A stretch of DNA of 64,000 nucleotides from Thermodesulfobacteriota bacterium (lineage in GTDB: Bacteria; Thermosulfidibacterota; Thermosulfidibacteria; Thermosulfidibacterales; B14-G1), in assembly GCA_024274915.1 (NCBI GenBank), contig JAJSAC010000068.1, forward strand, positions 1 through 64,000, written 5' to 3'. This document shows, in pieces, positions 1-64,000 of this stretch (position 1 is the first letter of the stretch; the number at the start of each line of letters is the position of its first letter). The translations under genes and the position numbers were made by a program. The notes under the pieces were generated by a model. The model did no database searches, was not told where the DNA came from, and was given only the letters and a program-made list of their open reading frames with translations.

Positions 1-233
1 CCCAAAATTCCCTTCCTGGTAAAGGCATCATGTTCAGAATCCTGGATTTTTTCTTTCCAACAAGTGAAAGGGCGGGGCATTCCTCCCTTGCCCATATAAT
101 CGCCCCATGGGAACCTGGCTTGTGATCGCCAAAGGATTTGGTTTTTCGTAACTTACTCCCTGGGGGGCTCAAATATGGATCTGCGGTCGGAACGCCTCGC
201 CCTGACCCATAAGGCCAAAACTGGGGGAAGTCC
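1..233. repeat. MITE-like element, copy 1 (left end cut by window edge); same outer ends and subterminal stem as copies 2 and 3 but a different core
   Basis: cccaaaattcccttcctggtaaagg...gttcagaatcctgga...aagtgaaagggcggggcattcctcccttgcccat ... cggaacgcctcgccct ... aactgggggaagtcc; aligns to 4121-4377 and 7111-7357 at both ends. Confidence 0.8.
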
Positions 234-324
234 TGTGAAAACACCCTTGATCCCATATAGTGCGGCTAAGTATAGGAATTTTGTGGGCTTGGTCTTGAGT
301 ATGGCATTTTTGTTTTGCAGGGGT

Positions 325-2265
325 CTATTTACCTTTTTTTGAAGCCTTTTTGAGGAGGACCTTGATCTCTTGGAGCATGGTGTCCAAGGTCTGAGGGGAG
401 ATGTCACCTCCGCCGTACTCCTTCCAGTAGTACAACTCCGCGGCTTTTTCGATTTTCTCTCCCAGGGCAGGGTTTTCTTGGCCGATTCTGTGGGCTATCT
501 CCAGCAGGGTTTCGCCAGGTTCTACGGAGAAACCCTGCTCTTGCAGGGTGTTGACCAGTTTCTCTCCCCAGGTATGGGGTCTCTTTTGCCACCAGGATAT
601 GAAGCGGTAGAGGAGGAAGAGAGAGACCCCTATGATAAGTATCAAGACGAAGGTGGCTTTAGAGGGAGGGGAGGTGGGCATGTGGGGTTTGGGGGATGGT
701 GAGAAGAGGGCCAAGGCCTTTTTGAGCAGCTGGGTCTGTCTTTCTATGTTGTAGCTGATGACCCAGTGGTACCACTGGAATCTTAGGTAGTCTAGCAATC
801 TTCCTACAGTCCCCAGCCTACTCATAGTCCTGGAGGCTCCAGGGGGAAGGGGAGGAGTAGGATCGAAGGGAACCCAGCCCTGGCCCTCTTTGTATACTTC
901 CACCCAGGTGTGGGCGTCGGAGTTTCGGACGATGAAATATTTGCCCAGCTGGTTCCACTCTCCACCGAGGAACCCTGCCACAATCCGGGCTGGTACTTCT
1001 CGGATTCTCAAAAGGAGAACCATGGAGGTGGCGAAATACTCGCAGTGGCCCTGGCCTTTGTTGAGGAGGAAGGAGACCACGGGGTAGGGTCCTTTTTTGC
1101 CAGGATGGAGGGAGTATTTGTGGTTGGTCCTCAGGTACCTCTCCACGGCCCTGGCCAGGACCAGGGAATCCCTTTCTTTAGGGGCGATGGAATGGGCCAG
1201 GGTTTGGAGGGCTCCTCTTACCCTTTGGGGGACCCGGAGAAAGATGTGGGGAGAGAGGATGGGAGGGTACGTCTTCACCAGGCTTGAGTGGACCGTATAG
1301 AAGACTCTCTGGGTTATGGGGGATGTGGTATGCAGGGTGTAACCCAGTCCCATGGCAACCTTGCTTCCCCGGATTGCCACTCTCCGGGGTATGCCCAGAG
1401 CAAAGAGGGTGTTGCCCTGATGGGGTTCTAGAAAGATCCTGTATACTACTTTCCTGCCCCCGGGGAGGGTGTGGGGGGTTGGCTTCTTTTTGATCCACGG
1501 CACCACCCATACACCGTGCTGGTACTCCACGTACACTTTCCCCCTCCAGTACAGCTTGTTCCGGGGTGGTCTGGGTCCCTCCAGCCATTCCACCCTCATG
1601 GCTACAGAGGGGTCTTCTTTTATGGTCTCCACGCTTCCCGGGGTGATGTTTTCCCCAAAGCCTGATTTGGCGGTTTTCCCTCCAGACCATCCTGGAGTGA
1701 AGGTGAAAGAGGGGCGAGGTAGTATGAGAAAGAAGATGACAGTGGAGGGAAGAAGGGCAAAGGACATGATCCCTCCCCACAGAAAGAGGGTTTGTGTTTC
1801 TTTGGAGGAGATGGTCTCCCTCTCTGTGGAGGCAAAGAGAAAAATGAGACCGGTTAGGAGAAGGAAGATGTTGGCTGCTAAGAGGAAGCCAAATTCCATT
1901 CCCCACCTCACCACGGCAGCTCCCGCCATAAGGAGGAGGGAGAGGAGGTAGAGCTGTAGATAGTCTCTCACCTTCTTGGTGGAGAGGAGCTTGGCTGAGA
2001 TGAGGATGAAGAGGATGCCCATGATACGGCTGAAAAAGAACTCCCATTGGATTCCCCAGAGGTTGAGGAGGATCAGGATCATTGCCACTGCGGTGACGAT
2101 GGAGTTGGGCAAAGGGGTGAGTCCCTTCTCGTCCATCCAGAGACTGATGACAAGGGAACCAAGGGTGAGGAGGGTATAGGATGGAGCTACCTCCCCCGCC
2201 ATGGATATGAGTCCCAAGACCAGGGATACAAAGAGGAGGTACCGGGCTATTTTGAGGGGTCCCAT
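325..2265 (-). CDS. TgpA-like transglutaminase-domain membrane protein (DUF3488/transglutaminase/DUF4129 type)
   Basis: Multiple N-terminal TM segments; GQGHCEYFATSMVLLLR...AHTWVEVY...GWVPFDPTPP transglutaminase core; followed on the same strand by DUF58 and MoxR genes. Confidence 0.9.
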   Translation of the reverse strand: MGPLKIARYLLFVSLVLGLISMAGEVAPSYTLLTLGSLVISLWMDEKGLTPLPNSIVTAVAMILILLNLWGIQWEFFFSRIMGILFILISAKLLSTKKVRDYLQLYLLSLLLMAGAAVVRWGMEFGFLLAANIFLLLTGLIFLFASTERETISSKETQTLFLWGGIMSFALLPSTVIFFLILPRPSFTFTPGWSGGKTAKSGFGENITPGSVETIKEDPSVAMRVEWLEGPRPPRNKLYWRGKVYVEYQHGVWVVPWIKKKPTPHTLPGGRKVVYRIFLEPHQGNTLFALGIPRRVAIRGSKVAMGLGYTLHTTSPITQRVFYTVHSSLVKTYPPILSPHIFLRVPQRVRGALQTLAHSIAPKERDSLVLARAVERYLRTNHKYSLHPGKKGPYPVVSFLLNKGQGHCEYFATSMVLLLRIREVPARIVAGFLGGEWNQLGKYFIVRNSDAHTWVEVYKEGQGWVPFDPTPPLPPGASRTMSRLGTVGRLLDYLRFQWYHWVISYNIERQTQLLKKALALFSPSPKPHMPTSPPSKATFVLILIIGVSLFLLYRFISWWQKRPHTWGEKLVNTLQEQGFSVEPGETLLEIAHRIGQENPALGEKIEKAAELYYWKEYGGGDISPQTLDTMLQEIKVLLKKASKKGK

Positions 2266-2275
2266 CTTCTCCCCC

Positions 2276-3151
2276 CTAAGCCAGGGCCAAGGCCTCCAGC
2301 AGGGTGCTGAGGTGTTTTTCTCCCCGGGCGGGTTTCAAGGTTTTGTCAGGCAGTATGAGCCCTACGGCCATGCCCCTCTTGGTGCTCTCCAAGATCAGAT
2401 AGGTGGCCCGGCCCAGCGCTTCTTCCCAGTCGCCTGCCCCTTTGTTTACCTGGACAATTAGCTTGTTTCCCTGGGCATTTGCCGTTTCCCGGATTATCAG
2501 CTCACCTTTTCGGGCTGTGGCTTTCCAGTCCATCCTCTTCAGGGAATCGCCTTCTTGGTAGGGCCTCAACTCCAGGATCTCGTCTCCCAATCCCCTGCTT
2601 TTACCAGGGGAGTATGGGCCTTCTCCTTCCCCTTCCCCTACTTTTAGGGGGGTGGGTATGGGTTTGGGGAAGACCAATAGTTCCTGGTTCACCTCTATTT
2701 TTCGGCTCCGGGTGAAGAAACCTAGGGGGAAAGCGGATACCACCTCTATGCTGGAAAGCTCTGCTTTACCCCTATGGGGAAAGGTTAGCCACACGGTGGT
2801 CTCTTCTTTTCCATGGTACCCCATAATGATGCCCTTCGCTTCCTGTCCTCGGATCCTGATGCCCACCAGAGTGGGGGGTAGAGGCCACCTCCGCCTCCTC
2901 AGGATCACCCTGAAAGGAGCGGGATGGGTTGCAAATATCTCTTGGGGGGGCGAAAGTTCCACCTTTAGCCCGGTGAGGTTGATTATAGAGGATATCCCCG
3001 AGACCATCATAAGGGCCAGCAAAGCGGACGAGAGTAGGTAGAGGAGGTTGTTACCCGTGTTGGCGGCTCCTAGGGCAATGATGATGGTGATCAGGATGTA
3101 AAGGTGTCCCCATCTCGTGATCTTTACCCGGTATCTTTTCTTGAATCTCAC
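2276..3151 (-). CDS. DUF58 domain-containing protein
   Basis: ELRPYQEGDSLKRMDWKATARKGELIIRE is a DUF58 signature; N-terminal TM pair. Confidence 0.9.
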   Translation of the reverse strand: MRFKKRYRVKITRWGHLYILITIIIALGAANTGNNLLYLLSSALLALMMVSGISSIINLTGLKVELSPPQEIFATHPAPFRVILRRRRWPLPPTLVGIRIRGQEAKGIIMGYHGKEETTVWLTFPHRGKAELSSIEVVSAFPLGFFTRSRKIEVNQELLVFPKPIPTPLKVGEGEGEGPYSPGKSRGLGDEILELRPYQEGDSLKRMDWKATARKGELIIRETANAQGNKLIVQVNKGAGDWEEALGRATYLILESTKRGMAVGLILPDKTLKPARGEKHLSTLLEALALA

Positions 3152-4077
3152 AGGGGTGCAGAAACAGAGGCCAGAAAGTTCAGCAGATATTCCAGCCTCT
3201 CCTCTTCCTTGTAATCTCCTGGGGGAGCGAGGCGGTGGAAGGCCACATAGGGAAAGGAGACCTTTACGTCTTCGGGTATGAGATAGTCTCTGTTTTCTAA
3301 ATAGGCCCGGGCCTGGGCCACCTTTTTCAGGGCAATGGCTCCTCTGGTGGACAGTCCAAAGCGGAAATGTTTTTTGTTTCGGGTAGTTTCTGTGATTTCC
3401 ATGATGTAGGCCAGAATCCTTGGAGGGACTTTCACCTCCGACACCTCTTTTTGGATTTCAAGGATCTCCTGGGTGTTGAGGAGAGAGGGCAATTCCTGGG
3501 CCATGTTGTAATGCCCATTGTGGGCGACAATCTCTGCTTCCAGGCTCCTTTCAGGGTATCCCATCTCCAGACGCACCATGAAGCGGTCTAGCTGGGATTC
3601 GGGTAGGGGGAAGGTGCCGTAAAGTTCCAGGGGGTTCTGGGTGGCAATGACGAAGAACGGGGTGGGAAGGGGGTAGGTGTCTCCGCCCACAGAGACTTTA
3701 CCTTCGCCCATGGCCTCTAGGAGGGCGCTCTGGGTTCTTGGGGTGGCCCGGTTTATCTCGTCGGCCAGAAGGATGTTGTGGAATACGGGGCCTGGCTTGA
3801 AGACGAATCTGCTTTCTTGGGCCAAGAAAACTTCGGTGCCTATCACGTCAGAGGGCATGAGGTCGTTGGTGAACTGGACCCTGGCAAAGGTACATCCCGT
3901 CACTTTGGCCAATGCCAGGGCTAGGGTGGTCTTTCCCGTTCCCGGTAGGTCTTCCAACAAGAGATGTCCGCCGGCCAACAGGGTGGCAATGGAGATCTGG
4001 ACCTCCCTTTCCTTTCCCCTGATAACGGAGGATACCAGATTTAGGGCTTTTGTCAGTCTCTCCCTCATGAGACGCAT
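3148..4077 (-). CDS. MoxR family AAA+ ATPase (start placed at internal ATG; ORF track extends to TTG at 4134)
   Basis: LLEDLPGTGKTTLALALAK Walker A, LLADEINRATPRTQSALLEAM Walker B, VIATQNP; ATG at 4075-4077 precedes MRLMRERLTKAL. Confidence 0.9.
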   Translation of the reverse strand: MRLMRERLTKALNLVSSVIRGKEREVQISIATLLAGGHLLLEDLPGTGKTTLALALAKVTGCTFARVQFTNDLMPSDVIGTEVFLAQESRFVFKPGPVFHNILLADEINRATPRTQSALLEAMGEGKVSVGGDTYPLPTPFFVIATQNPLELYGTFPLPESQLDRFMVRLEMGYPERSLEAEIVAHNGHYNMAQELPSLLNTQEILEIQKEVSEVKVPPRILAYIMEITETTRNKKHFRFGLSTRGAIALKKVAQARAYLENRDYLIPEDVKVSFPYVAFHRLAPPGDYKEEERLEYLLNFLASVSAPL

Positions 4078-4120
4078 AGAATAAACGGAAGAATCGGGGC
4101 TTTCAATGGTGGGGATGGCC

Positions 4121-4377
4121 AGGAGTTCCCCCAAAAATCCCTTCTTGGTGAAGGTATGGCGTTCAGAACCCTAGACTGTACCTTTCAGATAAGTGAAAGG
4201 GCGGGGCATTCCTCCCTTGCCCATGGCTGATAGCTGATGGCTCATGGCTCATGGCTCATGGCTGATAGCAACTGTGAGCTATGAACCATGAACTACGAGC
4301 TATGAACTATGAGCTATTCATCTCTGCGCTCGGAACGCCCCGCCCTGCCATCTGAGGGTAGAACTGGGGGAAGTCCT
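4121..4377. mobile_element. MITE-like element, copy 2
   Basis: 13-bp imperfect TIR AGGAGTTCCCCCA / TGGGGGAAGTCCT; subterminal stem AGGGCGGGGCATTCC (4198-4212) / GGAACGCCCCGCCCT (4332-4346); 12-bp direct repeat GTGGGGATGGCC at 4109-4120 and 4378-4389. Confidence 0.85.
4223..4317. repeat. Heptanucleotide tandem arrays inside MITE copy 2
   Basis: Arm 1 (4223-4269) six ATRGCTS heptads plus ATAGC; arm 2 (4276-4317) exactly six GARCYAY-type heptads: GAGCTAT GAACCAT GAACTAC GAGCTAT GAACTAT GAGCTAT. Confidence 0.9.
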
Positions 4378-4452
4378 GTGGGGATGGCCCCTCTCGTTGA
4401 AAGCTTTATCCAATGGTGTTAAGCAAGACTAAAAAAGCCAGGAGGTGGGGGC

Positions 4453-5322
4453 ATGAATGTGGACGATATCAAGACCATTGGGGTGGTGGGTGCCGGTACC
4501 ATGGGGTCGGGCATTGCCCAGGTGGCGGCTGCGTCGGGATTCGGGGTGATTCTCAGGGACGTGTCTGAGGCCGCTCTAGATAGGGGTTTCAAGATCATTG
4601 AGCGGAGCCTGGCCAGGCTGACCAAAAAGGGTAAGATCTCTGAAGGGGAGGCCCAGGAGATCCTGGGACGTATCACCAAGACCTTGGAGCTCAAAGACAT
4701 GGCAGAGGTCGACTTGGTGATAGAGGCGGCCTTTGAGAAGATGGAGGTGAAGAAGGAGCTCTTTGGTGAGCTGGATGGGATCTGTCGCCCTGAGGTGGTT
4801 TTGGCTTCCAACACCTCCAGTCTTTCCATAACGGAGATTGCCGCTGCCACTTCCCGTCCCGATAAGGTGGTGGGCATGCACTTCTTTAATCCTGTTCCCG
4901 TGTTGCCCTTGGTGGAGATTGTCCAGGGCCTCACCACCTCTGACGAGACGGTGGAGCTGGCCTATGAGGTGGCCAAAAGGCTGGGTAAGTCTCCCATCAA
5001 GACCAAGGACCAGCCAGGCTTTATTGTGAACCGCGTTTTGGTGCCCTACATGAACGAGGCGGCCTTTGCTTACATGGAGGGTGTGGGTACGGCCGAGGAG
5101 ATAGATCAGGCCATGAAGTGGGGGGCCAATATGCCCATCGGTCCCTTGGCCCTGTTGGACCTGGTGGGTATCGATGTGGCCCTGGACGTTTTGGAGGTTC
5201 TTTATAGGGAGTTTGGCGATCCCAAGTTCAGGCCTGCACCCATTTTGAGGCAGATGGTTCGAGCGGGCCATCTGGGAAGGAAGACGGGCAAAGGCTTCTT
5301 CGATTATACCGAGAAAGTTTGA
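4453..5322 (+). CDS. 3-hydroxyacyl-CoA (3-hydroxybutyryl-CoA) dehydrogenase
   Basis: GVVGAGTMGSGIAQVAAASGF; ASNTSSLSITEIA; GMHFFNPVPVLPLVEIV; KDQPGFIVNR. Confidence 0.95.
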   Translation: MNVDDIKTIGVVGAGTMGSGIAQVAAASGFGVILRDVSEAALDRGFKIIERSLARLTKKGKISEGEAQEILGRITKTLELKDMAEVDLVIEAAFEKMEVKKELFGELDGICRPEVVLASNTSSLSITEIAAATSRPDKVVGMHFFNPVPVLPLVEIVQGLTTSDETVELAYEVAKRLGKSPIKTKDQPGFIVNRVLVPYMNEAAFAYMEGVGTAEEIDQAMKWGANMPIGPLALLDLVGIDVALDVLEVLYREFGDPKFRPAPILRQMVRAGHLGRKTGKGFFDYTEKV

Positions 5323-5333
5323 GGAGGTGAGTC

Positions 5334-6116
5334 ATGGCTTACGAAACCTTGCTCTATGAAGTGAAGGAAGGGATAGCCTATGTCACCATTAACAGGCCCA
5401 AGGTTCTTAATGCCCTCGACGACACTGTTATCAATGAGTTGGGCCAGGTCTTTGCTGCCATCAAAGACGACTCCCAGGTGAAGGCCGTCATACTCACAGG
5501 GTCCGGGGAAAAGGCCTTCGTGGCAGGGGCCGACATCACCCAGTTGGTGGAGCTCAACACCCTGACTGGAAAGGTCTTTGCTGAAAAAGGTCAGGCCGTT
5601 TTCAATCTCATTGAGAACCTGGGTAAGCCCGTCATCGCTGCCATTAACGGCTTTGCCCTGGGGGGTGGATGTGAGCTGGCCATGGCCTGCACCTTGAGGG
5701 TGGCTTCTACCAGGGCTAAGCTAGGCCAGCCGGAAGTGAACCTGGGCATCATCCCTGGCTATGGTGGTACCCAGAGGCTCCCCAGGTTGGTGGGGAAGGG
5801 CCGGGCCATGGAACTGGTCCTCACGGGGCGCATGGTGGACGCCCAAGAGGCCTTCCAGATGGGTCTGGTGAATAAGGTCGTGGAACCCGAGAAGCTCATG
5901 GAGGAAGCCGAGGCCCTGGCCAGGACCATCATGGGCAAGGGACCTGTGGCGGTGAAACTGGCCATGGAGGCTGTCAATCGGGGCTTGGAGGTCAGCCTGG
6001 AAGAGGGTTTGCGCATTGAGGCTGACCTCTTTGGTGTGTGTTGCTCTACCGAAGACAAAGTGGAAGGCACCAAGGCCTTTCTGGAGAAGAGAAAGGCCGG
6101 TTTCCAAGGTAAGTGA
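5334..6116 (+). CDS. Enoyl-CoA hydratase/isomerase family protein
   Basis: TINRPKVLNALD...GEKAFVAGADI...AINGFALGGGCELAMACTLRVAS...LGIIPGYGGTQRL. Confidence 0.95.
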   Translation: MAYETLLYEVKEGIAYVTINRPKVLNALDDTVINELGQVFAAIKDDSQVKAVILTGSGEKAFVAGADITQLVELNTLTGKVFAEKGQAVFNLIENLGKPVIAAINGFALGGGCELAMACTLRVASTRAKLGQPEVNLGIIPGYGGTQRLPRLVGKGRAMELVLTGRMVDAQEAFQMGLVNKVVEPEKLMEEAEALARTIMGKGPVAVKLAMEAVNRGLEVSLEEGLRIEADLFGVCCSTEDKVEGTKAFLEKRKAGFQGK

Positions 6117-6129
6117 CGTTGCATTAGGG

Positions 6130-6157
6130 GGGGCCGGGGTGTCGTCTCTCCGGCCCC
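6130..6157. terminator. Hairpin between convergent genes (terminator-like)
   Basis: GGGGCCGG (6130-6137) / CCGGCCCC (6150-6157). Confidence 0.5.
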
Positions 6158-6194
6158 ACCCGGATGGGTTATCAAAGGGCTTAAAATCTTGTTC

Positions 6195-7040
6195 TCAGGT
6201 TTTTTCGATGGAGTCCTCCAGGTCTGGGTAGAGCTTTCTCATGCACTCCGGGCAGATGCTGTGGCTAAGGACGGCTTCTGTGTGGCTTTTGATGTAGTTC
6301 TCTAACTGGATCCACCGCCCCTGGTCGTCTCGAATCTTCTTACAATTGGCGCATATGGGGAGAAAACCGCTGAGGGCCTTGGTGAGGGCCTCTTCTAGCT
6401 TCCTTTGGAGAACTTCTTTCTCTTTTTGGGCCTGGAGCCATTGGGATATGTCCTTGAAGTTTTCTACTATCCCGAGGAGCTGCCCATCCAACCCCTTGAA
6501 GGGCACCGCCGTGATGATGCAGGGGATTTTGGTACCGTCCTTCGCTTCCTTCTCTACGCTACGCTCCACTCGCTCCTTCCCCTTTAGGATCTGGAGGAGG
6601 GGACAGTCTGGGGTGTGACACTCGGGACCATGGAACACTTCGTAGCATTTTTTACCGATGGAGTCTTTCTTGCTCACTCCTGACATCTTAGTGAAGGTGT
6701 CGTTGACCCGAAGGACGTTGTACTCTCTGTCTATGACCCTCATCCCGTCAGCAGCGGTGTTGAAAATCTGCTCCAGCTCCTTATAGGCCAGTTTTGCCTT
6801 TTCTTCGGCCTCTCTCCGCTGATTGATGATGGATTGAGCGTAGGCGCCGAAGGCTACCAGCAGGGAGACTATCAATATGCGCATCCAGGTTTCATGGGCG
6901 TTGGGATGAAGGACCTGAGTTAGAAAGGGTCCCTTCTGAAAAACTATGGAATGGATGGCGGCTTCAAAGAACCAGAAGGACATGCCCAGGCCCATTCCAA
7001 GGAGGGTTATCCTGTTTCGTTGGATGATACTTTTGGGCAC
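6195..7040 (-). CDS. Membrane-anchored PAS-domain protein with C-terminal CxxC/CxxC motif, no kinase domain
   Basis: N-terminal TM segments; ELEQIFNTAADGMRVIDREYNVLRVNDTF PAS start; ICANCKKIRDDQGRWIQLENYI...SHSICPECMRKLYP. Confidence 0.75.
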   Translation of the reverse strand: MPKSIIQRNRITLLGMGLGMSFWFFEAAIHSIVFQKGPFLTQVLHPNAHETWMRILIVSLLVAFGAYAQSIINQRREAEEKAKLAYKELEQIFNTAADGMRVIDREYNVLRVNDTFTKMSGVSKKDSIGKKCYEVFHGPECHTPDCPLLQILKGKERVERSVEKEAKDGTKIPCIITAVPFKGLDGQLLGIVENFKDISQWLQAQKEKEVLQRKLEEALTKALSGFLPICANCKKIRDDQGRWIQLENYIKSHTEAVLSHSICPECMRKLYPDLEDSIEKT

Positions 7041-7110
7041 CTTCCCTTCTCCGTTTTATAATCATAAATACAGTATCAAACTTACCTCAGAAAGCAATTT
7101 TTAATTTGCT

Positions 7111-7357
7111 GGACTTCCCCCAAAAATCCCTTCTTGGTGAAGGTATGGTGTTCAGAATCCTAGACTTTACCTTTCAGATAAGTGAAAGGGCGGGGCATTC
7201 CTTCCTTGCCCATGGCTGATAGCTGATGGCTGATGGCTCATGGCTGATAGCAACTGTGAGCTATGAACCATGAACTACGAGCTATGAACTATGAGCTATC
7301 ATCTCTGCGCTCGGAACGCCCCGCCCTGCCATCTGAGGGTAGAACTGGGGGAAGTCT
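7111..7357. mobile_element. MITE-like element, copy 3
   Basis: Perfect 11-bp TIR GACTTCCCCCA (7112-7122) / TGGGGGAAGTC (7346-7356); same subterminal stem; 8-bp direct repeat TTAATTTG at 7101-7108 and 7359-7366. Confidence 0.85.
7212..7299. repeat. Heptanucleotide tandem arrays inside MITE copy 3
   Basis: Arm 1 (7212-7251) has one heptad fewer than copy 2; arm 2 (7258-7299) six heptads, identical to copy 2. Confidence 0.9.
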
Positions 7358-7464
7358 GTTAATTTGTAGTTTTTTTATATCCTATGAGGCAAAGGGATCG
7401 CTGGCATCCGGCCGGGAGGGGTATTAGATTAACTTTGTGAATAAAGTATCTAGGAGGGTGGATC

Positions 7465-7932
7465 ATGTTCAGGAAGATCATGGTAGCCACTGGGGGGTCT
7501 CTTTGGTCCACGAGGGCAGTGGAGTATGCCGCAGATTTAGCCAGGGAACTGGATGCCCAGCTCTGTATTCTTCACGTGGTCACTTCACCGTCTCTCATCA
7601 GTGAGTTGTTGGCGTCGGTTCCCTTTGACAAGGAGTTGAAAGAGAAGGGAGAACGGGTGCTGGAAGATGCCGCCGTTTTGGCCAGAGGCAAAGGGGTGGG
7701 GTGCAAGACCCTTCTGAAGACCGGTTCTGTTGCTGAAAACATCGTCATAGCCGCTGCCGAGGAGGGAGCAGACCTTCTGGTCCTGGGTTCCAGGGGTGAT
7801 AAAGGGCTGAGCCGGGGTGGCTTGGGGAGTATTGCTTCTAAGGTGGCAGCTACGGCCCCATGTCCCGTGTTAATCATGAAAGATACCTCCTTCCTCGAGG
7901 AACTTCTCAAGAAGGGCGCCTTAGTGAAGTAG
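7465..7932 (+). CDS. Universal stress protein (UspA family)
   Basis: ILHVV, ADLLVLGSRGDKGLSRGGLGSIASKVAATAPCPVLIMK. Confidence 0.9.
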   Translation: MFRKIMVATGGSLWSTRAVEYAADLARELDAQLCILHVVTSPSLISELLASVPFDKELKEKGERVLEDAAVLARGKGVGCKTLLKTGSVAENIVIAAAEEGADLLVLGSRGDKGLSRGGLGSIASKVAATAPCPVLIMKDTSFLEELLKKGALVK

Positions 7933-8119
7933 AGTAGGGTTCTATTCCAATGGGCAAAGGGTGGACTTTTCCCCCTGTTCTGTTGCACTTTTGGTTCTGG
8001 GGGGCATGGTAATACCACCTTACTTTTTACTTAAATTTCGCTGGACTGCGCCTAGCTTATTGACAGGGAAACTTTCTTTGTTTAATGGTAAGACCAATAT
8101 ACCTAAGGGGAGGTGCTTT

Positions 8120-9292
8120 ATGAAGAGGCGTCTTTTAAAAAACAGTTTTTCTATGGTCCTGGCGCTCGTCCTTTTCCTCTTTTTCATGACGCCTGCCCAT
8201 GCTGGCAAAAAGGTGAGAACCAAACTGGGAAAAGACGAGCGCCACGAATTGTGGAAAAACAAGAAGTGGACCACCTCCAACAAAAAGTACCGCTGGAGGA
8301 TGGTGACCACCTGGACCCCTGGACTTCTCTTCTACGACTACGCCGTCCATTTTGCCGACTCGGTTAGGGCGGCCAGCGGGGGAAGACTGGACATCACCGT
8401 ATATCCAGCCGGTGCCATTGTGCCTGCCATGGAGACCTTCAGCGCTGTGAGTAAGGGGGTGGTGGAGGCGGGGCATGCCTGGTCTGGGTACTGGAAGGGA
8501 AAGAATGAAGCCTTTGTTGCCTTTGCGTCCGTGCCTTACGGTTTGGACATTGAAGGCTACAACATCTGGCTCTTTGCTAGGGGTGGCATGAAGATGTGGA
8601 ACGATCTCTATGCTCCCTACAATCTGGTGGTCTTCCCCGGAGGTAATGGTGGTCAGGAGATGGGCCTTTTCTCCAACAAGAAGGCCACCAAGATGGAGGA
8701 TTTCAGGGGCATGAGGGTGAGGACCGTGGGGTGGTACATGGATATCCTCACCCGCCTGGGCGTCTCTGTGAGTCCACTGCCTGGAGGTGAGGTCTATTTG
8801 GCCCTGGAGAGGGGCGTGATTGACTCGGCTGAGTTTTCTACCCCTGCCATTGATTATCCCATGGGTTTCCAGGAGATCACCAAGTATGTGATCGAGCCTG
8901 GTGTCCATCAGCCGGCTGTTCAGTGTGAGATCATGATCAATAAGAAGGCCTATGAGAGCCTCCCTGAGGATCTCAAGGCCATCATCCAGATCGCTGCCAT
9001 GGAAACCCAGCTCTGGTCTGAGGCATGGACAGAGAACCTCAACGCCAAGGCCGTTCAACTCTTCCAGAAGGAGGGAATTCAGTTTGTGAGAATGGATGAT
9101 AAGACCATCATTCAGTTTGCCAAGACCGCCTTTAAGTATATGGACGAGCTGGCTGCCAAGTATCCCGATGTGAAGAAGGTTCTGGACTCCCAGGAGCAGT
9201 TCAAGAGGGACTTTGCGCCCTGGAGAGAGATGCGCGGCGGGGTCACCCCTTGGCCCAGGGAGATGTTCCTTAAGGGTAAGCTCTACCAGTAA
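8120..9292 (+). CDS. TRAP transporter substrate-binding protein (DctP family)
   Basis: ATG at 8120 after aggggaggtg; signal peptide MKRRLLKNSFSMVLALVLFLFFMTPAHA; FRGMRVRTVGWYMDILTRLGVSVSPLPGGEVYLALERGVIDSAEF. Confidence 0.9.
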   Translation: MKRRLLKNSFSMVLALVLFLFFMTPAHAGKKVRTKLGKDERHELWKNKKWTTSNKKYRWRMVTTWTPGLLFYDYAVHFADSVRAASGGRLDITVYPAGAIVPAMETFSAVSKGVVEAGHAWSGYWKGKNEAFVAFASVPYGLDIEGYNIWLFARGGMKMWNDLYAPYNLVVFPGGNGGQEMGLFSNKKATKMEDFRGMRVRTVGWYMDILTRLGVSVSPLPGGEVYLALERGVIDSAEFSTPAIDYPMGFQEITKYVIEPGVHQPAVQCEIMINKKAYESLPEDLKAIIQIAAMETQLWSEAWTENLNAKAVQLFQKEGIQFVRMDDKTIIQFAKTAFKYMDELAAKYPDVKKVLDSQEQFKRDFAPWREMRGGVTPWPREMFLKGKLYQ

Positions 9293-9305
9293 AGAGGGAC
9301 GGCTT

Positions 9306-9340
9306 GGGGGAGAGGAGCTCTTAAGTTCCTCTCCCCTTTT
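9306..9340 (+). terminator. Intra-operon hairpin plus T-run between dctP- and dctQ-like genes
   Basis: GGGGAGAGGA (9307-9316) / TCCTCTCCCC (9327-9336) followed by TTTT. Confidence 0.6.
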
Positions 9341-9357
9341 ATTGTGGAGGGTGAGGC

Positions 9358-9852
9358 ATGGAGATCTTCGTAAAGGCGGTGAATTGGCTAAACGAGAGGG
9401 TGGGTGTTGCAGCCAGTTTTCTCATTTTGCCCATGGTTTTCGTTGTGGCCTATGAGGTGGTGAGAAGGTATGTCTTTAACAGTCCCACCAGCTGGGGATT
9501 TGAGCTTTCCACCTATATATATGGGGTGCATTTCATGCTGGGGGCAGCTTATACCCACCTTCATGACGGCCATGTGGCGATAGATGTGGTGGTGGACAGG
9601 CTCCCCAGGAAACCGAAATTGTGGATGAGGATAATCACTTTCGTCATCCTCTTTTTCCCGTTTGTGGGGATACTGTCTTACGAGTCTGTGCAGTACGCTC
9701 TGGCTTCCTGGAGTATAAAGGAGCACAGCTGGTCGGCGTGGCGCCCCCCCATTTATCCTGTAAAAACCCTCATGGCTATAGGTTTTGTACTCCTTCTCCT
9801 CCAGGGAATCGCCAAGTTCCTGGAGGATATTCGAGGGTTGAGGAGGAATTAA
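9358..9852 (+). CDS. TRAP transporter small permease (DctQ family)
   Basis: Four TM helices, position between DctP and DctM genes, YEVVRRYVFNSPTSWGFELSTYIYG. Confidence 0.9.
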   Translation: MEIFVKAVNWLNERVGVAASFLILPMVFVVAYEVVRRYVFNSPTSWGFELSTYIYGVHFMLGAAYTHLHDGHVAIDVVVDRLPRKPKLWMRIITFVILFFPFVGILSYESVQYALASWSIKEHSWSAWRPPIYPVKTLMAIGFVLLLLQGIAKFLEDIRGLRRN

Positions 9853-9855
9853 AAA

Positions 9856-11193
9856 ATGCATTTTTCTCCCGAGACACTCACTGTGCTCATGTTTGTTGCC
9901 CTTTTTGTTGCCCTCTTTCTGGGTCATCCCCTGGCCTTCTCGCTGGGCGCCATAGCTGTGCTATTCGGTTATCTGGGCTGGGGAGGCAACTGGGAGGCCC
10001 TCTTTTATCTCTTTGCCAACAAGACCTGGGGGATCATGACCAACTATGTGTTGGTGGCCATCCCTCTGTTCATCTTTATGGCCCAGATGCTCAACTATTC
10101 GGGGGTGGCGGAGAGGCTCTACCACTCCCTCCATATTCTCATGGGGCCTACAAGGGGAGGGCTGGCCCTGGCCACCATCGTGGTGTGTACCATCTTCGCT
10201 GCATCCACGGGGATCATTGGGGCTTCGGTGGTGGCCATGGGACTGTTGGCCGCTCCTTCCATGATTCAGAAGGGTTACAAGCCGGAACTCACTGCTGGTG
10301 TTATCTGTGCCGGTGGCACCCTGGGCATTCTCATTCCTCCCAGCATCATGCTGGTGGTCTATGGAGGGTTGGTGGGGCTTTCCGTGGGTAAGCTCTTCGT
10401 TGGGGCCATCTTTCCCGGACTCATCCTATCGGGTCTCTATATGATCTACGTGGCTGTCTTGTGTTGGTTTAAGCCTGAGTGGGGGCCTCCTTTGCCTAAA
10501 GAAGAGAGGGACAGGTACTCCTCCAGTGAAAAATGGAAGATGGCTGCCTTTTCCCTTTTCCCTCCCATTGCCCTCATCTTTGTTGTTCTGGGAAGCATCA
10601 TGGCCGGTGTTGCCACCCCCACCGAGGCTGCGGGCATGGGTGCCCTGGGGAGTATGCTTCTGGCATTGGCCTATAAGAATCTCAACTACGGGACTCTCAA
10701 AGAAGCTTCTTTAGCCACCTTGAAGACCACATGTATGGTGATGGTCCTCTTCATCGGTGGAAACTGCTTCAGCTCTGTCTTTATGGGAATAGGCGGCGGC
10801 AAGGTGGTGGCCGACTTTCTTTTGAGCCTCAGCGGCAGCCGGTGGGTGGTCTTCGCCATCATGATGGCCGTGATATTCTTTTTGGGCATGTTTGTGGACT
10901 GGCTGGGAATCCTGCTTATATGTATCCCTGTCTTCACCCCCATAGCTGACCAGCTGGGTTTTGATCCTCTCTGGTTTGCCTTAATGGTCTCCGTTAATCT
11001 TCAGATGTCCTTCCTCACTCCTCCCTTTGGTTATGCCCTCTTCTATCTCAAGGGGGTGGCCCCTGAAGGTATGACCATGAACCACATCTACCGTGGCATT
11101 GTGCCCTTTGTGGTTCTCCAGATGATCGGTCTCACCATCTGTGCCCTCTTCCCCAGTGTCATCACCTGGCTCCCTGCCGTAACTTTGAAGTGA
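9856..11193 (+). CDS. TRAP transporter large permease (DctM family)
   Basis: VAIPLFIFMAQML; GGTLGILIPPSIMLVVYG; PTEAAGMGALGS; polytopic membrane protein. Confidence 0.95.
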   Translation: MHFSPETLTVLMFVALFVALFLGHPLAFSLGAIAVLFGYLGWGGNWEALFYLFANKTWGIMTNYVLVAIPLFIFMAQMLNYSGVAERLYHSLHILMGPTRGGLALATIVVCTIFAASTGIIGASVVAMGLLAAPSMIQKGYKPELTAGVICAGGTLGILIPPSIMLVVYGGLVGLSVGKLFVGAIFPGLILSGLYMIYVAVLCWFKPEWGPPLPKEERDRYSSSEKWKMAAFSLFPPIALIFVVLGSIMAGVATPTEAAGMGALGSMLLALAYKNLNYGTLKEASLATLKTTCMVMVLFIGGNCFSSVFMGIGGGKVVADFLLSLSGSRWVVFAIMMAVIFFLGMFVDWLGILLICIPVFTPIADQLGFDPLWFALMVSVNLQMSFLTPPFGYALFYLKGVAPEGMTMNHIYRGIVPFVVLQMIGLTICALFPSVITWLPAVTLK

Positions 11194-11205
11194 GGAGATA
11201 CCGAG

Positions 11206-12609
11206 ATGGTGAAAGAGACTTTTAAGAGAGAGCTTCTCTCCATTGTGGGGAAAGACAACCTGTGGGAGAATCCTGAGGATGTACTCTGTTACAGCTACGA
11301 TGCAACCCCTTTACCACCGTGCAAGCCGGATCTGGTGGTAAGACCCACAACAGAAGAGCAGGTGGGAAGCATCATCGCCCTCTGTACCCAAGAAGGGGTG
11401 CCTCTGATCCCTAGGGGGGCAGGGACCAACCTGAGTGGTGGAGTTGTTCCCGTTGATGGGGGGGTGGTGCTTCTCACCACGGGGCTCAATCGTATTGTGG
11501 AGGTGAACCGGGAGGACCTCTACGCCGTGGTCCAGGCGGGGGTGGTGACGGCCCGGTTGGCGGCTGAAGTGGAGAAGTTGGGTCTATTCTACCCCCCCGA
11601 TCCCGCCAGCATGTCTGTTTCCACCATTGGTGGTAACATCATGGAGAACGCCGGTGGTCTGAGGGGGCTCAAATACGGGGTGACCAAGGACTATGTCATG
11701 GGGGTCACCTTCTATGATGCCGTGGGAGAGCGGGTGGTCGGGGGGGGCAAAACGGTTAAATGTGTAACGGGATATAATTTACCGGGCCTCATGATCTCCT
11801 CGGAGGGGACCCTGGGCGTTCTCACCAGGGCGGTGTTGAGGCTTATCCCGCCGCCCCGAGCCCGAAAGGCGATGGTGGTGGTTTACGACGATTTGATAAA
11901 GGCCTCCGAGACGGTGTCGGCCATCATTGCTGCCCATATTCTGCCCGCTACTCTGGAGTTTTTAGACCAGTTCACCATAAAGGCCGTGGTAGAGGCTACA
12001 GGTGTGGATTTGCCCACGGATGCAGGGGCCTTGTTGTTGATAGAAGTGGACGGGCACCCTGCCCAGGTGGAGTACGAGTACCGGGAGGCGGTGTCTATCT
12101 GCGAAGATTCCGGGGGACAGGTGAGGGTGGCCCGGAGCGAGGAGGAGAGAGATGAGGTGTGGTTAGCCCGGAGAAAGGCCCTGAGCTCCTTGGCTCGACT
12201 GAAACCCACCCTCATCCTGGAGGACGTAACGGTGCCTCGGAGCCAGATACCTGCTATGATGGCCACAATAGAGGAGGTTAGGAAGAAGTATGACCTTCTC
12301 ATAGGCACTTTTGGCCATGCCGGAGACGGGAATCTCCATCCCACCATTCTCACCGATCGCCGGGATGAGAAGGAGACGGAGAGGGTGGAAAAGGCTATAG
12401 AGGAGCTCTTTCAGGGTGCCCTGGATCTCTGTGGGACCCTAAGCGGGGAACACGGTATAGGCGTGGCCAAGCTCCCCTTCCTGGTGAAGGAGGTGGGGGA
12501 GGGTACATTGAGGTTTATGAAGAGGCTCAAGGGGGGGGTGGATCCCCGGGGTATCTTCAATCCCCATAAGCTGGTGGCTGCCTATGAAAGAGGCCTTGAG
12601 AGAGATTAA
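11206..12609 (+). CDS. FAD-linked oxidase, GlcD-like (2-hydroxy acid oxidase subunit)
   Basis: VVRPTTEEQVGSIIALCTQEGVPLIPRGAGTNLSGG; GHAGDGNLHPTIL; GTLSGEHGIGVAKLPF. Confidence 0.9.
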   Translation: MVKETFKRELLSIVGKDNLWENPEDVLCYSYDATPLPPCKPDLVVRPTTEEQVGSIIALCTQEGVPLIPRGAGTNLSGGVVPVDGGVVLLTTGLNRIVEVNREDLYAVVQAGVVTARLAAEVEKLGLFYPPDPASMSVSTIGGNIMENAGGLRGLKYGVTKDYVMGVTFYDAVGERVVGGGKTVKCVTGYNLPGLMISSEGTLGVLTRAVLRLIPPPRARKAMVVVYDDLIKASETVSAIIAAHILPATLEFLDQFTIKAVVEATGVDLPTDAGALLLIEVDGHPAQVEYEYREAVSICEDSGGQVRVARSEEERDEVWLARRKALSSLARLKPTLILEDVTVPRSQIPAMMATIEEVRKKYDLLIGTFGHAGDGNLHPTILTDRRDEKETERVEKAIEELFQGALDLCGTLSGEHGIGVAKLPFLVKEVGEGTLRFMKRLKGGVDPRGIFNPHKLVAAYERGLERD

Positions 12610-13792
12610 AGAGCTGGAGGAGTTTCTCCTCAGGTGCATGAGGTGCGGTTTCTGCCAGGGGGTTTGTCCCCTTTACCAGATGGAGGCCCTGGAGCCCTCT
12701 GTGGCCCGGGGCAAGTTGGCTCTGCTGGAGGCCGTATACCAGGGGAGGCTTAAGGAAGCCGAAAGAATCATAAGTCACCTGGAGTATTGTTTGCTCTGCA
12801 GGAGATGCGCGGAGAACTGCCCCAGCGGGGTGGAGACAGATTATATCTTCTTCAAGGCCAGAGAGGTTCTCAGGGGGATAAAGGGCCTTCCCTGGTACCA
12901 GAGGGTCCTCCTCTCCACGGCCCTGAAGCGTCCCCGATTCACCGGAGTGGCCTCTGCCATAGGGGGTGCCCTGGTGAAGATGACGGGTAAAAGGGTTGCT
13001 GAGAAGGTGTACCTGCCCCCTTTTTACCCCAGGGCCATAGTCCGCCCTGCCCCGGTCCCTTTCATATCCGGGAAGAAAGGGTGGCACAGGGCCTCGGGAG
13101 AGAGGGACAGGGTGATCCTCTATCCCGGCTGTGCCGTGAACTATATCTTCGACTGGTGGGGAGACCTGGCGATCGATTACCTGCTCGGCCACGGGGTCTC
13201 CGTATGGGTTCCTCTAGAGAATGTATGTTGCGGGATTCACGCAGGGAGTATGGGCCAGGGAGATTTGATGAGGGAGCTGGTGAAGAGGAATTGGGAGACT
13301 ATGGGAGAGGTAGAGGCCTCTTGCGTAGTGACCCTTTGTCCCACGTGTCTCTATGGGCTTTCTGAGATAGGACCCAGGTTGGCCCATGGGGAACCCCCCT
13401 TGCCTGTGATAGATATTCTTCAATATGTGGCGAAGGAGGGTTTGGAGAAGATGGTGTCCGTGGAGGGGGTGGGTCCCGTGACCTGCCATATCCCCTGCCA
13501 TTATCCTCAGCCCTCTTTCATGGTGGATTTTTTGAAAGGGACACTCCTTGGAGATTGGGTGGATCTGGAGAACCGGGGTTGTTGCGGATTTGGAGGTACT
13601 TTCACTCTCAAGAACCCTGGGGCCTCCATGGATATCCTTTTGCCAAAGGTTTCAGAGGTGAAGATTAGGGGTATAAAGGCTGTTTTTACGTGCTGTCCCG
13701 GGTGTGCCCTTCAGATCACCCAGGGATTGGCCAGGCAAGGGGTGGGTATGAGAGTCCAACATCCTTTGGAGGTTATGGTGGAAAATGAATAG
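12584..13792 (+). CDS. (Fe-S)-binding protein, GlcF-like / CCG-domain protein
   Basis: CMRCGFCQGVCPLY and CLLCRRCAENCPSGV ferredoxin motifs; two CCG domains (VCCGIHAGSMGQ, CCGFGGTFTLKNP). Confidence 0.9.
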   Translation: MKEALREIKELEEFLLRCMRCGFCQGVCPLYQMEALEPSVARGKLALLEAVYQGRLKEAERIISHLEYCLLCRRCAENCPSGVETDYIFFKAREVLRGIKGLPWYQRVLLSTALKRPRFTGVASAIGGALVKMTGKRVAEKVYLPPFYPRAIVRPAPVPFISGKKGWHRASGERDRVILYPGCAVNYIFDWWGDLAIDYLLGHGVSVWVPLENVCCGIHAGSMGQGDLMRELVKRNWETMGEVEASCVVTLCPTCLYGLSEIGPRLAHGEPPLPVIDILQYVAKEGLEKMVSVEGVGPVTCHIPCHYPQPSFMVDFLKGTLLGDWVDLENRGCCGFGGTFTLKNPGASMDILLPKVSEVKIRGIKAVFTCCPGCALQITQGLARQGVGMRVQHPLEVMVENE

Positions 13793-14507
13793 TCAGGGGT
13801 TGTTCAGAAGGATCAGGCCCAAGAAGATCAGCGACGAAATCGTGGAGCACATGAAGGAGCTCATCCTATCCGGTCAATTGAAGCCAGGGGATCGCCTCCC
13901 ACCGGAAAGGGAGTTGGCAGAGACCATGGGTGTAAGCAGACCAGTCTTGAGGGAGGCCATCAGTCGGCTCGTCGCCATGGGTTATCTGGAAAATATCCAG
14001 GGGAAGGGGACCTTTGTCCTCTCTCTGGCAGGGGACTACATGGAGGAAGGGGGGCTTCAGGGCTTCATTAAAAAGGGGGTCTATGTCCTTCCCAGGATCG
14101 TGGAAGTGAGAAAGATCCTGGAGACCTGGTCTGCCGCCACTGCCGCTGAGAGGGCGACAGAGAGGGAGATAGCTCAGATGGAGGAGTACCTAAAGGAGAT
14201 GGAGGAAGCCAAGAACCGGGGGGAGATCGGTTATGTGGCCGACGCCAACTTCCACTCTGCCATCTCTTATGCTACCCACAATCCCCTCCTCATCCATATT
14301 ATGAACAGCATTTACGAGATGATAGAGCGGGTTTCTTACGAGGTGCGCTCCCGTATGTACACCGATCCCACCAGCCACGAAGACCTCTTCAATCAGCACA
14401 AGGCCATTTTTGAAGCAATAAAGGAGAAGGACTCTAACAGGGCCTACCGATGTATGCTGGAGCACATGCACTATGTGGAACGGGAGGTCCAGAAGATTGT
14501 GGGATAG
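13785..14507 (+). CDS. FadR-type GntR family transcriptional regulator
   Basis: LKPGDRLPPERELAETMGVSRPVLREAISRLVAMGYLENIQGKGTFV wHTH plus helical FCD-type C-terminus. Confidence 0.95.
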   Translation: MNSQGLFRRIRPKKISDEIVEHMKELILSGQLKPGDRLPPERELAETMGVSRPVLREAISRLVAMGYLENIQGKGTFVLSLAGDYMEEGGLQGFIKKGVYVLPRIVEVRKILETWSAATAAERATEREIAQMEEYLKEMEEAKNRGEIGYVADANFHSAISYATHNPLLIHIMNSIYEMIERVSYEVRSRMYTDPTSHEDLFNQHKAIFEAIKEKDSNRAYRCMLEHMHYVEREVQKIVG

Positions 14508-14582
14508 GCCCTTAGGGAGGGTCCCATTCATCATCCCTGAAGGCGGGGAAGTGGGCCCCTGCGAATGCGCCTCTAACAGGGG

Positions 14583-16352
14583 GTGATAAGGGTGAGTATC
14601 CGTGCAAAGACTACCAGGGAGATACTGAAGGAGAGGATCTCCTCTCAGCAGAGGAGACCCCTTTATAGCCCTGAGGCTTTGGAGGAGATCCAACGGGGGT
14701 TTGACGGGTGGTTTTCCTCTGTTGTGGGCGAGAGGGATAGGAGAAGCTGGATCAAGGTTCCCCTCACCGTCCTCGGCTCGGACATTCCCAGGGAGCTCCT
14801 CTACACACCTTTGTCCAATCCGGATCTGGACTATCTCAGAGACCTGGGGTATTCGGGCTCGGAGCCTTTCACCCGAGGTATCCATGCCAACATGTACCGG
14901 GGCAGGAAGTTCACCATGCGTCAGCTCACCGGTTTTGGCTCCCCTGAGGATACCAACGAACGCATCAAGTTCATGCTGAAACACGGGGCCACAGGTCTCA
15001 ACATCCTGTTCGACATACCCACCATCCAGATGTACGATTCCGATGATCCCATGGCGGCGGGGCAGGTGGGTATGTCCGGCGTCTGCGTGGATTCAGTGGA
15101 AGATATGGAGCTGATATTCAAGGATATTCCCTTGGATGAGATCACCATCTCTATTGTGAGCCATTACCCTTCCAATACGGCCATACTCTTCTCCATGTTC
15201 CTGGTCCTGGCTGAGGAGAGGGGAATTCCCTGGGAAAGACTGAGGGGAAGCGTGCAGAACGACACTACTATGGAAGAGTTGGTGAGGAGCGGCTCCGAGT
15301 ACATCCCCCCCAGGGACTGTTTCAGGATCCAGTGCGATAACATTGAGTTCATCAAGACCCATGTTCCCAGATGGAACTACATCACCCTCAACGGGTACAA
15401 TTTGAGGGAGTTTGGCACTTCCAGCATCACGGAGATGGCTGTGGCTCTCTCCAACGGGATTGAGACCCTGGAAGATCTCACGTCCAGGGGATACGGTGTG
15501 GACATTATAGCTGACAGGCTGGCCTTCTTTTGGTCTGTGGGTAACGATTTCTTCGAAGAGGTGGCGAGACTCAGGGCTGTGAGAAGGCTCTGGTATAAAA
15601 TCATGAAGTACAGATTCGGTGCCCAAAACCCCCGGGCCATGTGGATGAGGTGTCATGTTCAGACTTCTGGGGTTTCCCTCTTTCAGCAGGAGCCCTTAAA
15701 TAACATAATCAGGGCTGCATACCATGCATTGGCGGCTGTCCTGGGAGGTACTCAGTCCCTCAATGTGGATTCCTACGACGAGGCCTATTCTGTTCCCACG
15801 GAAGAAGCGGCCCTTCTCTCCCTGAGGACCCAGCAGATCATTCAGGAAGAGACAGGTATCACCGATGTGGTAGACCCCCTGGGAGGATCCTTCTATGTGG
15901 AGGCTTTGACCAACGGGATAGAGGAGCGGATCCTCCAGGAGATAGAGGAAATAGAGAAAGAGGGGGGTTATGTGGCTGCCATAGAGAGTGGGATGCTCCA
16001 TAAAAAGATAGCCGCCTATTTTGCTGAGCAGCAGAAGAGACTGGAGAGGGGCGAGATCAAGGTGGTGGCCTACAATGTGTACAAGAGTGACAAAAAGCTT
16101 CCGGACATAGATGTGTTCCGTTATCCCCAGGGGGTGGAGGAAAGGCAAAGGGCAAGGCTGGAGAAGTTGAGGTTGACCCGGGATAACCAGAGGGTGGAGG
16201 AGACCCTCACTGCCTTGAGGGATGCCTGCAAAAGGCGGGAGAACATTCTTCCTTACTGTGTTGAGTGTGCCAGGGCCAGGTGCACCGAGGGAGAGATGTT
16301 CAAAACCTTCAAGGAGGCTTATGGCCTCTGGAGGCCCCATGGGTTCTGGTGA
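14583..16352 (+). CDS. B12-dependent acyl-CoA mutase, large subunit (methylmalonyl-CoA mutase superfamily, divergent active site)
   Basis: FTRGIHANMYRGRKFTMRQLTGFGSPEDTN; YDSDDP; SVQND; RCHVQTSGVSL; GGTQSLNVDSYDEA; QIIQEETGITDVVDPLGGSFYVE. Confidence 0.9.
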   Translation: MIRVSIRAKTTREILKERISSQQRRPLYSPEALEEIQRGFDGWFSSVVGERDRRSWIKVPLTVLGSDIPRELLYTPLSNPDLDYLRDLGYSGSEPFTRGIHANMYRGRKFTMRQLTGFGSPEDTNERIKFMLKHGATGLNILFDIPTIQMYDSDDPMAAGQVGMSGVCVDSVEDMELIFKDIPLDEITISIVSHYPSNTAILFSMFLVLAEERGIPWERLRGSVQNDTTMEELVRSGSEYIPPRDCFRIQCDNIEFIKTHVPRWNYITLNGYNLREFGTSSITEMAVALSNGIETLEDLTSRGYGVDIIADRLAFFWSVGNDFFEEVARLRAVRRLWYKIMKYRFGAQNPRAMWMRCHVQTSGVSLFQQEPLNNIIRAAYHALAAVLGGTQSLNVDSYDEAYSVPTEEAALLSLRTQQIIQEETGITDVVDPLGGSFYVEALTNGIEERILQEIEEIEKEGGYVAAIESGMLHKKIAAYFAEQQKRLERGEIKVVAYNVYKSDKKLPDIDVFRYPQGVEERQRARLEKLRLTRDNQRVEETLTALRDACKRRENILPYCVECARARCTEGEMFKTFKEAYGLWRPHGFW

Positions 16353-16364
16353 TGGGGGTGAGTT

Positions 16365-16796
16365 ATGGGTGAGAGGAGAAGAATAAAAGTCCTTTTGGCC
16401 AAGCTGGGACTGGATGTTCACAATAGGGGAGTACTTACTGTTGCCAAGGGGTTGAGCTCTGCGGGGATGGAGGTGGTCTACATTGGCAATGCTTTGCCTC
16501 CTGAAATCCTAGATGTGGCCATTCAGGAGGGGGCGGATGTGGTAGGGGTGAGTTGTCTCTCGGGGGCCCATCTCACCCTGGGTTCTTCCCTTATGGACTT
16601 GGCCAGGGAGAAGGGGCTCGTGGGAGATGGGGTCTTTCTCATCGGCGGGGTCTTCCCTCCCCAGGATGTGGGGAAGCTCAGGGATTTGGGTTTTGATGCG
16701 GTTTTTCTCCCTGGAACCACCGTGGAGGAGATAGTGAGGACTATCGACTCCCTGGTGGGAAAGGGGACCGCGTCTTTAAATCAGGAGGAGGGTTAG
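16365..16796 (+). CDS. Cobalamin-binding small subunit of acyl-CoA mutase
   Basis: LAKLGLDVHNRG (DxHxxG), VVGVSCLSGAH, FLIGGVFPPQD: B12-binding fold motifs. Confidence 0.95.
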   Translation: MGERRRIKVLLAKLGLDVHNRGVLTVAKGLSSAGMEVVYIGNALPPEILDVAIQEGADVVGVSCLSGAHLTLGSSLMDLAREKGLVGDGVFLIGGVFPPQDVGKLRDLGFDAVFLPGTTVEEIVRTIDSLVGKGTASLNQEEG

Positions 16797-16800
16797 GGCT

Positions 16801-18207
16801 ATGGAGATGAGGTGGCCACCCAAATACGACGGGTCTTACCTTCCCTCTCCCGACTCTGAGTATTGGAATAGAAAGCTGGAGACCATGGATCCCCAGGAGA
16901 GGGAGGAGAGGGTGATCCTTCCCAAGCTGAGGGCTCAGCTCAAGTATGCCTATGAGCATTCCCCATTCTACCGGAGGAAGTGGGACAGGGCGGGTATAAG
17001 ACCCGAAGACATTCGGTCCTTGGAAGATTTTGAGCATATTCCCTTCGTGACCAAGGAGGGTATTCGGGAAGATCAGAGGGAGTATCCACCTTTTGGAAGC
17101 AACCTCTGTATTCCTAGGGGAGGGGTGGGCAGGATCCACGGTACTTCCGGGACTACGGGGAAACCCACGGTTTTTGCCGTGGGCAAGGAGGACTTGGATC
17201 GTATAGCTGAGGCCCATGCCAGATGCATGTGGAACTTTGGGGTCAGGCCGGAGGATACGGTCTTTATAGGTTCTTTCTTTAGTCTCTACTGGGGAAGCTG
17301 GGGGGCTCTCTTGGGCACGGAGCGCCTGGGGGCTACAGCCTTTCCCTTTGGGGCGGGAGTGCCGGGCCAGACTGAGAGGGCCCTTGAGTGGCTCAAGGAG
17401 ATTAAACCCACGGTCTTTTATGGGACGCCTTCCTATGCCCTTTACATGGCGGAGAAGGCCAAGGCCCGGGGTTATGATCCCTTGAGGGACTTCAATTTCA
17501 GGATCCTCTTCTTCTCGGGAGAGCCAGGGGCAGGGGTCCCCTCCACTAAGAAGAAGATAGAGGAGACCTTTGGGGGTATCTGTATCGATTCTGGGAGTAC
17601 GGCGGAGATGACCCCATGGATGTCCAATTGTGAGTGTAGGTACAGGACGGGCATGCACCTATATCAGGATATCGTTTATGCGGAACTGGTGGATCCCGGT
17701 ACAAAGAAGAGGGCGCCCTATGGGTCTGAGGGGGTCACCGTTTACACCCATCTGGAGCGCACCTCTCAGCCCATGATCAGGTTCTGGGCCGGGGATATCG
17801 CCATGTGGGTGGACGACCCCTGTCCCTGTGGAAGGACCTATCCCCGCTTGCCCAGGGGGATCTATGGAAGAGCCGATGATATGTTTGTGGTCCGGGGGGA
17901 GAACGTCTATCCCAGTGCAATAGAGGACGTGATAAGGAGCATAGAGGGGTTTGGGGACGAATACCGGATTATTATCACCAGGGAGGAGGCCATGGATGAG
18001 CTCATCATAAAAGCCGAGTACGCGCCTGAAGTGGATCCTGCCCACGTTCCCAAACTGAAGGCACGGCTGGAGACTGAGCTAAAGATCAAGGGACTCAGGG
18101 CGACGGTCCAGATGGTACCCCCCGGCACCTTGGAGAGAACGGAGTTCAAGGCGAGAAGGGTGATTGATAGTCGGGATTTGTACGAGGAGATGCGGAAGAA
18201 GGGATGA
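16801..18207 (+). CDS. PaaK-like (phenylacetate-CoA ligase family) acyl-CoA ligase
   Basis: HSPFYRRKW...GRIHGTSGTTGKPT...DSGSTAEM...RFWAGDIAMW...GRADDMFVVRGENVYPS. Confidence 0.95.
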   Translation: MEMRWPPKYDGSYLPSPDSEYWNRKLETMDPQEREERVILPKLRAQLKYAYEHSPFYRRKWDRAGIRPEDIRSLEDFEHIPFVTKEGIREDQREYPPFGSNLCIPRGGVGRIHGTSGTTGKPTVFAVGKEDLDRIAEAHARCMWNFGVRPEDTVFIGSFFSLYWGSWGALLGTERLGATAFPFGAGVPGQTERALEWLKEIKPTVFYGTPSYALYMAEKAKARGYDPLRDFNFRILFFSGEPGAGVPSTKKKIEETFGGICIDSGSTAEMTPWMSNCECRYRTGMHLYQDIVYAELVDPGTKKRAPYGSEGVTVYTHLERTSQPMIRFWAGDIAMWVDDPCPCGRTYPRLPRGIYGRADDMFVVRGENVYPSAIEDVIRSIEGFGDEYRIIITREEAMDELIIKAEYAPEVDPAHVPKLKARLETELKIKGLRATVQMVPPGTLERTEFKARRVIDSRDLYEEMRKKG

Positions 18208-18376
18208 GGATGTGACAGGCGACGCCGGGGCGGTTCCCTTCCGAACTCTGAAAGGCTGCTGGGGCTGTAATAGAACCCTTTTTGCCCCTTTGTTTGGATG
18301 CCTCGTTGCTAAGCTCCTTTGGAGGAACTAGATTTTACCTTGTGAGCCGCAAAAACTCTTTGAGACGGGGGGGAAG

Positions 18377-18868
18377 ATGGGTAGACCTATCCATGCCGCG
18401 GGAAGGAAAGAGTACGGTGGTGACGATCCTGGCACTCCTTACTACGAGCATCGTAAGTACCCTGAGCCTACGGTATGTGCCAAGTGTGGTTTGGTTTTTA
18501 AGAATGGGAGATGGACCTGGAACGGTTTCTCCTCTGATGGGAAGGTGAATAAGGGGTCCTGCCCAGCCTGCAGGAGAATTGATGACAAGTATCCTGGGGG
18601 AATTGTCAGGCTGGAGGGGCCGTATTTCCTGGAGCGCAAAGAAGAGATAATGAATCTGGTGAAGAATGAGGAGGAAGATACCAAGGCTTTGAGGCCCCTT
18701 CAGCGCATTATGGGTATGGAAGAAGATGACCACGGGGTTACCATTTACGTCACCTATCCCCATCTGGCTCGTCGTATCGGGGAAAAGGTGAACTCAGCCC
18801 ACAAGGGGGAGTTGAATTTTAGCTACAACGAGGGTGAGAAGTTTGTGAGGGTGCACTGGAGAAGGTGA
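18377..18868 (+). CDS. Nmd3-like / BCAM0308-like zinc-ribbon protein
   Basis: CAKCGLVFKNGRW...CPACRRIDDKYPGG; family recognised from memory only. Confidence 0.6.
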   Translation: MGRPIHAAGRKEYGGDDPGTPYYEHRKYPEPTVCAKCGLVFKNGRWTWNGFSSDGKVNKGSCPACRRIDDKYPGGIVRLEGPYFLERKEEIMNLVKNEEEDTKALRPLQRIMGMEEDDHGVTIYVTYPHLARRIGEKVNSAHKGELNFSYNEGEKFVRVHWRR

Positions 18869-18894
18869 GAATTGAGAGGGGTTCCTTTTGGTGT

Positions 18895-18917
18895 GGGGGC
18901 TGGCGGCCCCCCTTTTT
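18895..18917 (+). terminator. Rho-independent terminator
   Basis: GGGGGC TGGCG GCCCCC CTTTTT immediately after CDS 18377-18868. Confidence 0.75.
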
Positions 18918-18991
18918 CATTGGGATTGTGGCGTTGATGGGCTTTTCAAAATAGTTTATCTTCTCCCTAGCATGGGCCATGGGGGGTTGGA

Positions 18992-19933
18992 GTGGAGGCT
19001 TTTATTCTTGATGGGGAAGTGGGATCCTTCGAGGCTGGTTTAGGGCTTGGTAAGGATTATGGCAGTTACTGGTATGGGGAAGGTAGGATTCTGGAAATTC
19101 CCACCATTGGGACTGTCAAGCTGCCTAGGGAATTGGTAAAGCCTGTTTTTTACCCGGTGTTTCCAGGGATCTTTAACCATTGTTCCGAGGAATGCTACCA
19201 ATGCAGTTTCCTGTGGGCCCTTAAGGCCTATCAGGAGAGGGACCTCTTCTCTGCTCTGGTCTTCTTCCAGGGGGGGGAGGACTCTCCTGAGGCTGCGGCC
19301 ATGATGGGTTTCATAATGCTCATTCAGAGCAAGAGGAAGGGGGCCATCCCCTTTTTAGAGATGTCCCTTGTGGAGGAAGGGGGAACCATGGGCTCTTTCC
19401 TGAGGGATTTGGGGTTGGTTCCCTATATCACCTTCACTTTTGCTCCCGGAGTGAGGATGGGGGTGACGGTGAGTCCAAAGGGAATTAGGGCCCTTCTGGC
19501 CCGTCTCTACAGAAGTATGGGCTTTAATGCCCCTGCCAGGGAGATTATGGAGAGGCTTGCCATGGGTGGCACGGACCCCGTTCTCCTTTTGGAGCTGGTG
19601 GAGCTTTACTTTTCTGAGGGACAGTACAACAGGATTGTGGAGTTGCTCCATGATCTGGAGAATGAAACCCCTGTGCATACGGCCTTGCTTTTCTATTTGG
19701 CCATGGCTTTGGAGGCCTTGAACATTCCTCGATTGGCCTTTGTCGCTTATAATAAGGCTTTGAGGCGTAAGAAGGGAAGGGATCCCCATCTCTTGAGAAC
19801 TATCCGGTATCGCAGGGCCCTCCTTTACGAAAAGATGGGCATGCGCCGGCGTTACCGCCAGGAGCTGGAGCGCCTGTGGGAGGAAGATCCCCACTACCTG
19901 GATTTGGGAGAGAGGATGGCGGGGCTTCTCTGA
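18992..19933 (+). CDS. TPR-like hypothetical protein
   Basis: Helical repeats ALLFYLAMALEALNIPRLAFVAYNKALRRKKG; GTG start; stop overlaps the addB-like start. Confidence 0.6.
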   Translation: MEAFILDGEVGSFEAGLGLGKDYGSYWYGEGRILEIPTIGTVKLPRELVKPVFYPVFPGIFNHCSEECYQCSFLWALKAYQERDLFSALVFFQGGEDSPEAAAMMGFIMLIQSKRKGAIPFLEMSLVEEGGTMGSFLRDLGLVPYITFTFAPGVRMGVTVSPKGIRALLARLYRSMGFNAPAREIMERLAMGGTDPVLLLELVELYFSEGQYNRIVELLHDLENETPVHTALLFYLAMALEALNIPRLAFVAYNKALRRKKGRDPHLLRTIRYRRALLYEKMGMRRRYRQELERLWEEDPHYLDLGERMAGLL

Positions 19934-22698
19934 TGGGAGGGGGTCTCAGGGTTCTAGTTGGGCCTGCAGGATCGGGCAAGACGAGAAGGGTTCTGGAAAG
20001 TTTTGTTCGTGAGTTGGAAAAGGGGGGAGAACCCCTTCTCCTTTTGCCCTCCAGTCACAGGGTGGGAGAGGTGAAGGCGCGATTCCTCTCCCAAGGTGTT
20101 CCACCTGGGTTGGCCACTATACATACCCTTGAAAGTCTTTTGAATATGGTGTTTTCGGGTACCCCCTATGCTTATAGGCGACTCAACGCTGTGGAGACCC
20201 AAGCTATTGTGGAAGAAGTGGTGAGGCAAGTGCAGCCTAGGCTGAGATACTTCTCTGAAATGGGCCTCCGATGGGGGTTCGGCCGGGTGGTGGCCCGTTT
20301 TCTGAAGGAAGCCATGGTGCTGGAGGAAGGGGAGGTCTTCCTGAAGGAGGTGAAGCCTCCCGAAAAGGCCAGGGATCTGGCCCTGATACTGAACGCTTAC
20401 AGGGAGGTTTTGAATGATAAGGGCCTGCTGGACGAGACCCTGGCCTTTGTAGAGGCCGCCAGGTTGGTGGGGGAGGGAAGGGCTCCTTCCCTGGCAGGGG
20501 TTACCCATCTTTTGGTGGACGGATTTTACGATTTCACCACTGCCCAGTGGGCCCTGATGGAGACCCTTATAGATTTTCTACCCCGTACCACCTTCGCCCT
20601 CCTATATCACTCTTCTAGGCCTCGCCTTTTCTCCTTGCCCGGTAGGCTTCTGGAGAGGCTGAAGACCCGCGGAGCTGAAGTGGAGGAGCTGGAGGGGACT
20701 GACTGGCCTCTCTCACCTCTGGAGAGGCGCCTGGGTCGAGGAATGGTTTTCATCTCCAAAGTGGATCTTTCCTCGCGGGTCTTTCTCATTAAAGGAGGTG
20801 GTCCTTGGGGGGAGGTGAGGTGGGTGGCTTATAAAGTGGCTTCCCTTGTAAGAGAGGGGGTGCGGCCCTGGGATATTGGCGTGGTGGTCAGGGATCTGTC
20901 CCTTCGGAGAGGGGAACTGGAAGAGGCTCTGGAGGCCTGGGGGGTTCCCTTCCATGTCACTCAACATCCTGCCCTGGCTGAGCATCCCCTGGTGAATCTG
21001 GCGGTGATGCTTCTCAAGGCCCGGCTTGAGGAGTTACCTGCCAACAGATTGGTTTCTATAGCATTATCGTCCCTGGTGCCCTTGGGCGTGGAGACCCGAG
21101 AGGAGATCCTTAAATTGGTAGAGAAGGTCCAATACGTCTTGGGTCTGAAAACCTGGAAGTCCTTGCTTGCCGATTTAGGAGATTTTCCCCGGGCTTCCAG
21201 CTGGATGACGGTCACCCTTTTGCCGGCGTTGGAAGCCATTCCCATCCGGGCCCGGGGTGGAGAGATGGTGGAAGGGATGGAGGAGGCACTGCACATCTTG
21301 GGTATGGGAGAAGACCCCATTCTATCCTTCTTCAAAGAGGCCATGTTGTGGGTGGTGAGGGGCAGGGAGGTGGCGGGGGGAGGCGAGTTTACCTTGGAAG
21401 ACTTCCTCCTGGGTCTGGGAGGTGTGCTGAGGGAGTCCCACTATTCTCCTCTGGTGTCTAGGGAAGGGGTGACGGTCATGGGGTTACTGGATGGTCGCCA
21501 GTCTTCATTCTCCCACCTCTTCTTTGTGGGCCTTCACCAAGGCAGCTTCCCTGCCCAGGTTCAGTCCGATCCCCTTTTGAGGGATGGGGATAGGGAGCGA
21601 ATAAACAGGGCTTACAAGGCAGCTGTGCTGTCCCTTCCAGGGGAGCATAGGGGTGAGGAAGACAGGCTTCTCTTCTATATAGGCGTTACCCGGGCCCGGG
21701 ATAACCTCTATCTTTCATACAATGCCAGGGATGAGGATGGTAAACCTCTATCTCCTTCTCCTTATTTGATCCAACTCTTGGAGGGGGTGGATCATACTGT
21801 GGTGGAGGGGGTTCCACCTTTACCCTTCACTGTAGGTGGTAGGGAACCCATGATGGAAGAGCGCATAGAGCCGCCTTTCCCTCTGCCCCAGGTGTGGACC
21901 CCTACCCAGATAGAGACCTATGCCCACTGCCCGTATGCCTTTTTCCTCCGCTATGTTTTGGGGATAGAGCCTTTCCAGGTACCTGTGGAAGAGGCCCTGA
22001 GTACTTCCATCGGAGAACTCTATCATCGGGTATTGGAGGATTACGAAAGGGCCAGGTTGGAGGGCCATGGAGGATTGAGAGAAAACCTGGCTCTTTTGGA
22101 GGAGGTGGCTGGGGAGGTCTTTGAGAGGTTCCTCAAAGAGGGCAAGGTGGGTCATCAGGGACTTTTTAGGGCCGAAGCAGAGCGTCATCTGGATGTGCTC
22201 AGGACCTTTGTACGGTGGGAGACGGAGGAAGGCCATTCCCCTCCGTCTGGCGTGGAGGAGCCTGTGCAGGGCGATTATGGTGGTATTCCCCTGGAGGGCA
22301 GAGTGGATAGGGTTCAAGAAGATGGTGAGGGATGGGCCCTTTGGGATTACAAGACGGGCAGTAGGTACGCCTTTGAGAAGAAGTGGAAGAAGAAGCTTCT
22401 CTTCCAACCTTACATTTATGCCCATCTAATGGAGTCCCGAGGCAGGGTCTGCCGGCGGTTCCGCTATCTTTTTCTTCTCCAGATGGATAGGGGGAAAAAG
22501 GGGTTTCTTGATTTGGAGGTCTCGGCTCCGGAGCGCCGGGAGATGTTGGATCTTATGGTGGATCTGGTAAATATGGCCAGAGAGGGCCTTTTCCCTTTCC
22601 GTTCCCAGGATGTGGGTCTGGAGGAGACAGACGATAAGTGTCGCTACTGCCCCTATAAAAGGCTGTGCCGCAGGGAGGATAAGCCCCTTGGGTGGTGA
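19933..22698 (+). CDS. addB: AddB-like helicase-nuclease subunit
   Basis: VGPAGSGKTRRVLE; WTPTQIETYAHCPYAFFLRYVLGIEP; WALWDYKTG PD-(D/E)XK motif; CRYCPYKRLC Fe-S cysteines; precedes UvrD-type AddA gene. Confidence 0.85.
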   Translation: MGGGLRVLVGPAGSGKTRRVLESFVRELEKGGEPLLLLPSSHRVGEVKARFLSQGVPPGLATIHTLESLLNMVFSGTPYAYRRLNAVETQAIVEEVVRQVQPRLRYFSEMGLRWGFGRVVARFLKEAMVLEEGEVFLKEVKPPEKARDLALILNAYREVLNDKGLLDETLAFVEAARLVGEGRAPSLAGVTHLLVDGFYDFTTAQWALMETLIDFLPRTTFALLYHSSRPRLFSLPGRLLERLKTRGAEVEELEGTDWPLSPLERRLGRGMVFISKVDLSSRVFLIKGGGPWGEVRWVAYKVASLVREGVRPWDIGVVVRDLSLRRGELEEALEAWGVPFHVTQHPALAEHPLVNLAVMLLKARLEELPANRLVSIALSSLVPLGVETREEILKLVEKVQYVLGLKTWKSLLADLGDFPRASSWMTVTLLPALEAIPIRARGGEMVEGMEEALHILGMGEDPILSFFKEAMLWVVRGREVAGGGEFTLEDFLLGLGGVLRESHYSPLVSREGVTVMGLLDGRQSSFSHLFFVGLHQGSFPAQVQSDPLLRDGDRERINRAYKAAVLSLPGEHRGEEDRLLFYIGVTRARDNLYLSYNARDEDGKPLSPSPYLIQLLEGVDHTVVEGVPPLPFTVGGREPMMEERIEPPFPLPQVWTPTQIETYAHCPYAFFLRYVLGIEPFQVPVEEALSTSIGELYHRVLEDYERARLEGHGGLRENLALLEEVAGEVFERFLKEGKVGHQGLFRAEAERHLDVLRTFVRWETEEGHSPPSGVEEPVQGDYGGIPLEGRVDRVQEDGEGWALWDYKTGSRYAFEKKWKKKLLFQPYIYAHLMESRGRVCRRFRYLFLLQMDRGKKGFLDLEVSAPERREMLDLMVDLVNMAREGLFPFRSQDVGLEETDDKCRYCPYKRLCRREDKPLGW

Positions 22699-25600
22699 GA
22701 GGGAAGGGTTTCTGGCCTACTTGGAAGAGGAGGGTTTCACTGGGGAGCAGAGGGAAGCCATTCTGGCCCCTGGCAATGTGATAGTGGAGGCTGGGGCAGG
22801 GACAGGCAAGACCAAAACCCTGGTGGCCCGTTATCTGTACCACGTGCTAGTAGACGGATTTGCTCCCTCCCAGGTGGTTGCCCTCACCTTCACTGAAAAG
22901 GCCGCTCAGGAGATGAAGGACAGGATAGCCCAGGAACTGGGGAAGTTTATAGGCACCTATCTGGAGGACAGGGCAGCAAGGGCTTTGGAGACCGTGGTTC
23001 ACGCTCCTATAAAGACCTTCCACGGCTTTGCTGCCTATCTTCTCAGGGAATACCCCGTAGAGACGGGAGTGGATCCTGCCTTTTCCGTTTTGGATGATAT
23101 GGGGGAGGGGCTCCTCCTTGATGAGGCCATCAATGGCTACCTATCGGGCCATCTGGATTCCCCCGCCCTCACCCTTCTCCTCTCACGTTGGAACGTCTTT
23201 CAGCTCAAAAGGGCCTTGAGGCTTTTTTTTACATCTGTAATCCCGGAATCGGAGTGGGAAGAAGTGGAAGGGGCTGCCCTGAAGGCCTTTCCTTGTCTGG
23301 ATCAGGTCTCCCTCCCCAGGGAGCTGGAGATGGTGAAGGATCATCTGGCTGCGAGGAGGGAGGTGGAGAGGCTCATGGCCCAGGGCAGATGTCCGGGGCT
23401 ATTTCCCAGGGTGCTCAATTCCCTGGACATGTTGGAGCATCTCCTTTCTCGCATTTCCCATGGGGAAGATCCAGTCCCTGGGCTCACAAGGATAGCTAGA
23501 GAACTGGAGGCTTTCCCCTCGTGGGGCAGATGCCGTCATCTCCAGGAGTTGGAGGCCTTGAAGCATCTGGCCCCCCTCATATGGGAGTGGCTGGAGGCTC
23601 GGGAGGGGAAGGGGTTCTACAGGGCCTTCATTGAGGTGGCCAGGGGTGTGGATGAGACATTGGTGAGGATGAAGCTCAGAGAAGGTGTCCTCTCCTTCTC
23701 CGATTTACAGAAGGGGCTTATCAGGGGGCTGCGTAGGAATAGGGGATTGGTGGAGGAGCTTAAGGATCGCTTCCGTCGCTTTTTGGTGGATGAATACCAG
23801 GACACCAACGAATTTCAGAGGGAGGTGGTGTGTCGCCTCTGTGAGGAGGTGGGGGAGTACGCCCCCCAGTATCAGGGGGCCAGGTTGGAAGAGGGGAAGC
23901 TTTTCATTGTGGGGGACCCCAAGCAGTCCATATATGCTTTTAGAGGAGGAGACGTGGCCGTCTATGCCAGGACCAGGGTGCAGATGGGAGAGGGAGCGGC
24001 CAAGCTCCTTTCGCTAAGCTTTCGCAGCGGGTCTTCTTTAGTGGATGCTGTCAATGCCCTATTCTCCACTGTTTTTTTCCCTTCTGTGCCCCTCCCCGAG
24101 GAGTACGTGGTGCCTTTCACACCCCTTACCTCTCCCCGGGATGGGGGAGAGGTATGGATTTGGAGTCTGGATGAGGGGGACGACTATCTTCAGGCTGTGG
24201 CCCGCTTGGTGCTGGGAGTAAAAAAGGAGGGAAGGCGGTGGGGAGATATAGCCCTGCTGGTGAGGCGCAATGTTACGGCTGTGGAGCTTTACCAATACCT
24301 GTCTGGCCTCAATATACCCCTGGTCTCTTCCACCACGGGATCTTTGGAGGAGAGGCGGGAGGTCCAGGATCTCCTGTTGTATCTCAAGGCCCTGGATAAC
24401 CCTGCTGATAACTACTCAATAGCGGGGATACTTCTGGCTCCCTTTGTTGGGGTGAGCCATGGAGCCTTGCTCAGACTCTCTTCCAGAGGTGTGGGTCTTT
24501 ACAGGGCTTGGCAGGGGGCGGTGGAAAGGTCAGCTGGGACCTGGGGCATTGAACAGGGGGACTTGGAGGCCCTAGCCCGGGGACTGGAGGTCTTCCAGGA
24601 TCTCATGAAGAAAAAGGACAGGCTCACCATCAGTGGTCTCATCCAAGAGGTGGTGAGGTCAACGGGGTATGGAGCCTGGCTGGCTCGTCAGCCTTGGGGG
24701 GACCAGGCCTTGGCCAATCTCGATCGTTTGGCCAGGGTGGCTAGGCGCTTTCAGAAGGGGCGGCTTTTCACCCTTTCGGAGTTTCTAATATATCTCGATC
24801 ATTGGGGCCTTTCGTCCCGGGAGATTCAGGAAGGAGTGGAGGGCGAAGACGCTGTTGCCATCCTTACCGTTCACGCAGCCAAGGGATTGGAGTTCCCCGT
24901 GGTGATTCTGGCCGAGACATGGAGTAGGTTTAGAAGGAATAACGATCCCGTTCTTTATGACCCTCAGGGAGGCTTTGCCATCAGGATTCCAGGGGTGGAT
25001 ACAGCACCCCATTACGGAAGGGTGAGGGCCATGAAAGACGCCAAAGGCTGGGAGGAAGAGAAGAGACTCCTTTACGTGGCCTTTACCAGGGCTATGGACG
25101 AGCTTCATCTGGTCCTTCGAACTGGTGGTCACCGGGGACAGACTTGGCATTCCCTTTTGAAGGAGGCGGGGGTGGAGAGGCTGGCCCGAAAGGGGGAGTG
25201 GGACAGGCTGCCGCCCCAGGAGAGACTGGGCTCTAAGGAGAGGATGGGAAAAGAGTTGTGTTTACCTCCCCTGGAGAAGAAAGGCCGTGGTGAACTGGCC
25301 ATTGGGGTCAGATACCTGCTGGGCCATAGTGAGGTGGAGGAAGGGGGAGTAGGCACCCTGTTGCACCGGGCCCTGAAAGAGATCTCCCATCCCCGGGAGG
25401 CCGGTGAATGGTTCCGACTTAACACCCCTTCTTTCTCTTCTCGAGATATGGTCCTTTCGAGGCGGACCTTTGTGAGGATGATAAGGGACTACTTTTCCAG
25501 TTCTCTGTACCTGGAGGTGGTGGCCAAGGCCCGCCGCCTCTATCGTGAGTTGCCCCTCGAGGCTCTTTACAGGTCTGTGAAAGTGAAAGGAAGGCCGGAC

Positions 25601-25879
25601 CTTCTGGCCGTTATGGAGGACGATTCTTTGGTATTGGTGGAATATAAGCTCCGTCGTTCCATTGTGGCCATTGGGGAATATGTTGATCAATTGGCCCTTT
25701 ACGCCTGGCTGGTGAAGCAGCATACAGGCCACTGGCCCCACGAAGTCTATCTCTATTACTTGGCCTCCGGGGAGGGGGAGAAGGTAGATGTTGGGGCCTT
25801 GAGGGGGAGGGCCCTTGCCCTTTTGGAGGAGGGGTATATAAAGCTCATTGAGGATACCACTACCCAGGGGGAGGTGTAA
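22610..25879 (+). CDS. addA: AddA-like UvrD/Rep helicase-nuclease subunit (start uncertain; in-frame TTG at 22688 is plausible)
   Basis: VEAGAGTGKTKTLVARYLY Walker A; VDEYQDTNEFQ; VGDPKQSIYAFRGGD; LTVHAAKGLEFPVV; GRPDLLAVMEDDSLVLVEYK nuclease motif. Confidence 0.9.
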   Translation: MWVWRRQTISVATAPIKGCAAGRISPLGGEREGFLAYLEEEGFTGEQREAILAPGNVIVEAGAGTGKTKTLVARYLYHVLVDGFAPSQVVALTFTEKAAQEMKDRIAQELGKFIGTYLEDRAARALETVVHAPIKTFHGFAAYLLREYPVETGVDPAFSVLDDMGEGLLLDEAINGYLSGHLDSPALTLLLSRWNVFQLKRALRLFFTSVIPESEWEEVEGAALKAFPCLDQVSLPRELEMVKDHLAARREVERLMAQGRCPGLFPRVLNSLDMLEHLLSRISHGEDPVPGLTRIARELEAFPSWGRCRHLQELEALKHLAPLIWEWLEAREGKGFYRAFIEVARGVDETLVRMKLREGVLSFSDLQKGLIRGLRRNRGLVEELKDRFRRFLVDEYQDTNEFQREVVCRLCEEVGEYAPQYQGARLEEGKLFIVGDPKQSIYAFRGGDVAVYARTRVQMGEGAAKLLSLSFRSGSSLVDAVNALFSTVFFPSVPLPEEYVVPFTPLTSPRDGGEVWIWSLDEGDDYLQAVARLVLGVKKEGRRWGDIALLVRRNVTAVELYQYLSGLNIPLVSSTTGSLEERREVQDLLLYLKALDNPADNYSIAGILLAPFVGVSHGALLRLSSRGVGLYRAWQGAVERSAGTWGIEQGDLEALARGLEVFQDLMKKKDRLTISGLIQEVVRSTGYGAWLARQPWGDQALANLDRLARVARRFQKGRLFTLSEFLIYLDHWGLSSREIQEGVEGEDAVAILTVHAAKGLEFPVVILAETWSRFRRNNDPVLYDPQGGFAIRIPGVDTAPHYGRVRAMKDAKGWEEEKRLLYVAFTRAMDELHLVLRTGGHRGQTWHSLLKEAGVERLARKGEWDRLPPQERLGSKERMGKELCLPPLEKKGRGELAIGVRYLLGHSEVEEGGVGTLLHRALKEISHPREAGEWFRLNTPSFSSRDMVLSRRTFVRMIRDYFSSSLYLEVVAKARRLYRELPLEALYRSVKVKGRPDLLAVMEDDSLVLVEYKLRRSIVAIGEYVDQLALYAWLVKQHTGHWPHEVYLYYLASGEGEKVDVGALRGRALALLEEGYIKLIEDTTTQGEV

Positions 25880-27518
25880 GAGCATCAAGGTTTATGGTGA
25901 TCTTAGGCGGTTGGCACCCAGGGAGAGAAAGGCCCTGGAGCGTTTCTACCGCAGGAGGATTTCATCCTCTGCCCTGATAACGCCTGAAGTGGCACGTGCC
26001 CTGGCCCAGGTATCCTGGGATCTAAACAGACAGGTGGCCCTTCTGGTGGACCGAGGGGGACGTGTACATTATGTCGTCTTGGGTGATCATACTTCCATCC
26101 TGATTCCCGACTTGTCCCAGTACCGGGTGGGGCCCGATAGGCTTAGGGGATTGCGATGTATCCATACCCACCTTAAAGAGGAGCCCCTTTCCCAGGAAGA
26201 CCTTACGGACATGGCCCTTCTCCGCTTGGATGCTATGGTGGGTGTTACTGTCAAGGGGGGGTTGCCGGGCAGGGTTTTTATGGCCCATCTGTCGCCCGGG
26301 AATGGGGGAGATAGCCCCTGGGAGTTTATGGAATGGGAACACCCCACCAGGGTCGATCTGTCTTTCAACCATTTCATTCGGGAGTTGGAGGATGCCCTGG
26401 CCCGTTCTTTTAGGGGCAGGGAACTCAGGGATGGTGGCGAAAGGGCTATCCTTATAAGTGCCACCAACCAGAACGCTTGGGAGGCCCAGAGATCCATGAT
26501 GGAGTTGGAGGCCCTGGCCGCCTCAGCTGGTGTCCAGGTGCTGGACAGGGTTATTCAGAAGGTGAGACGTTACCATCCCTCCTTTCTCATGGGTAAGGGT
26601 AAGCTCAGGGAAATCATGATCCAGGGTCTTCACTTGGGGGCCACAATGCTTGTCTTCGACCAAGAGCTCACCCCTGTCCAAGTCAACAACATTGCGGGGA
26701 TGGTGGACCTCAAGGTGATTGATCGGACCCAGCTCATTTTGGACATCTTCGCCCGGAGGGCCATGAGCCGAGAGGGTAAGATCCAGGTAGAGTTGGCCCA
26801 ACTGCGCTATCTTTTGCCCCGTTTGGTGGGCAGAGGGACGGCCATGTCCCGTTTGATGGGCGGAGTAGGGGGGCGTGGCCCAGGGGAGACCAAGTTGGAG
26901 GTGGATCGTCGTCGGGTTAAGGAAAGGATTGCCCGTTTGGAGCGCCAACTCAAAGCCCTGGAGAAGGGGCGAAGGGAGCGGAGAAAAGCAAGGAAGAGGC
27001 AGGAGGTGCCCGTAGTATCCATTGTAGGCTACACCAATGCTGGAAAATCCACTCTCCTCAACACCTTGACAGGGGCGGGGATACCAGTGGAGGACCGCTT
27101 TTTTGCTACATTGGATCCTACCAATCGCACAGTGATGTTGCCCGGTGGCACCCTTTGTGTCCTCTCTGACACCGTGGGATTCATAAGGCGTATGCCGGAT
27201 GATCTCAAGGTTGCCTTTAGGACCACTTTGGAGGAGCTTCAGGATGCCACTCTTCTCCTACACGTTGTGGATGCTACCAGTCCCTACATGGAGGAGGAGA
27301 TGGAGGCTGTAGAGGAGATTCTCCATGAGTTGGGGTTGGAGCATAAACCTCGGTTGGTAGCCTATAATAAGATGGACCTTCTGAGCGAGGACTTTCCTGC
27401 CAACGGTCTGGCCATTTCGGCGAAAAGAGGGGAGAATCTAGACCTTCTTCTCCGCGCGGTGGAAGAGAAGATAAGGGAATCCTTTGAAGAGTCCCAAATG
27501 CAAATGGAGTTGACTTAG
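25848..27518 (+). CDS. hflX: GTPase HflX
   Basis: KGKLREI, VFDQELTPVQVNNIAGMVDLKVIDRTQLILDIFARRAMSREGKIQVELAQLRYLLPRLVGRG, VGYTNAGKSTLLNTLTGA. Confidence 0.95.
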   Translation: MRIPLPRGRCKSIKVYGDLRRLAPRERKALERFYRRRISSSALITPEVARALAQVSWDLNRQVALLVDRGGRVHYVVLGDHTSILIPDLSQYRVGPDRLRGLRCIHTHLKEEPLSQEDLTDMALLRLDAMVGVTVKGGLPGRVFMAHLSPGNGGDSPWEFMEWEHPTRVDLSFNHFIRELEDALARSFRGRELRDGGERAILISATNQNAWEAQRSMMELEALAASAGVQVLDRVIQKVRRYHPSFLMGKGKLREIMIQGLHLGATMLVFDQELTPVQVNNIAGMVDLKVIDRTQLILDIFARRAMSREGKIQVELAQLRYLLPRLVGRGTAMSRLMGGVGGRGPGETKLEVDRRRVKERIARLERQLKALEKGRRERRKARKRQEVPVVSIVGYTNAGKSTLLNTLTGAGIPVEDRFFATLDPTNRTVMLPGGTLCVLSDTVGFIRRMPDDLKVAFRTTLEELQDATLLLHVVDATSPYMEEEMEAVEEILHELGLEHKPRLVAYNKMDLLSEDFPANGLAISAKRGENLDLLLRAVEEKIRESFEESQMQMELT

Positions 27519-27604
27519 CTCCGTTTAACCTGTGGTTCAGGGACGTCTCTTCGGATAAACAGCCTCAAGCCCTTTGGTGGCTGGGGAGTTCTCGTGGCCT
27601 CCAG

Positions 27605-29785
27605 TCACTCCGCTTCCAGTTCTCCTTCCTCGTCTTCACTCCACATATCGGGGGAGAATACCACCACCCGATTTCGGCCTGCCTGTTTGGCATGGTAAAG
27701 GGCTACGTCGGCGAATTTTATGGTCTGCCAGGGGTGGTCGGAGTGGGTGGGTAGTTCAGCCACTCCGATACTGATGGTGATCTTGATCTCTTTTCCTCCT
27801 TCTATCTTGAAACTGTTGGTCTCTACGGCCCTTCTGATCTTTTCGGCCACCTGGGCACTGCTCTTGGTGGTGACCTCTGGTAAGATCACTAGAAATTCTT
27901 CTCCTCCGTATCGAATCACCACGTCGGAGGACCTAACAGACCTCTCTATGATCCTGGCAACTTGCTGGAGGATAAGGTCTCCCGCCTTGTGTCCATAGGT
28001 GTCGTTGATCTTTTTGAAATGGTCTATGTCTAGCATTAAGAATCCCATGGTGAACCCTTTTCTCTGGGCGAATTGGGCCTGTTTGTCCAGGTATCCTTCT
28101 AAGAATCTCCTGTTGTACAGTCCCGTCAACCCGTCTCTCAGCGACTGTTCCCTGGTGATCTCCAGAAGTTTACTGGCGTAGACTACAGGGGCTGTAGTCT
28201 CCATATACTTGGCGATATAGGGCAGTTGCTGGAGGAGCTTGTCTTTCTCCTCTTTCTTACCATTGATCCTTAACACCCCTTTCACCTCTCCCCCCATGAG
28301 TACGGGGAGACATATATGGAACTCCCCTTCCCGTAGATTAGCGTGGCGACAGATTTCCGGGAACTCCAGGGAGTCTACCACCTCTCCCGTACGCTTTACC
28401 CTGCAAAGGCTGGGTTGGATGAGGACATCTAAGGAGAATCGGTCTATGCTGGGACCGGCCACGGGTTCCAGGCGGTTTTCACTTTCGTTCATCTCCAGGA
28501 GGAAGTAGTCTTCCAGTTGAAATTCTCTTTCTAAAGCCAGGGAGAGGTGGCGGTATATCTCCCTTTTGTCTAGATCGCCTTCAATGAGGGTCTTGTATTT
28601 GTTGATCTTTACCAGGGTTTCCACTGTTTCTTTTGCCATGGTCAAAGGGTTGTAGGATGGGGTTGAGTTGGAAGCCTTGAATATCCTGCTCTGAATGATA
28701 TCTCCCGATTTTTCTATGATGAATCCCACGTGGGTTCTCAGTAGATTCAGGAGTTCGCTGAACCAGGTGGCCAAAATACCCATTTCGTCTTTCCTGGGGG
28801 GGAGCTGGATGTCTTGGGAGAAGTCTCCTTCTTTGGCCCTTTTGATGGCCGAGACAATCCTGTGCATGGGGGCGGTGATGTTTTTTGTTATGCCTCGGCT
28901 TATGGCTACAGAGGCTAACAGCGCGATCAGCAATATGAGGGTGGTTTCCCAGAATACCAGAGATATGGCCTGGGCTACCAAGGCATTGGCTGATGCTATG
29001 CCATCTCTACTTTCTCGCTGGATGGTGGAGAGGAGCTGCCTGAATCTTCCGTAAACAAAAACTATGTTGGAGTCTATCTCTTTCAGTCCTTTCAGGCTCT
29101 CCTCGTACTGGTTTAGAGCTTGGAGGAGGCCCTTCTTCAGCGGGTTTGCCCCAAGGTTTTCCGCCCTACTTCTAACCTTGCCCAGGCGATCCAGGACCCT
29201 ATTTATGAGCCTGGGTCTTGGTCTCTCGGTGCTTTGTGTTTCAAGCAGACGAAGCTCAAGGGCGGTGCTGTGAAAGTTCAACTTTGTGAGGATGTTCCTG
29301 AGGACTTCTCCTTTTGCTTTTACCTGGTCAACTGCGCCGTTTCTTTCCCATCGTTTCTTCAGCAGTTGATTCATGGAGGTAATTTTTAATACAAGGTTTT
29401 TCATGTAATGCCATATGCTTTCCGTGCCCATTTTTATCTCTTTGGGCATGAGAGCGGTGTAATAGTAGAATTTTTCGACGATAGAGAGAGTCCTTTCTTT
29501 GGTCTCTTTACTCAGGAGTTCTTGGATGATTCTGCTGATTCTGTCTTGGCTGTTTGTGTTATAGTTGGTGAGTAAGGTTTCTTCTTCGTGTACCAGGTTT
29601 AGGGTGAGAAAGGTCAGTTCTGTTAGGCGCGCCTGGTATTGGGTGGCGTACTTTACCTTCACCATTCCCACGTATCCTGTATATCCCAATGCAAAGGTGA
29701 GAAAGGAAATGAGGATAAAACCCAGTCTGAGCTTTCCTTTTATGGAGAAGCTATTGAGAATGGATGTGAAGAATTTCTCCATCAT
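27605..29785 (-). CDS. Membrane HAMP-GGDEF diguanylate cyclase
   Basis: DGLTGLYNRRFLEGYLDKQ, RYGGEEFLVILPEV (GGEEF), HAMP region after second TM. Confidence 0.9.
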   Translation of the reverse strand: MMEKFFTSILNSFSIKGKLRLGFILISFLTFALGYTGYVGMVKVKYATQYQARLTELTFLTLNLVHEEETLLTNYNTNSQDRISRIIQELLSKETKERTLSIVEKFYYYTALMPKEIKMGTESIWHYMKNLVLKITSMNQLLKKRWERNGAVDQVKAKGEVLRNILTKLNFHSTALELRLLETQSTERPRPRLINRVLDRLGKVRSRAENLGANPLKKGLLQALNQYEESLKGLKEIDSNIVFVYGRFRQLLSTIQRESRDGIASANALVAQAISLVFWETTLILLIALLASVAISRGITKNITAPMHRIVSAIKRAKEGDFSQDIQLPPRKDEMGILATWFSELLNLLRTHVGFIIEKSGDIIQSRIFKASNSTPSYNPLTMAKETVETLVKINKYKTLIEGDLDKREIYRHLSLALEREFQLEDYFLLEMNESENRLEPVAGPSIDRFSLDVLIQPSLCRVKRTGEVVDSLEFPEICRHANLREGEFHICLPVLMGGEVKGVLRINGKKEEKDKLLQQLPYIAKYMETTAPVVYASKLLEITREQSLRDGLTGLYNRRFLEGYLDKQAQFAQRKGFTMGFLMLDIDHFKKINDTYGHKAGDLILQQVARIIERSVRSSDVVIRYGGEEFLVILPEVTTKSSAQVAEKIRRAVETNSFKIEGGKEIKITISIGVAELPTHSDHPWQTIKFADVALYHAKQAGRNRVVVFSPDMWSEDEEGELEAE

Positions 29786-29840
29786 CTCCCAGTTTTAAAG
29801 ACATTTTACTTTTTATAATGCAGTGGCTCAATATTTTCAA

Positions 29841-30860
29841 TCAAAAAACTTCCTGTATTTGCCCGCACCCCAGCGCCTCGTCTTCTTTGTAATACACCGC
29901 CAGCTGGCCCGGTGTAGGGGCCCTTTGGGGCGCATGGAAGGTGACAGTCCTCCCGTGGTCTTCCACAGTGGCGGGGGCCTCCCGGTGGCGGTATCGGATC
30001 CTCACTTTCAGTTTCCATGGGCACGGTCCAGGAGGGGGATGGATCCAGTGGACGGAGGAGATCCGTATCCTGCTGGCCATCAGGGCTTCGGAGGGGCCCA
30101 CCACCACGGTGTTCTCTTGGGGGATTATTTTCACCACGTAAAGGGGGTGACCTATGGCTATGCCCAATCCCCGTCTTTGGCCTATGGTGTAGTGGGTGTA
30201 CCCCTTGTGGGTACCTAGAGTCCTGCCATCCAGGTCTTTTATGGGGCCGGGGCCTGGGTCTATTCCCATCTCTTTTAGAAGCTGGGTGTAATGGCCTCGC
30301 AAGAAGCAGATCTCCTGGCTGCTTTTGAGCCCCTTCTCCCATAAACCCAGCTTTTTGGCCATCGCTTCCACCTCTTGGCGGGTCCATTCGCCAAGGGGTA
30401 ATATCAGGCGCTCCAGTTGCTCTTTGGTGAGGAGGGCCAGAAAGTAGGATTGGTCCTTTTTAGAGTCTCTACCCTTCACGAGGTGGGGGCCGTCTTCTTC
30501 CTTTATTACCCTGGCGTAATGGCCCGTGGCCATGCCGTCGGCTCCCAAAGCCAAAGCCCTCTCCATGAGGATGCCCAGCTTTACTTTCCTGTTGCATATG
30601 GGGCAGGGGTTGGGGGTGAGGCCCCTGGCGTAGGCCTCTACAAAAAGGGAAAGGACTTCTCTTTGAAAGGCTTCCCGCATTTCCACCACTTCTAGAGGGA
30701 TGTCCAGAATTTTCGCCACCCGCTTCACCCGATCCAGGGCTTCTTCTGCTCCCTGGTGGTGGACCATGGTGATGCCCCAAACCTCGTACCCTTTCTCTTT
30801 AAGGAGGTGGGCGGAAAAGGCCGAATCAATGCCTCCCGACAAAGCTGCAGCTATCCTCAT
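29841..30860 (-). CDS. mnmA: tRNA-specific 2-thiouridylase MnmA
   Basis: ALSGGIDSAFSAHLL PP-loop; NPCPICNRKVKLG; GMATGHYAR; YTIGQRRGLGIA. Confidence 0.95.
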   Translation of the reverse strand: MRIAAALSGGIDSAFSAHLLKEKGYEVWGITMVHHQGAEEALDRVKRVAKILDIPLEVVEMREAFQREVLSLFVEAYARGLTPNPCPICNRKVKLGILMERALALGADGMATGHYARVIKEEDGPHLVKGRDSKKDQSYFLALLTKEQLERLILPLGEWTRQEVEAMAKKLGLWEKGLKSSQEICFLRGHYTQLLKEMGIDPGPGPIKDLDGRTLGTHKGYTHYTIGQRRGLGIAIGHPLYVVKIIPQENTVVVGPSEALMASRIRISSVHWIHPPPGPCPWKLKVRIRYRHREAPATVEDHGRTVTFHAPQRAPTPGQLAVYYKEDEALGCGQIQEVF

Positions 30861-30961
30861 GCCCCCTTCTTTAATCCTTCTTCTTCCCTTTGTGAAGCCT
30901 TGATGTTCAAGGGCTTGCTAGACGGGGCTTCCTGTGTTTATTGAACAAATCGCGGAGGTGG

Positions 30962-32188
30962 ATGGTGAACGAGAAGTACCTTCAATGGCTGAAACTGGCC
31001 TTTGCTTACCAGTGGGTGAGGCTCTTCCTGGTGGTGTTGGCCGCTGTGGTGGTCTACTTCGTGGTCAAAAGGGGGTTGGTTAAAGCTGTACGCGACTTTT
31101 CAAAGCGTACCCAGAACAAGTTGGACGACCTATTTTCCCAGCACAAGGTTTTCGATCTCTTGGCTTTTCTGGGTTCCATCCTGGTGCTCAGCTTAGGGGC
31201 CGGTCTGGTTCCCCAGGTGGCCTCTATCCTAGGGAAGTTGGTTTCTGTTTTATGGGCCCTATTCGTGGCTCTTCTAGTGGATAGACTTCTCTCTGTGGGA
31301 CTTTCTGTTTATGAACAGTATCCCGTATCCAGGAGGTGGCCCCTCAAAGGTTACGTCCAGGTAGTGAAGCTCATTGTTTATTGTGCTGCCGTGGTTGTAG
31401 CTGTGTGTGCCCTTCTGGAGAAATCTCCCTGGGGGTTCTTGAGTGGACTGGGTGCCCTCAGTGCCGTGCTGATGCTGGTATTTCGTACCACCCTCCTCTC
31501 CTTTGTGGCTAGTTTCCAGGTTATATCTCAGGGTCTTATTAGAGTGGGGGATTGGATAGAGATGCCCAAGTACGAGGCCGATGGGGAGGTGGTGGATATC
31601 ACCCTTACCAACCTTCTCATACAGAATTGGGACAAGACCCTGGTGACGGTGCCCACTTATAAACTACTGGAGGATTCTTTCAAGAATTGGAGGGGCATGG
31701 AGGAGGCGGGGGGGCGGAGGATTAAACGGGCCGTCATGGTGGACCAGGCCACTGTCAAGTTTTGCGATGGGGGAATGATAGAGCGTTTCAAGAAGATCCA
31801 TCTCATTAGGGACTACGTTGAGCGGAAGGTGAAGGAGATAGAGGAGCACAACAGACGCCTGGGCATCGATGCCCAGGCGTCTGTTGTCAATGGTCGGAGG
31901 ATGACTAATTTGGGTACCTTCAGGGTTTACATGGAGGAGTATCTCCGTCAACACCCCCAGATCAGAAAGGACATGACCCTCATGGTGCGCCAGCTCAAAC
32001 CCACCCCCGAGGGGTTGCCATTGGAGGTGTATGCTTTTGTGGCCGACACCAGGTGGGTATATTACGAGAGGATTCAGGCTGATATCTTCGATCACATCTT
32101 GGCGGCTGCTCCTGAGTTTGATTTGAGGGTATTCCAGATACCTTCCGGCGGGGATTTGAGGGAGGGTCTGGCGGCCTTGAGAAGGTGA
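30962..32188 (+). CDS. Mechanosensitive ion channel (MscS/YbdG-like)
   Basis: ATG at 30962 after ggaggtg; SGLGALSAVLMLVFRTTLLSFVASFQVISQGLIRVGDWIEMP; TLVTVPTYKLLEDSFKNW; NGRRMTNLGTFRVYMEEYL. Confidence 0.9.
   Translation: MVNEKYLQWLKLAFAYQWVRLFLVVLAAVVVYFVVKRGLVKAVRDFSKRTQNKLDDLFSQHKVFDLLAFLGSILVLSLGAGLVPQVASILGKLVSVLWALFVALLVDRLLSVGLSVYEQYPVSRRWPLKGYVQVVKLIVYCAAVVVAVCALLEKSPWGFLSGLGALSAVLMLVFRTTLLSFVASFQVISQGLIRVGDWIEMPKYEADGEVVDITLTNLLIQNWDKTLVTVPTYKLLEDSFKNWRGMEEAGGRRIKRAVMVDQATVKFCDGGMIERFKKIHLIRDYVERKVKEIEEHNRRLGIDAQASVVNGRRMTNLGTFRVYMEEYLRQHPQIRKDMTLMVRQLKPTPEGLPLEVYAFVADTRWVYYERIQADIFDHILAAAPEFDLRVFQIPSGGDLREGLAALRR
31848..31887. repeat. Perfect 40-bp palindrome inside the mscS-like CDS
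   Basis: ACAACAGACGCCTGGGCATC|GATGCCCAGGCGTCTGTTGT. Confidence 0.97.
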
Positions 32189-32292
32189 AAGGGCTTTTGG
32201 GAAAAAGGGGTTTCCTTGACTTTTGTTTCGCCAAAGATTATCCCCTCAGGGGACTATTGTTAAAGACTTTTAGGTAAAAAAAGGGGCTTTTT

Positions 32293-32724
32293 ATGTTCTT
32301 TTCAACCAAGGCCCGATACGGGTTGAGAGCCATGGTGGAGTTGGCCATGCACTATGGTAAGGGTGCCCTTCAACTTCGGGAGGTGGCCAGGAGGCAAGGG
32401 GTGTCCGAAAAATATCTGGAGCATCTCTTCCGGTTTTTGCGTATGGCCGGCTTGGTGAGGAGTGTGAGGGGGGCCAGTGGGGGATATGTTTTGGCCCGTC
32501 CCCCGAGAGAAATTACGGTCTTGGAAGTGGTGGAGGCATTGGAAGGGGTGCTGGACCCTGTAGAATGCGTAGGCAGCAGTGATGTGTGTCAGAGGTGGGA
32601 CATCTGTGTGGCCCGAGATGTGTGGTGTGGGGTCAAAGATGTGCTGTGTGGGTATCTATCATCCATAACCCTTGAAAGTTTGGCAGAAAAGGCTGTCTCC
32701 AGGATTGGTGAGGCAGAATTGTGA
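32293..32724 (+). CDS. Rrf2 family transcriptional regulator with Cys cluster
   Basis: MFFSTKARYGLRAMVELAMHYG...VSEKYLEHLFRFLRMAGLVRSVRGASGGYVLARP; CVGSSDVCQRWDIC. Confidence 0.95.
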   Translation: MFFSTKARYGLRAMVELAMHYGKGALQLREVARRQGVSEKYLEHLFRFLRMAGLVRSVRGASGGYVLARPPREITVLEVVEALEGVLDPVECVGSSDVCQRWDICVARDVWCGVKDVLCGYLSSITLESLAEKAVSRIGEAEL

Positions 32725-34055
32725 AACGTGCTTGTCTGGTTGGACTCTTTTTTTCTCTCCTACTACTCTTCAGAGGGGGGGCTATGGCAGAGGTGTATGG
32801 CTTGGATGTCAAGGCCAAGGTGTTGGGTAACGGGCTCAAGGTGGTGGTATTGGAGGACCATTCTACGCCTACGGCTACCTTTCAGGTGTGGTATAAGGTG
32901 GGCTCTAGGAATGAGGTGAGTGGCAGAACAGGTATTTCTCACCTTTTGGAGCACATGATGTTTAAAGGCACGGAGAAGTACGGTCCTGGAGAGTTTTCCA
33001 AGGTGGTGGCCAGAAACGGTGGGGTGGAGAATGCCTTTACCAGTAGAGATTACACCGCTTATTTCGAGAACTGGGCCAGTGACCGTCTCAAGGTGAGCAT
33101 GGAGCTGGAGTCGGACCGCATGAGGAATCTGACACTGGATCCCCAAGAGTTTGAAAGGGAGAAGCAGGTGGTTATGGAGGAGAGGCGCCTGCGCACCGAG
33201 GACGATCCCGTCTCCCTTTTGGTGGAGGAGGTGTTTGCTACGGCCTATAAGGTTCACCCCTATCACTGGCCTGTGATTGGTTGGATGAGCGATATTAAGT
33301 CCATCACCTTGGAGGATCTGAAGAGGCATTACAAAACCTACTATGCTCCCAACAATGCGGTGGTTGTGGTGGTGGGGGATGTGGATGCTCAGCAGGTTTT
33401 TCGACAGATGGAGAAGTATTTCGGGGCCTTGTCCAAGGGGGAGGAGCCACCCCCTGTGGCAAGTGTGGAGCCTCCCCAGAGGGGTGAGAAGCGGGTGACG
33501 GTGGTCGGTGCCGAGGCCCGCTTATCCTTTGTGATGTTGGCTTTTCATGTTCCTTCCATAAACTCTGGCGAGGAGTATGCCTTGGCTGTACTCACCAATA
33601 TTCTGGGAGAGGGAAAGAGTTCCCATCTCCATCAAAGGTTGGTCTATGAGGAAAAAGCTGCGGTTTTCACCAGTGCCCATTACCAGGGAATGTCCAAGGA
33701 TCCTGGGCTCCTCTATCTCTATGCCGGACTGGTACCTGGCCGGTCTCCTAAGGACGTGGAGGTGGTTATTCGAGAGGAGGTGGTCAAGATGAAGAGGGGA
33801 GAGTTTACCACCAGGGAGCTGGAGAAGGCCAAGAACCAGGTTAAGGCCGCTTTTATTTACGGTTTGGACTCTAATTTCTACAGGGCCATGAATATGGGAA
33901 AGCTGGAAGTGCTGGGTGTAGGTTGGGAGTATATGCAGACCTATGTAAAGAAGATAGGAATGGTTACCCGGGATGACGTGGTGCGAGTGGCCAAGAAGTA
34001 TCTCAAAGACACCAACCTAACCGTGGGCATTCTGGTGCCGGAGAAGAATCTATGA
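32721..34055 (+). CDS. M16 family zinc peptidase (catalytic HxxEH type)
   Basis: GISHLLEHMMFKGTEKYG; FEREKQVVMEERR. Confidence 0.95.
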   Translation: MKRACLVGLFFSLLLLFRGGAMAEVYGLDVKAKVLGNGLKVVVLEDHSTPTATFQVWYKVGSRNEVSGRTGISHLLEHMMFKGTEKYGPGEFSKVVARNGGVENAFTSRDYTAYFENWASDRLKVSMELESDRMRNLTLDPQEFEREKQVVMEERRLRTEDDPVSLLVEEVFATAYKVHPYHWPVIGWMSDIKSITLEDLKRHYKTYYAPNNAVVVVVGDVDAQQVFRQMEKYFGALSKGEEPPPVASVEPPQRGEKRVTVVGAEARLSFVMLAFHVPSINSGEEYALAVLTNILGEGKSSHLHQRLVYEEKAAVFTSAHYQGMSKDPGLLYLYAGLVPGRSPKDVEVVIREEVVKMKRGEFTTRELEKAKNQVKAAFIYGLDSNFYRAMNMGKLEVLGVGWEYMQTYVKKIGMVTRDDVVRVAKKYLKDTNLTVGILVPEKNL

Positions 34056-35365
34056 GGAAAGGGGTTCCCATTTTCCTGACGGGGGTGTTGATGATGGCCG
34101 TTTTTCAAGCCAGGGCAGACATAGTGCCCCAGGTATTTACGGCGGAGAGGGGGGAGACGGTATGGCTGGTTACCAGGACCTCTCTTCCCTTTGTGGTGAT
34201 CAAGGTGTTGGTCCGGGCAGGTTCTGTGTACGACACCGATGACAAGGCCGGGGTTGCTTACCTGGTCTCTCAACTTCTCCCTGAGGGGGCAGGGGACATG
34301 ACAGGGCCCCAAATATCCCAGGCCCTGGACTACATGGGTTCTGACTTGGACACTGGGTGTACCAAGGAGTACGCTACCCTTACCTTGGTCACCCTTAAGG
34401 AACATTTGAAGGAGAGCTTTCGTATTCTTTCTCTGGTCCTTTCCCGGCCTGCTTTTAGGGAGGAGGATTTTGAGCGGGTGAGGAAAGAGGTATTAGGGGA
34501 GCTTTTGAAGGAGGAGGAGGACCCTGGCACAGTGGCGTCCAGGGCTTTTGATGAGCATCTCTTTAGAGGTCATCCCTATCACAGACCTGAAAAGGGGTAC
34601 TACAAGACGGTGGAATCCATCACCTTGAAGGATGTTAAAGGGTTTTACAGGCGGTTTTATAGGCCCAATTTTTCCATCTTCTCTGTAGCAGGGGACATCA
34701 CAAGGAAGGAGATGGAAGGGCTTATGGATGTTTATTTGAAGGACTGGCTGCCCTCTGATAGGCCCCTACCATCTATCCCTGATCCCTTGCCCTTGGGTAA
34801 GACCGAGAAGGTGGTGTTAGACAAGGCAGTGACTCAGGCCAATATCGTCATGGGGCATCTGGGAGTGAAGAGAGGCCATCCCGACTTTGTGAAGGTTTAT
34901 GTTATGAACCAGATTTTAGGAGGAGGAGGTCTCACTTCCCGCCTCTTCCTAAAGGTGAGGGAGGAGGGAGGCTACTCTTACAGCGTCTATTCTTACTTTC
35001 AGCCCTCTTACTGGAGGGGGGCTTTCAAGATCGTGCTCCAGACAAAAAACGATCAGGCCCAGGCGGCCATAGACGAAGTGGTGGAGGTATTGAGAGATTA
35101 CAAGGACAATGGGCCCACAGCCCAGGAGTTGGAGGATGCCAAGCGCTATCTAACGGGCAGCTTTCCCCTCAGGCTCGACACCAATCAGGAGATAGCAGAC
35201 TACATGGCTTTCGCTGCGTTACACAACCTGGGGCCCGACTATTTTGTCCGTTTCCCCAAGGAGATAAAGGCCGTCAGTTTGGAGGACGTGAAGGAGGCTG
35301 CCAGGGAGTATCTCCACCCCGATAGGCTTTTAGAGGTGGTGGTTAAAGGACCCTCTTCCCCTTGA
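34052..35365 (+). CDS. M16 family peptidase-like protein, second member
   Basis: GVAYLVSQLLPEGAGDMTG in place of HxxEH; PYHRPEKGYYKTVESITLKDVKGFYRRFYRPN; ATGA overlap with upstream M16 gene. Confidence 0.9.
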   Translation: MRKGVPIFLTGVLMMAVFQARADIVPQVFTAERGETVWLVTRTSLPFVVIKVLVRAGSVYDTDDKAGVAYLVSQLLPEGAGDMTGPQISQALDYMGSDLDTGCTKEYATLTLVTLKEHLKESFRILSLVLSRPAFREEDFERVRKEVLGELLKEEEDPGTVASRAFDEHLFRGHPYHRPEKGYYKTVESITLKDVKGFYRRFYRPNFSIFSVAGDITRKEMEGLMDVYLKDWLPSDRPLPSIPDPLPLGKTEKVVLDKAVTQANIVMGHLGVKRGHPDFVKVYVMNQILGGGGLTSRLFLKVREEGGYSYSVYSYFQPSYWRGAFKIVLQTKNDQAQAAIDEVVEVLRDYKDNGPTAQELEDAKRYLTGSFPLRLDTNQEIADYMAFAALHNLGPDYFVRFPKEIKAVSLEDVKEAAREYLHPDRLLEVVVKGPSSP

Positions 35366-36485
35366 TGTAAACGGCTTCCAGGTAGAGGTCTCCCTGGAAA
35401 AGGACAAAACTGGCCAGCTCCTCGGGAGACATCTCCCGGGGAAGGGCTATCACCATAAAGGAGGCTTCATGGCCGGGCTCCAGGGAGGTGAGGTCTTGAA
35501 GTCCCAATATCTTGGCTCCCTGCCGGGTGGCCATGGTAAGGACCTCTCGGGGCGTCACTCTCCATCCTTTGCTTCGGGCATGGAACCATAGGGTTCTCAT
35601 CTCTTCCCACATGCTGAGGTTGGGGGTGCTTCCTAAACCGTCTGTTCCCAAGGCCGTGGGAATTCCGGCTTCCATTAAGAGGGGTAGGGGGGAGAGGCTG
35701 TGGGACAGATAGAGGTTGCTACGGGGACAGAGGACCACTGAGGCCTTTTTGCGGGCCAGGATTTCCACGTCTTTTTGGTCCACAAAGATGGAGTGGATGG
35801 CTATGGTCTTTGCATCCAGGCATTCCAGCATCTCGAGGTATTCCACAGGGCTCCTGGCCCTAGGGTGGGGGAAAGGGGGACGGCCTGCCAGGGGAAAGAT
35901 CTCTCTTTCGAAGATATTGGGCTCTCCCCTGACGAACAGCACTTCCTCCTGGGATTCGGCCAGGTGGATGGCCTTTAGGGAATCTCTCCTCTCTTTCCAA
36001 ATAGTTTTTAGAAGTTGGGGGGTGAGGGAGTAGGGGGAATGGGGAGAGACTGGGAAGCCGGGGGGTGGTAGGGGAACGCCCACATCACCCAGCACCTCGC
36101 GAAATATCAATCTGGTACCACCTAGGGGTGGGGGCGCTTCGTCTTTCCAGGGCCAGGTCACAATGCTTCCCCAGGCTACAGTGCCTTTTCGGGCCATAAA
36201 TTCTTCTTGTGGTGGAGAGGGGTGGGCTTTTTCTCCCTTTCTGAATTTCACAACCTCTTTTATCCAGGAGAGGAGGTCCGGAGCGGTGATGAGATGGGTG
36301 AAGTCAGGGTGGACGTGAGCGTTTATGAATCCAGGCACCACAGCCTTCAGAGGTGGACGGGGGCAGGGAGATAGGGATTGGACTCTTTTCCCTTCCCATG
36401 TGAGGGATACTCCCTCTCTGGGGGGGAGGTCCCACCGGTTGACTAACCATTTACACCCTATTTCTTCTCTCCTGGAATGGGCCAT
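35343..36485 (-). CDS. Amidohydrolase family protein
   Basis: VVPGFINAHVHPDFTHL; AIHSIFVDQKDVEIL; GTDGLGSTPNLSMWEEMR. Confidence 0.9.
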   Translation of the reverse strand: MAHSRREEIGCKWLVNRWDLPPREGVSLTWEGKRVQSLSPCPRPPLKAVVPGFINAHVHPDFTHLITAPDLLSWIKEVVKFRKGEKAHPSPPQEEFMARKGTVAWGSIVTWPWKDEAPPPLGGTRLIFREVLGDVGVPLPPPGFPVSPHSPYSLTPQLLKTIWKERRDSLKAIHLAESQEEVLFVRGEPNIFEREIFPLAGRPPFPHPRARSPVEYLEMLECLDAKTIAIHSIFVDQKDVEILARKKASVVLCPRSNLYLSHSLSPLPLLMEAGIPTALGTDGLGSTPNLSMWEEMRTLWFHARSKGWRVTPREVLTMATRQGAKILGLQDLTSLEPGHEASFMVIALPREMSPEELASFVLFQGDLYLEAVYIKGKRVL

Positions 36486-36561
36486 GGACCGTCCTTAGGG
36501 TATTTGACAAGGCCTGGGGCCGGTTGTAAGTTACACCCAAAAGGACCACGAGGTAAAGGCC

Positions 36562-38994
36562 ATGTTTGATCGATATACTGAGAGGGCAAGGAGAGCCCTC
36601 CTCTTAGCCAGGGGAGAGGCCGAAAGGCATCAACATGATCATCTCACCACGGCCCACATTCTCCTGGGGCTTATCAAGGAGGGCTCCGGTTTGGGCCTCC
36701 TCCTCTTGGAACGGGTAGGGGTCAATGTGGACCATTTAAAACAGGAGTTGGAGAGGCGTATCCCCTATGGTAGGAGAGGGTTTGTTATGGGAGCCATTCC
36801 CTTTGCCCCTGATGCCAAAAAGGTTCTGGAGTACGCTATGGAGGAGGCCAAGTATCTGCATCAAGACTATGTGGGTACGGAACACCTCATTTTGGGCATC
36901 CTCCGGGAAAAGACGGGCCTGGGTGGCAAGCTCCTGCGGAGACTGGGAGTAGAGGTGAATGAGGCTAGGGAGGTCCTGAGGGATATGGTGGGCGAGGAAG
37001 GTCTGGGTAGGAAGAAGAGGCCCAAGAAGACCCCCGCCTTGGATGAGTTTGGTATAGACCTCACCCAGATGGCCAGAGAGGGTAAGTTGGATCCTGTCAT
37101 AGGCCGGGCTAGGGAGATCGAGAGGGTGATTCAGATACTGGCCAGGAAAACCAAGAACAATCCTGTGCTCATCGGGGAACCAGGGGTGGGCAAGACGGCC
37201 ATTGTGGAAGGGCTGGCCCAGCGCATCGTCAGTAAAGAAGTGCCAGAGCCCCTCATGAATAAGAGACTGATCTCCCTGGATCTCGGAGCTATAGTGGCGG
37301 GCACCAAGTACAGAGGGCAGTTTGAGTCCAGGATGAAGGCTATCATCAAAGAGGCCTCTGAAGATGAAGATGTCATCTTATTCATAGACGAACTTCACAC
37401 TTTGGTGGGAGCAGGGGCCGCTGAGGGTTCTATAGATGCAGCCAACATGCTGAAGCCCACCCTGGCCAGGGGTGAGATCCGCTGTATAGGTGCCACCACC
37501 CTCTCGGAGTACAGGAAGTACATAGAGAAAGACGGGGCCTTGGAACGCCGTTTCCAAATCGTAGTGGTGGAACCCCCTACGGTGGATGAGACTTTGGATA
37601 TTCTTAGGGGTCTTCGGTCCCGCTACGAGGAGTTCCACACCGTCACCATCACCGACGAAGCCCTGGTGGCTGCCGCCAAGTTGGCGGAGCGTTACATGAC
37701 GGACAAGTTTCTCCCAGATAAGGCCATAGACCTTTTGGATGAGGCCTGCTCCATGGTCCACATCAAGTACTCCCATATTCCGCCTCACATAAGGGAGGTG
37801 GAGTTGGAGCTGGACAGGCTGGAACAGAAGAAGCGTAAAGCCATTAACGACCAAGACTTTGAGAAGGCTGCTGGCGTGAGGGACGAAGAACTCCGGGTTC
37901 TCCACCGTTTGCGCCAGCTGAGACGGGAGTGGCTGAGGGAAAGGGAGAAGGAGAAACCCCAGGTCACCGAAACTGACGTGGCCCTGGTCATCTCCAAGGC
38001 CACAGGGGTCCCTCTCCATAGGCTGAGTACCGAAGAGGAGAAGAGGCTTCTGAAGTTGGAAGAAGAACTGAGGTCCATGGTGATCGGTCAGGACGAGGCT
38101 GTGGGTCGGGTGGCCAAGGCCATCAGGAAGGCCCGGGTGGGTCTTAGGGGCCATACAAGGCCCGTGGGGGTCTTCTTCTTCTTGGGACCCACGGGTGTGG
38201 GCAAAACCCGCTTGGCTGAAGCCCTTGCCGAGGTCCTCTTTGGTAGCAAGGAGGCCCTGCTGCGTTTTGATATGTCGGAGTATATGGAGAAGTTCAACGT
38301 TTCCCGTCTCATTGGTGCCCCCCCGGGGTATGTGGGGTACGACGAAGGGGGGCAACTTACCGAGGCGGTGAGGCGCAGGCCCTACTCGGTCATTCTCTTT
38401 GACGAGATGGAGAAGGCCCATCCCGAGGTCTTCAACCTTTTGCTCCAGATATTCGATTCGGGAAGACTCACTGACGCTTTTGGCAGGACGGTGGACTTCA
38501 GGAACACTCTGATCATCATGACATCCAATGTGGGGGCTAAGCTCTTCTTCAAGGGGGTATCTTTGGGCTTTGGTGAGGGAGAGGACTTCATGGGGGTGAG
38601 GGAACAGGTGTTGACCCAATTCAGGAAGCGTTTTCCCCCAGAGTTTATCAATAGGCTGGATGATATCATAGTGTTCAATGCCTTGGGAGAGAAGGAGGTG
38701 TTGGAGATTCTGGATCTGGTGCTCAGAGAGCTCCAGGAGAGGTTGGATGAGAGGGGAATGAAGCTTAGACTCACTCCTAGGGCCAGGAAGTTTTTGGTGG
38801 CGGAAGGTTTTGACCTTCAGATGGGGGCCCGGCCCCTTAGAAGGGCCTTGGAGCGGTTGGTTTCTGAGCCTTTGTCGGAAGAGATACTTAAGGGCTCTTA
38901 CTCTGGAGGGGACACGGTGGTGGTTGATGTGGTGAAGGGAGCGGTGCGTTTCAGAAAAGGCGGAAAAAAAGAGGCGGGCACATCCGTCTCATGA
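36562..38994 (+). CDS. clpC: ClpC-type Clp ATPase subunit
   Basis: Clp-N repeats; two AAA modules ([34 protein letters not shown]); UVR-like linker [24 protein letters not shown]. Confidence 0.9.
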
Positions 38995-39015
38995 TAAAAG
39001 TTAGAGGAGGGGAGA

Positions 39016-41337
39016 GTGGGAAGGGAAGCGGTGAAAGGATGTACAGTGGTTTTTTTTCTTCTCTTTTTTTCTGTGTATCTTCTTTTCGGAGGCCTTTTGG
39101 ATGCCCAGGCTCGATCTCCTCAGCTTTTGGTCAAGGCTATAGAGGTTCAGGGCAACAAAAGAGTGGACAAAGAGACTATCCTGTTCAAACTCAAGAGCAA
39201 AGAAGGTGAACCCTTCTCTGTAAGTAAAGTGAGGGCTGATGTCCAAGCGCTCTATGAGACGGGCTACTTTGAAGACGTGGAAGTAGATGCCCAACCTTTT
39301 GAGGGTGGCGTGAAGCTTATTTATCAAGTGAAGGAGCGCCCTTTAGTTGCTCGGGTTTTTATAAAAGGAAACAAAAGAATAAAGACTAAAGACATCAGCA
39401 AAGAACTGAAAAAATTCCCCCTCTCTATATACAACGAAAATATCATTAAGGAGAATGTGGGAAAGATAGTTCAGATGTATCAGGCAAAGGGGTACTATGA
39501 CGTCAAGGTAGATGTGGAGAAGAAGGAGAAACAGGGGCGGATAGTTCTGACCTACAAGATTCATGAGGGCAAAAAGGCCCATGTGGCCAAGATAGAGTTT
39601 ATTGGAAACAAACACTTCAGTGATCGAGTGCTAAGGGGCCAGATGCTCACTAAAGAGAAGAATATCTGGAACATGGTGACCACGTTCATTGGCCACTTCT
39701 TGGGTAAGCCCAGTACTTACTATTATATCCCCGACCTTTTGAAGGTGGATCTTATGAAGGTTAGGGAGTTTTACAGGGACCATGGTTTTTTACGGGTGGC
39801 CGTGGGAGATCCCCAGGTGAAGGTGAAGGACTCTGGCAAGATTTATATCAGGGTGCCCATTGAGGAAGGTCCCCGTTATAAAGTGGCCGATGTAAATCTG
39901 CAGTTGGGCCCAGATGATCCCTTTAAGCCCGATGAGATCAAGAAAGTGCTCTTGCTCAAGGCCGGTGAGTGGTATGGGGCGGCTGCCATGAGGCGGGATG
40001 TGAACAACCTCACCGAGCTTTATGGTTCCAAGGGATTTGTCAATGCTGACGTGAGACCCTTGGTGGAATTGGACGACAGAGGCCATACGGTCAGGGTGAC
40101 TTATAGGATAGCGAAGGGTGCAAAGTACTATGTGGGCAGGATTGAAGTTCAGGGCAATATTAAGACCAGGGACAAAGTGATCAGGAGGGAGTTGGGCTTG
40201 GCCGAAGGGGACGTGATGAACACCTTGGCCCTCAAGGCGGCAAAGGAGAAGTTGAGCCGTCTGGGTTACTTTTCCCAGGTGGACATAGAGACCAAGCCTG
40301 GAGGAGACCATCTTGAGAATATTGTGGTAAACGTAGAAGAGCAACCTACGGGATCTCTCATGTTCGGTGGTGGGTACAGTACCCAGGAGGCCTTTGGGGC
40401 CATGGTCCAACTCCAGGAAAAGAACCTCTTCGGTAGGGGACAGTCCATCAGTCTTAGTGGTAATTTTAGCGGCAAGAGGGTGGAGTACGATCTCTCTTTC
40501 TTCGATCCTTACATCTTTGATCGTCCCCTTTCTTTGAGTGTGAGGACCCATCATCTAACCTATGAGTTCGACACATTTGAGGAGGGGAGTTTGGGGTTCA
40601 ACCTCACTTTGGGCAAACGGGTATGGAATTGGTATACCACTGCTTCCATAGGTTATGATCTCCAAAGCGTCGAGATCTCCGGTGTGGACGATAGTGCCCC
40701 AGAGTTCATCCACAATCAGAAGGGTAGGTCCGTGTCCAGTGCCGTTGTCTTGGGTCTGAGCCAGGACACTAGGAACAGCACCGTCTTGCCCACTAGGGGG
40801 TTTCAGAGGAGACTTTCCCTCAAGGTGGCCGGTCTGGGCGGTGATGAATATTACTACAAGGTGATGGCCGACGCTGGGTGGTTTTTCTCTATAAATAAAC
40901 TCGTCAAGAACTCGGTCTTCCATTTCAGAGTGAGGGCGGGGTTCATAAATCCCCTTCCCATAGGCAATGGCAGTGACCGGCCTGTTTACGAAAGGTTCTT
41001 TGTGGGAGGCGATGACACCGTTCGTGGTTTCACCGAGGATGAAGCTAGCCCGGAGAGGGATGGCCAAGCCATAGGAGGAACCAAGGAACTCATCGCCAAT
41101 TTTGAGTATCTCTTCCCTCTGGTGGGCGGCTTGAGGGGTTTGATCTTTTATGATACGGGAGCAGCCTTTGATAACGGAGAACAGATAAGCCTCACTGGGT
41201 TGAGGCATGCCGTGGGTGTTGGAATTCGCTTTATTACACCCTTTGGGCCGCTCAAGCTGGATCTGGGTTACAAGTTAGATAGGAAGAAGGGAGAGGATCC
41301 CACTAAGATCCATTTCTCTGTGGGAACAGTCTTTTAA
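39016..41337 (+). CDS. bamA: Outer membrane protein assembly factor BamA
   Basis: Signal peptide, repeated POTRA domains, C-terminal FVGGDDTVRGFTEDEASP and terminal KIHFSVGTVF barrel signature. Confidence 0.95.
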   Translation: MGREAVKGCTVVFFLLFFSVYLLFGGLLDAQARSPQLLVKAIEVQGNKRVDKETILFKLKSKEGEPFSVSKVRADVQALYETGYFEDVEVDAQPFEGGVKLIYQVKERPLVARVFIKGNKRIKTKDISKELKKFPLSIYNENIIKENVGKIVQMYQAKGYYDVKVDVEKKEKQGRIVLTYKIHEGKKAHVAKIEFIGNKHFSDRVLRGQMLTKEKNIWNMVTTFIGHFLGKPSTYYYIPDLLKVDLMKVREFYRDHGFLRVAVGDPQVKVKDSGKIYIRVPIEEGPRYKVADVNLQLGPDDPFKPDEIKKVLLLKAGEWYGAAAMRRDVNNLTELYGSKGFVNADVRPLVELDDRGHTVRVTYRIAKGAKYYVGRIEVQGNIKTRDKVIRRELGLAEGDVMNTLALKAAKEKLSRLGYFSQVDIETKPGGDHLENIVVNVEEQPTGSLMFGGGYSTQEAFGAMVQLQEKNLFGRGQSISLSGNFSGKRVEYDLSFFDPYIFDRPLSLSVRTHHLTYEFDTFEEGSLGFNLTLGKRVWNWYTTASIGYDLQSVEISGVDDSAPEFIHNQKGRSVSSAVVLGLSQDTRNSTVLPTRGFQRRLSLKVAGLGGDEYYYKVMADAGWFFSINKLVKNSVFHFRVRAGFINPLPIGNGSDRPVYERFFVGGDDTVRGFTEDEASPERDGQAIGGTKELIANFEYLFPLVGGLRGLIFYDTGAAFDNGEQISLTGLRHAVGVGIRFITPFGPLKLDLGYKLDRKKGEDPTKIHFSVGTVF

Positions 41338-41353
41338 AAAGGAGGAGGAAGTA

Positions 41354-41911
41354 ATGGGGGAAAGGAAGAGCGTGTGGTTGGGGGTGTTTCTCATTCTGAC
41401 CTTTCTGTTGGTGCCCTTTTCAGCCAGAGCCGAGATGAAGATAGGGGTGGTCGATCTCCAGAGGGCCCTCAACCAGTCGGAGCGGGGGAAGAAGGCTAAA
41501 GAGGAACTCAGGGCTGAGTTTGAGAAGAAGAGCAGGGAAATAGAGACCAAAAAGGCCGAGATAGAGGCTTTGAGAAGGGAGTTACAGAAGAAGGCTGGTC
41601 TCCTCTCAGCCAAGGCCAAAAAGGCCAAAGAGGAGGAATACAGGACCAAACTCAGGGAGTTGAAATACGTTATAAGCGACGCCAAAGCTGAGCTGGCCAC
41701 CAAGGAGAACGAAATGAGTGCTCAGATCCTTAAGGACTTGGTGAAGATGGTGAGGGAGAAGGGCAAGAGAGAAGGATTTTCCCTGATCCTAGAGGTGAAC
41801 GGGGGAGTCATTTACGCCGATCCTTCTCTGAATATCACCAACTCCGTCATCAAGGCCTTTGATGCTTCCTATGGCCTGAAGTCCTCTGGAGGGGCTGGAA
41901 AGAGGAAATGA
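41354..41911 (+). CDS. OmpH/Skp periplasmic chaperone
   Basis: [52 protein letters not shown]. Confidence 0.9.
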
Positions 41912-42972
41912 CGGAGTTGACCGCGGCCCAGCTCAGGGAGGCCCTGGGTAAAGGGGAGATTCTAGGGGACCCTTTACGGAAGATAAGGGGGGTAGCCCCT
42001 CCTCAAGAAGCAGGTGAGGGGTATTTGACCTTTATTTTTGCCAAAAAGTGGCTAAAGGCCCTACCCTCGGTGAAAGCTTCTGTGGTGGTGTTGCCGTCCT
42101 TGGAAGGACTGCATCCCCCTTCCTACGCCACTTATATCCTGGTGGACGACGTGGGCGAGGCCATGATCAAGATCCTTTCCTTCTTTTTTGAGCCGCCATT
42201 TTCTAGGGAGGTGGGGGTTTCTCCTCTAGCTTTCGTCTCCCCCAAAGCTTCCTTGGGGGATGGGGTGGTGATTTACCCCTTTGCCTTCGTGGATGATGGT
42301 ACAGTGGTGGAGGAAGGAGCGGTCATCATGTCCCATGTGTATTTAGGGAAGGGGGCTAGGATAGGGGCCCGGTCAGTCCTTTTCCCCTCCGTGGTGGTAT
42401 ATCCCGGAGTGGAGGTGGGAGAGGAGACCGTTGTCCATGCTGGAGCCGTCCTGGGTGCCGATGGCTTTGGTTATGGGGACCACCAGGGCCGCAGGCTCAA
42501 GATACCCCAGGTGGGGGGTGTAAAGATAGGAAGGGACGTGGAGATAGGGGCCAACACCTGTGTGGATAGGGCTACCATGGGTTTCACCATCGTGGGCGAC
42601 GGCACCAAGATAGACAACCTCGTCCAGGTGGGACACAATGTGAAAATAGGTAAGGACTGCGCCTTTGCGGGTCAGGTGGGCATCTCCGGCAGTGTGGAGG
42701 TAGGTGACGGTGTACTCATGGGGGGTCAGGCAGGGGTGGCCGACCACGCTAAAGTGGGGGACAGGGCTATCCTCACTGCCAAAGCGGGTGTCATGGGGAA
42801 TGTGCCTCCTGGGGCAGTGATGACGGGAGCCCCTGCTATGCCCCACACCGCCTGGATGAAAGCCCAAGTGTTATTCATGAAACTGCCCCAACTGGTGGAG
42901 AGGATCAAATCTCTGGAGGAATCGTTGGAGGAGTTGAAGGGAGGAAGGAATGGACATCCAAAGGATTCTTGA
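41908..42972 (+). CDS. lpxD: UDP-3-O-(3-hydroxyacyl)glucosamine N-acyltransferase
   Basis: Hexapeptide repeats; [63 protein letters not shown]. Confidence 0.95.
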
Positions 42973-43399
42973 GCTTCTTCCCCATAGATACCCCTTCCTC
43001 ATGGTGGACAGGGTTCTGGAGATGGAGGAAGGAAAGCGGATAAAGGCTCTAAAGAATGTGACCTTCAATGAGCCCCATTTTCAAGGCCATTTTCCGGGAG
43101 AGCCCATCATGCCGGGGGTTCTTATGTTGGAAGCTTTGGCCCAGATGGGAGGCATTCTTATAAGGCATTCTACGGGAATCACAGGAGAGGTGGAGATCTT
43201 CTTTGCATCTATCGACAACGCCCGCTTCAGGAGACCGGTGAGGCCCGGCGACAGCCTCCTTTTAGAGGGGGAGATAATGAGTAGGAAAGGACCATTTTGG
43301 AAATTGAGGTGTAGGGCGTTGGTGGAAGGGGAAGTGGTGGTGGAGGCTGATCTTATGGGAGTCATTAGACAGAAGAGGGTGGGGAGTGATGAAAAGTAA
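42950..43399 (+). CDS. fabZ: 3-hydroxyacyl-ACP dehydratase FabZ
   Basis: [14 protein letters not shown]...[23 protein letters not shown]. Confidence 0.97.
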
Positions 43400-45191
43400 A
43401 CTCTGGCGGTTCTTTTTCGTTGTTTTTGTCGTTTTCCTTTCTTCCTTACCTGCCTTGGCCGGTTTTGAAGGGGCCATGAAGGACCTGGCTCAGGATATTG
43501 CCCAGGATTTTCCACCCTTAAAGGGAAGGGTGGTGTCAGCAAGGGGAGACTGGGTGATTATAGATGTGGGTAGGGATAGAGGGGTCTTCCCTGGTATGGT
43601 CTTCACCGTTTATAGGCCTGGCAAGCCCTACTACCACCCTATAACGGGGGTACTGCTGGGCTATACCGAGAAAGATTTGGGGGTGTTGCAAGTTGTCAGG
43701 GCTTATCCCCAGTCTTCCCTGGGGATCTTCAGGGGAAGGGGGGAAGTTAAGCCAGGGGATGGCGTTAGGATCAGTGCTTCCAAGATCAACCTGTACCTTT
43801 TCCCCCTCATCGACAAAACAGGTGAGGGGTTCAATCTCATGGCTTTTACTCAGCGGTTGAGGGCTTACCTGGGAGAGACGGGAAGATTCAACATATTCGG
43901 CGAGGAGAGGGTGATTCTCACCATATCTACCGCTTCTGAGGGGGGGTATCTGGAGGCCCTAAAGAAGCTGGAAGCCGATCCCAAGGTTCAGGGGGCTGCC
44001 CTCATAGGTTCTATAGTGAAAGACAAGGGGGATTACTATTTCCAGGGTGATCTCATCTCCCTGGGCACGGGTAAGAGGATAGACCACTTTTATTTGATGC
44101 TGGGTAGGGGCGGTTGGAAACCTATGATAGAGAGGGGCCTTCTATTTGCCTCTTCCAATTGGGCTGATGATGGGTTGGCCATGGGTGTGGGCGATTTTGA
44201 TGGAAAGGGGAAGCCCGAGGTGCTACTGGCCTTTAAGGATCGTTTGGATCTTTACAGGATAGACATAAAGTCTTCTAGGATGAGATTGCTTTCTTCCTTC
44301 CGACTTAAACCTAAAACCAGGCTTCTTGCCATGGATGTGGCAGATTTGAATGGTGATGGGAGGGCGGAGGTGGTGATCTCCACTGCTGACGAGAACCTTT
44401 TCGCCCTCAGGTCCAGTATCATCTCCTTTGATCCTGCTTCCAGGAAGTGGAATTATATTGTGCGGGATAAAGAGATGATCATCCGGGGTTTCACTGTGGA
44501 GGGCCAAGGTCTCCTGGTCACCCAGGGGGTTTCCAAAGAGACGGCCCAGCCCTATCTCCCTCGTTTGGCCTACCTGGTGAATGCCAAGCTCAAGAGGGGT
44601 AGGAAGCTGGAAGGTCTTAGGGGAGACCTCATCTGCGGCGCTCAGCTTGTGGCTTTGGGTAAGGGAGATAGGCTGGAGGCCTTGGTCAATGAAAAGGGAC
44701 GACTGGAACTTAAGGATCCCCTCACGGGGACCCTCATTTGGAGCATGAACGGGCTCTACGGCAATTGGGGCATGGCCTTTTTCTTTAGGCAGCCTATAGC
44801 CAAGACCTTTTACCAGGGCGAGGGGGAGCTGGAGGAGAAAGATTACATCCAATTTGCCGAGGACGTGATGGTAGTACCTGGGAGGTCTCTCATCTTCCAT
44901 AGCGGTTCCCGCTATATGTTGGCCACCTTTACCAATATACCTGATGTGTGGGGTGTCCATTTTTCCCCCTATGACAAGTCCAGAGTGAAGCTCTTTGTTT
45001 GGAGGGATTCTTATTTTGACGACATTGGCTGGCTAAGACGTGTGAGAGGTGGTGTAATGGACCTTCAAGCTGCTGACATGAACGGCGACGGCAACAAAGA
45101 GCTATTGGTCCTGACCAAGAGGGGAAGGAAGGATAGAGAAGGCAACGTTAGGTATTACACAAGACTCTTGGTTTATAAGGTTACCCCGTGA
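43386..45191 (+). CDS. Secreted protein with FlgT-like N-terminus and FG-GAP/VCBS repeats
   Basis: Signal peptide; VGDFDGKGKPEVLLAF, VADLNGDGRAEVVIST, AADMNGDGNKELLVLTK. Confidence 0.7.
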   Translation: MMKSKLWRFFFVVFVVFLSSLPALAGFEGAMKDLAQDIAQDFPPLKGRVVSARGDWVIIDVGRDRGVFPGMVFTVYRPGKPYYHPITGVLLGYTEKDLGVLQVVRAYPQSSLGIFRGRGEVKPGDGVRISASKINLYLFPLIDKTGEGFNLMAFTQRLRAYLGETGRFNIFGEERVILTISTASEGGYLEALKKLEADPKVQGAALIGSIVKDKGDYYFQGDLISLGTGKRIDHFYLMLGRGGWKPMIERGLLFASSNWADDGLAMGVGDFDGKGKPEVLLAFKDRLDLYRIDIKSSRMRLLSSFRLKPKTRLLAMDVADLNGDGRAEVVISTADENLFALRSSIISFDPASRKWNYIVRDKEMIIRGFTVEGQGLLVTQGVSKETAQPYLPRLAYLVNAKLKRGRKLEGLRGDLICGAQLVALGKGDRLEALVNEKGRLELKDPLTGTLIWSMNGLYGNWGMAFFFRQPIAKTFYQGEGELEEKDYIQFAEDVMVVPGRSLIFHSGSRYMLATFTNIPDVWGVHFSPYDKSRVKLFVWRDSYFDDIGWLRRVRGGVMDLQAADMNGDGNKELLVLTKRGRKDREGNVRYYTRLLVYKVTP

Positions 45192-45589
45192 TTGTGGGCG
45201 TGGGCATAGACATAGTGGAGTTGGAGAGAATCGGGAGGGCCATGGAGCGGTGGCCCCGTTTCTTAGACAGGATCCTCACTCCCCGGGAGAAAAAGGGGGT
45301 GGGGGGCCGTTTGGACAAGGTGGCTGCCCGATGGGCGGCCAAGGAAGCTCTTTTTAAGGCATTGGATCCTCCTTCTCGAGGGCTCTACATGGGTTGGCGG
45401 GATGTGGAGGTGATGAACACCTCCTCCGGCAAGCCCTATTTCGTTCTCAGGGGTCGGATGGGTAGATATGTGAAGAGCAGGAACTTGAGATTGCACCTTT
45501 CCCTTTCTCATGATAGAGGGAGGGCCGTGGCCCTGGTGTTAGCCCAGGGTAAACCTCGCTCCAGGCACGGAAGGTGCCTGGGGCTATAG
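45188..45589 (+). CDS. acpS: Holo-[acyl-carrier-protein] synthase
   Basis: IVGVGIDIVELERIGRA...RWAAKEALFKAL...LHLSLSHDRGRAVALVLAQ. Confidence 0.95.
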   Translation: MIVGVGIDIVELERIGRAMERWPRFLDRILTPREKKGVGGRLDKVAARWAAKEALFKALDPPSRGLYMGWRDVEVMNTSSGKPYFVLRGRMGRYVKSRNLRLHLSLSHDRGRAVALVLAQGKPRSRHGRCLGL

Positions 45590-45609
45590 ATCCGAGAGGG
45601 GGTATGTGT

Positions 45610-45951
45610 ATGGAGTTGAGGTGTTACGAGTCGGTTGTGATTTTCGCTCCCGAGCTGGAGGAGGCCCAGCTGGAGGAGCAGGTTAATTGGGTGAAGGGGC
45701 TTCTGGAGAAAGGGAAAGCCCAGTTGGTGGATGTGGAGAATTGGGGTAGGAAGAGACTGGCTTATGAAATTGAGAAGAAGCGAGAGGGTTTCTATGTTCT
45801 CTTTCGCTTCAGGGCCCATGGGACCTTGGTGGAGGAGCTGGAGAAGAGCTATCGTCTGAGTGGAAACGTTATCCGCTACCTGACAGTCAAGAGAAAGGAC
45901 AAGGAGTGTGAAAAAGTCCAAGAACCCGAGGAGACGGGTGGGGAGGGATAG
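45610..45951 (+). CDS. rpsF: 30S ribosomal protein S6 (ATG at 45604 also possible)
   Basis: MELRCYESVVIFAPELEE...VENWGRKRLAYEIEKKREGFYVLFRF. Confidence 0.95.
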   Translation: MELRCYESVVIFAPELEEAQLEEQVNWVKGLLEKGKAQLVDVENWGRKRLAYEIEKKREGFYVLFRFRAHGTLVEELEKSYRLSGNVIRYLTVKRKDKECEKVQEPEETGGEG

Positions 45952-45954
45952 GAA

Positions 45955-46362
45955 GTGGCTATTAACATTAACAAGGTGATCCTTGCGGGTAATCTAACCA
46001 AAGATCCCGATGTCCGCTATCTTCCCAGCGGCACTCCTGTTACCAGTTTTCGTCTGGCAGTGAATAGGCGTTTCAAGGGCAAGTCGGGAGATGTGGATGA
46101 GACCTGCTTTATAGATGTGAAGGTTTATGGCAAGCAGGCAGAGAGCTGTGGTGAGTTCCTTTCCAAAGGCAGGAACGTGCTGGTGGAGGGGTATCTCCGC
46201 TTTGAGCAGTGGGACTCAGAAGGTGGTAAACGGTCTAAACATGTGGTGGTGGCTGACAGGGTCCAGTTCTTGGGGTTTGCTAAGGAAAAAGAGGAAGAGG
46301 TGGTGGCTCCTGATGTAAGCGATGTCCCTGTAGAGGATGACGACGAGGATTTTCCCTTCTGA
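45955..46362 (+). CDS. ssb: Single-stranded DNA-binding protein
   Basis: NINKVILAGNLTKDPDVRYLPSGTPVTSFRLAVNRRF; acidic C-terminal tip DDDEDFPF. Confidence 0.97.
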   Translation: MAININKVILAGNLTKDPDVRYLPSGTPVTSFRLAVNRRFKGKSGDVDETCFIDVKVYGKQAESCGEFLSKGRNVLVEGYLRFEQWDSEGGKRSKHVVVADRVQFLGFAKEKEEEVVAPDVSDVPVEDDDEDFPF

Positions 46363-46400
46363 TGAAGGGGTTCAGTGGACCGAAAAAAGGAGGCATATAG

Positions 46401-46643
46401 ATGGCAGGCAGGGAAGATAGGAAGAAAAGGTTTTACAGGAAGAAGGTGTGCAGATTCTGTGCTGACGGAATTCAAGAGATAGATTACAAAGATGTGAAGA
46501 GGCTCCGCAACTACCTTACAGAGCGGGGTAAGATCGTGCCCAGAAGGATTTCGGGTACCTGTGCTAAGCACCAGAGACAGCTGGCCAGAGCGGTGAAGAG
46601 GGCCAGGGTCCTGGCCTTGTTGCCTTTTACAGTCACTAGATAG
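46401..46643 (+). CDS. rpsR: 30S ribosomal protein S18
   Basis: [62 protein letters not shown]. Confidence 0.97.
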
Positions 46644-46651
46644 GAGGAGCT

Positions 46652-47212
46652 ATGATCAACGCAGGAGCCGTCAAGCCCAATATGAAGCTGGAGATTGACG
46701 GAGAGCCCTATTTGGTGGTTAGCGCAGATCACGTTAAGCCTGGTAAGGGCCAGGCTTTTTCACGCTTTAAGTTAAAGAACCTGAAGACTGGGCTGGTGGT
46801 GGAGAAGACCTATAAGGCGGGAGAGAAGCTTAAGAAAGCCGATTTTCTGGTGAAAAAGGCCCAGTATCTCTACAACCAGGGGGACGAGTACTACTTCATG
46901 GACCTGGAGACTTATGAACAGGTCATGATACCTGCCCATGTGCTTGGTAGGGATAAGGACTTTCTAGCAGAGAATATTGAAGTGAAGCTTCTTATCTACA
47001 GGGGGGAGCCTGTGGGTATAGATCTCCCCACGGCTGTGGACCTGAAGGTGGTAGAAACGGAGCCTGGGGTGAGGGGGGACACTGCCTCGGGAGGGAGTAA
47101 ACCTGCCAAGCTGGAGACGGGAGCCGTAGTCCAGGTGCCTTTCTTTGTCAACGAGGGGGACGTGGTCAGAGTGGACACCCGGACGGGGGAGTACGTGGAG
47201 AGGGTGAAGTGA
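46652..47212 (+). CDS. efp: Elongation factor P
   Basis: [22 protein letters not shown]...[33 protein letters not shown]. Confidence 0.97.
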
Positions 47213-47670
47213 TGGACATTAAAGACTTGTTAGAGTTGGTCAAAGAACTGGCAGATCTGCCGGTGGGTGAGCTGGAGTTGGAGATTGATGGAGTGAAGCT
47301 GAAGCTGAAAAAGGCAGGGGTTCAGCCGGTTGCCGAAAGGGTGGAAACTCCAGCCCAGTCCGTGGCAACCCCTTCTCTTCAGCCCGTTTCTCCTACCCAG
47401 GATGGCACTCCCCAGTTTCCCCCAGATGCTGTGGTCATTCGTTCGCCTATAGTGGGCACTTTTTACCGTGCTCCATCCCCTGAGTCTCCCCCTTACGTGG
47501 ATATAGGAGATGTGGTGGAGAAAGGGCAGACCCTTTGTATCATAGAAGCCATGAAGATCATGAACGAGATTGAGTCGGAGGTTCGGGGGGAGATTCTGGA
47601 TATATTGGCGGAAAACGCTGAGCCTGTGGAGTACGGTCAGCCACTTTTTTTGGTCAGGCCCCTCTCTTGA
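47209..47670 (+). CDS. accB: Acetyl-CoA carboxylase biotin carboxyl carrier protein
   Basis: [40 protein letters not shown]. Confidence 0.97.
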
Positions 47671-47673
47671 GGT

Positions 47674-49008
47674 ATGATAGAGCGGGTTCTCATAGCCAAC
47701 CGCGGGGAGATAGCCCTTCGTATCTTGAGGGCGTGTCGTGAGCTTGGGGTAGAGAGCGTTGTGGTCTATTCTGAAGCCGATGCTTACTCCCTTCCTGTCC
47801 AATTGGCCGACAAGGCCATCTGCATAGGTCCTCCTGAGCCCATCAACAGCTATCTCAATGTTCAGAGTATCATGAGCGCCGCCGAGGTGGTGAAGGCCCA
47901 AGCGGTGCATCCAGGGTATGGTTTTTTGGCGGAGAACCCTGAGTTCGCCGAGATCTGTTTAGCGTGTGATTTAGCCTTTATAGGGCCACCCCCCCATGTC
48001 ATTAGGCTCATGGGTGACAAGGCAGAGGCCAGAAAGCGGGTGGCCTCCTGGGGAGTGCCGGTGATCCCTGGTAGCCCAGGGGAAGTGGACACAGAGGAAG
48101 AGGCCTTGGCCATTGCCCAGGAGATTGGATATCCCGTTCTCATGAAGGCGGTGGCTGGTGGCGGTGGTCGGGGGATGCGTTTGGCCAGGGATGAAGATGA
48201 GCTGAGACAGGTCTTCAACACGGCCCGTTCCGAAGCAGGAGCGGCCTTTGGCCACGCTGGTCTCTACGTGGAGAAGTTCGTTCATCCTGCCCGTCACATC
48301 GAGGTTCAGGTACTGGCCGATGGTGAAGGCAACGTGTTGGTCTTTGGTGAGAGGGATTGTTCCATCCAGAGAAGGCACCAGAAGGTTTTGGAGGAGGCCC
48401 CCGCTCTAATATCCCAAGTACTCAGGGAACGCCTCTTTCAGGATGCTCGGCTGGTGGCTGAGAAAGTGGGTTACGTGAGTGCTGGTACCGTGGAGTTTCT
48501 GGTGGATGAAGAAGAACGCCACTATTTCATCGAGATGAACACTCGGATCCAAGTGGAACATCCTGTCTCTGAGATGGTTACAGGCCTGGATCTGGTGAAG
48601 GAGCAGATAAAAATCGCCTCGGGGGTGCCCCTGGAGCTGGAGCAGAAGGACGTGGTTTCTAAGGGCTGGGCCATAGAGTTTCGTATAAATGCCGAGGATC
48701 CCCGCTCGTTTAGACCTTCACCTGGTAAAGTGGAGCGGTGGGTGGTACCCGGCGGACCCGGGGTGAGGGTTGATACGGCCCTCTATCAGGGGTACGAGAT
48801 GCCCCCCTTTTACGATTCTCTGGTGGCCAAGCTCATCGTTTATGGTAGGGATAGGGAGGAGGCCTTGAGCCGGGGTAAAAGGGCTTTGGCCGAATTTAAA
48901 GTGGAGGGGATACAAACCACCATTCCCCTGCATGAGGCCATACTGGGATCTGAAGAGTTCAGAGAGGGAAAATGTCCTGTGGATTGGTTAGAGAGATTTG
49001 TCTGGTGA
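47674..49008 (+). CDS. accC: Acetyl-CoA carboxylase biotin carboxylase
   Basis: IANRGEIALRILRACRELG...KAVAGGGGRGMRLARDEDEL...ERDCSIQRRHQKVLEEAP. Confidence 0.97.
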   Translation: MIERVLIANRGEIALRILRACRELGVESVVVYSEADAYSLPVQLADKAICIGPPEPINSYLNVQSIMSAAEVVKAQAVHPGYGFLAENPEFAEICLACDLAFIGPPPHVIRLMGDKAEARKRVASWGVPVIPGSPGEVDTEEEALAIAQEIGYPVLMKAVAGGGGRGMRLARDEDELRQVFNTARSEAGAAFGHAGLYVEKFVHPARHIEVQVLADGEGNVLVFGERDCSIQRRHQKVLEEAPALISQVLRERLFQDARLVAEKVGYVSAGTVEFLVDEEERHYFIEMNTRIQVEHPVSEMVTGLDLVKEQIKIASGVPLELEQKDVVSKGWAIEFRINAEDPRSFRPSPGKVERWVVPGGPGVRVDTALYQGYEMPPFYDSLVAKLIVYGRDREEALSRGKRALAEFKVEGIQTTIPLHEAILGSEEFREGKCPVDWLERFVW

Positions 49009-50020
49009 TGTGAAGAACTCTATCTTGGTCGCAAAATTTTCGGCTCTGGGGGATGTGGTACATACCCTCCCCGCTGTCAGGGTGCTAAGAGAGAGCTACC
49101 CTGATCACCGCATTGTATGGGTGGTTAGGAGAGGTATTGACTCCCTCCTTAAGCACGTCCCTTTTGTGGATGAAGTTGTGGCTATGGATCCTGGCTACAA
49201 GGGATTTAGGCAGGCATTAGCCAGGGCAAAATTGGAAAAGCCAGTTATGGCCTTTGATTTTCAAGGTCTTATCAAGAGCGGACTTTTCACATACCTCTCT
49301 GGGGCCCCTGTGAGGGTAGGATTCCATCCCCGTCAAGCCCGAGAGCCCTTGGGGGGTTGGTTTGTGAACACAAGGGTTAAGGTAGACCCTTCCCTTCACA
49401 TAGTGGAGCAGTTGGTCATGATAGCGGCCAACGGGAGAAGGGTGCCCGTTCCTTCCTTTGGCCTTGAAGTGGGTTCCAGGGACAAGGAGAGGGTCCAGAC
49501 CTTTCTCAAGGTCTTGGGGATAGATGGACCCTATCTGGTCTTTTTACCCGGGGCTGGCTGGTCTACAAAGAGGTGGCCGGTGGAGAGCTATTCCTGGTTG
49601 GCTAGGGAGGTATTTGCTCGCTACAATGTCCCATCGCTGGTGCTGTGGGGTCCTGGGGAAGAAGAGTTGGTGGCCCCTTTGAGGGGGAAGGGCCACGTGA
49701 GGGTAGCCCCTTCCACCTCTATGGGAGAGATGATAGCGGTGTTAGAAGGGGCTTTGGTGGTTGTTGGGGGAGACACAGGCCCCCTCCACATAGCAGCGGC
49801 CTTGGGGAGGCCTACCTTGGGGCTCTATGGTCCTTCATATCCTTGGAGGAACGGTCCTTATGGCAACGACAGTTTGATTTTGGAGGTTTCATGCTCTCGC
49901 AAGGGGTGTTACAAGAGGAAGTGCAAAGATCCCTGTGTGGCTTCCATCCCTAGGGAAGCGGTTTGGGATGCCCTGAAGGTGATGGTGAAGGATGAGCTGG
50001 ATCTCCAAGGGGAGGGATGA
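48998..50020 (+). CDS. Lipopolysaccharide heptosyltransferase family (GT9) glycosyltransferase
   Basis: SALGDVVHTLPAVRVLRESYPDHRIVWVVR; LPGAGWSTKRWPVESY; GGDTGPLHIAAALGRPTLGLYGPS. Confidence 0.95.
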   Translation: MSGDVKNSILVAKFSALGDVVHTLPAVRVLRESYPDHRIVWVVRRGIDSLLKHVPFVDEVVAMDPGYKGFRQALARAKLEKPVMAFDFQGLIKSGLFTYLSGAPVRVGFHPRQAREPLGGWFVNTRVKVDPSLHIVEQLVMIAANGRRVPVPSFGLEVGSRDKERVQTFLKVLGIDGPYLVFLPGAGWSTKRWPVESYSWLAREVFARYNVPSLVLWGPGEEELVAPLRGKGHVRVAPSTSMGEMIAVLEGALVVVGGDTGPLHIAAALGRPTLGLYGPSYPWRNGPYGNDSLILEVSCSRKGCYKRKCKDPCVASIPREAVWDALKVMVKDELDLQGEG

Positions 50021-50976
50021 TGGGTGCTGGCAGGGCCCTTGTGACGGGAGTGGCAGGTTTCATAGGATCCCATCTGGCTGAGCGTTTGTTAGAGGAAGGA
50101 TGGGAAGTGGTGGGTATAGATGCCTTTATTGATTATTATCCCAGGTGGATGAAAGAAAGGAACTTGGAACCCCTTAGTTCTTGGGACACCTTCTCTTTTG
50201 TGGAAGGGGACATCATGGAAGTAGGCCTGGAGAGATTTGGCGCCGGTGTGGAGGTGGTCTTTCACCAGGCAGCTCAGGCGGGTGTAAGGGCCAGCTGGGG
50301 ACAGTACTTTCAGATTTACACCCATTGCAACATCCTGGTTACCCAGAGGCTCTTGGAGTTTTTCAAGGATAGGCCCTTGAAGCGCTTCGTATATGCCTCG
50401 TCTTCATCCGTTTACGGCAACAATCCCGATCTCCCTCTAAAAGAGACCAGTCTACCCCAGCCCCGATCTCCCTACGGTGTCACAAAGTTGGCAGCGGAAC
50501 ATCTCTGTCTCCTTTACCATGACAATTTCAGTGTTCCCGTTGTCTCTTTGAGATACTTTACCGTATATGGTCCTGGTCAACGTCCCGATATGGCATTTCA
50601 CAAATTCATCAAGGCTATGTTGGAGGATGAAGAGTTTCCCGTTTACGGGGACGGCACCCAGACCCGGGACTTCACCTATGTATCCGACATCGTGGAGGCC
50701 AATCTCTTGGCTGCTGTTCGCTCCGGCGTGGAAGGGCAGGTTTTCAACATCGGTGGTGGAAGCAGAAAGCCATTGTTGGAGACTATTGCCTTGCTGGAAA
50801 AGGTGATTGGGCGCAGGGCCAGGCCTGTTTACCGGGAGCCTGAGAGAGGAGATGTCTCCCACACCTGGGCCAACGTGGACCAAGCCGAGAAACTCCTGGG
50901 CTATAGTCCTACTGTGCTCTTGGAGGAGGGACTTATGCGGGAGGTGGAGTGGATCAAGGCCCTTTATAAGAGGTAA
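50017..50976 (+). CDS. NAD-dependent epimerase/dehydratase
   Basis: LVTGVAGFIGSHLAERLLEEG; ASSSSVYGNN; SPYGVTKLAAEH. Confidence 0.95.
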   Translation: MMGAGRALVTGVAGFIGSHLAERLLEEGWEVVGIDAFIDYYPRWMKERNLEPLSSWDTFSFVEGDIMEVGLERFGAGVEVVFHQAAQAGVRASWGQYFQIYTHCNILVTQRLLEFFKDRPLKRFVYASSSSVYGNNPDLPLKETSLPQPRSPYGVTKLAAEHLCLLYHDNFSVPVVSLRYFTVYGPGQRPDMAFHKFIKAMLEDEEFPVYGDGTQTRDFTYVSDIVEANLLAAVRSGVEGQVFNIGGGSRKPLLETIALLEKVIGRRARPVYREPERGDVSHTWANVDQAEKLLGYSPTVLLEEGLMREVEWIKALYKR

Positions 50977-51058
50977 CGGCCCAAAGTTTCGTGTTTTGGG
51001 AAGTCTTTAAACATGGAATTTGGGTCTAGGGCACTGAACGATACTTGTGGGGGCTGTC

Positions 51059-51331
51059 ATGGAGCGGGTCCACATTTGGGTGTCGGGGAAGGTTCAGGGG
51101 GTATGGTACCGGGCCACCACTGTGGAAAAGGCCAGGGAGCTGGGGCTTAGGGGTTGGGTGAGGAACCTGCCGGATGGTCGGGTGGAGATTGTGGCCGAGG
51201 GTCCCAGGGGAGCCTTGGAGAAGCTCATAGCCTGGTGCCACGAGGGGCCTCCCCTGGCTGTAGTTGATGAGGTAAAGGTGATCTGGGAGCCCTACACCGG
51301 AGAGTTCCTCAACTTCTCCATTGCCTATTGA
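51059..51331 (+). CDS. Acylphosphatase
   Basis: VHIWVSGKVQGVWYRATTVEKARELGLRGWVRNLPDGRVEIVAEGP. Confidence 0.95.
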   Translation: MERVHIWVSGKVQGVWYRATTVEKARELGLRGWVRNLPDGRVEIVAEGPRGALEKLIAWCHEGPPLAVVDEVKVIWEPYTGEFLNFSIAY

Positions 51332-51498
51332 GTCTTTAAATTTAGGCCTATCCCGGAAAGGTTGGCCTGGCCTTCCTCCAGCTAGACTTCCTGTCGGTTT
51401 TCTCCAAAGCCACCGCCTTCGGTGGGGGATGTACCAGGGGTCTCCTGTTGCGGCCTATTTGGAAATATGGGAAACCCTTCTCTCAAAAAGGAGGGGCT

Positions 51499-52995
51499 AT
51501 GGTTTTCTTTCTCTCTCTTTCACCAGTGCTGGTCATCTTTGTTCTGGTGGTCTTTTTTCGCCTGGATGTCTTCAAACTGGCGGTGATCTCTTTCCTCTAC
51601 ACGGCTACCGTGGCCTTTCTCTTCTTCTCCACGTCCCTCAAGGTCCTCGCCCTGGCCTCCCTGGATGGGGTCTTGACTACCCTGCCCCTGCTACTGGTGG
51701 TCTACACTGGCATTCTCATCTCCCACTTTCTTCTAGATAAAGGCTCCCTTCAGCGGCTCACGGCCACCTTTTCCCAAGGGATTCAGGGTGGGTTCAGGAA
51801 AGCTCTCCTCATCTCCGCTGGCTTTGGCAACTTTTTCGAGGGGGCTGGGGTTATAGCCGAGCCTGTGGTAGCCCCTATGCTCTACTCGGCGGGCATCTCA
51901 CCCACGGGTTCTGCCGTTTTGAGTATCTTGGGTTATGCAGGACTTATGCACTTAGCCTTGGCAGGGGTTATCGTCACCGTTCTGGCCAATGTGACATCAC
52001 TGCCTCCCCAGGGGTTGGCCATGTATCTGGCCGTCTTATCTTTTCCCGCCACCTTCTTTCTCTATCTCGCCGTTCCCTTTTTTATTGGTGAATCCAGGGT
52101 TTTGGCTAAAAATCTAGCCCTCATATTTGCCCTCTCTTTGGTCATAACCCTCTTCGCCTACCTGACGGTGAGATTTGTAGGGTTTTCCATTTCGGCCATG
52201 ACGGGGGGCTTAGCAGGGATGACCTTTTTATTCTTCCTTTACAGGGTCAAGCCAGTCATAACCTGGGATAGGTTCAAAGATGTGGTGCCCTTCTTTTTCA
52301 TCTTCCTCTGCTTAGCTTCCGTGAACCTGGTACCTTCCGTAAACGCCCTTTTTGCTAGAGATCTGGCCTTCCAGGTGAGGGCAATACCCGTTCACGCCAT
52401 AACCTTTAGACCCCTGGCCAGTGCTTACCTCTATCTATTCGCTGCTTTTCTCATTGCCTACCGCCTTTTTGCTGAAGAAGGGGACAGGGTGGGAAACTAT
52501 CTCAGGGTATCGTTCCAAAAAGCTGTGAAGCCCCTGGTGAGCATGGCTCTCTTTGGCGCCATGGGTTCAATCATCGCTTTTTCAGGGTTTACAGGGGACT
52601 TCTCCTCACTGGTGGCGTCCCACAACATGGCCCACAGTTTAGCCCAAGGTCTCATCCGGTCTACGGGCCCCTTCTATCCCCTTTTTGCCCCCCTCCTGGG
52701 GTGGATGGGTACCTTCCTCACAGGCTACGGCGTGGCTTCTATCATGCTCTTCGGCAAGCTCCAGATTGCCACGGCAGACATGCTGGGTGTCTCCCGGACC
52801 CTTCTGGCTGCCTCTCTCACCGTTGGGGCCAGCGTTGGGAGTATCTCCAGCCCCTTTAAGATCGCCATAGCCTCACCCCTTTGCAATGCCGTGGGGCGGG
52901 AGGGAGAGATTCTCAGAAAGTCTATCCCCATTGGTATAGCTGTCTCCCTTCTAGTAGGTATGTGCAGCTATGGAATAGGTTATTTTGTGAGGTAA
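51499..52995 (+). CDS. LctP-like (L-lactate permease family) transporter
   Basis: Polytopic; [28 protein letters not shown] resembles LctP loop; ATG at 51499. Confidence 0.75.
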
Positions 52996-52997
52996 GG

Positions 52998-53021
52998 TTG
53001 GGTTTCTTACCAGAAACCCAA
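52998..53021 (+). terminator. Hairpin after LctP-like gene
   Basis: TTGGGTTTC TTACCA GAAACCCAA, perfect 9-bp stem. Confidence 0.5.
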
Positions 53022-53122
53022 GATCTTTGATTCTTATGAGTTGGAATAAGCCCCCTCTCCTTGTAAATTGGTCCCTGGCTCCTTATTGTTACTGGATAAC
53101 CAATATTGATGAGGAGGGGAGT

Positions 53123-54568
53123 ATGTCCCTAAAGGTCTACAACACCCTGGGCAGAAAAAAAGTGGAATTTTCTCCCCAGAAGGAGGGGAGAGTGGGTATG
53201 TATGTGTGTGGTGTGACGGTTTATGACTACTGCCACATCGGCCATGCCCGCTCTGTCTTGGTGTTCGATATGATTTACCGCTATTTGAAGGCCAGGGGGT
53301 TTGATACCACCTATGTGCGTAACTTTACTGACATAGATGACAAGATCATTAGTCGGGCTCACCAGGAAGGGGTGGACTTCCGGGAGGTCTCCGAGAAGTT
53401 TATAGAGGCCTTCTACGAGGATATGGATGCCCTCAAAGTAGAGAAGCCCAATGTGGAACCCAAAGCCACGGAGCACATCAGGGAAATGGTCGAGATGGTT
53501 AGGGGGTTGGTGGCCGAAGGCCATGCCTATGTGGTGGACGGGGACGTGTATTTTGATGTCCTGAGCTTCCCTGAGTATGGCAAGCTGTCGGGCCGGACCC
53601 TGGAGGAGATGAAGGTAGGGGCTAGAATTGAAGTGGGCGAGAAGAAGAGAAATCCCCTGGACTTTGCCCTGTGGAAAGCCTCCAAACCGGGAGAGCCTGC
53701 ATGGGATAGCCCCTGGGGTCCTGGGAGACCGGGATGGCACATCGAGTGTTCCGTTATGTCCATGAAGTACTTGGGTGAGACCCTGGATATCCACGGGGGC
53801 GGGCTGGACCTCATCTTTCCTCACCATGAGAATGAGATTGCCCAGTCTGAGGCCTACACGGGCAGGCCCTTCTGTCTCCACTGGGTCCACAATGGTTTTG
53901 TAAGCGTTGAGGGGGAGAAAATGTCTAAGTCTTTGGGCAACGTCCTCCTTATACGGGACATGGTGGAGGAGTACCATCCTGAGGTCTTGAGGCTTTTCTT
54001 GCTCTCTACCCACTATCGCAACCCTATCGACTTTTCCCGGAGAGGACTGGAAGAGGCCAAGGAGGCCATGAACCGCCTCTATCGTACCTTGGGGGCTGTG
54101 AGGGATGTGGGTGCGTCTGAGGGAGGGCCTACCACCCGTGAGGGCAAGGAGGCTGCGGCCAAGCTTGGGGAGAAAAGAGAGGCCTTCTACGCAGCCATGG
54201 ACGACGACTTCAATTCGGCCCTGGCCCTGGCCAAGGTTTTTGAGGGGGCCAGGGAGCTGAACCGCTTCTTTAAAGAGAGTGGCGAGAGTCAGGAGGAGAA
54301 GGCCCGAGTTGTAGGGGTGTTTATGAGTCTGGTAAAGCCTGTGAGGGAGGTTTTTGGCATCCTGGAGATGGACCCACATGAATGGTTCATGGGCGGAACA
54401 AAGGGGCTTCCCCTGCCTGTTGAGGAGATCGAGAGACTTATCCAGGAGCGCCAAGAGGCCAGAGAGTGCAAGGACTGGGCCCGGGCCGATGCCATCAGGG
54501 ATGAACTGAAAGCCAAGGGGATTCTTCTGGAGGATACTCCTAAAGGAACTATTTGGAGGCTGGCATGA
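53123..54568 (+). CDS. cysS: Cysteinyl-tRNA synthetase
   Basis: [18 protein letters not shown] (HIGH); [20 protein letters not shown] (KMSKS); ATG at 53123. Confidence 0.97.
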
Positions 54569-55416
54569 AGAGATGGTTGGCTTTGGGGTTGATGCTGGCC
54601 TTTTCTGCTCACTTTTTAGGGTGTGCCGGGGCCCAAGTGGAGCGGGGGGACAGGCTGAGAATACTCTACACCGGTGACACCTGGGGCTTTCTGGTCCCCA
54701 CCGGGTGAGGCTGTAACAAGACTGGCGGTCTTGCCAGGCGTAAAACTTTGATAGATAGGGCTCGGGCCACGGGGCCCGTGCTGTTGGTGGATACGGGCAA
54801 CGTGTTTGCTTCTCCCTATGTCTGGTCGAGACGTAGGGGGAAACAACGGGAGGCGTTTCTAGCTGGGGTCTATAGGTCTTGGGGATACCAGGTGCTGGCT
54901 CTGGGCTGGGGGGATTTTAGGACCCTTCAGGATGGCATAGGTAGGGATCTGCCCTGGGTCTCGGCCAATGGATCGGCCCCTGGGGTGAGACCCTTCAGGG
55001 TGGTAAGAGTGGGCCCTTGGAGAGTGGCGGTGACGGGGGTGACAGGGAAGGGGAAATATCCTTCTACCATGGACTGGAGGAGGCCCCGGAAAGCCCTGAA
55101 AGAGGCGCTGATGGAGATGCCTAAAGATGTGGACCTGATCCTTCTCCTCTTGGCTTCTCCTGCGATGGGGAGGGGATTATCCTTGAAGGATGTGGACCTC
55201 GCCCTAGGGGGGGTCTTTGGTAGAGGGGTGGACAGGAGACAGGGGCCTCCCTATGTCTTCTGGCTCAGGATACCCCGGGGAGGCCAGGTGGGTATGGTCA
55301 CCCTGGAGAAGGGTGAGGAAGGGTTGAGGTTGGTCTCTTTTAGGCCCTATAGCCTAGATTCTAAGGTGCCCGCTGCCCCCCGGATAAAGGAGGAAATCCG
55401 GGCCCTGATAAGGTAG
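54565..55416 (+). CDS. Putative selenoprotein: lipoprotein related to metallophosphatase/5'-nucleotidase-like proteins, Sec encoded by TGA at 54706-54708
   Basis: ATG overlaps cysS stop (ATGA). [81 protein letters not shown]... A single in-frame TGA; frame is open from 54565 to 55416 otherwise. Confidence 0.8.
54720..54745 (+). promoter_or_regulatory. Candidate bacterial SECIS element downstream of the UGA
   Basis: After TGA: GGCTGTAACAAGA-CTGGC-GGTCTT-GCCAG-GCG; 5-bp stem with GGTCTT apical loop whose first G is 19 nt after the UGA. Confidence 0.7.
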
Positions 55417-55418
55417 CC

Positions 55419-56546
55419 ATGGAAGTTACTTCCTTCATTGTCATGGACATCTTGGAGAGGGCCAAGGAGCTGGAGGCCCAGGGAGTGGATGTAGTCCACA
55501 TGGAGGTGGGTGAGCCCGACTTCCCCACTCCCCCCGAGGTTATTGAGGCAGGGGTCAAGTCTCTCCACGACAGGCTGACGTCCTACACCCAGAGCGTGGG
55601 TATACCTGAGCTGCGGGAGGCTATCGCAGGGTATTACTGGGATCAGTACCGTCTGGAGATTGAGCCTGATAGGATCATTCTTACCCCAGGTTCTTCCCCT
55701 GCCCTCTTGGCTGCCATTGGCATTGTGACGGAAGGGGAGAGGGTGTGTGGTCTTCCGGACCCTGGGTATCCATGTTACAAGAACATGCTCCGTTTCCTGG
55801 GAGGCAGGTTTGTGCCTCTTCCCGTGGAGGAAGAGACTGGGTTCAAGGTCCTTTCCCACCAGTTGGAGGGCATAGGGGCGCTGGTGCTCAACTCACCTGC
55901 CAATCCCACGGGAGCAGTCTATGGTCGAAGGGAACTGGAGGCTCTGGTGGAGGAGGCACAGAGGCGGGGAGTAGCCCTTGTCTCCGATGAGATCTACCAC
56001 GGCATCACCTATGAGGAGCCCGCACCGTCGGTTTTGGAGTTTTCCCAAGACGCCATTGTGGTCAATGGCTTTTCCAAATTCTTCCTCATGACAGGCTGGC
56101 GTCTAGGTTGGTTGGTGGTGCCCAGGGGGATGGTCCGATTGGTTCAGTCCATCGCCCAGAACCTGTTCATCTGCCCCCCGGCGGCGGCCCAGTACGCTGC
56201 TCTGGCTTGTTTCCGGGAAGAGGTCCTGTCCCAGTTTAGGGAGAAGGTGGAGATCTATCGTAAGAGGCGGGATTTCATTGTTGGTGCCCTTAACGACATG
56301 GGTCTGGAGGTGGGGATAATGCCCCGAGGGGCCTTCTACGTGTATGCCAAGGCTTCTAGGTTTACCCGGGATTCCTTCACCTTTGCCAAGAGGGCCCTGG
56401 AGGAAGCCTATGTCGGCATCACTCCCGGGGTGGACTTTGGCGATAACAAAACCCATCTGTACGTGCGTTTCTCTTATGCCAATACCCTGGAGCGCCTGGG
56501 AGAGGGTATGGGGCGTCTCAAGGAGTGGCTGGGTACTCTGATCTGA
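55419..56546 (+). CDS. Pyridoxal-phosphate aminotransferase class I/II
   Basis: MEVGEPDFPTPPEVIEAG; LNSPANPTGAVY; VSDEIYHGITYE; VNGFSKFFLMTGWRLGWLV. Confidence 0.95.
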   Translation: MEVTSFIVMDILERAKELEAQGVDVVHMEVGEPDFPTPPEVIEAGVKSLHDRLTSYTQSVGIPELREAIAGYYWDQYRLEIEPDRIILTPGSSPALLAAIGIVTEGERVCGLPDPGYPCYKNMLRFLGGRFVPLPVEEETGFKVLSHQLEGIGALVLNSPANPTGAVYGRRELEALVEEAQRRGVALVSDEIYHGITYEEPAPSVLEFSQDAIVVNGFSKFFLMTGWRLGWLVVPRGMVRLVQSIAQNLFICPPAAAQYAALACFREEVLSQFREKVEIYRKRRDFIVGALNDMGLEVGIMPRGAFYVYAKASRFTRDSFTFAKRALEEAYVGITPGVDFGDNKTHLYVRFSYANTLERLGEGMGRLKEWLGTLI

Positions 56547-56550
56547 AGCC

Positions 56551-57321
56551 ATGGCGGTTGTTACCCTCATCACCGATTTCGACTATTCTCCCTATCCCGG
56601 CACCATGAAGGGGGTGATCCAGGCCCTGGCCCCCAAGGTTACGGTGGTGGATCTATATCACCACGTTCCCATGGGCAATGTGGCTGTGGCGGCTTACGTG
56701 CTTTATCATTCCTTTGGATTTTTCCCCTTTGGCAGTGTCCACGTGGCCGTGGTGGACCCTGGGGTGGGGAGTGACAGGCGGGTGCTGATGGCCCAGGCGG
56801 GGAACCACCTCTTTGTGGTTCCCGATAATGGCCTTTTGAGCCTGATCCTGGAAAGAATAGACAGGGTAAAAGTCTTTGCCTTGAAAAGGTGGGAGTTTAC
56901 CCTGCCCCAATTGAGCGCCACCTTTCATGGTCGGGATGTCTTTGCCCCCTTGGGAGCCTGGCTAGCCCGGGGGGTCCCGTTGCCCATGTTGGGATGTCTC
57001 GTGGATGATCCCCTTCGCTTGGATCTGCCCCAACCCCGCTGGGAGGGGAATAGGCTTGTGGGAGAGGTATTGTGGGTAGACCCCTTTGGCAATCTGGTCA
57101 CCAATATAGAAAGGGGAGGGGTAGGGGGCCGGTCCATCCGTCAGGTGAGGGTGGTCCGTGTGTCCCTGTCTATGGCTTCCTGCTATGCCCATTTGGCCCA
57201 GGGGGAATTGGGAGCCATCTGGAACAGCTGGGGCCTTTTGGAGGTTTTTGCCAACGGGGCCAGTGCCAGGGAGATTCTAGGAGTGGGACCAGGAGCATCC
57301 GTGGAACTGGTATTGGCGTGA
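56551..57321 (+). CDS. SAM hydroxide adenosyltransferase (DUF62 family)
   Basis: LITDFDYSPYPGTMKGVIQA; HVAVVDPGVGSDRRVL; VVPDNGLLS; FHGRDVFAPLGAWLARG. Confidence 0.95.
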   Translation: MAVVTLITDFDYSPYPGTMKGVIQALAPKVTVVDLYHHVPMGNVAVAAYVLYHSFGFFPFGSVHVAVVDPGVGSDRRVLMAQAGNHLFVVPDNGLLSLILERIDRVKVFALKRWEFTLPQLSATFHGRDVFAPLGAWLARGVPLPMLGCLVDDPLRLDLPQPRWEGNRLVGEVLWVDPFGNLVTNIERGGVGGRSIRQVRVVRVSLSMASCYAHLAQGELGAIWNSWGLLEVFANGASAREILGVGPGASVELVLA

Positions 57322-57392
57322 GCCCTGCCCCTTCTATCTTTGTCCTCAAACAGTTCCCTCCATCCTTTTAGAAGGAATTTTCTTAAATAACC

Positions 57393-57421
57393 TTTACATG
57401 TAAATAGTCTTTTGCTATAAG
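57393..57421 (+). promoter_or_regulatory. Candidate sigma70-type promoter with palindrome overlapping the -35
   Basis: TTTACA (57393-57398) N17 TATAAG (57416-57421); perfect 12-bp palindrome TTTACATGTAAA 57393-57404. Confidence 0.4.
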
Positions 57422-57575
57422 TAAAGGAGGGATGTGAAAGGGGGTTAAAGGGATAGGGTGCCTGTGCCTATGTTTTTGTGGATAGTTGGCTCATTACTTC
57501 GCTCTGGTTAGGCGTCCTTGTGGGGTTGGGCAAGTTTGGGGATGCTATAAAAGAACCTTTTGAAGGAGGTAGGAC

Positions 57576-58919
57576 ATGAAAGACAGGTATATGGCAATGC
57601 TCGGTGGGGCACTGTTTCTTCTGCTTTTGTCTCCCCTTTCATGGGGTGCCGAGATGGGCAAGTTCAAGTACAGCGAGTTTAAGAGTCCCAAGAGGTGTGG
57701 CATGTGTCACCAGGAAATCTATCAGGAGTGGAAGCAGAGCCTTATGGCCAAGTCCTTCACCCACGGTTGGGATGATGTGGAGTACTTCAAACTGGCTTTA
57801 CCTCATGCCATGAAGCTGGCCAAAGTGGCGGGAGTGAAGGGAGGATGTATAGCGTGTCACGCCCCTTTGGCCTTCCTCACTGGAGACATTCCTCCCAAAC
57901 CGCCCGCATCGGGGACAAGGGCCAATGAGGGTGTGAGCTGCGAGGTTTGTCACAATATCACCGGGACCACCGAAAAGGTGCCCTACAACTTCAGCTATAC
58001 CATCCAGCCCGGTAGGGTGAAGCAAGGCCCAAGGAAGGATGTAAAGGCTCCCCACGGAGTGGAGACCTCTCAGTTCCTGAGGAGTTCTGGGTTCTGTGCC
58101 ACCTGCCACGACGAGGCCAGCCCCTACGGTGCCTGGGTGAAAGAGACGTATCGAGAGTGGAAGGCTGGGCCCTATGCCAGGGAGGGCGTGAGGTGTCAGG
58201 ACTGCCATGTGTCCTCCGGCCCTGGTAATGCGGCTAGGGGCAGGTTCCGTAAGGATGTGGCCCATCATGTCTTCCACGGTGCCCACTCTGAGAGCAAGCT
58301 GGCGGGGGCTGTGGATCTAGCCCTTTACACAAAGACAGAAACCGTATCCCCCAGTTCCAGGATGAAGTTGAGGGTGGAACTCTTTAACGGGAAGGTTGGT
58401 CATTTTATTCCTTCTGGTTCGTCGGAAGAGAGAATGCTCTGGCTGGAGGTGTGGGCTGTTGACTCAGCGGGCCGTAAGTTTTTCATTCCTGTAGACAAAA
58501 AGGGCTTTAAGGGAGAGGGGTACACCATTGCCAGCTCTGATGCTTTGGCTTATCAGGCTATGGGTGAGATCATGGGGATCAAAGGCTTCAAGGGGATCAA
58601 GAGGGACGGTGATGTGCCCAATGGTGCCCGGATCTTCAGAAAGCCTTTCTTTGATCCTAAGGGCCGTATGACCATATGTCAGTGGTACACGGCCAACAAC
58701 ACCCTGGTGGACTATCGGATAGGTCCCAGGGAGACCAAGGTGGAGACCTACACCTGGAAGGTGCCTGGCAGTATAGCTCCAGGCTCCGTCACCATTGAAG
58801 CCACCCTCTATTACAGCCTGGTACCCTCGTCTGTTGGTAAGTTTCTGAAGCTTCCCGCTGCAGAGTATAAACCTGTGGTGGTGAACGCAGGCACTTTGGT
58901 GCTAAAGGTCAAAAAGTAG
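57576..58919 (+). CDS. Secreted multiheme c-type cytochrome (cytochrome c554-like), five CxxCH
   Basis: CGMCH, CIACH, CEVCH, CATCH, CQDCH; signal peptide. Confidence 0.9.
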   Translation: MKDRYMAMLGGALFLLLLSPLSWGAEMGKFKYSEFKSPKRCGMCHQEIYQEWKQSLMAKSFTHGWDDVEYFKLALPHAMKLAKVAGVKGGCIACHAPLAFLTGDIPPKPPASGTRANEGVSCEVCHNITGTTEKVPYNFSYTIQPGRVKQGPRKDVKAPHGVETSQFLRSSGFCATCHDEASPYGAWVKETYREWKAGPYAREGVRCQDCHVSSGPGNAARGRFRKDVAHHVFHGAHSESKLAGAVDLALYTKTETVSPSSRMKLRVELFNGKVGHFIPSGSSEERMLWLEVWAVDSAGRKFFIPVDKKGFKGEGYTIASSDALAYQAMGEIMGIKGFKGIKRDGDVPNGARIFRKPFFDPKGRMTICQWYTANNTLVDYRIGPRETKVETYTWKVPGSIAPGSVTIEATLYYSLVPSSVGKFLKLPAAEYKPVVVNAGTLVLKVKK

Positions 58920-58941
58920 CTCCCGCACTTTCGTTTCCCCA

Positions 58942-58970
58942 TGGGGCAGGCTTGCTTTGGGCCTGCCCCA
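58942..58970 (+). terminator. Strong hairpin after cytochrome gene
   Basis: TGGGGCAGGC TTGCTTTGG GCCTGCCCCA, perfect 10-bp stem. Confidence 0.5.
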
Positions 58971-59023
58971 GATTATAGTTTGAAGTTATAGGTAAGTTTC
59001 TCATTTCTTTAGGAGGTGACATT

Positions 59024-59542
59024 ATGTCAAAAGAACTATTGGAGGTGGTCGAGGCAGGAATTGAGTTGGAGAAGAAGGGGCTCATCACCTACCTCGACTT
59101 TGCCCATAATTGCAAAAACCTAGTGGGCAAAAATGTCTTTATCCAACTGGCCAAGGACGAGTACCAGCATATGAGGATTTTGGAAGGGTTGAGGGGAAAG
59201 TATCTGGAGGGGGTCGCCTTCGAGGCTCCTGAGCTTCCCAGGATCATAGATGCCAAACTTGAGGAGATACTGGTGAAACCCGAGCACAAAGAGCAGAGCC
59301 TCAAAGCGGATCTTTCCGATTTAGATGCCCTCAAAATGGCCTTGAGCTTTGAGAAGAGGGCGAGCGACATGTTTACCCAGCTGGCAGAGGCCGCCGATGA
59401 TGAGGAGACCAGACAGCTGGCCAGAAGCCTGGCAAAGTGGGAGGCCACCCATTATGACCTCATCCAGGCTGAAATAGACAGTATAACCAACACGGGGTTC
59501 TTCATGGGCCTTAAAGGGTTCGAGATGTCCGAGAGGTATTGA
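59024..59542 (+). CDS. Rubrerythrin-like ferritin-family diiron protein
   Basis: ELEKKGLITYLDFAH...AKDEYQHMRILEGL...ALSFEKRASDMFTQLAEAADDEETRQLARSLAKWEATHYDLI. Confidence 0.9.
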   Translation: MSKELLEVVEAGIELEKKGLITYLDFAHNCKNLVGKNVFIQLAKDEYQHMRILEGLRGKYLEGVAFEAPELPRIIDAKLEEILVKPEHKEQSLKADLSDLDALKMALSFEKRASDMFTQLAEAADDEETRQLARSLAKWEATHYDLIQAEIDSITNTGFFMGLKGFEMSERY

Positions 59543-59558
59543 GAGTCGATTAAAACCC

Positions 59559-61094
59559 ATGGTGGATGGAGAGATGAAAGGACCGGTGTCTCTGCTTGTT
59601 CTCCTGCTAGGGTCTTTCTTTTTGTTGTGGGTATCTCCTTCGTGGGCCCAGTTGCCTGTAAGCGATGTTACTCAGGCCTGTTTGGACTGCCACAGCCAAG
59701 TGACCCCGGGGATAGTTGCGGACTGGAAGGCCAGTGTCCATGCCAAAACTACGAGTGCCCAGGCCTTGGTAAAACCCAGGCTAGAAAGGGCCATCTCCGC
59801 TTCACAGGTGACCGAGAACCTGGCTGGAGTGGTGGTAGGGTGTGCGGAGTGCCATACGGCCAACCCCAAGGCTCACAGGGACACCTTTGAGCACAACGGC
59901 TTCCAGGTCCATGTGGTGGTGACCCCCAGAGACTGTGCCACGTGCCATCCGTTGGAGGTGGAGGGGTATGGAAGGAATATCATGTCTCATGCTTATGGAA
60001 ACCTCATAAACAACCCTGTATACCACAACCTCCTGGACACGGTGGGTGGTTTTCGGGACCTCAACGGTCCCAGGGCGAGCTATGGAGAGCCCGACGCTCA
60101 AACAATGGCCGACTCCTGCCTCTACTGCCATGGTACCAAAGTAGAGGTGAAGGGGTTTGAGACCAGGGTGACCTCCATGGGGGAGATGAAGTTCCCTGTG
60201 CTCTCCGGCTGGCCCAACCAGGGGGTGGGTAGAGTGAATCCTGGCGGCTCCCTGGGCTCCTGTGCCTCTTGTCACACCAGGCACGCTTTTTCCATCGAGA
60301 TGGCCAGGAAGCCCTACACCTGTGGCGAATGCCACAAGGGACCTGATGTGCCCGCCTACAAGGTGTATATGGTGAGCAAGCACGGTAACATCTATTCTTC
60401 CACGGGCAAGGACTGGAATTTCGGGCATATCCCCTGGGTAGTGGGTGAGGACTTCCGTGCACCCACCTGTGCCACCTGTCACGCCAGTCTCATTGTGGAC
60501 GGGAAAGGGAATGTTATCGCCGAGAGAACCCATCAGATGAACGACAGGAGTCCCTGGCGCATCTTTGGCCTCATCTATGCCCATCCCCATCCCAGGGCTC
60601 CGGACACCACCATCATCAGGAATAGGGCGGGCTTGCCCCTGCCCACGGAGCTCACAGGAAAGCCCGTCTCCCAATATCTTGTAGACGCCCAGGAGATGGC
60701 CAGGCGCAGGGAGGCCATGGAGAGGGTTTGCATGGCGTGCCATGCCACCAGTTGGGTAAGGGGCCAATTTGCCAGGTTTGAACACACCATAAAGACCACC
60801 AATGCCATGACCCTAGCAGCCACCCAAATTCTCCTCAAGGCATGGGAAACAGGAGCGGCCAGTGGACTGGCCCGGGGGGATAGCATCTTCAATGAGACCA
60901 TTGAGGAGATGTGGGTGGAGCAGTGGCTCTTCTACGCCAACTCTACCCGCTTTGCTTCGGCTATGGCTGGGGCAGACTACGGGGCCTTTGCCAATGGCCG
61001 CTGGTTCATGAGCAAGAATATCCGGCAGATGGCCGACTGGCTCCAATTTAGGCTTCGGTACCTGAAGAAAGCGGAAGGCAGCAGGGACAAGTGA
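59559..61094 (+). CDS. Octaheme c-type cytochrome, hydroxylamine oxidoreductase (HAO)-like
   Basis: Eight CxxCH (CLDCH, CAECH, CATCH, CLYCH, CASCH, CGECH, CATCH, CMACH); VSKHGNIY; HAO-like spacing and helical C-terminus. Confidence 0.85.
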   Translation: MVDGEMKGPVSLLVLLLGSFFLLWVSPSWAQLPVSDVTQACLDCHSQVTPGIVADWKASVHAKTTSAQALVKPRLERAISASQVTENLAGVVVGCAECHTANPKAHRDTFEHNGFQVHVVVTPRDCATCHPLEVEGYGRNIMSHAYGNLINNPVYHNLLDTVGGFRDLNGPRASYGEPDAQTMADSCLYCHGTKVEVKGFETRVTSMGEMKFPVLSGWPNQGVGRVNPGGSLGSCASCHTRHAFSIEMARKPYTCGECHKGPDVPAYKVYMVSKHGNIYSSTGKDWNFGHIPWVVGEDFRAPTCATCHASLIVDGKGNVIAERTHQMNDRSPWRIFGLIYAHPHPRAPDTTIIRNRAGLPLPTELTGKPVSQYLVDAQEMARRREAMERVCMACHATSWVRGQFARFEHTIKTTNAMTLAATQILLKAWETGAASGLARGDSIFNETIEEMWVEQWLFYANSTRFASAMAGADYGAFANGRWFMSKNIRQMADWLQFRLRYLKKAEGSRDK

Positions 61095-61166
61095 AGGGGG
61101 AGAAGGGCTTGGTTTCTCTCCCTTTTCCCCCTGGATGGGGGGTTGGCAAAAACTTATAAAAAGGGC

Positions 61167-61195
61167 TTGCGTTATATAAATTTCACCTTTATATT
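61167..61195 (+). promoter_or_regulatory. Candidate promoter upstream of desulfoferrodoxin gene
   Basis: TTGCGT N17 TATATT in an AT-rich spacer. Confidence 0.4.
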
Positions 61196-61229
61196 AGTTG
61201 ATAGTAATTTTAGATTAGGAGGGTTTGAG

Positions 61230-61604
61230 ATGGCTGAGAGATTGGAGGTCTATAAGTGTGAGGTTTGCGGTAACATAGTGGAGGTCCTCCATGGAGGTGT
61301 GGGGCAGTTGGTTTGCTGTAACAGGCCCATGACCCGTTTGGTGGAAGGTTCTGTAGATGCCTCCAAAGAGAAGCATGTGCCTGTGGTGGAGAAGGTGGAG
61401 GGCGGCTACAAGGTGAAGGTAGGCAGCGTGGCCCATCCCATGGAGGAGAAGCACTATATCGAGTGGATAGAACTCATTGCTAACGACAGGGTATACAGGC
61501 AGTTTTTAAATCCTGGCCAGGCTCCTGAGGCCTTCTTCCCGGTTGATGCCCAGGAGGTGAAAGCAAGGGAGTACTGCAATATTCATGGCCTTTGGAGAAG
61601 CTGA
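61230..61604 (+). CDS. dfx: Desulfoferrodoxin (superoxide reductase)
   Basis: [62 protein letters not shown] at 61230 after ggagg. Confidence 0.95.
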
Positions 61605-61699
61605 GGTGAAAGACCGATCTCCGGTTCCCTTTTCAGGATGGATAGGGAGTGGGGTTGGATGAAGGTCTCTTCGCCACACTGGAAATAGCTTCCACAACT

Positions 61700-61740
61700 A
61701 GGCCCTGGCCCCTTTTTCTTGAAGTCCAGGGCCTTTTTCT
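61700..61740 (+). terminator. Rho-independent terminator
   Basis: AGGCCCTGG ... CCAGGGCCT followed by TTTTCT. Confidence 0.7.
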
Positions 61741-61813
61741 GTTTAGATGAGAAATCAGGAAGATTTGTTGTGTAATTCCAACCCTTTTAACAGCTTTGGC
61801 CTAAGTAGGGGAG

Positions 61814-63028
61814 GTGGATATGGAAGAGGTTTTCAGAGCGGTTAAGGTTACAGACAGGGTTTACTGGGTAGGAGTGATAGACTGGGCCTTGAGGAATTTT
61901 CACGGTTACACCACCCGAGAGGGCTCTACCTATAACGCCTATCTCATTCTGGCCGACAAGGTGACCCTCATAGACACGGTGAAGGCTCCTTACAGGGAGG
62001 AGCTATTGGCCAGGGTCGCCAGTGTCATAGACCCCCGGAAGATAGACTATGTTGTTTCCAACCATTCGGAGATGGACCATTCGGGTTCCCTGGCCTGGGT
62101 CATAGAGGTGGTGAAACCCGAAAAGGTCCTTGCCTCTGTCATGGGGGCCAAGGCCCTCAAAGAGCACTTCCACTGGGACGTGGAGGTGGTGCCCGTGAAG
62201 TCCGGGGACGAGGTTGATCTGGGCGGTATGAAGCTTTCCTTCATAGAAACCCGGATGCTCCACTGGCCTGACAGCATGTTTTCGTACTTGGAGGGGGAGG
62301 AGGTCCTTTTCTCCCAGGACGCCTTTGGCATGCATCTTGCCTCCAGCGAGCTCTTTGCCGATGAACTGGATAGGGGCTTGTTGGAGAGGGAAGCGGCTAC
62401 TTACTACGCCAACATCCTGTTGCCATATTCGCCCCTGGTCTTGAAGCTCCTGGCCCGGGTGAGGGAGACGGGTCTCAAGCCCAGGGTGGTGGCCACGGAC
62501 CACGGTCCCATCTGGAGGCGAGGGGAGGATATAGCCTGGATTCTGGGTCTCTATGAAAGGTGGGCCCTGCAGAAGCCTACCAAGAAAGCTGTAGTGGTCT
62601 ATGACACCATGTGGGGTAGTACGGCCCTCATGGCTAGGACCCTGGCCGATGGCCTAGCCGCAGGGGGAGCCCAGGTGAAGCTCATGCCCTTGGAGGGCTC
62701 CCACAGGAGCGATGTGGCGGCGGAGATTTTGGACGCCGGGGCCTTGTTGGTTGGCTCTCCTACCTTGAACAACAACTTATTTCCCTCGGTAGCCGATATC
62801 CTCACTTATCTCAGGGGGTTGAGGCCCCAGAATCTCATTGGGGCGGCCTTCGGCTCTTACGGCTGGAGTGGTGAGTCGGTGAAACAGGTGAGGGAGGTAC
62901 TGGAGGCCATGAAGGTGGAGGTGGTGGGTGAGGTCAAGTCAAAATACGTGCCCACCCGAGAGGTCCTCCAGGAGTGTTACAGCCTGGGCCTCCAGATAGC
63001 CCAGAGACTAGTGGAGGGGGATGAGTAG
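61814..63028 (+). CDS. Flavodiiron protein (rubredoxin:oxygen oxidoreductase / FprA family)
   Basis: [17 protein letters not shown]; metallo-beta-lactamase core; [22 protein letters not shown] flavodoxin domain. Confidence 0.95.
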
Positions 63029-63728
63029 CATGGCGGTGGACTCCAAGGCATTCAGGGCTTTGTCATATGGCCTTTACGTGGTCACCTCCAGGGATGGGGG
63101 GAGGCTCAATGGTCAGATTGCCAATCCCGTTGTCCAGGTGACCTCCCAGCCTCCCCAGCTGGCGGTGGCCTTGAACAAGGAGAACCTCACCCATGAGTTC
63201 GTGGCCAAAAGCGGGGTTTTTGCTGTCTCTGTTCTAGAGGAGGAGACCCCCATGTCCTTCATTGGCCTCTTTGGTTTTAAGTCGGGGCGGGAAGCGAATA
63301 AGCTCTCCCAGGTGAGCTACCAGGTGGGAGAGACAGGAGCGCCCCTGGTGACGGATCATGCTGTGGCCGTCATGGAGGCCCGGGTGGTGAAGGCCATTGA
63401 TGTGGGCACCCACACAATTTTCGTGGGAGAGGTGGTGGGGGCTAGGGTGGTGAAAGTTGGCAATCCCATGACCTACGCCTACTACCACCGGGTGAAGGGA
63501 GGCAGGTCTCCCAAGAGGGCCCCCACGTACCAGGAGGAGGCACCCGAAGGTGAGATTCCTTTTGGTGGTCTCAAATATATTTGCAACGTGTGTGGCTATA
63601 TCTATGATCCTGCCAAGGGTGACCCTGATCACGGTGTGTCCCCTGGAACCTCTTTTGAGGCCTTGCCAGAGGACTGGGTGTGTCCTGTGTGTGGTGCTGG
63701 GAAGGAGAGCTTCTCTCCCCAGGGCTGA
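63021..63728 (+). CDS. Flavin reductase-rubredoxin fusion (high-molecular-weight rubredoxin)
   Basis: [29 protein letters not shown] flavin reductase; C-terminal [43 protein letters not shown]. Confidence 0.95.
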
Positions 63729-63890
63729 ATCTGAACTGTAGGGGGGGTCCTTTACACGGGCCCTCTTTTCTTTTTCTAAAAGAGTTCTTTTGTGGCCTTG
63801 CTCTCCCCTTGACTATTAAATACGACTTTGATAGCTAAATTAACAAATAAGGCTATTTAGGCCCAAATTATTTCAGAGGAGGTTGGTTTC

Positions 63891-64000
63891 ATGGAGGTGG
63901 TACTACTTTCCCGGCTGCAGTTTGCCGTGGCCACCTTCTTCCACTTTCTCTTTGTCCTCCTCACCCTTAAGGACATGCTGGTGGTGGCCTTAATCTTTGT
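63891..64000 (+). CDS. cydA: Probable cytochrome bd oxidase subunit I (cut by window end)
   Basis: RBS agaggagg; MEVVLLSRLQFAVATFFHFLFVLLTL resembles the CydA N-terminus. Confidence 0.65.
   Translation, partial: MEVVLLSRLQFAVATFFHFLFVLLTLKDMLVVALIF

Follow-up and report, generated by a model that had tools for sequence, protein, structure and literature searches.

Putatively slippage-prone heptanucleotide tracts shared by the hairpin core of a high-copy MITE and the cobalamin riboswitches of one Thermodesulfobacteriota genome

The window analyzed here is the whole 64,000-nt stretch at the start of contig JAJSAC010000068.1, and its genome is labeled G000 below. The window carries three copies of one repeated element. 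Copy 2 is bordered by the genes for a MoxR-type ATPase (minus strand, listed as 3148–4134) and a 3-hydroxyacyl-CoA dehydrogenase (4453–5322); the true start of the former gene is probably further inside than position 4134. Copy 3 likewise sits between two divergent genes, which encode a PAS-domain protein and a universal stress protein. Copy 1 has the same ends and flanks as the rest of the family and a different core. The features are as follows.

1–236, plus strand: MITE copy 1, start lost at the contig edge; its core (about 100–185) is an unrelated hairpin without heptads
4078–4106, minus strand: predicted promoter of the MoxR-type ATPase gene, TTGAAA-17-TATTCT, beginning 14 nt beyond the left end of copy 2
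4110–4119: left target-site duplication of copy 2, TGGGGATGGC, 10 bp
4120–4378, plus strand: MITE copy 2, complete, C-AGGAGTTCCCCC ... GGGGGAAGTCCT-G, delimited by its terminal inverted repeats and the family alignment
4198–4212, plus strand: internal G+C-rich inverted repeat of copy 2, left side, AGGGCGGGGCATTCC
4223–4269, plus strand: left heptad arm of copy 2, 6.7 units of ATRGCTS
4273–4321, plus strand: right heptad arm of copy 2, 7 units of the SARCYAT type (GAGCTAT, GAACCAT, GAACTAC and others)
4332–4346, plus strand: internal G+C-rich inverted repeat of copy 2, right side, GGAACGCCCCGCCCT
4379–4388: right target-site duplication of copy 2, TGGGGATGGC, 10 bp
7110–7358, plus strand: MITE copy 3, complete, with a heptad core (left arm 7212–7251, right arm 7255–7302)

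The 10-bp target duplication of copy 2 is perfect. The left arm of this copy (47 nt) reads ATGGCTG-ATAGCTG-ATGGCTC-ATGGCTC-ATGGCTC-ATGGCTG-ATAGC, and that of copy 3 measures 40 nt. Copies 2 and 3 differ in their right arms by a single inserted base, and the last right unit of copy 2 has diverged to TATTCAT. TRF reported 7-nt arrays at 4222–4263 and 4270–4317 in copy 2 and at 7212–7248 and 7252–7299 in copy 3, and no other 7-nt array in the 64-kb window. A 20-nt right-arm pattern (up to 3 mismatches) matched six times in the window vs. none in 100 shuffles. The first-pass annotation had placed heptad arrays on opposite hairpin arms of a MITE-like element, with exactly one more left heptad in copy 2 than in copy 3. 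The former is borne out, and the two left-arm lengths make the latter exact.

The family comprises roughly 60–80 copies in this genome. Forty-three complete copies were recovered from the fetched stretches, and further copies are truncated. About 40 of the 43 can be called typical, because L044 and L075 (partly replaced by unrelated sequence) and L079 (joined across a flanking tRNA gene) are atypical. A DNA search of the genome's own assembly returned 44 matching places from 40 scored candidates (full-score places), and a 12-nt end motif occurred 180 times vs. 51 times for its reversed control, which is ~130 above control. Many contigs of this genome end within the MITE, which indicated that the repeat is a main cause of assembly breaks and that the copy number is a lower bound.

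All 43 complete copies share the ends CAGGACTTCCCCC and GGGGGAAGTCCTG as terminal inverted repeats, and insertion left target duplications of 8–10 bp. An exact duplication of at least 8 bp was present in 20 of 40 testable copies, compared with a mean of 0.5 and a maximum of 3 in any of 200 runs with shuffled flanks. Typical copies are 193–257 bp long, and the recurring lengths (193, 214, 221, 228, 235, 242, and 249) form a 7-nt ladder, all being 4 mod 7. The element is non-coding, since the period of 7 places stop codons in every frame, as read from the sequence. The left-flank and right-flank sequence types occur in many combinations, and an unrelated, heptad-free core with the same flanks was found in L056, L058, L073, and copy 1 of the window, combined with three different left types. 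This indicated that the copies exchange segments. The inverted ends, the target duplications, the 7-nt ladder, and the segment exchange therefore identify a short, non-coding, multi-copy MITE.

An autonomous insertion sequence as the source of the family was looked for among PF01609 and IS256-type transposases: a PF01609 search of the genome's own, fragmented assembly gave no match, and the one IS256-type gene (contig C40) lacks matching ends. An Rfam search of window positions 1–9000 for a known RNA family yielded no match over the MITE copies. Exact MITE sequence gave 0 matches in other species in the genome contig collection, and in a search of 98 genomes the weak matches outside the own species were confined to the heptad part.

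Many copies lie close to predicted promoters. Among the right flanks, 33 of 61 have TTGA starting 11–15 nt outside the end sequence AAGTCCT; among the left flanks the count is 14 of 60, with 0–3, typically about 1, in each of the farther bins of equal width. When the flanks were aligned on TTGA, −10-like hexamers peaked at spacers of 17 and 18 (19/47). The target duplication thus ends 2–4 bp before the putative −35 box, and the insertion site is ~13 nt upstream of predicted sigma-70 −35 boxes (e.g., window 4078–4106, L036, L053, L070, L079, and L080). It is hard to attribute this spacing peak to survival alone, which suggested promoter-guided insertion, although selection on promoter-adjacent copies may also play a part. 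To our knowledge, promoter-proximal targeting with such precision would be unusual among bacterial elements. In L079 (contig C68), the copy immediately precedes a tRNA gene's promoter; the gene and its CAT anticodon were read from the sequence.

The tracts have the properties of STRRs, namely tandem 7-nt direct units in variable copy number. Across 52 parsed cores, unit number ranges over 1.7–6.7 on the left arm and 1.9–8.9 on the right, and the commonest left/right classes are 4.7/6.9 and 5.7/6.9. These counts, together with the ladder of lengths, agree with the earlier expectation that heptad number varies in whole units. The two arms vary independently: their unit numbers were uncorrelated (Spearman 0.19, p 0.18, 52 cores). 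Independent variation of this kind is one of the outcomes that the first-pass annotation had named as refuting its reading.

The predicted hairpin is strong, as the first-pass annotation had anticipated for one strand, and it is present on both (−120.9 kcal/mol with z −8.0, and −122.3 kcal/mol with z −8.8). Of the 30 distinct heptad cores, 25 folded slightly better as the plus strand (−34.0 vs. −31.4 kcal/mol), a weak signal because the cores share ancestry. The 30 distinct arm pairs folded with a mean of −34.0 kcal/mol and recombined arms with −33.7 (s.d. 0.3), and 39 of 200 shuffles were at least as stable as the true combinations. In the best register, the same 30 cores gave 670 Watson–Crick pairs, 66 G-U pairs, and 74 A-C mismatches, which would be G-U in the opposite strand alone, with a further 88 mismatches of other types. 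The arm differences had been described as largely G-U compatible and the arms as a co-evolving RNA pair; the first description is wrong, the second is not supported, and the wobble types favored neither strand. Across arm-length correlation, arm shuffling, and wobble-type counts, no matched changes preserving pairing were seen in the MITE arms, and nothing pointed to a match between particular arms. The limited heptad vocabulary that both arms share accounts for the hairpin.

On contigs C1–C33 of this genome, all listed heptad arrays but one were in the MITE. The exceptional array was within a cobalamin riboswitch (RF00174, 88.2 bits), where the conserved segments CCACUG and GGGAAGG directly flank the heptads. 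Three cobalamin riboswitches occur in the genome (RF00174, 84–88 bits), and in all of them the heptads fill both arms of the apical stem.

G000 C29:10379–10659: cobalamin riboswitch L222, heptad-filled apical stem
G000 C37:24095–23855: cobalamin riboswitch L223, heptad-filled apical stem
G000 C37:31817–31564: cobalamin riboswitch L224, heptad-filled apical stem

Outside the MITE, heptads were found only in these riboswitches (array check on contigs C1–C33), which are known structured RNAs with heptads in a stem; the MITE copies in window 1–9000 match no such RNA in Rfam. One riboswitch arm shares a 32-nt exact match with a MITE arm. Among relatives in the same order, a plain short hairpin occupies the riboswitch site in G001, G003, G005, and one of two riboswitches in G002, and heptad-type stems were present in two of two in G004 and one of two in G002. 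A search for the MITE body in G002 gave no match, and G004 had a single weak match covering heptads only (query 112–139). Therefore, the riboswitch heptads are independent of this MITE. At each of the three riboswitches of G000, a MITE copy was observed 52–65 bp upstream of the aptamer.

The heptads are widely dispersed in other genomes, as STRR units are. The pattern ATRGCTSATRGCTSATRGCTSATRGC occurs exactly in at least 113 stretches or contigs of the species-level genome collection. According to the organism names in the record titles, these belong to Cyanobacteria, Pseudomonadota, Bacteroidota, Chloroflexota, Planctomycetota, Acidobacteriota, Gemmatimonadota, Omnitrophota, Spirochaetota, Actinomycetota, and others. 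With one mismatch allowed, a scan of 386 sampled genomes found it in 17 and its reversed control in 0. Single arrays predominate; in about 11 of 102 array groups, the two orientations occur near each other. No Rfam match overlapped 18 heptad loci elsewhere, and in the other heptad-bearing genomes none of 18 cobalamin riboswitches and none of 7 RNase P RNAs contained heptads. The riboswitch use is thus, in the present sample, particular to this family. Heptads outside the element, a second refuting outcome named by the first-pass annotation, were thus seen in the riboswitches and in many phyla elsewhere, although nearly all own-genome arrays inspected do lie in the MITE.

Here, the explanation we prefer, with a probability of roughly 0.7, is that two slippage-prone heptad tracts fill the variable end of the MITE hairpin as tolerated filler, with no evidence of selection for a specific heptad pairing or for a MITE RNA. 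The MITE would be a short non-coding relic mobilized by a cut-and-paste transposase that is apparently no longer present. Inverted tracts of ATRGCTS, a repeat common across bacteria as presumably slippage-prone tandem arrays, and of its near-complement fill the apical part of the long hairpin. Each tract gains and loses whole 7-nt units independently, most likely via replication slippage, as the 7-nt ladder suggests, and the copies exchange segments, giving mosaic cores and ends. Because the layout is inverted, a hairpin forms at any unit number, so changes in length would be tolerated. The same heptad repeat has filled the equivalent apical stem of the three own cobalamin riboswitches and of some in relatives; being in both MITE and riboswitch tips, the heptads seem to behave as tolerated stem filler in hairpin tips. 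Two observations count against this explanation: an autonomous transposase with these ends was not found by the PF01609 search or in the one IS256-type gene, and the plus-strand fold advantage would not be predicted without any RNA, although the cores that show it are not independent.

If there were such an RNA, the MITE would be transcribed and its heptad arms would be a selected stem of a regulatory or stabilizing RNA. We consider this improbable. The folds are strong on both strands and slightly better on the plus strand, and in the cobalamin riboswitches these heptads do build a genuine RNA stem; however, the arm lengths are uncorrelated, shuffled arms pair equally well, the wobble-type differences show no strand preference, and many copies are upstream of the nearest predicted promoter, not inside its transcript. 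A different role was proposed for the TAACTGA direct repeats of Beggiatoaceae, namely binding of a nucleoid or translation factor (PMC4679880), and by analogy the MITE could spread binding sites for a protein. The unit length is the same, TAACTGA differs from TAGCTGA by one base (PMC4679880), and the copies adjoin promoters. Still, a unit number ranging from <2 to ~9, copies without any heptads, and the lack of a known binding protein make this a very remote prospect.

The heptad hairpin could also be a self-spreading module that enters hairpin tips in the MITE and the riboswitches, either through a dedicated enzyme or by template switching. This would explain why two unrelated structured hosts in one genome have heptads at an equivalent position, the hairpin tip, and it would also account for the 32-nt match and the relatives with riboswitch heptads in which the MITE body was not detected. 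However, shared stretches can arise by chance from so limited a vocabulary, no ends, duplication, or enzyme were seen for such a module, and in other genomes that bear heptads, none were present in the 18 cobalamin riboswitches or in the RNase P RNAs. Self-spreading is accordingly hard to credit. A broader proposal is somewhat less doubtful but still unlikely: that the heptad hairpin is a transferable module for stem extension that has repeatedly entered the hairpin tips of unrelated structured hosts, here cobalamin riboswitches and a promoter-targeting MITE, a simple repeat thereby reshaping regulatory RNAs outside cyanobacteria.

The closest precedent is found in the cyanobacterial heptad stems of RNase P RNA and the trnL intron. 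STRRs were reportedly described in cyanobacterial RNase P RNA by Vioque in 1997 (cited in PMC2858038). In P6b of the Nostoc trnL(UAA) intron, two heptad classes (TDNGATT and NNTGAGT) take turns in building the stem, which gains or loses units on a single side or on both (PMC4476775). P6b, like the MITE, has 7-nt repeats on both hairpin arms. The Mrazek survey, as summarized in PMC4679880, found that among long simple repeats heptanucleotides are the commonest in most genomes and tied this to polymerase slippage. The Beggiatoaceae repeats and such simple repeats resemble the present ones in being 7-nt tandem units, mostly intergenic and patchy over phyla, but they are mostly single arrays upstream of start codons, whereas those described here are inverted pairs within an element. 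The cyanobacterial stems belong to single functional RNAs and use other units; here the heptad stems are in a high-copy MITE and, separately, in a cobalamin riboswitch, and the host lineage, as far as the relatives show, is not cyanobacterial. Taken together, the trnL P6b stem, the RNase P STRRs, and the Mrazek survey make slippage-prone heptads filling tolerant hairpin tips the best-supported view.

Among MITEs, Chunjie (Geobacter uraniireducens) and QMITE2 (Coxiella) are comparable: they too measure about 200–250 bp, occur in dozens of copies, have inverted ends and target duplications, fold stably, and vary in size (PMC10969869). Unlike in these families, size here varies mainly by whole core heptads, and insertion is focused just upstream of −35 boxes. 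A literature search of open papers found no heptad-bearing MITE or riboswitch. An architecture known from cyanobacterial RNase P RNA and trnL introns is now seen in a high-copy MITE and in cobalamin riboswitches of another lineage, which points to hairpin tips as general sinks of period-7 repeats. The dozens of copies per genome, and the relatives with either short or heptad-filled riboswitch stems, offer a natural experiment on how such stems grow and on any effect they have on riboswitch function.

As in the cyanobacterial structured RNAs, length changes by whole units on one or both sides, and one stem type can replace another. Between variants of the heptad-free hairpin core, a GCCCC/GGGGGC stem is exchanged for GGCGC/GCGCC, which resembles a paired change among four sequences only.
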